A stretch of 64,000 nucleotides of DNA from contig NZ_CP121017.1 in assembly GCF_041468085.1 (NCBI RefSeq), positions 620,001-684,000 on the forward strand, in the 5' to 3' direction. Below the pieces are notes generated by a model. That model saw only the letters and a list, made by a program, of their open reading frames with translations. It did no database searches and was not told the DNA's origin. The position numbers were made by a program, and so were the translations under genes. Below are positions 1-64,000 of the stretch, piece after piece; position 1 is the stretch's first letter; every line of letters begins with the position of its first letter. The DNA is from Tistrella mobilis (GTDB lineage: Bacteria; Pseudomonadota; Alphaproteobacteria; Tistrellales; Tistrellaceae).

Positions 1-1347
1 CAGCCGGTTCAGATCCTGGTGATGGTGGAAGGGGTTGCCGCCCGCCCACCAGACCAGCCGGATATCGGGGGCGGTGATCCGGCGGCCGTCGTGATGGATG
101 GTGGCGCCGGGGGCGAGCAGGATGTCGGCGAAGCGCGAGACCGGCACCTCCATGCCCTGAGGGTTGGGCAGCGCCCCGATCAGCCCGGGGCGACGGCCGG
201 TCTGGGGCAGGCCGAAGCCGCCGCCGGCGCCATAGCCGATGCCGACGCCACCGCCGGGCAGGCCGATCTGGCCCAGGGCTGCCGCCAGGGCATGGGCGGC
301 CCAGACCGCCATCTCGCCGTTCTGGTGGCGCTGAACGCCCCAGGCCATGGCGATCAGCGCCCGGCGGCCCGCGAGCCTTCTGGCAAGGGCGGTGATGGCG
401 GCATCCGGGATGCCGGTGATGCCGGCGGCCCAGGCCGGGGTTTTGGGCGCAGTGCCGTCGCGGCCCAGGATATGGGCTTCCAGCACCGGCCAGCCATGGG
501 TGAGGCGGTCGAGCGCCGGGCGATCGATCAGCCCGTCGGTGATCAGCGCATGGAGCAGGGCCAGGATCAGCGCCACATCGGTACCGGGGCGGATCCGGAC
601 CCAGTCGGCACGGCCGGCCGCGGCGGCATCATCGGCGATCGGCGCCACGGTCACCATGTCGAGCCCGCGATCGAGCGCGCGGGCGAGTGCCGCGCCCACC
701 CGATGGCCCGGGATGCCGCCCCAGTCGAGCTGGGTGTTGCGCAGCGGGATGCCGCCGAAGCTGACCAGAATGTCGGTCGCGGTCGCGATCTCGTCCCAAT
801 CGGGGGCGGCGGCACCGGCGGCGGCGAAATCCAGCCCCAGAACATGCGGGATCATCCGCTCTGCCGCGCCGTGGGAATAGGTGCCGACCCCCATGGTGAA
901 GCCGCCGGCGGCGGCCAGCAGCCGGTGCAGCTGGGCCCGGGCACGGTGGAACCAGCCGGCGGAGCCCCAGCCATAGCTGCCGCCATAGATGGCGGTGGGC
1001 CCGTGATCGCGATGGATGCGGGCGAGTTCCGCAGCCGCCAGATCCAGCGCCTCGTCCCAGGGCAGTTCCACGAAGGGCGCCGCGCCGCGCCCACTCCCTT
1101 CCGGATCGCGGCCCGCTTCCACCGCCGCAAGCCAGGTGCTGCGGGCGGCGGGGCGGCGGATGCGCAGCCGGTGATCGACCTCTGCCAGCGCCAGGCCGAG
1201 CGGCGTCGGCGCCGGATCCGCGGGATCGGGCGCAAGCTGCGGCCGGCCGGCCGCGTCCAGGCCGGCCTGATAGGGCCCGTAATGGGTCATCAGCCAGCGG
1301 GTCGGGTGTGCACCGGCGGGGTCCGGTTCGATGGAACGATCACTCAT
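1..1347 (-). CDS. bisC: BisC-type molybdopterin S/N-oxide reductase, C-terminus cut off by window edge
   Basis: DMSO reductase family enzyme that would reduce biotin sulfoxide, methionine sulfoxide or a related S/N-oxide at a molybdenum bis-MGD centre. The 449 visible codons start at an ATG preceded by GAGGGG and stay open to the left edge. About 300 C-terminal residues of the usual 750-780 are missing. Seen directly: MTHYGPY near residue 20, WDEALDLAA near 97, GGSYGWGSAGWFHRA near 122, and GTYSHGAA, where Ser158 matches the serine Mo ligand of DMSO/TMAO/biotin sulfoxide reductases. WWAGGNPFHHHQDLNRL at the edge also matches BisC. No Tat signal peptide is present, so a cytoplasmic BisC-like enzyme is more likely than periplasmic TorA or DorA. 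The exact substrate is not determined by sequence. Confidence 0.85.
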   Translation of the reverse strand, partial: MSDRSIEPDPAGAHPTRWLMTHYGPYQAGLDAAGRPQLAPDPADPAPTPLGLALAEVDHRLRIRRPAARSTWLAAVEAGRDPEGSGRGAAPFVELPWDEALDLAAAELARIHRDHGPTAIYGGSYGWGSAGWFHRARAQLHRLLAAAGGFTMGVGTYSHGAAERMIPHVLGLDFAAAGAAAPDWDEIATATDILVSFGGIPLRNTQLDWGGIPGHRVGAALARALDRGLDMVTVAPIADDAAAAGRADWVRIRPGTDVALILALLHALITDGLIDRPALDRLTHGWPVLEAHILGRDGTAPKTPAWAAGITGIPDAAITALARRLAGRRALIAMAWGVQRHQNGEMAVWAAHALAAALGQIGLPGGGVGIGYGAGGGFGLPQTGRRPGLIGALPNPQGMEVPVSRFADILLAPGATIHHDGRRITAPDIRLVWWAGGNPFHHHQDLNRL

Positions 1348-1589
1348 CCCCTCAGACTAGCTGCGGCTGCGGTCTGCTGGAAGCCTCCAGCTTTTCCCCC
1401 GTTCTGGTGGAGAAGTCTGTGGACAACGAGTCCAAACCCCTGACTCCATCCGAGTCGTTCAGGGGCTGCCTAAGAATCGGGCAGGTTGTGCCGGCTGTGG
1501 ATCGGGCCGCCCGCCCGCGGTGCACAACATGCTGTTGCATCGCGATGAAGCGCTGATGAGGCCCGGCGCCGTGGGCTGTGGTACCGGGA

Positions 1590-1634
1590 CAAAAAGAAAG
1601 CCCCGCTAGGCACGCGAACGCGCCGGGCGGGGCT
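1590..1634 (-). terminator. Rho-independent terminator on the minus strand
   Basis: The arms AGCCCCGC (1627-1634 read on the minus strand) and GCGGGGCT (1599-1606) form an 8-bp stem. On the minus strand this is followed by TTCTTTTT (1591-1598). It lies about 260 bp downstream of the minus-strand tRNA-Thr gene, the only visible transcript it could end. Confidence 0.75.
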
Positions 1635-1736
1635 CAAGTCAAGCATCAGCACCAATCGGGTAGGGTCCATCCGGGCACGGGCGCCAGAATGGACGGGATG
1701 CCGGGGAGTGGGAGCTGCCGCCGGCATCACGGCTAC

Positions 1737-1781
1737 GACGGGCACTATAGGAAACGACGGGCACACGCGAAGTGACGGGCA
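1737..1781. repeat. Three spaced copies of GACGGGCA
   Basis: The octamer occurs at 1737-1744, 1756-1763 and 1774-1781, with starts 19 and 18 bp apart. Function is unknown. It lies between tRNA-Thr and its terminator, so it would be transcribed as trailer RNA, or it may be chance. Confidence 0.4.
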
Positions 1782-1893
1782 TCACAGCTGAAGTGACGTT
1801 CCCGAAAAGGCTGTGTAAAGCCGGTAACCGAAGCGTTGGGGAGGTGGTCGCGGCGTGCGCCGGGCAGGGCATCTGACCGGGGGCGGGCCGCGC

Positions 1894-1969
1894 TGGTGCC
1901 GGATGGGGGACTTGAACCCACAACCTTCCGCTTACAAGGCGGGTGCTCTGCCAATTGAGCTAATCCGGC
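1894..1969 (-). tRNA. tRNA-Thr (anticodon TGT)
   Basis: On the minus strand the acceptor arms GCCGGAT and ATCCGGC pair fully, the D arm reads GCTC...GAGC, the anticodon loop is CTTGTAA (TGT), and the T loop is TTCAAGT. CCA is encoded at 1894-1896. The outer pair of the anticodon stem (C27/A43) and one T-stem pair look mismatched by eye. The fold is otherwise canonical, and the anticodon decodes ACA and other ACN codons. Confidence 0.92.
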
Positions 1970-2091
1970 AGCCGGCGCCGCATCGGGCCCGGGGCGCGTC
2001 CCGGCCGGAGCCGGGTACAGCCTGTGCGCGACGGCACCCGCACTACATACCGCGTGACGGTGACCGGGACAAGGCTACGAAGGTCGGAAAG

Positions 2092-2107
2092 ATGAACGGG
2101 CGTTCAT
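2092..2107. promoter_or_regulatory. Palindrome upstream of the Do protease gene, possible operator
   Basis: Perfect 7-bp arms ATGAACG and CGTTCAT around a 2-bp centre, 130 bp before the protease start. It lies in the only gap where the promoter of the protease and two-component operon can be. No known regulator is assigned; this is a candidate operator by symmetry alone. Confidence 0.35.
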
Positions 2108-2236
2108 GTTCCTGACACCCGGCGGTGAGGGCGCGGCTGCTTGAATGATCCTCGACGACGCAGCCGAAACGCCTCCTTCTCCCCTCCGTTCTTCCCCCCA
2201 GGGGGGCCGGCTGTCCTGACCCGAGGATCTGACGCC

Positions 2237-3793
2237 ATGACCGAACAGCTTCCCCAGCCGGCCGCGATCCGCCCCCGCGACTTCGCAGCCCGCCGCCACA
2301 CCAACCGTCTGCGCCGCTATGGCGCCGGGCTGATGGCCGGCGTGGCACTTGCCCTGCCGCTGGCCGCCGTCGGCGGCACGGTGGTTGCGCCGACCCCCGC
2401 CAGCGCCGCCTCGCTGCCCGAAAGCTTCGCTCCGCTGGCCGAGAAGGTGATGCCGGCGGTGGTCAACATCTCCACCACCCAGGAAATCCAGCAGCCGAGC
2501 GGGCCCGAGCAGATGCTGCCCTTCGACCTGCCCGAGAACTCCCCCTTCCGCCGCTTCTTCGAGCCCTTCATGCAGGGCCAGCAGCCGACCCACCCCCAGG
2601 TCGTCAATGCGCTGGGATCGGGCTTCATCATCGATCCCTCGGGCTATGTCGTGACCAACAACCACGTCATCGACGGTGCCACCGAGATCAAGGTCACGCT
2701 GGAGGACAAGAGCCAGTACACCGCCACGCTGGTGGGCCGCGACCCGCTGACCGACCTTGCCCTGCTGAAGATCGAGGCCGGCCACGACCTGCCGGCGGTT
2801 CAGTTCGGCGACAGCGACGCCGCCCGCGTGGGCGACTGGGTGCTGGCGGTCGGCAATCCGTTCGGCCTGGGTGGCACGGTGACCGCGGGCATCGTCTCTG
2901 CCCGCAACCGCGACATCAATGCCGGCCCCTATGACGACTTCCTGCAGATCGATGCCGCGATCAATCGCGGCAACAGCGGCGGCCCGGTCTTCGACGAAAG
3001 CGGCAGGGTGATCGGCATCAACACCGCCATTTACAGCCCGAATGGCGGGTCGGTGGGCATCGGCTTCTCGATCCCGGCCAATATCGCGACCAAGGTGATT
3101 GCACAGCTGAAGGAAAGCGGCAGCATCTCCCGCGGTTGGCTGGGCGTGGAAATCCAGCCGCTGACGCCCGAGATCGCCGAGGCGCTGGGCATGGACAAGC
3201 CGGAAGGCGCCCTGATCGCCCGGGTGCTGCCCGGCAGCCCGGCGGGCGATGCCGGGCTGGAACGCGGGGATGTGGTGGTGCAGATCGACGGCCAGCCGGT
3301 GAAGGATGCCCGTGACCTGACCCGCAAGGTGGGCGATCTGCAGCCGGGCGACCGGGTCGGCCTGACCGTCCGCCGCCAGGGCGACCAGAAGGATATCCGC
3401 ATCCGTCTGGGCGAGCGCCCGCAGGATCTGGCGGCCAACCAGCAGGGCGATCATGCCGATCCGGGCGCCGGTGTCGCGGTGGATGCGCTGGGCGTGCGCC
3501 TGGCCCCGATCGATGACGGGCTGCGCCAGCGGCTGGGCATCGACGACGGCGTCAAGGGTGTGGCGGTGGTCGACATTCTGCCGCCCAAAGGCGACGACAA
3601 GCGGCCCCGCCCGGGTCCCGGCCCGGAACTGCGCCCCGGTGACGTGATCGAGCAGGTGGCGGGCACGGCGGTCGATCGCCCCTCTCAGGTGACGGCCCTG
3701 ATCGACGAGGCCCGTGCCCGCAAGCGCGACCACATCCTGCTGCTGGTCGCCCGCGGCAATGAGAGCCGCTTCGTCGCGGTCCAGATCAAGTGA
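2237..3793 (+). CDS. degP: Periplasmic Do/HtrA serine protease (DegP family)
   Basis: Envelope quality-control protease and chaperone that degrades misfolded periplasmic proteins. The protein has 518 residues from the ATG at 2237, which has GAGG upstream. A longer frame from 2141 lacks a ribosome site and would put 32 residues before the signal sequence. An Arg-rich stretch followed by a hydrophobic segment ending ASAA (about residues 25-56) is a signal peptide. The catalytic triad is visible: His143 (NNHVIDGA), Asp173 (DPLTDLALLKI) and Ser247 (RGNSGGPVF). Two PDZ domains follow (about 285-375 and 400-510); the second has a Pro/Arg-rich insert. It is followed by a hairpin and a two-component system, a layout that suggests envelope-stress control. 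This is an inference. Confidence 0.95.
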   Translation: MTEQLPQPAAIRPRDFAARRHTNRLRRYGAGLMAGVALALPLAAVGGTVVAPTPASAASLPESFAPLAEKVMPAVVNISTTQEIQQPSGPEQMLPFDLPENSPFRRFFEPFMQGQQPTHPQVVNALGSGFIIDPSGYVVTNNHVIDGATEIKVTLEDKSQYTATLVGRDPLTDLALLKIEAGHDLPAVQFGDSDAARVGDWVLAVGNPFGLGGTVTAGIVSARNRDINAGPYDDFLQIDAAINRGNSGGPVFDESGRVIGINTAIYSPNGGSVGIGFSIPANIATKVIAQLKESGSISRGWLGVEIQPLTPEIAEALGMDKPEGALIARVLPGSPAGDAGLERGDVVVQIDGQPVKDARDLTRKVGDLQPGDRVGLTVRRQGDQKDIRIRLGERPQDLAANQQGDHADPGAGVAVDALGVRLAPIDDGLRQRLGIDDGVKGVAVVDILPPKGDDKRPRPGPGPELRPGDVIEQVAGTAVDRPSQVTALIDEARARKRDHILLLVARGNESRFVAVQIK

Positions 3794-3931
3794 TCGCCAG
3801 CTGACCGGTTGACGTCGTCCGGGTCGCGCACCGGCCCGGCCGACGCCCCCCGGAGCGGCTGACCCTCCCTCCTGGTCGCTCCGGATCCTCGACCCGCAGG
3901 CAGCGCAGGGCAGATGCGATGCTTGCGGGCA

Positions 3932-3975
3932 GACGCGGGCGGGTGCCACCATCCCCGGGGGCACCCGCCCGCGTC
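3932..3975 (+). terminator. Strong hairpin after degP, probable terminator or attenuator
   Basis: A 16-bp perfect GC-rich stem (3932-3947 with 3960-3975) and a 12-nt loop. Only a short pyrimidine tail (GTCTTTCC) follows, so termination may be partial and let some transcription reach the response regulator 50 bp downstream. Confidence 0.55.
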
Positions 3976-4025
3976 GCGTCTTTCCACAACCCGCTCCTGC
4001 CCACCGCTTCAGGACATGCCGGCCG

Positions 4026-4748
4026 ATGAAGATCCTGATCATCGAGGATGACGACCGTACCGCCCAGCAGGCGACGCGCGCGCTCACCGAGGCGGGACAT
4101 GTGGTCGATCGGGCGCCCGACGGGCGCGAGGGGCTGTTTCTCGCCACCGGCGGCGGCTATGACGTCATCGTGCTCGACCGGATGCTGCCGGGGCTGGACG
4201 GGCTGGCGGTGCTGGGGGCGCTGCGCGGCGCCGGACAGGGCGTCCCGGTGCTGATCCTCTCGGCCCTTGCCCATGTCGATGAACGGGTGCGGGGGCTGAA
4301 GGCCGGCGGCGACGACTATCTCTCCAAACCCTTCGCCGCGGTCGAACTTGTCGCCCGGGTCGAGGCGCTGGGCCGCCGCCCGGTGCAGGCCACGGCCACC
4401 GACCGGCTGGTGGTGGCGGATCTGGAGGTCGATCTGCGCACGAGGCGGGTGACCCGCGCCGGCCGCGCCATCGACCTCAGGCCGCAGGAATACCGGCTGC
4501 TCGAATTCCTGATGCGCCATGAAGGCCAGGTGGTGACCCGGGCCATGCTGTATGAAGGGGTCTGGGACTTCCATTTCGAGCCGCAGACCAATGTGGTCGA
4601 GGTGCATGTCAGCCGGCTGCGTCAGAAGATCGACCGGGGCTTCGGCCGGCCGCTGATCCGCACCCATCGCGGCGGCGGCTATTCGCTGGGGATGGAGGAC
4701 ATCGCCCAGGGGGGCAGTGCCGGCGCCGGAGACGACGATGACCGCTGA
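4026..4748 (+). CDS. OmpR/PhoB-family response regulator
   Basis: A 240-residue two-component DNA-binding regulator. The receiver domain (1-115) has the acidic pair Asp8/Asp9, phosphoacceptor Asp51 (VIVLDRMLPGLDG), Ser79 and Lys101 (DYLSKPF). The winged-helix output domain (about 130-228) carries the family pattern LRPQEYRLLEFL and HVSRLRQKID. Its 3' end overlaps the start of the histidine kinase, so the two are translationally coupled partners. Target genes are unknown. The adjacent degP homologue is a plausible target, by neighbourhood only. Confidence 0.93.
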   Translation: MKILIIEDDDRTAQQATRALTEAGHVVDRAPDGREGLFLATGGGYDVIVLDRMLPGLDGLAVLGALRGAGQGVPVLILSALAHVDERVRGLKAGGDDYLSKPFAAVELVARVEALGRRPVQATATDRLVVADLEVDLRTRRVTRAGRAIDLRPQEYRLLEFLMRHEGQVVTRAMLYEGVWDFHFEPQTNVVEVHVSRLRQKIDRGFGRPLIRTHRGGGYSLGMEDIAQGGSAGAGDDDDR

Positions 4749-6246
4749 TGCGGCCGGGCTGTTCCGGCATCTGCGCCGCACCTCCGCTGCCCGGATCGTC
4801 GCCATGTATCTGGCGGTTTTCGTGGCCTCGACCGGCCTGGTGCTGGGGGCGGTGACCTGGGCGGCGCTGACCCTGATCGACCAGCAGATCGACCAGACGC
4901 TGGATGCCGAGGTCCGCGGCCTGGCCGAACAGTACCGGATCGAAGGGCTGGGCCGGCTGATCGAGGTGGTGCGCGCCCGCTCCGGCGCGCCGCGCGGCCG
5001 GCCCGGGCCCAATCCGGGGGCCACACCCGGCATGGGGCTGGGCGGCATCTATCTGCTGGCGGCACCCGACGGTGTGCCCATCGAGGGCACGCTGGATGCC
5101 TGGCCGCGGACGGCGGAGGTGACGGCGGATGGTGCCATCGATGCCGAACTGGCCGATGGCCGCACGGCCCGGGTCCGGGTCTATCAGCTGGCGGGCGGTT
5201 TCCGGCTGCTGGTCGGCCGGGATCTGGCCGAGCGCGCCCGGTTCCGCGAGCTGGTGACCGAGGCCTCGGCCTGGTCGATGGGGCTGGTGCTGCTGCTGGG
5301 CCTATACGGCGGCTGGATCCTCGCCCGGCGATCGCTGGCCCGGGTGGATGCCATGGCCCAGGCCGCCCGCCGGATCATGGCCGGCGACATGGAAAAACGG
5401 CTGCCGGTGGCCGGCAGCGGAGACGAATACGACCGCCTGGCGGATGCCGTGAATGCAATGCTCGACGAGATCGCCCGGCTGATGACCGCAAGCCGGCTCG
5501 CCTCGGACGCCATGGCCCACGACCTGCGCGGGCCGCTGGCCCGGGCGCGGGTGTCGGCGGAAGAGGCGGCGGCCGCCATCGGACACGGCGACGGCGAGGC
5601 GGCGCGCGCGGGGCTCGACGAGGCGGTGGCTGAAATCGACCGGGTGATCCAGACCTTCGAGGCGCTGACCACCATCGCCCGGGCCGAAAGCGGTGCCGGC
5701 CGCACCGCCTGGGCGCTGGTGGATCTGACCGCCCTGGTGGCGGAACTGGCCGAGATCTACGAACTGCCGTTCGAGGACGAGGGCCGCCCGGTCACGAGCG
5801 TGCTCGACCCCGACATCACGCGGCCGGGCGACCGGGCGCTGCTGCAGCGCGCGGTGGCCAATCTGCTTGAGAACAGCCTGAAACACGGCGCCGGGCCGGT
5901 GGCGATCCGGCTCGCCGCCGAGGCGAACGGGGCCTGGATCGTGATCAGGGTCGAGGATCGCGGGGCGGGGGTTCCGGTGGCGGAACGCGCGCGGGTGGTG
6001 GAGCGCTATGCCCGGCTCGATCCGGCCCGCAGCCGGCCCGGAAGCGGGCTGGGGCTTGCACTTGCCGATGCCGTGGCCCGGCTGCACGGCGGCCGGCTGG
6101 TGCTGGCCGATACGGCACCCGGCGAGCCCATGCCCGGGCTCGCCGTGGAGTTGAGGCTGCCGCGAGACGGTGCTGCGCCCCGGGCTCTGGATCAGGCCTC
6201 CGAACCGCCCCTCTCTGCGCCGCTCCGGCCCGGGCCCAGCGCATAA
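4738..6246 (+). CDS. Membrane histidine kinase with HAMP domain
   Basis: Sensor kinase for the response regulator it overlaps by 11 bp. I chose the ATG at 4738 because GGAG lies 7 bp upstream; an in-frame GTG at 4717 is less well placed. The protein has 502 residues: TM1 about 18-45, a periplasmic sensor region about 47-172 with a Gly/Pro-rich stretch, TM2 about 175-197, HAMP about 198-250, and phosphoacceptor His261 (SDAMAHDLRGPLARA). The ATPase domain has N box NLLENSLKHG (Asn375-), G1 VEDRGAGVP and G2 GSGLGLALADAV. The periplasmic input is consistent with envelope sensing. The 3' end overlaps the convergent rlmB gene by 55 bp. Confidence 0.93.
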   Translation: MTADAAGLFRHLRRTSAARIVAMYLAVFVASTGLVLGAVTWAALTLIDQQIDQTLDAEVRGLAEQYRIEGLGRLIEVVRARSGAPRGRPGPNPGATPGMGLGGIYLLAAPDGVPIEGTLDAWPRTAEVTADGAIDAELADGRTARVRVYQLAGGFRLLVGRDLAERARFRELVTEASAWSMGLVLLLGLYGGWILARRSLARVDAMAQAARRIMAGDMEKRLPVAGSGDEYDRLADAVNAMLDEIARLMTASRLASDAMAHDLRGPLARARVSAEEAAAAIGHGDGEAARAGLDEAVAEIDRVIQTFEALTTIARAESGAGRTAWALVDLTALVAELAEIYELPFEDEGRPVTSVLDPDITRPGDRALLQRAVANLLENSLKHGAGPVAIRLAAEANGAWIVIRVEDRGAGVPVAERARVVERYARLDPARSRPGSGLGLALADAVARLHGGRLVLADTAPGEPMPGLAVELRLPRDGAAPRALDQASEPPLSAPLRPGPSA

Positions 6247-7061
6247 AGGGCGACGGCGGTCGCCGTGGCGACGTTCAGGCTTTCCACCCGGTCCGAGATC
6301 GGCAGGCGCAGCAGCAGGTCGCAGGTCTCGCGGGTGAGCCGGCGCAGCCCCGGGCCCTCTGCACCCATGACCAGGACCAGGCGGTCGGGCAGGCCGGCGG
6401 CGCGGACATCCTGCGTCGCATGGCCGTCGAGGCCCACACACCACCAGCCCAGCCGCTTCAGCTCGTCGAGTGCGCGGGCGAGGTTGCCGATCTGAACCAG
6501 CGGCACGAGTTCGAGCGTGCCCGAAGCGGCCTTGGCGAGCACGGCGCTTTCCGGAGCCGCCCGCCGTTCGGTCGTGATCACCGCGGCGGCGCCGAAGGCG
6601 GCGGCGGCGCGCAGGATCGCGCCCACATTATGCGGGTCGGTCACCTGGTCCAGCACCACGATCAGGGCCGGGCCTTCCGGCACGGCGGCCAGGGTGGCTT
6701 CAAGGTCCCGCTCGGGCAGGGGGGCGAGCTGAAGCGCGATGCCCTGATGCACGGCATCCTCGCCGAACCGCCGGTCGATCTCGGCGCGGGCGACGGTCTC
6801 GATCTGCAGGTTGCGCTTGCGGGCGAGGGCGGAGAGTTTCGGATCGCTCGCCGCCTCGGAGCGTTCGGCGACCAGCAGCCGGTGCAGGCTGCGCGCCGGA
6901 TTGGCGAGCGCCGCCTCGACCGGGTGGCGGCCATAGAACCAGAGCCCGCCGCCGGTGTCGCGGCCGCCCTGGTCGCCCCGTCCCCGGCTGCGGCCGGCCC
7001 GTGCCTGATCACGATGTGCTGAATCACGATTTGACGGTCGACGGCGATCTTGGTTTGACAT
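6192..7061 (-). CDS. rlmB: TrmH/SpoU-family rRNA 2'-O-methyltransferase (RlmB type)
   Basis: SPOUT-fold enzyme expected to methylate the 2'-OH of a guanosine in 23S rRNA using S-adenosylmethionine. It has 289 residues: a basic disordered N-terminal tail (1-35), a substrate-binding domain starting LWFYGRHPVEAAL, then the three SpoU motifs: LDQVTDPHNVGAILRAA (about 150), LVLVMGAEGPGLRR (about 228) and LPISDRVESLNVATATAVAL (about 252). RlmB is the best family fit, but other TrmH paralogues cannot be excluded. It converges on the kinase gene and overlaps its last 55 bp. Position just upstream of tRNA-Tyr on the opposite strand is common in alphaproteobacteria. Confidence 0.9.
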   Translation of the reverse strand: MSNQDRRRPSNRDSAHRDQARAGRSRGRGDQGGRDTGGGLWFYGRHPVEAALANPARSLHRLLVAERSEAASDPKLSALARKRNLQIETVARAEIDRRFGEDAVHQGIALQLAPLPERDLEATLAAVPEGPALIVVLDQVTDPHNVGAILRAAAAFGAAAVITTERRAAPESAVLAKAASGTLELVPLVQIGNLARALDELKRLGWWCVGLDGHATQDVRAAGLPDRLVLVMGAEGPGLRRLTRETCDLLLRLPISDRVESLNVATATAVALYALGPGRSGAERGGSEA

Positions 7062-7224
7062 CGGTCCTCGGTTTCGTTACGAACGCGCTACACCGCGTTC
7101 GACGCGGCCGGTTCCGGCCTCTTCATGGGGCAGGGAACAAGGCTTCGTCAAGCGGACCCGTACCCAGGTACCGGTTCGCAATCGTGGGACAAGGTCTTCG
7201 AATGCGTGCCCAGCAACATTCTCG

Positions 7225-7252
7225 TTGACTTCTTCCCGCGAATTTCCATAGT
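7225..7252 (+). promoter_or_regulatory. Sigma-70-type promoter for the tRNA-Tyr, tRNA-Gly, tuf unit
   Basis: TTGACT at 7225-7230, a 16-bp spacer, and CATAGT at 7247-7252. The -10 ends 34 bp before the first base of tRNA-Tyr. The same -35 hexamer is used by the rpsM promoter in this window. Confidence 0.6.
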
Positions 7253-7286
7253 GCCGTCGCCAAGGCGCGGTGCAGGAAGCACCCAT

Positions 7287-7372
7287 GGAGGGGTGGCCGA
7301 GCGGTCAATGGCAGCAGACTGTAAATCTGCCGGGTTTTCCCTACGTTGGTTCAAATCCAACCCCCTCCACCA
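7287..7372 (+). tRNA. tRNA-Tyr (anticodon GTA)
   Basis: Class II tRNA with a long variable arm. Acceptor GGAGGGG pairs with CCCCTCC, the anticodon loop contains GTA (7321-7323), the T loop is TTCAAAT, and CCA is encoded at 7370-7372. It is first in a transcript with tRNA-Gly and tuf. Confidence 0.96.
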
Positions 7373-7453
7373 CTTTCCCTGCAGCGCAGCCTGGTCGCGG
7401 ATGCAGGCGTGACCGGCCTTCCTCACACGGGGGTGGCCTTCTGGTCGCGCGGG

Positions 7454-7528
<75 letters not shown>

Positions 7529-7618
7529 GATCCCGGAAATGCTACCCTCGCGGGCCCGAAATCTTTGGGCAGCCGCGTTTTCTCCGTCGGTACAGCTCTC
7601 TAGTCGGGTTTGAGCAGG

Positions 7619-8809
<1,191 letters not shown>

Positions 8810-8815
8810 CCTTCC

Positions 8816-8855
8816 TCCGAAGGCTGCCGGAACCCTGGTTCCGGCAGCCTTCGGA
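8816..8855 (+). terminator. First of two tandem hairpins after tuf copy 1
   Basis: A 17-bp perfect stem (8816-8832 with 8839-8855) and a 6-nt loop, starting 6 bp after the tuf stop codon. No T tract follows, so it may protect the 3' end or pause polymerase rather than terminate alone. Confidence 0.55.
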
Positions 8856-8863
8856 CCCGCTTT

Positions 8864-8909
8864 GCGGCCCCTGCCGGACCCCCGTCCGGCAGGGGCCGCG
8901 GCGTTTTCT
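8864..8909 (+). terminator. Rho-independent terminator after tuf copy 1
   Basis: A 16-bp perfect stem (8864-8879 with 8884-8899), a 4-nt loop, then GGCGTTTTCT. It is the second of two tandem hairpins and the likely end of the tRNA-Tyr/tRNA-Gly/tuf transcript. Confidence 0.8.
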
Positions 8910-8973
8910 CCGCGGTGCCGGGTGGTGCGGTGGAGGCTTCGCCAAGAACTGCGCGCAGGGCGTCGAAAGTGTC

Positions 8974-9002
8974 TCGACAAGTCGGACATGACGCGCTAGA
9001 AG
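8974..9002 (+). promoter_or_regulatory. Possible promoter for tRNA-Trp-secE-nusG
   Basis: TCGACA at 8974-8979, a 17-bp spacer, and TAGAAG at 8997-9002. It is about 150 bp before tRNA-Trp. The match is moderate and this is the best candidate in the 245-bp gap after the tuf terminator. Confidence 0.35.
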
Positions 9003-9154
9003 GATGGCCCGTCCGCACCTGCGGGCGACGGCGATCCTTGTCTGCCGAACCGGGCCTTCTGCGATACGCATCGTGTGAAAGCTTTGAGGAAGGTGGGCCG
9101 TGATCTTTGAAGGGCACGTCGCATCGGCCGGTCCGGTGTGTCGTGCGGCGGTGG

Positions 9155-9229
9155 AGGAGTGTAGCTCAATGGTAGAGCACCGGTCTCCAAAACCGGGGGC
9201 TGGGGGTTCGAGTCCCTCCACTCCTGCCA
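9155..9229 (+). tRNA. tRNA-Trp (anticodon CCA)
   Basis: Acceptor AGGAGTG pairs with CACTCCT, the anticodon stem CCGGT/ACCGG closes the loop CTCCAAA (CCA), the T loop is TTCGAGT, and the CCA end is encoded at 9227-9229. The placement immediately before secE is conserved in proteobacteria. Confidence 0.96.
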
Positions 9230-9306
9230 ACCTCTCCGCCGCGCGTTCGTGACCCCGACCCAGAGCCGCCCGGGCTGACCGGCGGCAGATCCGGAACAGA
9301 GTAGCC

Positions 9307-9504
9307 ATGGCCAAGACTTCCCCCGGCGAGTTCGTGCGGCAGGTTCGTCAGGAGGCGCGCCGCGTCACCTGGCCGACCCGCAAGGAAACGCTGATCACCA
9401 CCGCCACCGTGTTCGTGATGGCGTTCGTTGCGGCGATCTTCTTCTTCGTCGCCGACCAGGTGATCGCCTGGGGCGTTCGGCTGATCCTCGGCCTCGGCGC
9501 CTGA
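9307..9504 (+). CDS. secE: Preprotein translocase subunit SecE
   Basis: Inner-membrane subunit that clamps SecY in the SecYEG channel. The 65-residue single-span form is typical of alphaproteobacteria: an amphipathic N-terminal helix with the hallmark VRQEARRVTWPTRKET (about 13-28), then one transmembrane helix (about 31-60). It starts at an ATG 77 bp after tRNA-Trp and is 21 bp ahead of nusG, with which it forms an operon. Confidence 0.97.
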   Translation: MAKTSPGEFVRQVRQEARRVTWPTRKETLITTATVFVMAFVAAIFFFVADQVIAWGVRLILGLGA

Positions 9505-9525
9505 CCTGAACGAGGAGCCGGCACC

Positions 9526-10059
9526 ATGATCAGCAACTGGTACATCATCCACGTTTACTCGGGCTTCGAGAAGAAGGTGGCGCAGTCGATCCGCGAACAG
9601 GCCGCCCGCAAGGGCATGGAAGGCCTGATCGAAGAGGTCCTGGTGCCGTCCGAAGACGTGGTCGAGGTCCGGCGCGGCGTGAAGGTGAACACCGAGCGCA
9701 AGTTCTTCCCCGGCTATGTGCTGGTGAAGATGCAGCTGACCGACGACACCTGGCATCTGGTCAAGGACACGCCGAAGGTCACCGGCTTCCTGGGCGGCGG
9801 CGGGTCGCGCCCCGTGCCGATCACCCAGGCCGAAGCCGATCGGATCATCAATCAGGTGAAGGAAGGCGTCGAGCGCCCCAAGCCGTCGATCAGCTTCGAG
9901 ATCGGCGAGCAGGTGCGTGTGGCCGACGGTCCGTTCACCTCGTTCAACGGTGTGGTCGAGGATGTCGACGACGAGCGGGCCCGCCTGAAGGTGGCCGTTT
10001 CGATCTTCGGCCGCTCGACCCCGGTCGAACTGGAATTCTCTCAGGTCGAGAAGGTCTGA
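9526..10059 (+). CDS. nusG: Transcription elongation/termination factor NusG
   Basis: Binds the RNA polymerase clamp, suppresses pausing, and links transcription to Rho or to the ribosome through S10. It has 177 residues: an N-terminal NGN domain beginning [21 protein letters not shown], a linker, and a C-terminal KOW domain (about 122-177) with [19 protein letters not shown]. The start is an ATG with GAGGAG upstream. It is followed by a strong hairpin before rplK. Confidence 0.98.
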
Positions 10060-10072
10060 GACATCAAGGCTT

Positions 10073-10110
10073 CGGGCGAAGCCGGCCTCATCAGGGGCCG
10101 GCTTCGCCCG
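10073..10110 (+). terminator. Hairpin between nusG and rplK
   Basis: A 15-bp perfect GC-rich stem (10073-10087 with 10096-10110) and an 8-nt loop, 13 bp after nusG, without a T tract. It may be a partial terminator or mRNA processing point separating secE-nusG from the rplK unit. Confidence 0.5.
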
Positions 10111-10248
10111 CATCCGTTCCGGCATCCGCCGGGCGGATGCAGCCCGCAGATCCGGCGCCGGTGACGGCACGGAGGCCTGCGGGTGGTGCCGGCGGGAGGC
10201 CTGGCCAGGGCCGTCACCGCCGCCCCGTCTGAATGGAAGGGTCTGAAC

Positions 10249-10677
10249 ATGGCAAAGAAGATTACCGGCTATATCCGGCTTCAGGTGCCGGCCGGTAAGG
10301 CGAACCCGTCGCCGCCGATCGGTCCCGCGCTCGGTCAGCGCGGCCTGAACATCATGGAGTTCTGCAAGTCGTTCAACGCGCAGACCCAGGGTATGGAACC
10401 CGGCATGCCGATCCCGGTGGTCATCACGGCCTACCAGGACCGCAGCTTCACCTTCATCATGAAGAAGCCGCCGGTCTCCTACTACATCAAGAAGGCCGCC
10501 GGCATCTCCAAGGGCGGTGCCACCCCCGGCAAGGCCCAGGCCGGTTCCATCACCCTTGAGCAGATCGCCAAGATCGCCGAGGACAAGATGGTCGATCTGA
10601 ACGCGAACGACCTGGACGGCGCGATTCAGATGGTGAAGGGCTCGGCCCGGTCCATGGGCCTCGTGGTGGTGGAGTAA
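10249..10677 (+). CDS. rplK: 50S ribosomal protein L11
   Basis: Part of the GTPase-associated centre on 23S rRNA and needed for the stringent response. It has 142 residues, the family size, from the ATG at 10249; an in-frame extension to 10183 would add 22 unrelated residues. The N-terminal domain shows [18 protein letters not shown] and the C-terminal rRNA-binding domain [17 protein letters not shown]. It is 4 bp ahead of rplA, with which it forms the L11 unit. Confidence 0.98.
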
Positions 10678-10681
10678 TCGG

Positions 10682-11401
10682 ATGGCGTTCCACGGCAAGC
10701 GACTGAAGCAGGCCCGCGCGACCGTCGATCGCGAAAAGCTCTACGGCCTTGACGAGGCGGTGGCGCTGGTGAAGGCCAATGCCGGCGCGAAGTTCGACGA
10801 GACCGTCGAAATCTCGGTCGGCCTGGGTGTCGATCCGCGTCATGCCGACCAGATGGTCCGTGGCGTGGTGCAGCTGCCCAACGGCACCGGCAAGAGCGTG
10901 CGCGTGGCGGTCTTCGCCCGCGGCGACAAGGCCGAAGAGGCCCGTGCGGCCGGCGCCGAAGTGGTGGGTGCGGAAGATCTGGCCGAAGAGATCCTCGGCG
11001 GCAAGATCGATTTCGAGCGCGCCATCGCGACCCCGGACCTCATGCCGGTGGTGGGTCGTCTGGGCCGCGTGCTCGGCCCCCGCGGCCTGATGCCGAACCC
11101 GAAGCTCGGCACCGTCACCCCGAACGTCGCCGATGCGGTCAAGGCCGCCAAGGCCGGCCAGGTTGAGTTCCGCGTCGAAAAGGCCGGCATCATCCATGGT
11201 GGCGTCGGCAAGGCGAGCTTCTCGGAGACCGCCCTGATCGAGAACATCCGCGCCTTCGTGGATGCGCTGGTCAAGGCGAAGCCGTCGGGTGCCAAGGGCA
11301 CCTACCTGAAGAAGCTGGCGCTCAGCTCGACCATGGGTCCGGGCGTGCGCGTCGACATTGCCGAGATCACCCAGCCGGGTGGCCAGGGCAACGCGGCCTG
11401 A
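10682..11401 (+). CDS. rplA: 50S ribosomal protein L1
   Basis: Forms the mobile L1 stalk that handles deacylated tRNA at the E site. In many bacteria it also represses its own operon by binding its mRNA. It has 239 residues starting [11 protein letters not shown], with the signature [19 protein letters not shown] near 135-155. It follows rplK by 4 bp and ends at the long L10 leader. Confidence 0.98.
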
Positions 11402-11732
11402 TATCAGACTTTCATCCGGCCTGCGGACTCCGCAGGCCGGATGAGTGAAGACCGTCCTGTCCGAGACGGCAGGTGTGCCGGCCCCCGGTTCCGACCGGAG
11501 CGCCCGGCATTTAATGGATCCCCCGGGATCCGCCTGTCCAGACGGCGAGCAATCGATCCGGTACGGCGCCTTGCCGGTCCGGACGGTTCGCAGACTCGCG
11601 GCAGGTGCGGACGGCACCCCGACGGTTCCCGGCCCGGCCGGAAACCAGAAACGGTGCCACCGAGCCGCGATGCGACGTCCCCCCTGCGGGGAGCCGGCGC
11701 ATCGCATGGTAACCCACACGCGGAGACGAACC
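11402..11732 (+). promoter_or_regulatory. L10 leader region with stable hairpin
   Basis: 331 bp without a gene between rplA and rplJ. It opens with a 15-bp perfect stem (11412-11426 with 11430-11444, 3-nt loop), and further GC-rich complementary stretches follow. In other bacteria the L10-L7/L12 complex binds this leader to repress rplJL translation. The position and length fit such a leader, but I cannot confirm the kink-turn and loop motif by eye. Confidence 0.6.
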
Positions 11733-12251
11733 GTGGATCGTGCAAGCAAGGAAGAGCTGGTCGCAGAACTGCGCCAGTCCTTCACGTCCGCGGGCGTCGT
11801 GGTGGTGACCCATTACCGGGGTCTGACGGTGGCCGAGTCCACCCAGCTCCGGATCGGGATGCGCGACGTTGGCGCGTCCTTCAAGGTCACCAAGAACACG
11901 CTCGCCCGTCTGGCACTCCAGGGGACGGCTTTCGAGGGGATCATCCCGCTGTTCAACGGCCCGACCGCCATTGCGGTGTCGTCGGATCCGGTGGCGGCGG
12001 CCAAGGCGGTGATGAAGTTCGCCAAGACCAACGAAAAGCTCGTTGTTCTGGGCGGCGGCATCATCGGTCAGACCCTCGACGCCAACGGCATCAAGGCCCT
12101 TGCGGACCTGCCGTCGCTCGACGAACTGCGCGGCAAGCTCATCGGCGTCCTTCAGGCGCCCGCGAGCCGCATCGTCGGCGTGCTGCAGGCCCCCGGCGGT
12201 CAGCTGGCCCGTGTCCTCAAGGCCTATGCCGAGAAGGACCAGGCCGCCTGA
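11733..12251 (+). CDS. rplJ: 50S ribosomal protein L10
   Basis: Base of the ribosomal stalk that anchors the L7/L12 dimers. I chose GTG 11733 (MDRASKEELVAELRQ), with GGAG 7 bp upstream, giving 172 residues, the family size. Frames extending to 11445 translate the leader and give a 268-residue product with no L10 resemblance at its N-terminus. The N-terminal RNA-binding part contains VVVVTHYRGLTVAE, and the C-terminal helix that carries L12 is Ala/Leu-rich. Confidence 0.96.
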   Translation: MDRASKEELVAELRQSFTSAGVVVVTHYRGLTVAESTQLRIGMRDVGASFKVTKNTLARLALQGTAFEGIIPLFNGPTAIAVSSDPVAAAKAVMKFAKTNEKLVVLGGGIIGQTLDANGIKALADLPSLDELRGKLIGVLQAPASRIVGVLQAPGGQLARVLKAYAEKDQAA

Positions 12252-12392
12252 CCCCAGGCTGCCCACCCCTCGGACCAAACCCATCATCGAAGGCCCGCCC
12301 GAATCAGGGCGCCGGTCGGTGGCACGGCGGATGCCGGCCCATGACCGGGTCCCGTGCGGGCCGAACCGGATCGAAGTTCAGGAGCTACTACA

Positions 12393-12770
12393 ATGGCCGA
12401 TCTCGCCCGCCTGGTTGACGAGCTGTCCGCCCTTACCGTTATCGAGGCCGCCGAGCTCTCGAAGATGCTCGAAGAGAAGTGGGGCGTCTCCGCCGCCGCT
12501 CCGGTCGCCGTGGCTGCCGTCGGTGGCGCCGCCGAGGCTGCCGCCCCGGTCGAGGAGAAGACCGAGTTCGACGTGATCCTCGTCGACGCCGGCGACAAGA
12601 AGATCAACGTCATTAAGGAAGTCCGTGCGATCACCGGCCTTGGCCTGAAGGAAGCCAAGGACCTGGTCGAGGGCGCGCCGAAGCCGGTGAAGGAAGGCGT
12701 GACCAAGGACGAAGCCGAGGCGATGAAGAAGAAGCTGGAAGAGGCCGGTGCGAAGGTCGAGGTGAAGTAA
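12393..12770 (+). CDS. rplL: 50S ribosomal protein L7/L12
   Basis: Multicopy stalk protein that recruits translational GTPases. It has 125 residues from the ATG at 12393 with GGAG 9 bp upstream: an N-terminal dimerisation helix (1-30), an Ala/Val/Pro-rich hinge (about 38-60), and a C-terminal domain with [19 protein letters not shown] 141-bp gap separates it from rplJ. It is followed by paired hairpins and a long gap before rpoB. Confidence 0.98.
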
Positions 12771-13505
12771 TTCACGAACGACACGCATCGCTCGACCGAG
12801 CGATCCGCCGCGACGCCTGTGGGTGTCGCGGCAGCTGCGCCGCCCGACTCCGGTTCGTCCGGGGGCGGGCGGCGTCGCCTTGCCGGGATGGCCCTCTGGC
12901 GGCAGCAGCCCCGCGGACCGGACGGAAAACAGGGCGGTGTGACCGGCGGGCCGGGATCATTGCGTGCCGCCAGGATGGGGCAGCCAGATGCTGCAACAAA
13001 AATCTTCCCATCCCGGATGCTTTGCGATATGGTCACAGGCTCGCAAGTGGTGATGGGCAGCTTTGGCTCCGCGACAGGCTGGACACACGCAACTACTTAC
13101 GGGTTTCATCGGGCGTCATGCAGGATCCGGCATGGCGCCGCAACCGCATGTGTATGTGGCTGGATCGGGCATGTCTTCGGATATGTGGATTTCAGGCGGA
13201 TATGCAGGCGATCGTTCCTCGGCGGAAGGATGCGATCCCGTCATGGACGGGCACGCAGCAGGACGTGAACGACGGATGGCTGGTCGGCTCATCGCAGCGC
13301 GCGAGGCGCGCGGGCGGAGTGCCGGCCGTTTTCGTCGAAATGTCCGACTTCACCGGCGCGTCGGCAGCCGGTGGCCTGGGACGGTGAGTGCGGGATCGAC
13401 TGTCTGAGGACCGGGGCCGGTGAATGCCGGGGGTCCTGCAGGCGGGGCGGGCGCATGAATTGACGGCGCCGACGCCGTTAGAAAAACGGTTCGAGAGGAA
13501 CGACG
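12771..13505 (+). promoter_or_regulatory. 735-bp rplL-rpoB intergenic region with two hairpins
   Basis: No credible gene. Two hairpins follow rplL: 12807-12817 with 12822-12832 (11 bp, 4-nt loop) and 12839-12846 with 12866-12873 (8 bp plus inner pairs). Neither has a T tract. This matches the partial-terminator and processing role of the rplL-rpoB spacer known in enterobacteria. The stretch about 12990-13230 is less GC-rich and could hold an rpoBC promoter. I could not pick out a convincing one. Confidence 0.55.
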
Positions 13506-21955
<8,450 letters not shown>

Positions 21956-21978
21956 CGCTCCCGGCGTCTGCGGCCCGG

Positions 21979-22006
21979 CATCCCCGACGACGCATCCCCG
22001 ACGACG
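21979..22006. repeat. Tandem 14-bp direct repeat after rpoC
   Basis: CATCCCCGACGACG occurs twice back to back (21979-21992 and 21993-22006), just before the hairpin that follows rpoC. It is probably a slippage duplication; no function is apparent. Confidence 0.6.
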
Positions 22007-22010
22007 TTCG

Positions 22011-22050
22011 CGGCCCTGCTGCTGCCCTTCAAGGGGCGGCAGCAGGGCCG
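22011..22050 (+). terminator. Hairpin after rpoC
   Basis: A 17-bp stem (22011-22027 with 22034-22050, one wobble) and a 6-nt loop, 55 bp after the rpoC stop. No T tract follows. It is the probable 3' boundary of the rpoBC transcript. Confidence 0.55.
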
Positions 22051-22210
22051 TCGGCGTCTGGGGGGGCGGCCGGGGCATGCAGATGATGCAGGTCCGCTAC
22101 CCGCTCCGCCCGGCGGGGCGTCGCTCGTTACGGGAATCGCGCAGGATTCCGCAGAGTCCCGCGGGATTCCCCGACGGGCCGGAAACCCTTGCATGTCAAG
22201 CCTTTTGGGG

Positions 22211-22239
22211 TTGACGGGGGGAGGGGCCACAACTAGTAT
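22211..22239 (+). promoter_or_regulatory. Sigma-70 promoter of the str operon (rpsL-rpsG-fusA-tuf)
   Basis: TTGACG at 22211-22216, exactly 17 bp, then TAGTAT at 22234-22239. It starts a leader of about 230 nt before rpsL. It is one of the best promoter matches in the window, and sits in the only gap that could separate the rpoBC and str transcripts. Confidence 0.75.
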
Positions 22240-22354
22240 GCGCGCTCACTTCGGGGGCTGGTGTGCGGACCCCCATGGACGGGCGCGTCCATGCCGCACG
22301 GACATCCGGTCCCCTCCATGCCGTAGGGGCCGGCGAAAACAGCCCCCGGAAGGT

Positions 22355-22403
22355 AAAGCCTTTCCCGAGCCGGCATTTGTGCCGTTGGCGGGAAAGGGGC
22401 TTT
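22355..22403 (+). promoter_or_regulatory. Leader stem-loop upstream of rpsL
   Basis: A long interrupted hairpin within the rpsL 5' leader. It pairs AAAGCC (22355-22360) with GGCTTT (22398-22403), TTTCCCG (22361-22367) with CGGGAAA (22389-22395), and CGGCA (22371-22375) with TGCCG (22380-22384). A smaller hairpin (CATGGACG/CGTCCATG) lies earlier, near 22273-22292. Possible attenuator or autoregulatory target of a str-operon protein. Confidence 0.5.
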
Positions 22404-22473
22404 GCCCTCCGACGGTTTTTGTGTGGACGCAGGGTCGCAAGCCCTGCAGCCCAAGTTTGACGGGATCGATTGG

Positions 22474-22845
22474 ATGCCCACGATCAATCAGCTGATCCGC
22501 AAGCCGCGCCTCGCGCCGGTGGATCGCAACAAGGTGCCGGCCCTCGAGGCGTGCCCCCAGAAGCGTGGTGTCTGCACCCGCGTGTACACGACCACCCCGA
22601 AGAAGCCGAACTCGGCGCTTCGTAAGGTCGCCCGCGTGCGTCTGACCAACAGCTTCGAAGTCACCAGCTACATTCCGGGCGAAGGTCACAACCTTCAGGA
22701 GCACTCGGTGGTGCTGATCCGTGGCGGCCGCGTGAAGGACCTTCCGGGCGTGCGCTACCACATCCTCCGCGGCACGCTGGACACCCAGGGCGTCAAGAAC
22801 CGTCGTCAGCGTCGTTCGAAGTACGGCGCCAAGCGGCCGAAGTGA
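22474..22845 (+). CDS. rpsL: 30S ribosomal protein S12
   Basis: Decoding-centre protein; 123 residues from the ATG at 22474 ([12 protein letters not shown]). An in-frame extension to 22402 has no family support. [11 protein letters not shown] keeps Lys43 and Lys44, and [13 protein letters not shown] keeps Lys88 and Asp89 (the methylthiolation site), so the usual streptomycin-resistance positions are wild type. First gene of the str operon, behind a long structured leader and a strong promoter. Confidence 0.98.
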
Positions 22846-22868
22846 TCCGGCCGTCAAGGAGAGGTTGA

Positions 22869-23342
<474 letters not shown>

Positions 23343-23386
23343 CGGGTCGGCCGTCTCTTAGAAACCCCAGCTTCCTGGACGCGAAC

Positions 23387-25468
<2,082 letters not shown>

Positions 25469-25522
25469 TCCGCGGATCGATGACCGGTTTGAAAAACGTT
25501 TGGAAAGACGGAGGCGAGAGCC

Positions 25523-26713
<1,191 letters not shown>

Positions 26714-26729
26714 TCGACGGACGACGGCA

Positions 26730-26770
26730 GCGGATGCGCCGGGCGGGTTGATCCCGCAGGGCGCATCCGC
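26730..26770 (+). terminator. Hairpin between tuf copy 2 and rpsJ
   Basis: An 11-bp stem (26730-26740 with 26760-26770) enclosing a smaller GGG/CCC pairing, 16 bp after tuf. No T tract follows, so a partial terminator or processing site between the str and S10 units is likely. Confidence 0.45.
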
Positions 26771-26901
26771 CGCCTGGTTTCCTGACGCCACGAGCGCCCG
26801 GCCGGTCCGCCCGGCGGGCCGGTCTCATGCAAGGACGCGCGGCGCTGCGGCACCCCGGACTCATCCGGCAGGTCGCACCGCCGAGGCCAAGGTAGAAGCC
26901 C

Positions 26902-27213
26902 ATGATGGAAGGCCAGAACATTCGCATCCGCCTGAAGGCGTTCGATCATCGCGTGCTCGATCAGTCGACCCGCGAGATCGTGAACACCGCCAAGCGGACC
27001 GGCGCCAGCGTGCGGGGCCCGATCCCGCTGCCGACCGAGATCGAGCGCTTCACGGTGCTCCGTTCGCCGCACATCGACAAGAAGTCGCGCGAACAGTTCG
27101 AGATCCGGACGCACAAGCGCCTCCTCGACATTGTCGAGCCCACCCCGCAGACCGTCGACGCGCTGATGAAGCTCGACCTCGCGGCCGGCGTCGACGTCGA
27201 GATCAAGCTCTGA
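26902..27213 (+). CDS. rpsJ: 30S ribosomal protein S10 (NusE)
   Basis: Head protein of the 30S subunit and partner of NusB in antitermination. It has 103 residues from the first of two adjacent ATGs (26902 and 26905). AAGG lies about 9 bp before the first, and the second would give the 102-residue form common in relatives. The core [17 protein letters not shown] and the C-terminal [20 protein letters not shown] match the family. First gene of the S10 operon. Confidence 0.97.
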
Positions 27214-27227
27214 GGGGGTAACGCCAG

Positions 27228-27938
27228 ATGCGTACTGGAGTCATCACCCGCAAGCTCGGGATGACCCGCATTTTCGATTCGGCCGGTATTCACATCCCCG
27301 TGACCGTGCTGAAGGTCGACAATGTGCAGGTCGTCGCCCACCGCACCGACGAGACCGACGGTTACACCGCGGTTCAGGTCGGCTACGGCGCGGCCAAGGT
27401 GAAGAACGTGTCGAAGGCCCAGCGCGGCCACTTCGCCAAGGCGAAGGTGGAGCCCAAGGCGAAGCTCGCGGAGTTCCGCGTGACCGCCGATGCGCTGCCT
27501 GAGATCGGAGCCGAGATCGGTGCCAACCACTTCGTCGTCGGCCAGTTCGTCGACGTCGTCGGCACCTCGATCGGTAAGGGTTTCGCCGGCGCCATGAAGC
27601 GCCACAACTTCGGCGGTCTTCGTGCCACCCACGGCGTGTCGGTCTCGCACCGCTCGCATGGTTCGACCGGTAACCGTCAGGATCCGGGCCGTACCTTCAA
27701 GGGCAAGAAGATGGCTGGCCACATGGGTGCCCGCCGCGTGACCGTGCAGAACCTGCGCGTGACCGTGGTCGATGCCGACCGTGGCCTGCTGCTCGTCGAG
27801 GGCGCCATCCCGGGTGCCGCCGGTTCGTACGTTCTTGTGCGCGACGCCGTGAAGAAGGCGCTGCCAGAGAGCGTGCCGTTCCCGGCCGGCCTCAAGGCGC
27901 AGGTGGCCGTGGCGGCCGCCGAGACCACGGAAGGCTGA
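27228..27938 (+). CDS. rplC: 50S ribosomal protein L3
   Basis: Early assembly protein reaching the peptidyl transferase region; 236 residues, starting [16 protein letters not shown]. The signature [20 protein letters not shown] and [20 protein letters not shown] are visible near 120-160. It follows rpsJ by 14 bp with GAGGGGG at its ribosome site. The C-terminus has a short Ala/Glu tail usual in alphaproteobacteria. Confidence 0.98.
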
Positions 27939-27948
27939 GGGCCGAGCG

Positions 27949-28572
27949 ATGGATGTGAAGGTCATTACCCTCGACAACGAGGATGCCGGCACGATCGCGC
28001 TGGCTGACGAGGTGTTCGGTCTCCCGGCCCGCGTCGACATCCTGCACCGGATGGTGCGCTACCAGCTCGCCAAGCGGCGCGCCGGTACGCACAAGGTGAA
28101 GACGATCTCCGAGATCGCCGGTTCGACCGCGAAGATCTACCGCCAGAAGGGCACGGGCCGCGCGCGGCACGGCGCCAAGCGGGCGAACATCTTCCGCGGC
28201 GGTGCCACGGTCCACGGTCCCGTGGTCCGCAGCCATGCCCATGATCTGCCCAAGAAGGTGCGTCGCCTGGCGCTGAAGACCGCGCTGTCGGTCAAGGCTC
28301 AGGGCGGCAAGCTGGTGGTGGTCGACGATCTGAAGGCCGACGACGCCAAGACCAAGGCGCTGGTGGCCCGTCTCGAGAAGGCCGGTCTCGGCCGCTCGAC
28401 GCTGTTCATCGGCGGCACCGAGGTCGACCAGGGCTTCCGCCTCGCCGCCCGCAACCTGATCGGCATCGACGTTCTGCCGAGCCAGGGCGCCAATGTTTAC
28501 GACATCCTGCGCCGCGACACCCTGGTGCTGTCGCGCGCCGCGGTCGAGAGCCTGGAGGCGCGGCTGAAATGA
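27949..28572 (+). CDS. rplD: 50S ribosomal protein L4
   Basis: Lines the peptide exit tunnel. In E. coli it represses the S10 operon through its leader. It has 207 residues, with the loop segment [21 protein letters not shown] (about 63-84) that reaches the tunnel. The last four bases overlap the rplW start (ATGA), so translation is coupled. No E. coli-type S10 leader is obvious upstream of rpsJ. Confidence 0.98.
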
Positions 28573-28862
28573 ACCCGGAGCGGATGTACGACATCATCCT
28601 GAGCCCGGTCGTCACCGAAAAGTCGACGATGGGTTCGGAGAATGACCAGGTCACCTTCAAGGTGACGCTGGACGCGACCAAGCCCGAGATCAAACAGGCC
28701 GTCGAGAAGCTCTTCGGCGTGAAGGTCAAGGCGGTGAACACCCTGGTGCAGGCCGGCAAGACCAAGCGCTTCCGTGGCCGCCCCGGGCGTCGCTCGGACT
28801 TCAAGAAGGCGATCGTGACCCTGGCCGAAGGCCAGCAGATCGATCTGACGGCGGGGATCTGA
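28569..28862 (+). CDS. rplW: 50S ribosomal protein L23
   Basis: Sits at the tunnel exit and docks trigger factor and SRP. It has 97 residues, with [14 protein letters not shown] near the N-terminus and the basic loop [19 protein letters not shown]. It starts inside the rplD stop (4-bp overlap), and rplB follows after 4 bp. Confidence 0.98.
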
Positions 28863-28866
28863 ACCG

Positions 28867-29691
28867 ATGGCTTTGAAGGCATACAAGCCGACTTCGCCCG
28901 GCCGGCGTCAGCTGGTTCTGGTCGATCGCTCGGAGCTCTGGAAGGGCAAGCCGGTCAAGTCCCTGACCGAAGGCCTGACCAAGTCGGGTGGCCGCAACAA
29001 CCTGGGCCGCGTGACCGCGTTCCAGGTGGGCGGCGGTCACAAGCGCCGCTATCGTCTGGTCGACTTCAAGCGCCGCAAGTGGGACGTGGAAGCCTCGGTC
29101 GTGCGCCTTGAGTACGATCCGAACCGCACCGCGTTCATCGCGCTGATCGAGTACACCGACGGCGAGCAGGCCTATATCCTGGCCCCGCAGCGCCTGAAGG
29201 CCGGCGACAAGGTCGTCGCCGGTGCGAAGGTCGACGTGCGGCCCGGCAATGCCATGCCGCTGTCGGCCATCCCGGTCGGCACGATCGTCCACAATGTCGA
29301 GCTGAAGCCCGGCAAGGGTGGTCAGATCGCGCGGTCGGCCGGCACCTATGTTCAGGTGGTCGGCAAGGACGGCAACTACGTCATGCTGCGCATGGCCTCC
29401 GGCGAGCAGCGTATGGTGCGCGCCGAATGCATGGCCACCATCGGTGCGGTGTCGAACCCCGACCACCAGAACGTCAGCCTGGGCAAGGCCGGCCGTTCGC
29501 GGTGGATGGGCCGTCGCCCGGTCGTCCGTGGTGTGGCGATGAACCCGGTCGATCACCCGCATGGCGGCGGTGAAGGCCGCACCTCGGGCGGTCGTCATCC
29601 GGTTACTCCGTGGGGCAAGCCGACCAAGGGCAAGCGCACCCGCAATAACAAGGCTACGGACAAGTTTATCGTCCGTCGCCGCAAGCCCTAA
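28867..29691 (+). CDS. rplB: 50S ribosomal protein L2
   Basis: Needed for subunit association and peptidyl transferase assembly; 274 residues. The N-terminal [16 protein letters not shown], the OB/SH3 core, and the C-terminal [18 protein letters not shown] with the conserved functional histidine are all visible. It lies 4 bp after rplW and 18 bp before rpsS. Confidence 0.98.
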
Positions 29692-29709
29692 GGTCTGAAG
29701 GAGGACACC

Positions 29710-29988
29710 GTGCCCCGTTCGGTTTGGAAAGGCCCGTTTGTCGACGGGTACCTGCTGAAGAAGGCCGACGCGCTGCACACCTCCGGCCGCAAGGAGGTGA
29801 TTCGCACCTGGTCGCGTCGTTCGACCATCCTGCCCCAGTTTGTGGGCTTGACCTTTGGGGTCTATAACGGGCACAAGTTCCTGCCCGTGCTTGTCTCCGA
29901 GGACATGGTCGGGCATAAGTTCGGCGAGTTCGCGCCCACCCGCACGTTCTACGGCCACGCCGCGGACAAGAAGGCCAAGAGGAAATAA
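29710..29988 (+). CDS. rpsS: 30S ribosomal protein S19
   Basis: 30S head protein forming the B1a bridge with S13; 92 residues, starting at a GTG (29710) with GAAGGAGG upstream. The core [16 protein letters not shown] and the tail [16 protein letters not shown] match the family. rplV follows 2 bp later. Confidence 0.97.
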
Positions 29989-29990
29989 CC

Positions 29991-30371
29991 ATGGGCAAGC
30001 CTAGTGCCGAGCGGCGGGTTGCCGAAAACGAGGCGCGCGCGGTTTCGACGATGCTGCGCGTGAGCCCGCGCAAGCTTAACACCGTCGCCGAGCTGATCCG
30101 TGGTCGGAGCGTCGAGTCGGCGCTGGCTGCGCTGACCTTCTCGCGCCGCCGGATCTCGAACGACGTGAAGAAGACCCTGCAGTCGGCGATCGCCAATGCG
30201 GAAAACAACCACGAGCTGGACGTCGACCGTCTGTTCGTGGCCGAGGCCTTTGTCGGCAAGGCGCTGGTCATGAAGCGGTTCAGCGCCCGCGCCCGTGGCC
30301 GTGTTGGTCGCGTGGAGAAGCCTTTCAGCCAGCTGACCGTGGTGGTCCGCGAGCGTGAGGAGCAGGACTAA
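29991..30371 (+). CDS. rplV: 50S ribosomal protein L22
   Basis: Tunnel-wall protein and macrolide-contact site; 126 residues, longer than E. coli L22 because of an N-terminal extension usual in alphaproteobacteria. [20 protein letters not shown] is visible near 24-43, and the beta-hairpin [20 protein letters not shown] reaches the tunnel. The stop overlaps the rpsC ATG by one base. Confidence 0.97.
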
Positions 30372-31048
30372 TGGGTCATAAGGTCAATCCCATCGGGCTC
30401 CGGCTCGGGATCATCCGTACCTGGGACAGCCGCTGGTACGCGGATGACAATTACGGCGACCTGCTTCAGGAAGACCTGCGCCTGCGCAAGTACCTGAAGG
30501 GCCGCCTGAAGAACGCCGGCGTGTCGGGCATCGTGATCGAGCGTGCTGCGCAGAAGGTGCGCATCACGCTGAACAGCGCGCGTCCCGGCGTGATCATCGG
30601 CAAGAAGGGCGCCGACATCGACAAGCTGAAGGCTGATGTCGGCAAGCTGGTCAAGGGCGAGGTTCATCTGAACATCGCCGAGGTCCGCAAGCCCGAACTC
30701 GACGCCACCCTGGTGGCCGAGAACATCGCCCAGCAGCTGGAGCGCCGCGTGGCGTTCCGTCGGGCGATGAAGCGTGCCGTGCAGTCGGCGATGCGCCTGG
30801 GTGCCGAAGGCATCCGCATCACCTGCAGCGGCCGTCTGGGCGGCGCCGAAATCGCCCGTACGGAATGGTACCGTGAAGGTCGCGTGCCGCTGCATACGCT
30901 GCGCGCCGACATCGACTATGGCCAGGCGACCGCCTTTACCACCTATGGCACCTGCGGTGTCAAGGTCTGGGTGTTCAAGGGCGAAGTGCTGAGCCGCGAT
31001 CCGCTGGCAGCGGAAGCCGAGCGTCGTGAGACGCGGGCTTCGCGCTGA
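30371..31048 (+). CDS. rpsC: 30S ribosomal protein S3
   Basis: mRNA entry-site protein with a KH domain; 225 residues. It begins [20 protein letters not shown], with the KH motif [15 protein letters not shown] (about 76-90) and the C-terminal [31 protein letters not shown]. It starts within the rplV stop (TAATG) and is 38 bp ahead of rplP. Confidence 0.98.
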
Positions 31049-31086
31049 TCCGGCGGCGATCAGCTTAGTGAGAAAGGCTGGAACTT

Positions 31087-31506
31087 ATGCTGAGTCCGAA
31101 GCGGACGAAATATCGCAAGGCGCATAAGGGCCGCATCCACGGTGATGCCAAGGGTGGTACGGCGCTGAATTTCGGCGCCTACGGCCTGAAGGCGATGGAA
31201 CCCGGCCGGTTGACGGCGCGGCAGATCGAGGCGACCCGTCGCGCGATCACCCGCCACATCCGCCGTGTCGGCCGCGTGTGGGTGCGTATCTTCCCGGACG
31301 TGCCGGTTTCGAAGAAGCCGGCCGAAGTGCGCATGGGTAAGGGCAAGGGCTCTCCGGAATTCTGGATGGCCCGCGTGAAGCCCGGTCGCGTGATGTTCGA
31401 ACTGGATGGTGTCCCCGCCGATGTGGCCCGCGAGGCCTTCGAGCGTGGCGCCGCCAAGCTGCCGATCCGCACCCGCGTGATCCAGCGCATCGGTGTGGAG
31501 GGCTGA
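31087..31506 (+). CDS. rplP: 50S ribosomal protein L16
   Basis: Organises the A-site tRNA pocket of the 50S subunit; 139 residues, starting [47 protein letters not shown] (about 60-90) holds the conserved Arg and the Gly/Lys-rich segment. rpmC follows after 4 bp. Confidence 0.97.
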
Positions 31507-31510
31507 AGCC

Positions 31511-31714
31511 ATGAAGGCTGAAGAACTGCGCGCGAAGTCGGCGACCGAGCTGAACACCATGCTGCTCCAGCTGAAGAAGGAGCAGTTCAACCTGCGCTTC
31601 CAGCAGGCCGGCGGCCAGCTCGAAAACACCGCGCGTGTGCGCGAGGTGCGGCGCGACATCGCCCGGATCAAGACCGTGATCGGCCAGTCGGCCGGCGCCG
31701 CGGCGAAGGAGTGA
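31511..31714 (+). CDS. rpmC: 50S ribosomal protein L29
   Basis: Small two-helix protein near the tunnel exit, contacting L23; 67 residues. I chose ATG 31511 ([14 protein letters not shown]); an upstream in-frame ATG at 31493 lies inside rplP. The signature [33 protein letters not shown] is complete. It is 4 bp from both neighbours. Confidence 0.96.
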
Positions 31715-31718
31715 TCAG

Positions 31719-31955
31719 ATGCCCAAGCGTATCCTTCAGGGCGTCGTGGTGAGCGACAAGGGCGACAAGACGATCATCGTCAAGGTCGAACGTCGCTTCC
31801 AGCACCCGATCTACAAGAAGTTCATTCGCCGCAGCAAGAAGTATGCCGCGCATGATGAGGACAACCGGTTCAAGGCCGGCGACATCGTCCGCATCATTGA
31901 ATCGGCTCCGATCTCCAAGCGCAAGCGCTGGACGGTCGTCGCTGACGGCGAATGA
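31719..31955 (+). CDS. rpsQ: 30S ribosomal protein S17
   Basis: Primary 16S rRNA-binding OB-fold protein; 78 residues, starting [19 protein letters not shown]. The signature [18 protein letters not shown] is near 55-72. It lies 4 bp after rpmC and is the last gene before the usual S10/spc operon boundary. A 32-bp gap precedes rplN, with no promoter I can recognise. Confidence 0.97.
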
Positions 31956-31987
31956 AGCCCGGCCCCTGCTGATTAAGGAACGGTCCC

Positions 31988-32356
31988 GTGATCCAGACCG
32001 AAACCAATCTGGAAGTGGCGGACAACAGCGGCGCCCGGCGTGTGATGTGCATCCGCGTTCTCGGCGGTTCGCGTCGCCGCGTCGCGCGTGTCGGCGACGT
32101 GATCGTCGTCTCCGTGAAGGAGGCGATTCCGCGTGGTAAGGTGAAGAAGGGCGACGTCCACCGTGCGGTGGTCGTTCGTACCGCCAAGGAGCTGCGTCGT
32201 CCGGACGGCACTGCCATCCGTTTCGACCGCAATGCCGCCGTGCTGATCAACAAGCATGGCGAGCCGATCGGTACCCGTATCTTCGGGCCGGTCACCCGCG
32301 AGCTCCGCGGCAAGAAGTTCATGAAGATCATCTCTCTGGCCCCCGAGGTCCTCTGA
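31988..32356 (+). CDS. rplN: 50S ribosomal protein L14
   Basis: Intersubunit bridge protein and docking site for the RsfS silencing factor; 122 residues, GTG start (31988) with AAGGAA upstream. It begins [22 protein letters not shown], and [16 protein letters not shown] is present. The stop shares one base with the rplX ATG. First gene of the spc group. Confidence 0.97.
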
Positions 32357-32673
32357 TGGCAGCCAAGATCAAGAAAGGCGACAACGTCGTCGTTTTGACC
32401 GGGCGTGACAAGGGCAAGGCCGGGACGGTTGCGCAGGTTCTCCCCAAGGAGAACCGCGTCGTCGTTCAGGGCGTAAACCTCGTCAAGCGGCACACCGCTC
32501 CCAAGCCGGGCAATCCCGGCGGTATCGTGGAGAAGGAAGCGTCGCTGCACCTGTCGAACGTCGCGATCGCCGACCCCAAGGACGGCAAGCCGACCCGCGT
32601 CGGTTTTACCACGCTCGAAGATGGCCGTAAGGTGCGCGTCGCCAAGCGGTCCGGCGAGCAGATCGATCGTTGA
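32356..32673 (+). CDS. rplX: 50S ribosomal protein L24
   Basis: KOW-domain assembly initiator near the tunnel exit; 105 residues. [20 protein letters not shown] (3-22) is the KOW motif, and [31 protein letters not shown] follows. It is coupled to rplN by a one-base overlap and lies 17 bp before rplE. Confidence 0.97.
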
Positions 32674-32690
32674 CGGCGGAGCAGCCCAAA

Positions 32691-33230
32691 ATGGCACGCT
32701 TGTACGAGTACTACGTTAACGAGGTTCGCCCGCAGCTGCGCGAGCAGTTCAGCTATGCGAACGTCATGGAGATCCCCCGTCTCGAAAAGATCGTCCTGAA
32801 TGTGGGCGTCGGCGAGGCGGTCGGTGATCAGAAGAAGATCAACGGCGTCGTGACCGATCTGGCCAAGATCACCGGCCAGAAGCCCGTCGTGACCCGCGCC
32901 TCGAAGTCGATCGCCGGCTTCAAGCTGCGCGAGGGCATGGCGATCGGCGTCAAGGTGACGCTGCGCCGCGACCGGATGTACGAGTTCCTGGATCGTCTCG
33001 TCACCATCGCTCTGCCGCGTGTCCGCGACTTCCGCGGGCTGAACGGCAAGTCGTTCGACGGGCGTGGCAACTATGCCATGGGCCTCAAAGAGCAGATCGT
33101 CTTCCCCGAGATCGAGTACGACAAGGTCGATACCGTCCGGGGCATGGACATCGTCTTCGCGACGACGGCCAAGACGGATGCCGAGGCGAAGGCGCTTCTT
33201 GCCGCCTTCAAGATGCCCTTCGTGAACTGA
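32691..33230 (+). CDS. rplE: 50S ribosomal protein L5
   Basis: Binds 5S rRNA and forms bridge B1b with S13; 179 residues from ATG 32691 ([12 protein letters not shown]) with GGAG 9 bp upstream. An in-frame TTG at 32670 would overlap rplX and add seven residues. [16 protein letters not shown] and [20 protein letters not shown] are family signatures. Confidence 0.96.
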
Positions 33231-33251
33231 GCAACGGCAAGCGAGGCGATT

Positions 33252-33557
33252 ATGGCCAAGACCAGTGCCGTCCAGAAGAACAAGCACCGCGAGCAGCTGG
33301 TGGCGCGTTTTGCGAACAAGCGCGCTGCCCTGAAGGCGGTGGTTGACGATCGTGAGCTGTCGCCCGAGGAGCGTTTCGCGGCGACCCTGAAGCTCGCCGC
33401 CCTCCCGCGCAACGGCTCGAAGACCCGCATCCGGAACCGGTGCGAGCTGACCGGCCGCCCCCGTGCGGTGTACCGCAAGCTGAAGCTGTGCCGTGTGGCG
33501 CTCCGCGACCTGGCGTCGCAGGGGCAGATCCCCGGCATGACGAAGTCGAGCTGGTAA
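33252..33557 (+). CDS. rpsN: 30S ribosomal protein S14 (zinc-free form)
   Basis: 30S head protein; 101 residues. The C-terminal part [31 protein letters not shown] lacks the paired CXXC motifs, so this is the long zinc-independent (C-minus) form usual in proteobacteria. It lies 21 bp after rplE. Confidence 0.97.
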
Positions 33558-33573
33558 GAGAGGAGGACCGGAT

Positions 33574-33972
33574 ATGTCCATGACCGATCCCCTCGGCGAT
33601 ATGATCACCCGTATCCGCAACGCTCAGCTGGCGCGCAAGTCGACGACTCTGTGCCCCGCCTCGAAGCTGCGCGGTTGGGTGCTCGACGTGCTGACCCGCG
33701 AGGGCTACATCCGTGGCTACGAGCGCAGCGAGTCGTCTGAAGGCAAGCCGGTGTTCGAGATCGCGCTGAAGTATGTGGACGGCGAGCCCGCCATCCGCGA
33801 AATCGGCCGCGTTTCCCGCCCCGGTCGCCGCGTCTATTCGTCGATCAAGGCGCTGCCGAAGCACTATAACGGCCTCGGCATCCAGATCCTCTCGACCCCC
33901 CGTGGCGTCATGTCCGACGCGGAGGCCCGCACCGCCAATGTCGGCGGTGAGGTTCTCTGCAAGGTGTTCTGA
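33574..33972 (+). CDS. rpsH: 30S ribosomal protein S8
   Basis: Primary 16S rRNA-binding protein and, in E. coli, translational repressor of the spc operon; 132 residues. It starts [20 protein letters not shown]; a second in-frame ATG lies six bases on. The C-terminal [18 protein letters not shown] matches the family. GAGAGGAGG precedes the start. Confidence 0.97.
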
Positions 33973-33983
33973 GGAGACGTCCC

Positions 33984-34517
33984 ATGTCGCGTATCGGTAA
34001 GAATCCGGTTGCGGTGCCCCAGGGCGTCGAGGTGGCCGTCGACGGCAACACGGTCCGCGTGAAGGGCAAGCTCGGCGCGCTCGAGCGGACCCTGCCGTCG
34101 GACGTGAACGTCGCGCTCGAAGACGGCAAGGTCGTCGTCGCGCCGGCCAACGACGAACGCCGCGGCCGCGCCATGTGGGGCCTGTCCCGCACGCTCGTCG
34201 CCAATATGGTGAAGGGTGTGTCGGAAGGCTTCACCGTGAAGCTCGACATCAACGGCGTCGGTTACCGCGCCGCTGTTGACGGCAAGCTGCTGACCCTGCA
34301 GCTCGGCTACAGCCACGACATCAAGTACGCCGTTCCGGCGGACATCGAGATTAAGGCTGAGAAGCCGACCGCGCTTGCCATCTCTGGCATCGACAAGCAG
34401 CGCGTCGGTCAGATTGCCGCCGAGATCCGGTCCTTCCGGTCGCCTGAACCCTATAAGGGCAAGGGCGTCAAGTACGAGGGCGAGGTCATCGTCCGCAAGG
34501 AAGGCAAGAAGAAGTAA
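33984..34517 (+). CDS. rplF: 50S ribosomal protein L6
   Basis: Two-domain protein near the sarcin-ricin loop and GTPase centre; 177 residues, starting [19 protein letters not shown]. The C-terminal signature [24 protein letters not shown] is complete. It lies 11 bp after rpsH and 14 bp before rplR. Confidence 0.98.
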
Positions 34518-34531
34518 GGAGCCGCAGGGGC

Positions 34532-34891
34532 ATGAACGCGAATTCGCTCTTCGAGCGGCGCAAGCGGCGTGTGCGTACGCAGCTGCGCAAGAAGTCGCAC
34601 GGCCGTCCGCGGCTGAGCGTCTACCGCTCCAATCTGAACATCTACGCCCAGATCATCGACGATGTGCAGGGCGTGACCCTGGCTTCGGCCTCCACCCTCG
34701 ACGGCGAGCTCAAGGGCCAGCTGAAGAATGGTGCAGGCATCGAAGCCGCCAAGGCGGTCGGCAAGCTGATCGCCTCGCGCGCTGCGGCAAGCGGCGTGAC
34801 CGAGGTGGTGTTCGATCGCGGTGGCTACATCTATCATGGCCGCGTGAAGGCGCTGGCCGACGCCGCCCGCGAGGGCGGGCTGTCGTTCTGA
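34532..34891 (+). CDS. rplR: 50S ribosomal protein L18
   Basis: 5S rRNA-binding protein of the central protuberance; 119 residues. The basic N-terminus [25 protein letters not shown] and the C-terminal [29 protein letters not shown] are typical. The gene uses GGAG and an ATG, and is followed by rpsE after 13 bp. Confidence 0.97.
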
Positions 34892-34904
34892 GGGGGCCGA
34901 ACGC

Positions 34905-35468
34905 ATGGCACGCACGGAAAACGAGCGCAAGCCTCGCGAGGAAGATGGCGAGTTCATCGACAAGCTCGTCACCATCAATCGCGTCGCGAAGGTGGTGAAG
35001 GGCGGTCGCCGGTTCGGCTTTGCCGCGCTGGTGGTTGTCGGTGACGGTCGTGGCCGGGTCGGTTTCGGCCAGGGCAAGGCCCGCGAGGTCCCCGAGGCAA
35101 TCCGCAAGGCCACCGAGAAGGCGAAGCGCGGCATGATCCGCGTTCCGCTTCGCGAGGGCCGCACGCTCCACCACGACATCGACGGGCATTTCGGTGCCGG
35201 CCGGATCCTGATGCGCGCTGCCCCTCCGGGCACCGGCATCATCGCCGGCGGCCCGATGCGCGCGGTGCTGGAGAGCCTGGGTGTCGCGGACGTCGTGGCG
35301 AAGAGCCACGGCACCTCGAACCCCTACAATCTCATCAAGGCGACGTTCGACGGCCTGAAGGCCGTTCAGTCGCCGCGTGAGGTTGCCCGCCGCCGCGGCC
35401 GCAAGGTCAGCGACATCATCGGGCGCCGCGACGGCCAGGCCGCCGCTGCTGCCGCGGGCAAGGAGTGA
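34905..35468 (+). CDS. rpsE: 30S ribosomal protein S5
   Basis: Decoding-fidelity protein at the mRNA entry; 187 residues. The dsRNA-binding-like N-terminal domain includes [24 protein letters not shown], the region of spectinomycin-resistance loops. The Ala-rich C-terminal tail is longer than in E. coli. The TGA overlaps an alternative GTG of rpmD, but the better rpmD start is 5 bp beyond. Confidence 0.97.
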
Positions 35469-35473
35469 GATCC

Positions 35474-35668
35474 ATGTCCGAGGCGAAGAAGCAGGTGAAG
35501 GTGACCCAGATCGGCAGCCCGATCGGTCGTCCCGACTACCAGCGCCAGACGCTGATCGGTCTGGGCCTCAACAAGCGGCATCGCAGCCGGGTGCTCGAGG
35601 ATACCCCCTCGGTGCGCGGCATGATCGCCAAGGTGGCCCATCTCGTGGTGGTGGAGGAGGTGGCCTGA
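35474..35668 (+). CDS. rpmD: 50S ribosomal protein L30
   Basis: Small 50S protein; 64 residues from ATG 35474, with AAGGAG 9 bp upstream inside the end of rps[27 protein letters not shown] is the family signature, and [23 protein letters not shown] follows. rplO starts 56 bp downstream. Confidence 0.96.
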
Positions 35669-35724
35669 GGGGATGACCCCGGGCCTCCTTCCCCAGACAC
35701 ACGATTTCAAGGAACAGCCGTGTC

Positions 35725-36207
35725 ATGAAGCTCAACGAGCTCAGGGACAATCCCGGCGCGACCAAGGACCGCAAGCGCATCGGTCGCGGCCCCGGCTCCG
35801 GCACCGGCAAGACTGCCGGCAAGGGCCACAAGGGTGCGAAGGCGCGCAGCGGCGTGGCGATCAAGGGCTTCGAGGGCGGTCAGATGCCGCTGCATCGTCG
35901 CCTTCCGCGTCGTGGTTTCACGAATGCGCCCTTCCGTAACGATTTCGTCCATGTCAATCTGGGTCGCATCCAGAAGGCGATCGATGCCGGCAAGCTCGGC
36001 ACCGAGATCACCGAAGCGGCCCTGATCGAGGCGGGTCTCGTGCGTCGCGTCCGCGACGGCGTGCGTCTCCTCGCCAAGGGTGAGATCACCTCGGCCGTCA
36101 CCATCCACGTCACCGGCGCCTCCGAGGCGGCTGTGGCGGCGGTGGAGAAGGCCGGCGGCAAGGTCGAGCTGCCGGCGGCGCCGGCGGCCGACGAGGCCCA
36201 GGCCTGA
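35725..36207 (+). CDS. rplO: 50S ribosomal protein L15
   Basis: Late 50S assembly protein; 160 residues. The Gly/Lys-rich N-terminus [26 protein letters not shown] is diagnostic, and [17 protein letters not shown] follows. The acidic, Ala-rich C-terminal tail is common in alphaproteobacteria. A 229-bp gap with a hairpin separates it from secY. Confidence 0.97.
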
Positions 36208-36286
36208 TCCAGGCCGGGGCTTGCGTCGAGCAGGCTTGACGGGTGACCGTCCGCCGGTCCTGACCGGGGGATGGTTGCCCGCGCTC

Positions 36287-36323
36287 GCATTCCCGGACCG
36301 CGGCATCCGCGGCCCTGGAATGC
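36287..36323 (+). promoter_or_regulatory. Interrupted hairpin in the rplO-secY gap
   Basis: GCATTCC (36287-36293) pairs with GGAATGC (36317-36323), and inside it CCGCGG (36298-36303) pairs with its second copy (36307-36312) around a 3-nt loop. It lies 114 bp before the secY start. It may uncouple secY expression from the ribosomal genes. Confidence 0.4.
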
Positions 36324-36436
36324 AAGCGGCCCGGACGACGTGACGGACCACTCGACGACCTGTGTGTCCGCGTGCGGGGGACGACCCCGACCGCGACATT
36401 CCTGATCCCCATCTTCAAGCCGGGAGCGCATCCGCG

Positions 36437-37783
36437 ATGGCGTCCTCCGCCGACCAACTTGCGGGCAGCCTGAATTTCGCGGCCTTCGGCAAGGCCACGG
36501 AACTGAAGAAGCGGCTCTGGTTCACCCTGGGCGCGCTGCTGGTCTATCGCCTGGGCACTTACATCCCGGTACCGGGGATCAATCCCGCCGTGCTGGCCGA
36601 GGTGTTCAATCAGAACGCCGGCGGCATTCTCGGCATGTTCAACGTCTTCGCCGGCGGCGCGCTCGGTCGCATGACCATCTTCGCGCTCACCGTGATGCCC
36701 TACATCTCGGCCTCGATCATCGTGCAGCTGCTGACCGCGGTTCTGCCGAGCTTCGCGGCCTTGAAGAAGGAGGGCGAGAGCGGGCGCAAGCTGCTGAACC
36801 AGTACACCCGCTACGGCACGGTGGCCCTGGCGATCGTGCAGGCCTACGGCATCTCGGTCGGCCTTGAGGGGCTTCAGGCCGGCGGCATGTCCGCCGTGGC
36901 CGACCCCGGCGCCTATTTCCGTGCGGCGACCGTGATCACCCTGGTCGGCGGCACGATGTTCCTGATGTGGCTGGGCGAGCAGATCACCGCCCGTGGCGTC
37001 GGCAACGGCATCTCGCTGATCATCTTCACCGGCATCGTCGCCGAGCTGCCGGGCGCACTGGCCCGGATGCTGGAGCTGGGCCGGACCGGTGCGCTGTCGA
37101 CCGGCTTCATCCTGATGCTGCTGATCATGGCCATCGCCGTGATCACCTTCATCGTGTTCATGGAGCGGGCCCAGCGGCGGATCGTGGTGCAGTACCCGAA
37201 GCGCCAGGTCGGCAACCGGATCTATGGCGGCGAGAGCTCGCATCTGCCGCTGAAGCTCAACACCGCCGGCGTGATTCCGCCGATCTTCGCCAGCTCGATC
37301 CTGCTGCTGCCGACCACCATCGCCAGCTTCAACGCCACCGGCGGCGGCCCGGAATGGCTGACCTGGCTCACGGCCAATCTGGCCCATGGCCAGCCGCTCT
37401 ATCTGGCGCTCTATGTCGGCGCGATCCTGTTCTTCTGCTTCTTCTACACCGCCATCGTCTTCAACCCGGAAGAAACGGCCGACAACCTGCGCAAGCATGG
37501 CGGCTTCATTCCGGGCATCCGGCCGGGCAAGAACACCGCAGATTACCTCGATCACGTCCTCACCCGTCTGACCGTGATCGGTGCGGCCTATATCGCAGCG
37601 GTCTGCGCGCTCCCCGAAATTCTGATCAGTGAGTACTCGGTCCCGTTCTATTTCGGCGGCACCAGCCTGCTGATCGTGGTCAACGTCACCATCGACACCG
37701 TGGCCCAGATCCAGTCCCACCTGCTGGCACACCAGTATGAAGGGCTGATCAAGAAGGCCCGACTCAAAGGACGGCGGTCGTGA
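36437..37783 (+). CDS. secY: Preprotein translocase subunit SecY
   Basis: Channel subunit of the SecYEG translocon; 448 residues from ATG 36437 with GGGAG upstream, ten transmembrane segments expected. [32 protein letters not shown] covers the first segment, and [15 protein letters not shown]-type residues, and [18 protein letters not shown] (cytoplasmic loop) are visible. An upstream frame to 36362 would add 25 charged residues with no support. The last four bases overlap adk. Confidence 0.97.
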
Positions 37784-38433
37784 TCCTGATCCTCCTCGGA
37801 CCTCCCGGTGCCGGCAAGGGCACCCAGTCGCAGCGTCTGGTCGACGCCTACGGCATCGTGCAGCTGTCCACCGGCGACATGCTCCGCGCCGAAGTGAAGT
37901 CGGGCAGTGCGCTCGGCAACCGCGTCAAGGCGATCATGGATGCCGGCCAGCTGGTGCCGGACCAGGCGATCATCGACATGATCGCCGGCCGTATCGGCCA
38001 GGACGATTGCCGCAACGGCTTCATCCTCGACGGCTTCCCGCGCACCGTGGCCCAGGCCGAGGCGCTGGACGGGATGCTCGCCTCTCAGGGGCTGAAGCTC
38101 GACCATGTGATCGAGATGAAGGTCGATGACGGTGCGCTGGTCGAGCGCATCACCGGCCGTTTCGCCTGCGCAAAATGCGGCGCCGGCTATCATGACAGTT
38201 TCCAGAAGCCCAAGGTCGAGGGCGTCTGCGACGTGTGCGGGTCGACTGAGTTCACCCGCCGTAAGGACGACAATGCCGAGACGGTGAAGAGCCGGCTCGA
38301 GGCGTATCACGCCCAGACCGCGCCGCTGCTGCCCTATTACGAAGCGAAGGGGCTGCTGCGGACGGTGGACGGCATGGCAGACATCGATGACGTGACCCTG
38401 GCGCTGAAGGCCATTTTGGACGCCGGATCCTGA
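37780..38433 (+). CDS. adk: Adenylate kinase
   Basis: Converts ATP plus AMP to two ADP; 217 residues, GTG start overlapping the secY stop (GTGA). P-loop [10 protein letters not shown] (7-16), AMP-binding [11 protein letters not shown], and [11 protein letters not shown] are visible. The LID carries four cysteines (CAKC...CDVC), so it is the long zinc-binding type. Its place between secY and rpsM is conserved; map, infA and rpmJ, found here in other phyla, are absent. Confidence 0.97.
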
Positions 38434-38443
38434 CATCAGAGTG

Positions 38444-38471
38444 TTGACTTGAGCGACGGTCATCCTATAAT
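38444..38471 (+). promoter_or_regulatory. Sigma-70 promoter for rpsM-rpsK-rpoA-rplQ
   Basis: TTGACT at 38444-38449, 16 bp, then a perfect TATAAT at 38466-38471, starting 11 bp after the adk stop. It gives a leader of about 60 nt before rpsM and a separate transcription start for the alpha operon. Confidence 0.8.
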
Positions 38472-38537
38472 CGCGCCCCTCCGCGCCGAGTGGGCGCGTG
38501 CGGGCGCAGACCGTCGGTCGACGAAGGAGAATCAAGC

Positions 38538-38906
38538 GTGGCGCGTATTGCAGGTGTGAATATCCCGACCGCGAAGCGGGTCGAGATCGCGCTGACCTAC
38601 ATTCACGGCATCGGCCGGGCGAAGTCGCAGGAGATCTGCGGCAAGGTCGGAATCCCCGCCGAGCGGCGTGTGAACGAGCTGTCGGATGCCGAAGTCATCC
38701 GCATCCGTGAAGTGATCGACAGCGACTATACGGTCGAGGGTGACCTCCGCCGCGAAGTCGCGATGAACATCAAGCGCCTGATGGACCTCGGCTGCTATCG
38801 CGGCCTGCGCCATCGTCGTGGCCTGCCGGTGCGCGGCCAGCGCACCCACACCAATGCGCGGACCCGCAAGGGCCCGGCGAAGCCGATTGCGGGCAAGAAG
38901 AAGTAA
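38538..38906 (+). CDS. rpsM: 30S ribosomal protein S13
   Basis: 30S head protein making bridges to L5; 122 residues from GTG 38538 ([22 protein letters not shown]) with AAGGAG 8 bp upstream. An in-frame ATG-type start at 38490 lies beyond the ribosome site. The signature [26 protein letters not shown] is near the C-terminus. Confidence 0.97.
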
Positions 38907-38915
38907 GGACGCACC

Positions 38916-39308
<393 letters not shown>

Positions 39309-39503
39309 CGTCCAGGACCGCACGCGCCCCCGCCGGTCGGACGCGCCAGCCCCGATGAGCGGGGTGCGCACCGGCCGGCGTAAGCCTGTCTGGTTCCGCG
39401 TCACCGGCACGGCGGGTGCCATATGCCCGCCGTATCACCGCAACGCCGGATCCCCGCAACGACCGGCATCCACTTGCGGCGCGAGCAACGAGAGGTCGTT
39501 CAC

Positions 39504-40520
39504 GTGATCCATAAGAATTGGCAGGACCTGATTAAGCCGAACAAGCTCGAGATCGAGCCCGGCGCCAATCCGTCCCGTCAGGCGACCGTGGTTGCCGAGC
39601 CGCTTGAGCGCGGCTTCGGCATGACGCTCGGCAATGCCCTCCGCCGGGTGCTGCTGTCGTCGCTCCAGGGCGCCGCTGTGACCGCCATCAAGATCGACGG
39701 CGTTCTGCATGAGTTCTCGTCCGTCCCCGGCGTGCGCGAGGACGTGACCGACATCGTGCTGAACGTGAAGACCATGGCGCTGACCATGCATGCCGATGGC
39801 CCCAAGCGCATGGCGCTGAAGGCGACCGGCCCCTGCGAGGTGAAGGCGTCGATGATCCAGACCGGGCCCGATATCGGGATCCTGGATCCGGATCTGGTGC
39901 TCTGCACCCTCGACGAGGGCGCGGTGCTGAACATGGAATTCGTCGTCAACACGGGTAAGGGCTACGTCCCGGCCTCGGCCAACCGGCCCGAGGACGCGCC
40001 GATCGGTCTGATCCCCGTCGACGCCCTGTTCAGCCCGATCAAGAAGGTGTCGTACAAGGTCGAGAACAGCCGCGTCGGTTCCTACACCGACTACGACCGT
40101 CTCTCGCTCTATGTCGAGACCAACGGCGCCATCACGCCGGAAGACTCGATCGCGCTGGCCGCGCGCATCCTGCAGGACCAGTTCCAGCTCTTCATCAACT
40201 TCGAAGAGCCGGAAATGCCGACGGAGCGCGAGGAGCAGGACGAACTGCCGTTCAACCCCAACCTCCTCCGCAAGGTCGAGGAGCTGGAGCTGTCGGTGCG
40301 TTCGGCGAATTGCCTGAAGAACGACAACATCGTCTACATCGGCGACCTGGTCCAGAAGACCGAGGCCGAGATGCTCCGGACGCCGAATTTTGGTCGCAAG
40401 TCGCTGAACGAGATCAAGGAGGTTCTGTCCTCCATGGGTCTCAAGCTCGGCATGCAGATCAGCAACTGGCCGCCGGAGAACATCGAAGAGCTGGCGAAGA
40501 AGCTCGAAGAGCCGTACTGA
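39504..40520 (+). CDS. rpoA: DNA-directed RNA polymerase subunit alpha
   Basis: Dimer scaffold for RNA polymerase and contact for activators and UP elements; 338 residues from GTG 39504 ([16 protein letters not shown]) with GAGAGG upstream. A frame open to 39423 adds 27 residues not found in the family. The N-terminal domain has [21 protein letters not shown]. The C-terminal domain has [23 protein letters not shown] and [17 protein letters not shown]. Confidence 0.98.
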
Positions 40521-40679
40521 GCCTCTTCGGGCGCCCTCGCGGCACCGGACGACATCCCAGGGGGCGGGTAGTGCCTGCGCACGTCCGCCCCGTCCAGAAC
40601 AGCATCACGGCCCGGAGACCGGGCCCCGCACGGCGGATGGCCCCCGCATGCGGATGATGCCCAGGCAGGAGTACCCCTC

Positions 40680-41099
40680 ATGCGTCATGGCATGAACCAG
40701 CGCAAGCTGAACCGCACCACCGCCCACCGCAAGGCGATGCTCGCGAACATGGCGGTCGCGCTGCTGAAGCACGAGCAGATCAAGACCACGCTGCCGAAGG
40801 CGAAGGAACTGCGCCCGGTGGTGGAGCGTCTGATCACCCTCGGCAAGCGCGGCGACCTTCACGCCCGCCGTCAGGCCGCGTCGCGCCTGCCCGACGGCGT
40901 GATCGTGCAGAAGCTGTTCGGCGAGCTGGCCGAGCGCTACCAGGCCCGCGCCGGCGGTTACACCCGGGTGCTGAAGGCCGGCTTCCGCTATGGCGATGCG
41001 GCCCCGATGGCGATCATCGAGCTGGTCGACCGCAACCTCGCCGCCAAGGGTCAGGATTCGGGCCCGAAGCAGGTTGCCGAGGACGACGCCGAGGATTGA
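40680..41099 (+). CDS. rplQ: 50S ribosomal protein L17
   Basis: Tunnel-exit protein; 139 residues, starting [24 protein letters not shown], with the C-terminal [17 protein letters not shown]. It lies 159 bp after rpoA with AGGAG at its ribosome site. It is the last gene of the ribosomal supercluster and is followed by a hairpin. Confidence 0.97.
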
Positions 41100-41141
41100 T
41101 CCGGGCGGCGGTGCCGGCATCGGCATCGCGATGGGACCTTG

Positions 41142-41179
41142 AGAACGGGCGGTGCGCCGAAAGGTGCATCGCCCGTTCT
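41142..41179 (+). terminator. Hairpin after rplQ
   Basis: A 14-bp stem (41142-41155 with 41166-41179, one wobble) and a 10-nt loop, 42 bp after the rplQ stop and followed by GCGTTTGG. Weak T content, so a moderate candidate for the end of the alpha operon. Confidence 0.55.
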
Positions 41180-41282
41180 GCGTTTGGAGCATGTTACGTC
41201 GGGCAGGTGGACGGCTCTGGTCACTTGTGGTCCGGGCCGCGGGCACTATGCTGTCGGACCTGGACGAGACAACCGGGCGGGA

Positions 41283-42764
41283 ATGAGAGTGATGAACCGA
41301 CTGCCTGAACGGGGTGCAGACCTGGCCGCGGCGATCCGCGGCGGCCTGCGGTCGAGGATGCTGGCGCTGGTGCTGGCCCTGGCAGCATTGCAGGTGCCGC
41401 CGGCGGTGGCGGCGGATACCGAACGCCGGGTGCCTGAAAGCCGCACCGAGATGCAGCTGTCCTTCGCCCCCGTGGTGCGCCAGGCGGCGCCGGCGGTGGT
41501 GAACATCTACACCCGCCGTACGGTGGTGGTGCAGCAGCGATCCCCCTTCTTCGACGACCCGTTCTTCCGCCGCTTCTTCGGCGACCGGATGGGCATCGGC
41601 AGACCGTCGGAGCGGGTGCAGAACGCGCTCGGATCGGGCGTGATCGTCGACGGCCGTGGCTATATCGTCACCAACAATCATGTGATCGACGGCGCCGATC
41701 AGATCACCGTGGTGCTGAACGACCGGCGTGAATTCGCCGCCGAAGTGGTGCGGCTGGACCCGCAGACCGATCTGGCCGTGCTGAAGATCGATACCGAAGG
41801 CCAGACCCTGCCGGCGCTGAGCTTCGGCGACAGCGACTCGATCGAGGTCGGCGATCTTGTGCTGGCGATCGGCAATCCCTTCGGCGTCGGGCAGACGGTG
41901 ACCAGCGGCATCGTCTCGGCACTGGCCCGCACCATGGTCGGTGTGTCGGACTTCCAGTCCTTCATCCAGACCGATGCCGCGATCAACCCCGGCAATTCGG
42001 GCGGCGCGCTGGTGACGGTGAACGGCGAGCTGATCGGCGTCAACACCGCGATCTTCAGCCGCTCGGGCGGATCCAACGGCATCGGCTTCGCGATCCCCGC
42101 CACATTGGTGAAGACGGTGGTCCAGGCGGCGATCGAGGGCCGGCCCGTGGCCCGCGCCTGGCTGGGCGCCCGCGGCCAGCCGGTGACGCAGGACATCGCC
42201 GAAAGTCTCGGCATGCCGCGCCCGACCGGCGTGCTGGTGAGCGATGTGCATTCCGACGGCCCCGCCAGTGGCGTGTTGAGGCGCGGCGACGTGATCCTTG
42301 AGATCGGCGGCAAGCCGGTCGACGATCCGCGCGCCCTGCGCTTCCGCCTGGCGGCTGCCGGCATCGGCGGCGAGACCGCGATCACCATCTGGCGCGAGGG
42401 CCGCCGTCAGACCGTGTCGCTGCCGCTGATCGCCGCGCCCGAAACCGTGGCCCGTGACGAGCGGGAAATTTCCGGCAGCAACCCGCTTGCCGGCGCCCGG
42501 ATCGCCAACCTCTCGCCGGCTCTGGCCGAGGAGCTGGGGCTTGACGGCTTCGAAGAGGGGGTGATCGTGGTCGACATCACGCGGAATTCCGCCGCGGCGT
42601 CGATCGGGCTCAAGCCCGGCGACATGGTCCTGGCGGTGAACGGCCGGCGCATGGCCCGCACCGCGGATGTCGAGACGACGCTGAAGCAGATGCAGGGCCA
42701 GCGCCGCTGGCAGCTGACCTTGCGCCGCGAGGGCCGCGAACTCACCTTGGATCTGATGGGCTGA
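41283..42764 (+). CDS. Second Do/HtrA-family periplasmic serine protease
   Basis: A paralogue of the protease at 2237. It has 493 residues from ATG 41283 (a second ATG lies nine bases on; an open frame to 41139 has no support). A signal peptide spans about 20-42 (LALVLALAALQVPPAVAA). The catalytic triad is His133 (NNHVIDGA), Asp163 (DPQTDLAVLKI) and Ser239 (INPGNSGGAL). Two PDZ domains follow. The segment FFDDPFFRRFFGDR resembles the Q-linker/LA loop of DegQ-like proteins. Overall identity to the first copy looks modest, so this is an old paralogue. It stands alone between the rplQ hairpin and rarA. Confidence 0.94.
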   Translation: MRVMNRLPERGADLAAAIRGGLRSRMLALVLALAALQVPPAVAADTERRVPESRTEMQLSFAPVVRQAAPAVVNIYTRRTVVVQQRSPFFDDPFFRRFFGDRMGIGRPSERVQNALGSGVIVDGRGYIVTNNHVIDGADQITVVLNDRREFAAEVVRLDPQTDLAVLKIDTEGQTLPALSFGDSDSIEVGDLVLAIGNPFGVGQTVTSGIVSALARTMVGVSDFQSFIQTDAAINPGNSGGALVTVNGELIGVNTAIFSRSGGSNGIGFAIPATLVKTVVQAAIEGRPVARAWLGARGQPVTQDIAESLGMPRPTGVLVSDVHSDGPASGVLRRGDVILEIGGKPVDDPRALRFRLAAAGIGGETAITIWREGRRQTVSLPLIAAPETVARDEREISGSNPLAGARIANLSPALAEELGLDGFEEGVIVVDITRNSAAASIGLKPGDMVLAVNGRRMARTADVETTLKQMQGQRRWQLTLRREGRELTLDLMG

Positions 42765-42810
42765 CCGGCCGTCATCCCGCCCCCACCTCTCCGGAGCCCG
42801 CCCGACCCCT

Positions 42811-44148
42811 ATGGCCACGCTGTTCGATGCCGCCGCCCCGCGCCCGCTCGCCGACCGGCTCCGCCCGGGCCGGATCGGTGAGATCGTGGGCCAGGACCAT
42901 CTGTTCGGCCCCGACGGGCCGGTGACGCGGATGGTTCAGGCGAAGCGGCTGGCCTCGCTGATCCTGTGGGGGCCGCCGGGGACCGGCAAGACCACGCTGG
43001 CGCGGCTGCTGGCCGAGGCGACGGGCATGCGTTTTGCCGCACTCTCGGCCGTGTTCTCCACCGTCGCCGATCTGCGCAAGGCCTTCGCCGAGGCGGCGGC
43101 CTTGCGCGATACCGGCCGGCAGACCCTGCTGTTCGTGGACGAGATCCACCGCTTCAACCGTGCGCAGCAGGACAGTTTCCTGCCCTATGTCGAGGACGGC
43201 ACGGTCACGCTGATCGGCGCCACGACCGAAAACCCGTCTTTCGAGCTGAACGGCGCACTTCTGTCGCGGACCCAGGTGCTGGTACTGAGGCGCCTGGACG
43301 AAGCGGCGCTGGGCGAACTGTTGATCCGCGCCGAGGCGGCAGAGGGCCGGCCGCTGCCGGTGGATGACGAGGCGCGCGCGGTGCTGGTGGGCATGGCCGA
43401 TGGAGATGGCCGCTTCCTGCTGAACCTGGCCGATACGCTCTATGCCCTGCCCGAGGGCGAGCGGCTGGACACGGTGCGGCTGGGGCAGCTGCTGCAAAGA
43501 CGGCTGCCGCTCTACGACAAGGCCCAGGAAGGCCATTACAACCTGATCAGCGCGCTGCACAAATCGCTGCGTGGCTCCGACGTGGATGCGGCACTCTACT
43601 GGTTCGCGCGCATGCTGGATGGCGGTGAGGATCCGCTTTATGTCGTCCGCCGGCTGATCCGCTTCGCGGTCGAGGATATCGGCATGGCCGATCCGCGGGC
43701 GGTCGAACAGGCACTGGCCGCCCAGCGCGCCTACGAGACCCTGGGCAGCCCCGAAGGCGAACTCGCCATCGCCCAGGCCGTCGTCTATCTTGCGACCGCG
43801 CCCAAGTCGAACGGGGTCTATATGGCCTATAAGACCGCGCGCCGGCTCGCCAAGGAAACCGGCTCGCTGATGCCGCCGATGCACATTCTGAACGCGCCGA
43901 CGAAACTGATGAAGCAGCTGGGCTATGGCCATGGCTATGACTACGACCATGACGCGCCCGATGCGTTTTCGGGCCGCGACTACTGGCCCGAGGGCATGGG
44001 CGCGCGGGTGATCTATGAACCCCGGCCGCGCGGCTTCGAGCGTGACATCGCCAAACGGCTGGAATATTGGTCGAAGTTGAGAGCCGAGCGTCAGGCGGAG
44101 ATGCGCGCTGCCGCCCGCAGATCCAGGGACAAAGAGGGAGAGGCATGA
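42811..44148 (+). CDS. rarA: Replication-associated recombination protein A (RarA/MgsA)
   Basis: Clamp-loader-like AAA+ ATPase acting at stalled replication forks; 445 residues. Walker A is GPPGTGKTTLARLLAE (about 53-68), Walker B FVDEIHRFNRAQQDSFL (about 109), and sensor 1 GATTENPSFELN. The C-terminal part has YDKAQEGHYNLISALHKSLRGSD and MPPMHILNAPTKLMKQLGYG, typical of RarA. It starts 46 bp after the protease gene, and its stop overlaps the crcB start (ATGA). Confidence 0.95.
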   Translation: MATLFDAAAPRPLADRLRPGRIGEIVGQDHLFGPDGPVTRMVQAKRLASLILWGPPGTGKTTLARLLAEATGMRFAALSAVFSTVADLRKAFAEAAALRDTGRQTLLFVDEIHRFNRAQQDSFLPYVEDGTVTLIGATTENPSFELNGALLSRTQVLVLRRLDEAALGELLIRAEAAEGRPLPVDDEARAVLVGMADGDGRFLLNLADTLYALPEGERLDTVRLGQLLQRRLPLYDKAQEGHYNLISALHKSLRGSDVDAALYWFARMLDGGEDPLYVVRRLIRFAVEDIGMADPRAVEQALAAQRAYETLGSPEGELAIAQAVVYLATAPKSNGVYMAYKTARRLAKETGSLMPPMHILNAPTKLMKQLGYGHGYDYDHDAPDAFSGRDYWPEGMGARVIYEPRPRGFERDIAKRLEYWSKLRAERQAEMRAAARRSRDKEGEA

Positions 44149-44540
44149 CCGCATTCGCACCGGCGACGCTGGCGGTGATCGCCATCGGCGGGGCCGCGGG
44201 GGCGTTGGCCCGTCACGGCGTCAACACCTGGAGTGCGGCAGCCTTCGGCCTGGGCTTTCCCTGGGGCACGGTGATCGTGAACATCCTGGGCTCGTTCCTG
44301 ATGGGCGTGATCGCAGGTGCCGCCGCCCATGGACTGCCGATGTTCCCCCATGCCCGCACCCTGATCGCCACCGGATTTCTGGGCGCGTTCACCACCTTTT
44401 CCACCTTCTCGCTGGATGCGGTCTCTCTCTGGCAACGCGGGGAGACCACGGCCGCGGCGCTTTACGTGCTGGGGTCGGTGGTGGCGGGCGCGCTCGCCCT
44501 GCTGGCCGGGCTTGCGAGCGTCAGGATGATCGCCGGATGA
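44145..44540 (+). CDS. crcB: Fluoride ion channel CrcB/Fluc
   Basis: Small dual-topology membrane protein that exports fluoride; 131 residues from ATG 44145 with GGGAGAGG upstream, overlapping rarA by 4 bp. Four hydrophobic segments; AIGGAAGALARHGVN near the N-terminus, PWGTVIVNILGSFLMGV, and GFLGAFTTFSTFSLDAV (about 79-95) hold the fluoride-pathway Asn, Phe and Thr/Ser residues. No fluoride riboswitch is possible, since it is coupled to rarA. It overlaps the next gene by 4 bp. Confidence 0.94.
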   Translation: MTAFAPATLAVIAIGGAAGALARHGVNTWSAAAFGLGFPWGTVIVNILGSFLMGVIAGAAAHGLPMFPHARTLIATGFLGAFTTFSTFSLDAVSLWQRGETTAAALYVLGSVVAGALALLAGLASVRMIAG

Positions 44541-45517
44541 GTGCCGATCCGCTGCATATGGAAGTCGCACCCGACGAGGACGGCCAGCGGCTGGACCGCT
44601 GGCTGCGCCGGCATCTGCCGGCGCTGAGCTTCGGCGAGGCCCAGCGCTGGGCCCGCACCGGCCAGGTGCGGATCGACGGCAAGCGTGCCAAGGCCGATCA
44701 GCGGCTGGCGGCCGGCGCCGTGATCCGCCTGCCGCCGCTGGCCCTGCCGATGCTGGAGGCGAAGGCCGAGGGCCGGCCGGGCGCCCGCCAGACCACGGCC
44801 GAGGAGGCGGAATTCCTGCGCAGTCGCGTGCTGCTGGAAACCCCCGACCTGATCCTGATCGACAAGCCGTCGGGGCTGGCGGTGCAGGGCGGCAGCGGCA
44901 CCGACCGGCATCTGGACGGCATGCTGGACGCCCTGAAGCACCATCCCGACGACGAGCGGCCGCGGCTGGTCCACCGGCTGGATCGCGATACCTCGGGCGT
45001 GCTGGCGCTGGCGCGCAACGCCCGGGCCGCCGCCTGGGCGGCCCGGGCCTTCCGCGAACGCACCACGACCAAGATCTATTGGGCGGTGACGCTGGGCGTG
45101 CCACGGCCGGCGCGGGGCGTGATCGACCTGCCGCTGGCCAAGCGTCAGGTGGAACGCGGCGGCGAACGCATGGTGGCGGTGGACGAGGGCGATGGCCAGA
45201 CGGCGATCACCGAATACGAGGTGCTGGCCGTGGACGGCCCCTGCGCCCTGGTGGCGTTGAAGCCGCTGACCGGCCGCACCCATCAGATCCGCGCCCATCT
45301 GGCGGCGATCGGCACGCCGATCGTGGGCGATCTGAAATATGGCGGCCAGGCCGTGGATCTGAGGGGCGAGGGTCTGCCGCGGCGGCTGCATCTGCATGCC
45401 CGGCGCCTGACACTGGACGGGCCGGACGGGCGGCGGATTTCGGTCCGGGCCGCACTTCCGCCCCATATGGCACAGAGTTTCGACCGGCTGGGCTTCGATC
45501 CGGAGATGGATGCATGA
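44537..45517 (+). CDS. rluC: RluA-family 23S rRNA pseudouridine synthase (RluC-like)
   Basis: Isomerises uridine to pseudouridine in large-subunit rRNA; 326 residues. An S4 RNA-binding domain (about 8-75) with GQRLDRWLRRHLPALSFGEAQ and a catalytic domain with RLVHRLDRDTSGVL (the catalytic Asp) are visible. LKPLTGRTHQIRAHLAAIG and the final LHLHARRLTL also match. RluC is the most likely member by length and S4 domain, but the target uridines cannot be read from sequence. ATGA overlaps on both sides. Confidence 0.92.
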   Translation: MSADPLHMEVAPDEDGQRLDRWLRRHLPALSFGEAQRWARTGQVRIDGKRAKADQRLAAGAVIRLPPLALPMLEAKAEGRPGARQTTAEEAEFLRSRVLLETPDLILIDKPSGLAVQGGSGTDRHLDGMLDALKHHPDDERPRLVHRLDRDTSGVLALARNARAAAWAARAFRERTTTKIYWAVTLGVPRPARGVIDLPLAKRQVERGGERMVAVDEGDGQTAITEYEVLAVDGPCALVALKPLTGRTHQIRAHLAAIGTPIVGDLKYGGQAVDLRGEGLPRRLHLHARRLTLDGPDGRRISVRAALPPHMAQSFDRLGFDPEMDA

Positions 45518-46230
45518 CGATGGGGGCGGACGGTATCGGACTGGTGGTGTTCGATTGCGACGGCACGCTGGTCGACAGCGCCGGGCATATCGCCGACACC
45601 ATGGCGGATTGTTTCGTCGCCGCCGGTATCGCGGCCCCGACACCGGCCGAGGTGGCGCGGATCATCGGCCTGTCGCTGCCGATCGCGATCGGCCGGCTGC
45701 TGCCGCATCTGGACGATGTCGCCTGCCATGATCTGGCCGAGGGCTATCGCGACGCCTATCGCCGCCGGCTGGCGGCCGGGCTGATGGGCGACGAGCGGCT
45801 GTTCGACGGCGTGGAGGCGGCGCTGAAGCGGCTGGACGGGGCGGGCTATGTGCTTGGCATGGCGACCGGCAAGTCGATCCGCGGCGTGGAGCGCACGGTC
45901 GCCCGTTTCGGCTTCGAGCGGCTGTTCGTGACCATACAGACGGCCGATACCCATCCGAGCAAGCCGCATCCGGCGATGATGCTGGCGGCGATGGACGAAA
46001 CCGGGGCCGATCCGGCACGCAGCGTGCTGATCGGCGATACCAGCTACGACATGGAAATGGCGCGGGCGGCGGGTGCCAGAGCGATCGGGGTGGCCTGGGG
46101 CTGCCACGACCGCCGGGATCTGCTGGATGCGGGAGCCGATCTGGTGGTGACGGCGGCGGCCGAGCTGGATGCCGCGATTGCGACCGTGATCGGGGCGCCG
46201 CCGGCGCCGGAACGGAGGATCGGGGCATGA
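45514..46230 (+). CDS. HAD-family phosphatase (phosphoglycolate phosphatase-like)
   Basis: A 238-residue HAD hydrolase starting inside the pseudouridine synthase stop (ATGA). Motif I FDCDGTLVDS (about 13-22) holds the nucleophile and acid/base Asp, motif II is MATGKS, motif III is the Lys in HPSKPHP, and motif IV GDTSYDMEMARAAGA. The helical cap of subclass I sits between motifs I and II. The substrate is not predictable. The position between rluC-like and ATP12 genes is conserved in alphaproteobacteria. Confidence 0.9.
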   Translation: MTMGADGIGLVVFDCDGTLVDSAGHIADTMADCFVAAGIAAPTPAEVARIIGLSLPIAIGRLLPHLDDVACHDLAEGYRDAYRRRLAAGLMGDERLFDGVEAALKRLDGAGYVLGMATGKSIRGVERTVARFGFERLFVTIQTADTHPSKPHPAMMLAAMDETGADPARSVLIGDTSYDMEMARAAGARAIGVAWGCHDRRDLLDAGADLVVTAAAELDAAIATVIGAPPAPERRIGA

Positions 46231-46964
46231 GCGACGCCGTCACGCGCCGCAAGCGTTTCTACAAGGCGGTCGAGGCCGCACCATCGGCAGGGGAGGGGGC
46301 CGCTGGCGGCGGCTGGACCGTGCTGCTCGACGGTCGCGGCCTGCGCACGCCGGCCAAGGCGCCGCTGGCCGTGCCCTGCCGGGCGCTGGCGCAGCTGATC
46401 GCGGATGAATGGGCGGCACAGGAGACCCATATCGCGCCCGAGACCATGCCGGCGACGAAGCTCGCCAATGTGGTGATCGACCGGGTGGTGCCGCACCGGG
46501 CGCAGATCGCGGCGGAACTCGCGGGCTATATCGGCACGGATCTGGTGTGCTACCGCGCCGACAACCCCAAGGAACTGGCAGCCATTCAGGCCCGGCACTG
46601 GGATCCCCTGGTCGATTGGGCCCGCACCCGCTATGACATACATCTGGTGACCACCACCGGCCTTCTGGCCGTGGATCAGCCACCCGCGACGGTGGAACGG
46701 CTGAGCCGCGCGATCGAGGCCGCCGATCCCTGGCGGCTGGCGGTGCTCCACGGGGCCGTGACCACCGCCGGATCGGTGGTGATCGGCCTGGCGCTGGCGG
46801 AAGCATGGATCGATGCGTCGGCGGCATATGATGCCGCCTTCGCCGACGAACATTTCCAGATCACCCGCTGGGGGGAGGATTCCGAACAGGCCGAGCGTCT
46901 GGCGCTGCTGCGCCGGGATCTTGATGATCTGGCGAGGATCCGCGACGCACTCAACGCGGGGTAG
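46227..46964 (+). CDS. ATP12-family F1-ATPase assembly chaperone
   Basis: Homologue of mitochondrial Atp12p, which binds F1 alpha subunits during assembly; 245 residues. The N-terminal RRKRFYKAVEAAPS and WTVLLDGRGLRTPAKAPLAVP, then ADEWAAQETHIAPETMP, are the family hallmarks. The C-terminal HGAVTTAGSVVIGLALAEAWIDA also fits. ATP12 proteins are restricted to alphaproteobacteria and mitochondria, which supports the taxonomic call. Last gene of the coupled rarA string. Confidence 0.93.
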   Translation: MSDAVTRRKRFYKAVEAAPSAGEGAAGGGWTVLLDGRGLRTPAKAPLAVPCRALAQLIADEWAAQETHIAPETMPATKLANVVIDRVVPHRAQIAAELAGYIGTDLVCYRADNPKELAAIQARHWDPLVDWARTRYDIHLVTTTGLLAVDQPPATVERLSRAIEAADPWRLAVLHGAVTTAGSVVIGLALAEAWIDASAAYDAAFADEHFQITRWGEDSEQAERLALLRRDLDDLARIRDALNAG

Positions 46965-46995
46965 CGTCGGTATAATTCCGCAGCCGCAGATGGCC

Positions 46996-47096
46996 GTTGC
47001 GCAAAGTTGCGCAACCCTGCGTGCGATTTTGCACACCTTTCGCATATGCGGCAAGAATTTGCCAAAGCCTTGCCGCAAAAGCCCTGTTCACGGCAA
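46996..47096. promoter_or_regulatory. Dense TTGC/GCAA operator-like cluster upstream of pccB
   Basis: Two palindromes TTGCGCAA (46997-47004 and 47007-47014) stand 10 bp apart and together form a larger near-palindrome (46996-47015). Downstream come TTTTGCAC (47027-47034), the palindrome CGCATATGCG (47041-47050), TTTGCCAAA (47058-47066) and TTGCCGCAA (47070-47078). In Rhodobacter sphaeroides the ScfR-family regulator PccR controls pccB through TTTGCAAA-like repeats. The location and half-sites here suggest a related regulator, as an inference. Confidence 0.6.
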
Positions 47097-47239
47097 AGGG
47101 TGTGGCGCGGCCCGGTTCGTCATGCTATCAGCACAGGCGAACAAGGAAACGCCGTGTAGGGCGTTTTGCGTGCCGCATCCGGTCCGGGGGGGCCGTCGGC
47201 GGACGGTGCCCTACCATTCGAGGATGAAGAAGACCGGAG

Positions 47240-48772
<1,533 letters not shown>

Positions 48773-48782
48773 CCGGGCAGCC

Positions 48783-49079
48783 GTGAGCGGGCCGGAGCAG
48801 GAGACGGATCTGGTGAAGGCGGCGCATGCACGACGCGCGCGGCGCCTGACCGGCTTCTATCTCCACGGCTTCGGCTTCGCGGCGGCGAACGGCCTGATCG
48901 CCCTGCTGACGCAGCTGCTGAAGATCGACGACCCCGAAGGTCGGATCGGCTTCGCGCTCGCGATCTGGGCAGGTGCGGTGGTCCTCCACGGCCTCTGGGC
49001 CTACGGCGTGCTGTCGTGGGGCCGGGGGCGGAGGGGGACCGGCGCCGAACCGCCGCAACCGCCGTCATCCTCTTCCTGA
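48783..49079 (+). CDS. Small 2TM-type membrane protein inside the pcc operon
   Basis: A 98-residue protein, GTG start at 48783, 10 bp after pccB and 22 bp before pccA. A cationic N-terminus (HARRARRLTGFYLH) leads into two hydrophobic segments (about 23-45 and 55-80), then a Gly/Arg and Pro/Ser-rich tail. It resembles the 2TM domain family. No function is known. A similar small gene in this position is, from memory, common in alphaproteobacterial pcc clusters, which suggests a link to the carboxylase. Coding is supported by the tight spacing and hydropathy, not by a recognised catalytic motif. Confidence 0.75.
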   Translation: MSGPEQETDLVKAAHARRARRLTGFYLHGFGFAAANGLIALLTQLLKIDDPEGRIGFALAIWAGAVVLHGLWAYGVLSWGRGRRGTGAEPPQPPSSSS

Positions 49080-49101
49080 TTTCCAGTCGAGACGCGCTCC
49101 C

Positions 49102-51084
<1,983 letters not shown>

Positions 51085-51111
51085 TCGCCGGCCTCTCCGG
51101 CCATCTGTCAG

Positions 51112-51151
51112 GAAACCCCGCCGGGCCGCGTGCCCGGCGGGGTTTCTTTTT
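51112..51151 (+). terminator. Rho-independent terminator of the pcc operon
   Basis: A 15-bp perfect stem (51112-51126 with 51132-51146), a 5-nt loop and the tail CTTTTTAA, 27 bp after pccA. It is the clearest intrinsic terminator in the window and places no further gene, such as methylmalonyl-CoA mutase, in the pcc transcript. Confidence 0.93.
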
Positions 51152-51308
51152 AAGGCCCGCCCGCGCGGGGCCGGGCGGACCGCAGCCCGTGCATGGCTGC
51201 CCCGCCGCCCATGGCCGTTGTCGTGATCGCGAACCGGCGACAGAATCCCCGTCACTCTCGCCCTGAGAGATCCCCGACAGATCCCATCCCGTCCGACCGG
51301 AGTGCCGC

Positions 51309-52748
51309 ATGACCCGTCGTCCGCCGTCCGCAGCCGATCTGGAACGCCATGTCGAACAGCTCGGCAGCCTGGTCGACACGGCCGGACTGATCACGGATCC
51401 GGCACAGACGGCGGCCTATGAGCGCGACTGGATGGGCAAGTTCCAGGGCCGCGCTTTCGCGGTGCTGCGCCCGCGTGACACGGCTGCCGTCTCGCGGCTA
51501 CTGTCCTATCTGAACACACACCGCCTGCCGGTGGTGCCCCAGGCGGGCAATACCGGCCTGGTCGGCGGTTCGGTGCCCGATGCCGCCGGCGCCTTCGTGC
51601 TCAGCGTGGAGCGCATGACCCGGATCCGCGAGGTCGACACGGTCGGTGCCAGCATCACCATGGATGCGGGCGTGGTACTTGAGACTGCCCAGGCGGCGGC
51701 GCGCGAGGCGGGGTTGATGCTGGCGCTGGATCTGGGATCCAAGGGATCCTGCCGGATCGGCGGCAATATCTCGACCAATGCCGGCGGGCTGAAGGTGCTG
51801 CGCTACGGCCATATCCGCGAGCAGGTGCTGGGGCTGGAAGTGGTGCTGGCCGACGGCACGGTGCTCGACGGGCTGACGACGCTGCGCAAGAACAACACCG
51901 GCTACGACCTGAAGCAGGTCTTCATCGGTGCCGAGGGCACGCTGGGCGTTGTGACTGCGGCCAGTCTGAAGCTGCACCCGGCCGAGGCCGGGCGTGCGAT
52001 CGCGATGGTTGCGGTCGATCGCTTCGACGACGTGACCCGCGTGCTGGGGGCGGTGCGTACCGCCTTTCCCGGCCGGCTGAATTCCGTGGAGCTGATGGGC
52101 GCCGATGCGGTGACGCTGGTCGCGTCTGCGCTCGATGGCGCCCGCAGCCCGTTTGCCGACACCCATACCTATACGGTGCTGATCGAGGTGGGCAGCGACG
52201 ATGCCGCTGCCGCCGCCGAACGCGAGCGGCTGGAGGCGGTGATCGGCCGGCTGATCGAGGATGAGCGTGTGGCCGATGCGATCATCGCCCAGAGCGAGGC
52301 CCAGGCCCAGGCGCTCTGGCTGCTGCGCGAGGGCGTGCCAGAGGCGGTGGGGCGCACGGCGCCGGTGCACAAATACGACCTGACCTTCGCGGTCGGCGAT
52401 ATCGGCCATTTCATCGCCGATTGCGATCTGGCGCTGGCCCGGGTTGCCCGCGGGCTGCGGCCGATCTATTTCGGCCATGTCGCCGACGGCAATGTCCATG
52501 TCAACGTGATGGCGCCTCAGGGCATGTCGGCCGAGGGCTATCGGGCGCTGCAGGCGCCGATCGACGAGGCGGTGTTCGATCTGGTCGGCCAGTATCGGGG
52601 CTCGATTTCCGCCGAGCACGGCATCGGCCAGGTGAAGCGGGCCTATCTGGACCGCAACCGCTCTGCCGCAGAGATCCGGACCATGCAGATGCTGAAGGCG
52701 GTGCTGGACCCGCACGGCATTCTGAATCCGGGCCGGCTGCTGCCCTGA
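51309..52748 (+). CDS. FAD-linked 2-hydroxyacid dehydrogenase (GlcD / D-2-hydroxyglutarate dehydrogenase family)
   Basis: A 479-residue flavoprotein. The PCMH-type FAD domain (about 45-225) has VVPQAGNTGLVGGSVPD, SCRIGGNISTNAGGLKVLRYG and FIGAEGTLGVVTAASLKLHP. The C-terminal cap has GHVADGNVHVNVMAP and SISAEHGIGQVKRAYL, which hold the His/Glu/His substrate site and the FAD-near residues of this family. D-2-hydroxyglutarate, D-lactate and glycolate are all possible substrates; D-2-hydroxyglutarate seems best by length and motif pattern. It is a single gene after the pcc terminator, with no electron-transfer subunit adjacent. Confidence 0.88.
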   Translation: MTRRPPSAADLERHVEQLGSLVDTAGLITDPAQTAAYERDWMGKFQGRAFAVLRPRDTAAVSRLLSYLNTHRLPVVPQAGNTGLVGGSVPDAAGAFVLSVERMTRIREVDTVGASITMDAGVVLETAQAAAREAGLMLALDLGSKGSCRIGGNISTNAGGLKVLRYGHIREQVLGLEVVLADGTVLDGLTTLRKNNTGYDLKQVFIGAEGTLGVVTAASLKLHPAEAGRAIAMVAVDRFDDVTRVLGAVRTAFPGRLNSVELMGADAVTLVASALDGARSPFADTHTYTVLIEVGSDDAAAAAERERLEAVIGRLIEDERVADAIIAQSEAQAQALWLLREGVPEAVGRTAPVHKYDLTFAVGDIGHFIADCDLALARVARGLRPIYFGHVADGNVHVNVMAPQGMSAEGYRALQAPIDEAVFDLVGQYRGSISAEHGIGQVKRAYLDRNRSAAEIRTMQMLKAVLDPHGILNPGRLLP

Positions 52749-52814
52749 ACCGCTTCCGTGCGGCCGGCGGCTGGGCTAGGCTTAAGACCGGCCCACGGCA
52801 CATATGGACGCGCC

Positions 52815-53189
52815 ATGACCGACGACCGAACCCCTGACGAGGATGCCTCGGCCCCCGCTGCCCGGGATGTGTCTGCACCGGCCGCCGGACCGGTGGCACG
52901 CGGCGCAGGCGACAGGGTGACCATGGCGCTTGCCATCACCGGCCGGGTGCAGGGGGTGGGCTATCGCTGGTGGTTCGAGGGCCAGGCCCGCCGCTACGGG
53001 CTGGATGGCTGGGTGCGCAACCGCCGTGACGGATCGGTGGAGGCACTGGTGTCGGGGCCGCGTGCGGCCGTGCAGGCCGTCATCCGCCGGGCCCATGACG
53101 GGCCGCCGGCCGCAAGGGTCGAGGCCGTGCGGAGCAGCCAGGCCGAGGCACCCGAGGCGCCCGGCTTCCGCCGTAAGCCAACCATCTGA
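52815..53189 (+). CDS. acyP: Acylphosphatase
   Basis: Hydrolyses acyl phosphates. It has 124 residues from ATG 52815: a 30-residue Asp/Ala/Pro-rich disordered N-terminal extension, then the catalytic domain with ITGRVQGVGYRWWFEGQARRYGLDGWVRN, including the catalytic Arg (YRWW) and Asn (VRNRRDG), and GSVEALVSGP. The domain is the usual 90 residues; the extension is atypical but not rare in relatives. It lies 66 bp after the dehydrogenase gene. Confidence 0.93.
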   Translation: MTDDRTPDEDASAPAARDVSAPAAGPVARGAGDRVTMALAITGRVQGVGYRWWFEGQARRYGLDGWVRNRRDGSVEALVSGPRAAVQAVIRRAHDGPPAARVEAVRSSQAEAPEAPGFRRKPTI

Positions 53190-53227
53190 ACGGGGCCGAC
53201 CGTCTGAAACACGAGGCATCGCCATCC

Positions 53228-53704
53228 ATGGGACGCTGGCTTCTGGGCCGCATCGACCGCCTGGCCGGCAGCATCTGCGCCCTGGTTCTGGGGCTTGGCG
53301 CGGCACAGGCACAGGGCTTCGCGCTGGCCTATCTGCAGCGCCTGGGCGGCCATCTGGACGAGGCCCGCCGGCTGCTGGATCAGATCCGCATCGGCGTGGC
53401 CCCCTATGACCAGGTGGCACAGCCGGCCCGGGCGGCGCTGGAATCCGCCGCCGCGGCGCGGGTGGACGCGCTTGCCGTCGCGCGCGATGCCGTGGCCGCG
53501 GCCGACCCTTTCCTCAGGCCGCTGGAGCTGCTGCGGCGGGTCGATCCCGAGATCGCCCGGGCGACCTGGGCCGATTACGTGCCGACCCTGCCGGTGGAGC
53601 CGGCCAGCCTGACCTATGGCCTTTTGGGCATGGTGGTGGCCTGGCTGGTCTATGACGCGATCACCGGGCTGATCGCCTGGCCCTTCCGGCGTCGCGCCGG
53701 GTGA
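53228..53704 (+). CDS. DUF2937-like membrane protein
   Basis: A 158-residue protein of unknown function. The hydrophobic N-terminal segment (about 12-32) is followed by GFALAYLQRLGGHLDEARRLLDQI, a helical Ala-rich extracytoplasmic region, and a C-terminal transmembrane segment (about 128-150). The ...YLQRLGGHLDEA... pattern and two-span layout resemble DUF2937 proteins, judged from memory. It lies 38 bp after acyP and 145 bp before bioY. Confidence 0.65.
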   Translation: MGRWLLGRIDRLAGSICALVLGLGAAQAQGFALAYLQRLGGHLDEARRLLDQIRIGVAPYDQVAQPARAALESAAAARVDALAVARDAVAAADPFLRPLELLRRVDPEIARATWADYVPTLPVEPASLTYGLLGMVVAWLVYDAITGLIAWPFRRRAG

Positions 53705-53849
53705 TGCAGGCCAGATCGTGATGCGGGCCGGGCCGCCATGCCCGCGCCATGGGCGATTGACGCGGGGGTGAACATAACCGATAAGGGAGTCTGCGCCTTC
53801 GGCGCTCCCGTCCTGAAGAGGGGAGACCGGCGGCAGGAGGATCGACCCG

Positions 53850-54398
53850 ATGCACGCCCGCGACGTGTTCCGCATTCTGTTCTTTACGGCGCTGACCGCC
53901 GTGCTGGGCCTGTTCCCGCCGCTGGACGTGCCGCTGATCGCCGTGCCGATCACGGCCCAGACACTGGGCGTGATGCTCTCGGGCCTGGTGCTGGGATCGT
54001 GGCGGGCGGCGCTTGCCCAGATGGTCTTCGTGGCGCTGGTGATGGCCGGCGTACCGCTGCTCGCCGGCGGCCGCGGCGGCATGGGCATCCTGACCGGGCC
54101 GACCGGCGGATTTCTGATCGGCTGGATTCCGGCCGCCTTCGTCACCGGGCTGCTGGCCGAGGCGGGGCGCCCTGGCTGGCGACGTTTCATCCTGGCGACG
54201 ATCACGGGCGGCATCGGCGTTGTCTATCTGATCGGGGTACCCTGGGCTGCGATGGTGACCACGCTCTCGCCCTGGCAGGTGCTGACGGGCAGCATGGCCT
54301 TCCTGCCCGGGGACATGATCAAGGCGGTGACGGCGGCCGCGATCGCGGTCACCCTCAGAGACCGCGGCCGGTCGACCGCGATATCCTTCAGGCGATGA
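53850..54398 (+). CDS. bioY: Biotin transporter S-component BioY
   Basis: Membrane-embedded biotin-binding subunit of an ECF or stand-alone transporter; 182 residues, about six hydrophobic segments. PLIAVPITAQTLGVMLSGLVLG and GGRGGMGILTGPTGGFLIGW are the family signatures, and GDMIKAVTAAAIA lies near the C-terminus. No bioM or bioN ATPase genes are adjacent, so it may act alone or share an energiser. Biotin import fits the biotin-dependent carboxylase 3 kb upstream. The stop codon directly abuts the convergent lipB stop. Confidence 0.92.
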   Translation: MHARDVFRILFFTALTAVLGLFPPLDVPLIAVPITAQTLGVMLSGLVLGSWRAALAQMVFVALVMAGVPLLAGGRGGMGILTGPTGGFLIGWIPAAFVTGLLAEAGRPGWRRFILATITGGIGVVYLIGVPWAAMVTTLSPWQVLTGSMAFLPGDMIKAVTAAAIAVTLRDRGRSTAISFRR

Positions 54399-55094
54399 TC
54401 AGCCGCCGCGCTCCGCGGTGACCTCGTCGGTGGTGGGACCGAAGACCTCCTCGAAGGCTTCGCGCAGCGCCATATCGGCCTCCACCATGCCCACCGGCCG
54501 GCCCAGCGCCACCAGCGAGGTGATGCCGTGGCCCTGCACGCCGCAGGGCACGATGCCGGCATAATGGCCGAGATCCGGCTCTACATTCAGCGAAATGCCG
54601 TGGAAGCTGACCCAGCGGCGCACCCGCACGCCGATGGCGGCGATCTTGTCGTCGAATCCGTCGCCGCGTTCCACCCAGACCCCTACTCGATCATCGCGGG
54701 TGAGGCCCTTGACGTTGAAGCGGTCCAGCGCCCGGATCACCCAGCTTTCCAGCCCGTGGACATAGGCCCGGATATCGGCGCCGCGGGCCTTGAGGTCGAG
54801 CATGACATAGGCCACGCGCTGGCCGGGGCCGTGATAGGTGATCTGGCCGCCGCGGCCGGTCCGGTAGACCGGAAAGCGCGGCGGCACCAGCAGATCGCGT
54901 TCCTGCTGCGCGCTGGTGCCGGCGGTCAGGATCGGCGGATGTTCGACCAGCCAGACCCGCTCCCCCGCAGTCCCCTCGCGGATCCGGGCGGCGCGCGCCT
55001 CCATCTCGGCGACAGCGGCTTCGTAATCGGTCAGCCCCGGGGCGATGACCCATTCCACCGGTGAGAGCCCGTTACCCCGCAGAGTTCCCGCCAT
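54399..55094 (-). CDS. lipB: Octanoyl-[acyl-carrier-protein]:protein octanoyltransferase LipB
   Basis: Transfers octanoyl from ACP to lipoyl domains, the first step of lipoate synthesis; 231 residues. I chose the ATG at 55094 with AGGA upstream; an alternative ATG at 55115 has none. [46 protein letters not shown] (with the catalytic Lys) and [14 protein letters not shown] (with the catalytic Cys) are visible. It is convergent with bioY with no gap, and divergent from malic enzyme across 267 bp. Confidence 0.95.
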
Positions 55095-55361
55095 CCGTCT
55101 CGTCCTTGTTCTCATCAGCGACAGCTGGCCCCAATCTAGTGTGCCGGGGCGGGTTGCGCCATATCGCGCGACATCCCGCACGATGGTGCGGCGAGGCCCC
55201 GCCCATGCGATGGTTGCAAACCGGACCTCCGGCGGCTGCGGCCGGGTGCCGGTGGCCTTTCGGGGCGCGGCGGCTATACTGTGCGCGCAGGCGGGACGGG
55301 AGCGGATGAAGAGGCCGGAGCCCGGGCCCGCGGCGCAAGATACCGGGGGAGACGACCGCGA

Positions 55362-57671
55362 ATGTCGAAGGAACTGCGCGACGGCGCGCTCGAATATCAT
55401 CGCCTGCCGAAGCCGGGCAAGTTCAGCATCGAGCCGACCAAGCCGCTCGCCAACCAGCGCGACCTCGCGCTCGCCTATTCTCCGGGCGTGGCCTATGCCT
55501 GCGAGGCGATCGTCGAGGATCCGCTCAACGCCTCGCTCTACACCACCCGCGGCAACATGGTCGCGGTGGTGACCAACGGCACGGCCGTTCTGGGCCTGGG
55601 TGCGATCGGCCCGCTGGCGGCCAAGCCGGTGATGGAAGGCAAGGCGGTTCTGTTCAAGAAGTTCGCCGGCATCGACGCGGTGGACATCGAGATCGACGAG
55701 CGCGACCCCGACAAACTGGTCGAGATCATCGCCAGTCTGGAGCCGTCTTTCGGCGCGATCAACCTTGAGGACATCAAGGCGCCGGAATGCTTCGAGATCG
55801 AGGAACGGCTGAAGGACCGGATGAAGATCCCGGTCTTCCACGACGACCAGCACGGCACCGCGATCGTGGTGGCGGCGGCGATGCTGAACGCGCTGCGCGT
55901 GGTGGGCAAGCCGCTGGATCAGGTGAAGCTGGTGGCCTCCGGCGCCGGTGCCGCGGCACTGGCCTGCCTGGACCTGCTGGTCGAGCTGGGCCTGCCGCGC
56001 GCCAACATCACCGTCACCGACATCGTCGGCGTGGTCTGGAAGGGCCGCAACGAGCAGATGGATCCGCGCAAGGAGACCTATGCGGTCGAGACCGAGGCGC
56101 GGACGCTGGCCGAGGTGATCTCCGGCGCCGACATCTTCCTGGGCCTGTCAGCCCCGCGGGTGCTGACGGCCGAGATGGTCAAGACCATGGCGCCGCAGCC
56201 GATCATCATGGCGCTGGCCAACCCGACGCCCGAGATTCTGCCCGACGAGGCGCGCCGGGTGCGCCCCGATGCGATCATCGCCACCGGCCGGTCGGACTTC
56301 CCCAACCAGGTCAACAACGTCCTCTGCTTCCCCTTCGTGTTCCGCGGCGCGCTGGATGTGGGCGCGACCACGATCAATATCGAGATGAAGAAGGCGGCCG
56401 CCCAGGCGATCGCCGATCTGGCCTTGGCCGAACCCTCGTCCGAGGTGGCGCAGGCCTATGGCGGACAGGAGCTGCGTTTCGGCCCGGAATATCTGATCCC
56501 GAAGCCCTTCGATCCCAGGCTGGTGGTCGAGGTGTCGTCGGCGGTGGCCCGGGCCGCGATGGAAAGCGGCGTCGCCACCCGGCCGATCGAGGATTTCGAC
56601 GCCTATCGCCAGGTGCTGTCGTCCTATTTCTTCCGCTCGGGCCTGGTCATGCGGACCGTGTTCGAGCGCGCGAAGGCGCAGCCCAAGCGCGTGGTCTATG
56701 CCGATGGCGAGGATGAGCGCGTGCTGCGCGCAGCCCAGATCGTGGTCGACGAGGGCTTTGCCCAGCCGATCCTGATCGGCCGCCGCGCGGTGGTGCAGCG
56801 GCGCATCGAGCGGCTGGGGCTCAGGCTCAAGCTCGACAAGGACATCGAGCTCTGCGATCCCGAGGATGATCCGCGCTACAACACTTATTGGTCGGAATAT
56901 CACCGGCTGATGTGCCGCCGCGGCGTCACGCCCGAAAGCGCCCGTACCGTGGTCCGCACCCGGGCGACGGTGATCGGCGCGCTGATGGTCCATATCGGCG
57001 AGGCCGACGCCCTGATCTGCGGCCCGGTCAGCCGGTTCGTGAAGAACCTGCGCCACCTGAAGGAGATCTTCGGGGTCCGCCGGGGGGTGAGCGAGCCCTG
57101 CGCCATGCAGGCGCTGATCCTGCCGACCAAGACGATCTTCGTGGCCGACACCCAGGTCGAGCACAAGCGCAGCCCCGAGCAGATCGCCGAAATGACGATC
57201 ATGTGCGCCGAAGAGGTCCGCCGCTTCGGCATCACGCCCAAGATCGCCCTGCTGTCCTCGTCGAGCTTCGGCACCGGCGAGACGCCGTCGGCGCAGATGA
57301 TGCGCGATGCCTTCGCCCTGGTCCGCGAACAGGCACCGGAGCTGGAGGTCGAGGGCGAGATGCAGGCCGACGCGGCCATCTCGGAAGAGGTGCGCCACCG
57401 GGTCTTCCCGGGGTCCCTGCTCCAGGGCTCGGCCAATCTGCTGATCACGCCGGACCTTGATTCCGGCAACATCGCCTTTAATCTCGCCAAGGCGCTCACC
57501 AGCGGCACCTCGGTCGGGCCGGTGCTGATCGGGCTCAACCATCCGGCCCATATTCTCACCCCCGCGGTGTCGGTGCGCGGTATCGTCAACCTGTCGGCCC
57601 TGGTGGTCGTGGACGCGATCGAAAAGTCGCGCGACACGCCCTGGTGCCCGATTCCGGCGGAACCTGCCTGA
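55362..57671 (+). CDS. maeB: NADP-dependent malic enzyme with C-terminal phosphotransacetylase-like domain (MaeB)
   Basis: Oxidatively decarboxylates malate to pyruvate. It has 769 residues from ATG 55362 with GGGGGAG upstream; a frame open to 55281 has no support. The malic enzyme part (1-430) has [14 protein letters not shown], the catalytic Lys region, [20 protein letters not shown], the Rossmann [13 protein letters not shown] and LANPTPEI. The C-terminal part (about 440-769) resembles phosphotransacetylase, with TLD-type [21 protein letters not shown]. In MaeB this domain is regulatory, binding acetyl-CoA, and not catalytic. Single gene, followed by a 20-bp palindrome (57702-57721). Confidence 0.95.
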
Positions 57672-57701
57672 CATGATCTGAGCGGTCGGCTTTCCGGGAA
57701 C

Positions 57702-57721
57702 GGGATGCCGGCCGGCATCCC
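57702..57721. terminator. 20-bp perfect palindrome after malic enzyme
   Basis: Arms GGGATGCCGG and CCGGCATCCC meet without a spacer, so the RNA can fold as an 8-bp stem with a GGCC loop. It lies 30 bp after maeB and 31 bp before mgtE. No T tract; a weak terminator or processing site is possible. Confidence 0.4.
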
Positions 57722-57751
57722 CTGACCCCTCGATCCCCGGAGAACGGCAGC

Positions 57752-59161
57752 TTGCGCGACGACGACGACATCCAGGGACGCGAAGGTGAGGTGGCCACCG
57801 CGGCGGGCGAGGCCGAAGCGCTCTACGGCGTTTCGGACGAACTGGTCCGCCGCGTGGCCGATGCCCTTGACGAAGGCGACGCGCCCACGGCGCGTATGCT
57901 TGTCGCCGAACTGCATGCTGCCGACATCGCCGATCTGCTGGAGCGGCTGTCGGGCGACGAGCGCCGTGCGCTGGTGGAGCTGCAGCGCGACGGCTTCGAC
58001 CCTGAGATCCTGCCGCATCTGGGCGGCAATGTCCGCGATCAGGTCATCGCCCAGTTGGGCCCCCGGGCGCTGGCCGAAGCGCTGTCGGAACTGGACAGCG
58101 ACGATGCGATCTACCTGATCGAGGATCTGGACGACGACATCCAGGCAGCACTGCTGGCGGCGGTGCCCCCCGCCACCCGGCGGGCGCTGGAGGAAAGCCT
58201 CGCCTATCCGGAATACTCCGCCGGCCGCCTGATGCAGCGCGACCTGATCGCGATGCCGGCCTTCTGGACGGTGGGGCGCGCGATCGACTTTCTGCGCGAA
58301 ACCCCCGACCTGCCCGAGGAATTCTACGAAATCTTCGTGGTCGACCCGCGGCACAAGCCGATCGGGTCGGTGCCGCTGGCCCGCATGCTGCGCCATCCGC
58401 GCAAGGTGCTGTTGCGCGACATCATGGACCGTGACGTCGATGCGATCGCGGCCGCCACCGACCAGGAAGAGGTGGCCCGGCTGTTCCGGCACTACTCCCT
58501 GGCCTCGGCGCCGGTCGTCGACGATCAGGGCCGGCTGATCGGCGTGATCACCTTCGACGACGTGGTCGACGTCATCCAGGAAGAGGCCGAAGAGGACATG
58601 GCCCTGATGGCCGGTGTCGGCTCCGAGGTCGACGTGAATGCCAGCCTTGCCTCCGTCGTGCGCCAGCGCATCGCCTGGCTGGGGGTCAATCTGGGCACCG
58701 CGCTAATGGTCAGCTCGGTGATTTCGCTGTTCGAGGCGACGATCGAACAGATCGTCGCCCTGGCGGTGCTGATGCCGATCGTGGCTTCGATGGGCGGCAA
58801 TGCCGGCACCCAGACCCTGACCGTGGCGGTCAGGGCGCTGGCGTTGAAGGAACTGACGCCGTCCAACGCCATGCGCATCCTGACCCGCGAGGTGGGGGTG
58901 GGTACGATCAACGGCCTGGTCTTCGGCATCGCGGTCGGCGCCGTGGCGGCGGTGATCTTCGACCCCTTCATCGGCGGGGTGCTGTTCTGCGCCCTGCTCG
59001 CTAATCTGGTGACGGCGGGCCTGGCCGGCATGCTGATCCCGCTGGCGCTGGACCGGTTGAAGGTCGACCCGGCGGTCTCGGCGGGCGTGTTCCTGACCGC
59101 GGTGACCGATGTGGTCGGGTTCTTCGCCTTTCTGGGGCTGGCTCAGCTCGTGCTGCTCTGA
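57752..59161 (+). CDS. mgtE: Magnesium transporter MgtE
   Basis: Mg2+-gated Mg2+ channel of the inner membrane; 469 residues, TTG start at 57752 with GGAG 9 bp upstream. N domain with HAADIADLLERLSGDERRALVEL (about 50-73), two CBS domains (about 150-275) containing RHYSLASAPVVDDQGRLIGVITFDDVVDVI, then five transmembrane segments. AVLMPIVASMGGNAGTQTLTVAVRALAL and the pore-lining Asp near the end (TAVTDVVGFFAFLGL) are diagnostic. Its end overlaps the convergent acyltransferase by 19 bp. Confidence 0.95.
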   Translation: MRDDDDIQGREGEVATAAGEAEALYGVSDELVRRVADALDEGDAPTARMLVAELHAADIADLLERLSGDERRALVELQRDGFDPEILPHLGGNVRDQVIAQLGPRALAEALSELDSDDAIYLIEDLDDDIQAALLAAVPPATRRALEESLAYPEYSAGRLMQRDLIAMPAFWTVGRAIDFLRETPDLPEEFYEIFVVDPRHKPIGSVPLARMLRHPRKVLLRDIMDRDVDAIAAATDQEEVARLFRHYSLASAPVVDDQGRLIGVITFDDVVDVIQEEAEEDMALMAGVGSEVDVNASLASVVRQRIAWLGVNLGTALMVSSVISLFEATIEQIVALAVLMPIVASMGGNAGTQTLTVAVRALALKELTPSNAMRILTREVGVGTINGLVFGIAVGAVAAVIFDPFIGGVLFCALLANLVTAGLAGMLIPLALDRLKVDPAVSAGVFLTAVTDVVGFFAFLGLAQLVLL

Positions 59162-60189
59162 GCCCTGTCTCTGTGCTTCAGGCGGCGTTGCAACCAGGCC
59201 TGCGCGGGACGCTCGATGAGATGGCGGCAGGGGAAAGCCGCCAGGACCGAGAGCGTCATCATGATCAGGGCGAGCGGCAGGGCCTGACGGAGATGGCCGG
59301 TATCGACAAGCAGCTTTGCGACCGTTGCCAGCACCAGTGGATGAACGAGATAGAGGGCATAAGAGGCGTCGCCCAGGCGGATGGCTGCACGGGAGCACCA
59401 CCCGCGGGGAACAGGCAGCAGTGCGGTGCCGAGGACGATGCCGAGGCCGGGCACGCCGTAGATCAGGGCCCGATGGCCGCCCACCGGCCAGATCACCTGC
59501 AAAACCAGCAACAGGATGCCTGCCGCCAGCAGCCAGGGCGCGCCCGGGCGCAGATGCTCCGCCCTGTGCCGACAAAGAAGGGCCGCCCCCATGCCGGCAG
59601 CGAATTCGAGCAGCAGGGGGCTGGTATAGAAGGCGATGACCGGATCGGCCGGATCGAAGATTTGACCGGCAATGACCAGCCCGATCAGAACTCCGGCACA
59701 GCGACCGGCCGTGCGGCTGGCCGTCCCTGCGAAGCAGGCGGCGAAGAGGGCATAGAAGGCCATTTCGTAATTGAGGGTCCAGCCGACGTGAAGCACGGGC
59801 TCCACGATTCTCCCTGACAGCGTCTGTGGCAGGAATAAGAGTGCCATCAGCCAGGCAGCAGGATCGGCATCGACGGTAGTGAAGCGCTGCGGCGCTGCGG
59901 CCGCCATCGCCCAGAGGAGTGTGGTGAGCAGCCAGTAGAGTGGCACGATGCGGAAGATGCGTTTCAGCATGAAGACGGATCGACGGCCATTCGGGCTGAA
60001 GGCATGCACCATGATGAAGCCCGACAGCACGAAGAATATGTCGACGCCGGCGATCAGTCCGGGGATCCGTGGGATGCCGTCGATGTTCCGGCTGTGAAGG
60101 ATGCCGATCGTGTGGTGGAGAACAATCAGCCCCGCAGCGATGAAGCGGAGGATCTGGAGAGCGTCGATCCGAAGAGGTGCGGTCGGCAT
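59143..60189 (-). CDS. Acyltransferase-3 family membrane protein
   Basis: A 348-residue integral membrane acyltransferase (OafA/WecH type) expected to transfer acetyl or another acyl group to a surface glycan. About ten hydrophobic segments are visible. IDALQILRFIAAGLIVLHH at the N-terminus holds the Arg and His-His motif, followed by FFVLSGFIMVHAFS, and the C-terminal GDASYALYLVHPLVLATV. I chose ATG 60189 because the longer frame to 60285 adds charged residues before the first span; the ribosome site is weak. The substrate is unknown, and no glycan cluster is adjacent. Confidence 0.85.
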   Translation of the reverse strand: MPTAPLRIDALQILRFIAAGLIVLHHTIGILHSRNIDGIPRIPGLIAGVDIFFVLSGFIMVHAFSPNGRRSVFMLKRIFRIVPLYWLLTTLLWAMAAAAPQRFTTVDADPAAWLMALLFLPQTLSGRIVEPVLHVGWTLNYEMAFYALFAACFAGTASRTAGRCAGVLIGLVIAGQIFDPADPVIAFYTSPLLLEFAAGMGAALLCRHRAEHLRPGAPWLLAAGILLLVLQVIWPVGGHRALIYGVPGLGIVLGTALLPVPRGWCSRAAIRLGDASYALYLVHPLVLATVAKLLVDTGHLRQALPLALIMMTLSVLAAFPCRHLIERPAQAWLQRRLKHRDRAQSSTS

Positions 60190-60309
60190 GTGTGGCTTTT
60201 CATCGGAAGATGTCAAGGGTAGACCCGAATCTTGTGCCAGCTTGCCGCTGCCGGCGCCATCCAATAGGCTTCCGTCTCGTGACATCGAAACCGGAAGGCA
60301 GGTTCAGGC

Positions 60310-60798
60310 ATGACTGGCATGACGTCGATCCGCGGCGTGGTGGTTGCCGCCGCACTGGGCATGATGCTGCTGGCGCCGCAGGCGGTGGCCGCGCAACAGA
60401 TGATCGACGGTTCCGACCCCGACCAGATCCTGAATCTGGCCCGCGGCTACGGCTCCGCCAATCTGGAGAAGTCCGACAACGGCGATCCGCTGATCCGCGG
60501 CCGCATCGACGGTGTCGGCTATGCGATTTTCTTCAACGACTGCACCAACAACCGCGACTGCGACACGCTGGGCTTCTATGCCGGCTGGACCGACACCAAC
60601 GTGACCGGGGCCCATGTTGCCGAGTGGAACCGCAGCAAACGTTTCAGCCGGGCCTATATCGACGACGAAGGCGATCCGGTGCTGGAATTCGATGTGAATC
60701 TGAAGGGCGGGGTCAGCCGGCGCAATTTCGACGACACGCTGGACTGGTGGAAGACGGTCATGCTCGACTTCCGTGATCAGGTGATCAACCCCAACTGA
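60310..60798 (+). CDS. Secreted YbjN-domain protein
   Basis: A 162-residue protein with a signal peptide (about 1-28, ending AVAAQ). The rest fits the YbjN fold: MIDGSDPDQILNLARGYGSANL, GDPLIRGRIDGVGYAIFFNDC, a CX5C pair (CTNNRDC) likely forming a disulfide, then FYAGW and a C-terminal helix (DTLDWWKTVMLDFRD). YbjN proteins are of unclear function, sometimes linked to envelope or type III secretion chaperone-like roles. It is divergent from the acyltransferase gene and ends just before a bidirectional terminator. Confidence 0.85.
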   Translation: MTGMTSIRGVVVAAALGMMLLAPQAVAAQQMIDGSDPDQILNLARGYGSANLEKSDNGDPLIRGRIDGVGYAIFFNDCTNNRDCDTLGFYAGWTDTNVTGAHVAEWNRSKRFSRAYIDDEGDPVLEFDVNLKGGVSRRNFDDTLDWWKTVMLDFRDQVINPN

Positions 60799-60805
60799 GA
60801 TGACG

Positions 60806-60833
60806 AAAACGCCGGCCGCGACGGGCCGGCGTT
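60806..60833 (-). terminator. Terminator shared by the TonB receptor and the YbjN-type gene
   Basis: A 10-bp perfect stem (60808-60817 with 60824-60833) and a 6-nt loop. On the minus strand it is followed by a T-rich tail (TTTTCG, complement of 60804-60809). It is 27 bp past the receptor stop on that strand, and 7 bp past the YbjN-type stop on the other. Confidence 0.75.
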
Positions 60834-60860
60834 CCGTAGGTCCAGGAAGATGGCGATCGT

Positions 60861-63155
60861 TCAGAAGGCCATGGTCGCCTTGATCAGGAAGGACCGGCCC
60901 GGCTCGTAGATCGGGTCGACGTTCGAGAATTCCTGGCCATAGGTCGTGCGATCGGCATAGGCCTGGTCGAAGACGTTGTTGACCTCGCCGCGCAGGGTCA
61001 GCCCGTTCACGAGATCCGGGGTGTATTCCGCATAGAGGTTCAGGGCCTGATAAGCTTCGAGTGAGCGATTGCCCTGGCTCACGAGGTCGTCATTTTCGAA
61101 GGCGGCTTCGACCGTGCTGCCGATCAGCAGGCCCATCGTCTCGAAACGGTGGGCAATCTCGACCGCGATCAACTGCCCGACCGGCGTCCCCAGATAGAGG
61201 CCCAGATCGGAATCACCCGGCTTGCCGTCGATGGTGAGATCGGTGTCGGTGTAGGAAATCCGTGCAAAGCCGGGCCCCCAGCTGTAGGCGGCCGACAGGG
61301 TGTAGCCTTCGGTTTCGAAATCGGACGTCAGTTCCGCCCCCCGGGTATAGTCGCGCCCCCCGCCGTTGGGGAGCGTCTCGTAGAAGGCTTCATTGCGAGC
61401 GTCCTTGAACCGGCTGCGGAACACCCCGGCCGCAAAGGTGAAGCCTTCATGCCGGTATTCTGCGCCGAGGGTCACATTGTTCGAGCGGACCGGCTTGATT
61501 CCCTGCGCATAGGTCCAGCGCTCACTCAAAATGAAGTTCTCAGCCAGCGTCACGCCACCGAAGACGTTCGAATAACCGGCTTTCAGCGTCAGGTCATCCC
61601 GAACGTCCCAGGCCACTGAGGCATTGCCGCTGAGGCCGGCATGGTCGATTTCGGTGCCGTTCACGCCTTCGAACCACTGCTGGTCGCCGCGCAGGCCGAA
61701 GGAGAGGCGCAGCGGGTCGATCGGCTGCAGGCGGGCCTGGGCATAGACGCCGACATTGGTCGCCGTCTCTGCCATGTCGCTGCTGCGGTCCTTGTACGAG
61801 GCTTCGTCGTCGTAGAAATCGACACCGGCGGTGACGCTGTCGTCGGGGGTGAAGAACATGCGGTTCTCGACCCGGCCCGACAGGCTGGTGGTCTCGCCAT
61901 GGCTGTAGACGACCGTATCGTCGGGGCTGGGGACGCCCAGATCCGTCTCGTTCCAGCCCAGAACCACGCGCGGGTTCCACATCCCCTCGCGGGTCGTGTC
62001 CTCGTAGGTCGCGACCAGATTGCGGCGGCGGAGATCATAGAGCCGGTCGTCGGCCGGGCGGTTGGTCAGCCGGCCGATATTGGCGCGGAAGGGGCGAACC
62101 GAATCGTCCTGCACCTGCTCGCCCGAGAGTTCGAAGCGGTGGCCGTCGGCGCTTTCCCAGGCACCTTTCGCAAGGATGCTCTGCAGGGCGGCGCCGGTAC
62201 CCGAGACCTCGCGGCCATTGCCGGCTTCGTAATTGTCGCCATCGGCCTGTTTGAAGAAGGCGAGCCCTTCGAAGCCGTCGGTGGTACGGCCATAGACCGA
62301 CCCGCCCTTGGTGAAGGTGTTGCCGTTGCTGTCCCAACTGGTCGAGACATAGCCGCCGGCCATCTCGCCCGGATCGAGCAGGTCGGCGGCATCCGCCGTT
62401 TCATAGACGATGGCGCCGCCGAGCGCGCCCGGCCCGGCATCGGCGGGTGCGACGCCCGGATCCACCCGCACGGCCTTGAGCAGGGCCGGATCGATCAGCG
62501 TGGTGGCGTTGTGGTGGAAGACCTTGTTGTTCTGGCGGGCGCCGTCGATGGTGACCGCCAGATTGGTTTCCTCGATGCCCTGGACATAGATCTTCTGGGC
62601 GACCGGCTGGCCGCCGCCGACGGAGACCGTGGCCTCGCCCGCGAAGACGTCCTTGAGGGTCGCCGGGTTGCGCCGTTCCAGATCCTCACGGGTGACGGTC
62701 AGCGATCCGGCGCGGTCGGCGGCATTGCCAAAGGCATCGGCGCTGCGGGCACCCTGGACCATCAACGGGTCGAGGGTGGTGCTGCCGCCGGCGCTGTTGC
62801 CTGCGGCGGCCTCGAAGATCACCACGCCGCCGGCATCGAGCCGATGGGCGAGCCCCGTGCCCGCGAGCAGACGGTCGAGTGCCGCCGCCACGCTCAGCCG
62901 GCCGGAGACACCGCCGGTCGTGGCCTCGCGCACCAGATCGCCATGGGCCGAGACCTGGAGGCCCGCCTGACGACCGAAGACCGGCAGCGCATCGGCCAGT
63001 CTCTGGGCCGGGATGTCGAAATCATGCAGGGCGGCCTGTGTGGCCGTCTGTGCCCGTGCCGCGGTGGTCCAGGCTGCCCCCGTCGTCAGCGCCGTTCCCA
63101 GCATCAGTGCAGCCGCGACGGCCCGCCCGGCCGTATTGTTCTTCACCGTATTCAT
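60861..63155 (-). CDS. TonB-dependent receptor with N-terminal STN signalling domain
   Basis: Outer-membrane transducer that imports an iron chelate or heme and signals substrate to an anti-sigma factor. It has 764 residues from the ATG at 63155; a frame open to 63257 adds 34 basic residues ahead of the signal peptide. Signal peptide 1-35 (ending ARAQ), STN domain about 40-115 (FDIPAQRLADALPVFGRQAG...), plug domain about 125-290 (KIYVQGIEETNLAVTIDGARQ, ALGGAIVYET), then a 22-strand barrel ending in Phe. The adjacent FecR gene supports transcriptional signalling. Heme is possible from the hemoglobin/heme-type plug pattern, but the ligand is unproven. Confidence 0.9.
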   Translation of the reverse strand: MNTVKNNTAGRAVAAALMLGTALTTGAAWTTAARAQTATQAALHDFDIPAQRLADALPVFGRQAGLQVSAHGDLVREATTGGVSGRLSVAAALDRLLAGTGLAHRLDAGGVVIFEAAAGNSAGGSTTLDPLMVQGARSADAFGNAADRAGSLTVTREDLERRNPATLKDVFAGEATVSVGGGQPVAQKIYVQGIEETNLAVTIDGARQNNKVFHHNATTLIDPALLKAVRVDPGVAPADAGPGALGGAIVYETADAADLLDPGEMAGGYVSTSWDSNGNTFTKGGSVYGRTTDGFEGLAFFKQADGDNYEAGNGREVSGTGAALQSILAKGAWESADGHRFELSGEQVQDDSVRPFRANIGRLTNRPADDRLYDLRRRNLVATYEDTTREGMWNPRVVLGWNETDLGVPSPDDTVVYSHGETTSLSGRVENRMFFTPDDSVTAGVDFYDDEASYKDRSSDMAETATNVGVYAQARLQPIDPLRLSFGLRGDQQWFEGVNGTEIDHAGLSGNASVAWDVRDDLTLKAGYSNVFGGVTLAENFILSERWTYAQGIKPVRSNNVTLGAEYRHEGFTFAAGVFRSRFKDARNEAFYETLPNGGGRDYTRGAELTSDFETEGYTLSAAYSWGPGFARISYTDTDLTIDGKPGDSDLGLYLGTPVGQLIAVEIAHRFETMGLLIGSTVEAAFENDDLVSQGNRSLEAYQALNLYAEYTPDLVNGLTLRGEVNNVFDQAYADRTTYGQEFSNVDPIYEPGRSFLIKATMAF

Positions 63156-63269
63156 ACCCCGACCCTTCGGATGCGTTCTTCGGCGTCGCCCGCCATATGC
63201 GTCATGGATTTTGCGCGTGCGACGCAGTTGCAGATGTCGATCCGTTGACGACGGCACCGGGGCCGGTGT

Positions 63270-64000
63270 TCAGATTTTTTTCGAGAGCAGCAGGATCCAG
63301 GGCGTGACCTCGATGACGCGGGCCCCCTGGGCAGCGGCGATGGCGTCGAGCGCGGCCCTGGGCCGGCGGAGGTCGTAGATGCCGGTCAGCGGCTGGCGGG
63401 CGAGCCCGTCATCGGTGAGCAGGATCATTTCGCGCGCATAGGGGCGCAGCGCGTCGACGACCCGGGTGACGGGCTGGTCGCGCACGATCAGCTGGCCTTC
63501 CGTCCAGGCGGCGACCTCGTCCGGGCGCAGACCGTCCTGGGCGAGATGACCGTCCGCCGCGACGATCAGCCGGTCGCCGGCGCCGAGCAGGCGCGGTTCA
63601 GGCCCGCCCGTCACCTCCACCCGGCCATGGCGTACCGCAACCGACACGCCCTGTCTGGTCTCCGCCACCTCGAAACCGGTGCCGTGGACGGTGACCGTCG
63701 CCCGACCGGCCGAGACCACGAAGGGGCGGGCAGGGTCGGGGGCCACGTCGAAATACGCCCGGCCCTGGATCAGATGGATTCGTCGGCCGGTGGCGTCGAT
63801 GATGATGTCGACGGCGCTGTGCGGTGCCAGATCCATGCGGCTGCCATCGGCGAGCGCGATCTGGCGGGTTTCGGCAGTGCCGGTCGACTGATCGGCGAGA
63901 TAACCCGGCAGCCATCCCGGCAGCACGGCAAGTGCGATGCCGGCCGCCAGGGCAAGACCGGCTGCCGCCATCCGTATCCTCCGGCGCGGACGGAGGCCGT
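63270..64000 (-). CDS. fecR: FecR-family anti-sigma regulator, N-terminus beyond the window edge
   Basis: Inner-membrane protein that holds and activates an ECF sigma factor in response to the partner TonB receptor. 242 codons are visible and the frame stays open through 64000. An ATG at 63971 falls in the transmembrane segment (RRRIRMAAAGLALAAGIALAV), so it is internal; the missing part is the cytoplasmic sigma-binding region. The periplasmic FecR domain has ETRQIALADGSRMDLAPHSAV, IHLIQGRAYFDVAPDPARPFVVSAG and VTVHGTGFEV. The C-terminal part resembles the STN-like domain that contacts the receptor. It ends 114 bp before the receptor gene. Confidence 0.92.
   Translation of the reverse strand, partial: GLRPRRRIRMAAAGLALAAGIALAVLPGWLPGYLADQSTGTAETRQIALADGSRMDLAPHSAVDIIIDATGRRIHLIQGRAYFDVAPDPARPFVVSAGRATVTVHGTGFEVAETRQGVSVAVRHGRVEVTGGPEPRLLGAGDRLIVAADGHLAQDGLRPDEVAAWTEGQLIVRDQPVTRVVDALRPYAREMILLTDDGLARQPLTGIYDLRRPRAALDAIAAAQGARVIEVTPWILLLSKKI

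Follow-up and report, generated by a model that had tools for sequence, protein, structure and literature searches.

From sequence comparison, we conclude that the cluster of short palindromes upstream of pccB in Tistrella represents a real, constrained and genus-specific control region. We consider it likely that this region governs the pccB operon, with block A serving as an operator, block C as a second site, and a dedicated regulator that was probably neither MccR nor RamB. The cluster was located in a 64-kb stretch of DNA (the window) taken from a 6.3-Mb genome, and its main features are listed in Table 1.

Table 1. Features of the pccB upstream region and its neighbouring genes, in window coordinates.
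Feature	Position	Strand	Remarks
ATP12-family gene	46227..46964	+	PF07542; stop codon 32 bp before the paired palindromes
Block A	46986..47016	.	31 bp, invariant; holds both TTGCGCAA palindromes
Paired TTGCGCAA	46997-47004 and 47007-47014		Spacer AG (2 bp), period 10, centre to centre 10 bp
Element B, GTGC-N6-GCAC palindrome	47021..47034	.	Arms conserved, centre variable
Block C	47031..47099	.	69 bp, invariant; holds the next five features
Palindrome CGCATATGCG	47041-47050
Perfect inverted repeat GGCAA-N4-TTGCC	47050-47063
Palindrome TTTGCCAAA	47058-47066
Palindrome TTGCCGCAA	47070-47078
Further GGCAA	47092-47096
Candidate -10 region CATGCTATCA	47121..47130	+	Inside an invariant 45-bp stretch; putative assignment
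pccB, propionyl-CoA carboxylase beta subunit	47240..48772	+	PF01039; 510 aa; putative controlled gene
pccA, propionyl-CoA carboxylase alpha subunit	49102..51084	+	PF18140 (PCC_BT domain)

Composition and layout of the upstream region

The first-pass annotation had pointed to five TTGC and five GCAA tetramers within about 100 bp upstream of pccB and to two identical 8-bp palindromes one helical turn apart. Both observations were reproduced. The tetramers started at 46997, 47007, 47029, 47059 and 47070 (TTGC) and at 47001, 47011, 47051, 47075 and 47093 (GCAA), the two identical palindromes were copies of TTGCGCAA, and every element was found at the position originally given for it. The resulting 10 tetramers per 101 bp were the maximum of the 64-kb window, where the mean was 0.55 and the next best value elsewhere was 4, and none of 40 simulated 64-kb windows exceeded 6 per 101 bp. 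A single TTGCGCAA was expected 0.88 times per 64-kb window, and by our arithmetic the expectation for two copies at a fixed spacing was about 0.001 per genome. Both the density of the tetramers and the rarity of the cluster went far beyond chance.

The pcc control region probably contained two kinds of sites. The repeated word of block C was TTGCC, unlike that of block A, and TTGCC/GGCAA occurred four times (47050, 47059, 47070 and 47092) within 47050-47096, more than anywhere else in the 64-kb window. Since block A used the words TTGC/GCAA and block C the word TTGCC, the earlier suggestion that two regulators were involved was plausible.

Several other elements were located near these blocks. 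The GTGC-N6-GCAC layout of element B recurred in front of the methylmalonyl-CoA mutase operon, as the conserved GTGCATATTCGCAC (L141 9775-9788); its chance expectation was 2.4 per 64 kb, and the sharing is a lead only that could be due to chance. Separately, the 12-mer AAGGAAACGCCG (47143-47154) was common to the upstream regions of pccB and methylmalonyl-CoA mutase and was kept in all three Tistrella species. Co-regulation of both pathway steps, pccB and the mutase operon, was possible. No consensus -35 was found for the candidate -10 region, and a similar sequence, TGCTATC, was present in some of the Rhodospirillales pccB upstream regions. In the presumed pccB leader, the ribosome-site-like AAGGAAACGCC (47143-47166 region) was followed by an immediate start-stop, GTG TAG (GTG TAA in the congeners), that sat in a small hairpin AAACGCC/GGCGTTT. 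The PccB protein was approximately 77-85% identical to its relatives among the matches listed. An open reading frame of about 97 aa between pccB and pccA (48783-49076) had no Pfam match.

Conservation within Tistrella and rarity outside

Footprinting was based on three closely related Tistrella genomes (G000, G001 and G002), the order being represented by this one genus in the collection, and therefore single bases were not rankable. The first-pass annotation had made its reading depend on conservation of the palindromes in close relatives, which was borne out: blocks A and C did not show a single change across the three species. At the same time, 4 of the 13 variable intergenic positions (47017, 47018, 47028 and 47030) fell in the 14-bp joint between the two blocks. 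One of these changes abolished the TTGC at 47029, which read TCGC in both congeners; thus, the list of tetramers was valid for this genome while this member of it was not conserved. The intergenic sequence differed at 13 of 272 positions between G000 and G001, at 12 of 272 between G000 and G002, and at 2 of 272 between G001 and G002 (4.4-4.8% against G000 and 0.7% for the last pair). For the third codon positions of the ATP12 gene, the corresponding differences were 48, 46 and 21 of 245 (19-20% against G000 and 8.6% for G001 and G002). Given this divergence, the invariance of the blocks next to a variable joint indicated that the blocks were constrained. The conserved bases extended beyond the palindromes, which we counted against the operator reading.

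Each of the three Tistrella genomes had exactly one copy of the arrangement TTGCGCAA-N2-TTGCGCAA, located upstream of pccB in every case; the arrangement occurred in 0 of 382 other alphaproteobacterial genomes. When one or two mismatches were tolerated, no additional site for the pair came up, and three mismatches gave scattered matches only. Among the three-mismatch 18-mers, compared by eye, only TTGCGCAAGATCGCGCCG was common to all three genomes besides the pccB site, and all of its three mismatches were in one half of the motif. No regulon emerged for the paired motif, that is, no further genomic site pointing to a protein. Pairs of TTGCGCAA with other spacings were observed at 20 places in 19 of 384 other alphaproteobacterial genomes, compared with about 12 for the reversed control. 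Their spacers were nearly all different, they lay mostly within reading frames, and no ScfR gene adjoined them among the loci read. In the literature, none of the titles listed for TTGCGCAA as a transcriptional regulator site concerned the pccB context.

Comparison with ScfR operators and candidate binders

The ScfR regulator PccR of Rhodobacter sphaeroides reportedly controls pccB via paired elements, and the first-pass annotation had proposed a similar control, with a related but distinct code, for the present region. The PccR-controlled promoters of Rhodobacterales and Azospirillum indeed belonged to the same gene and had paired upstream boxes that contained TTGC/GCAA. However, these boxes were of the TTTGCAAA type and an ScfR gene was located within 4 kb. 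In Azospirillum (L008, L010), this gene was adjacent to pccB and divergent from it, with TTTGCAAA-N4-TTCGCAAC in between, and in Rhodobacterales, TTTGCAAATTTGC(C/G)GA-like sites preceded pccB by about 80 bp, and several genomes had an ScfR gene no more than 4 kb away. In contrast, the intergenic region of Tistrella pccB, with its TTGCGCAA pair of period 10, had neither TTTGCAAA nor a TT(T/C)GC(A/G)AA box, no ScfR gene of this genome was near pccB, and the ScfR closest to Azospirillum PccR was MccR, encoded beside prpDCB. Thus, the proposed PccR/ScfR control was supported only in part: it fitted the relatives, neither its box nor its gene was found at Tistrella pccB, and the part of the proposal concerning a distinct code (TTGCGCAA pair, 2-bp spacer, no TTTGCAAA) was confirmed. 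Two neighbouring short palindromes, as in known ScfR operators (PMC3420887; PMC6765138), were present. As far as sequence can tell, the pccB region resembled ScfR operators in geometry and departed from PccR promoters in sequence and gene neighbourhood.

A homologue of ScfR had been anticipated in the genome, and three were found: MccR (beside prpDCB), RamB (beside icl/ms) and the divergent ScfR3, all encoded away from pccB. In a specific form of our main explanation, ScfR3 would bind the operator, having assumed the role of PccR with an altered palindrome code. Of the ScfR proteins, ScfR3 alone occurred in all three species and was thus the only one that accompanied the site everywhere. Binding to paired boxes is typical of ScfR proteins, and the recognition helix of ScfR3, ISAAYLNLIEHDRRPVA, departed from the near-identical helices of MccR and Azospirillum PccR (SPSYLNQLE(R/N)NQRPLT), making a changed site plausible. 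Its gene neighbours were an ABC transporter gene set and, as a further point in its favour, a symporter-type sensor kinase gene. On the other hand, the ScfR3 gene was far from pccB, its product was only 32-35% identical to the other ScfR proteins, and its upstream region had TTTTG-type repeats and no TTGCGCAA. Moreover, ScfR3 had Met at the acyl-CoA gate (Tyr in MccR, Ile in RamB), unlike the propionyl-CoA-sensing members, which have an aromatic residue: Phe155 of M. tuberculosis PrpR has been linked to propionyl-CoA activation, and PccR has Trp there (PMC6765138). Altogether, we regard ScfR3 as a rather unlikely binder. The repeats upstream of its own gene (L007 5480-5600), with the conserved sequence TTTTGTAAAT(A/C)TTTTGAGTC, were a candidate ScfR3 autoregulatory site unlike TTGCGCAA.

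Alternatively, the operator could be bound by MccR, which senses propionyl-CoA for the prp operon, in the manner of PccR in relatives. In addition to its Tyr at the gate, its recognition helix was nearly identical to the one in PccR of Azospirillum, where the divergent PccR gene lies next to TTTGCAAA-N4-TTCGCAA boxes, and its prp site, a tandem TTCGCAA of period 9, had the same CGCAA core as block A with its period of 10. Like the pccB site, the PrpR/MccR methylcitrate operators (M. tuberculosis prpDC and Tistrella prpDCB) comprise two short palindromes next to each other, spaced by about one turn. However, the M. tuberculosis site was TTTGCAAA-N1-TTTGCgAA with period 9, and the prp-mccR region of Tistrella had a tandem TTCGCAA(A/T)-N-TTCGCAAA of the same period, conserved in G001, which was an ordinary ScfR-like site and not TTGCGCAA. 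In such sites TTGC and GCAA overlap, whereas in TTGCGCAA they abut, and block A was devoid of the TT(T/C)GC(A/G)AA box.

The distribution of the proteins was also at odds with MccR. In G002, a PF09856 search found ScfR3 only, and yet the whole pccB region was conserved, its upstream blocks being unchanged although MccR and RamB were lacking. On G002 contig C35 (L236 698-757), the sequences flanking mccR on the left and the prp segment on the right lay about 60 bp apart, compared with about 11 kb (mccR-prpDCB) in G001. Since both flanks were on one contig, mccR was missing from the assembled stretch, and its absence was not due to an assembly gap. In G002, the right flank of the ramB site was preceded by a LacI-like gene (L222 9268-10290) instead of ramB. 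Therefore, MccR and RamB were unlikely to maintain block A across the genus. The 18-bp paired motif was too short for this argument (less than one neutral change expected per lineage), so it was based on the full 100 bp of both blocks, for which we estimated about 4 changes per lineage if they were unconstrained. The loss of MccR and RamB in G002 could be recent, which would soften the objection. Nevertheless, MccR was an improbable binder, and the protein at this site was most likely neither MccR nor RamB. Like the pccB site, the class 2 operator of the ScfR-family regulator RamB in Paracoccus denitrificans has paired boxes that precede an operon of an acyl-CoA pathway. It has two near-identical boxes with an 18-bp spacer, placed by oligonucleotides at TGACAA-type sequences (PMC10370305), whereas no such pair was seen at Tistrella pccB and RamB was missing in one species.

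It was very improbable that block A was no operator but formed an RNA hairpin where the ATP12 gene ends (a terminator or an mRNA 3' end): although its palindromes started 32 bp past the ATP12 stop codon and jointly formed a 9-bp inverted repeat, GTTGCGCAA-AG-TTGCGCAAC, there was no terminator-like site and no T-run after the repeat, least of all in the congeners, the folding of the region was not unusual (z = -0.8), and block C would be left unexplained. The combination of GC-rich hairpin and T-run that defines an intrinsic terminator was not found at block A. CRP/FNR-type palindromes have the form TTGCG-N4-CGCAA, and the spacing here was N8 rather than N4. The operator of the PHB-sensing PhaR/AniA was also palindromic with a GC core and connected with carbon metabolism, and a PhaR homologue was encoded in this genome; however, its consensus YGCRNYGCR (PMC12542648) was not in block A when compared by eye.

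Proposed control of pccB and its implications

In the explanation that we prefer, block A would be the operator of a dedicated regulator that binds as two dimers, or as a tetramer, on one face of the DNA. The palindromes were ten bases apart, so the pair would lie on one side of the helix, and each half of block A was itself palindromic, which suits two protein dimers and would be unneeded for an RNA hairpin. In line with this reading, a layout of two neighbouring 8-bp palindromes has been footprinted for M. tuberculosis PrpR (PMC3420887; PMC6765138). This regulator would have essentially one genomic target and may adjust pccB to propionyl-CoA or substrate supply. Next to the promoter, block C would provide a second binding region, used by this regulator or by a different protein. 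We infer the protein binding, the tetramer, the direction of control and the signal from this arrangement, and the binder would be either ScfR3 or a protein of another family.

It can tentatively be suggested, though we find it doubtful, that the regulator was replaced: PccR-type control of pccB would be missing in Tistrella and would have been taken over by ScfR3 or an unrelated protein, with the new palindrome code TTGCGCAA-N2-TTGCGCAA. If so, the regulator to which propionyl-CoA carboxylase answers would differ from that of other Alphaproteobacteria. A conserved metabolic operon had a control region that differed in one lineage: the relatives use the ScfR code and Tistrella does not, and one species without obvious ScfR candidates still keeps the site. 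Knowing which protein binds would reveal how the metabolism of propionate was re-wired and would test how much drift the ScfR palindrome code allows.
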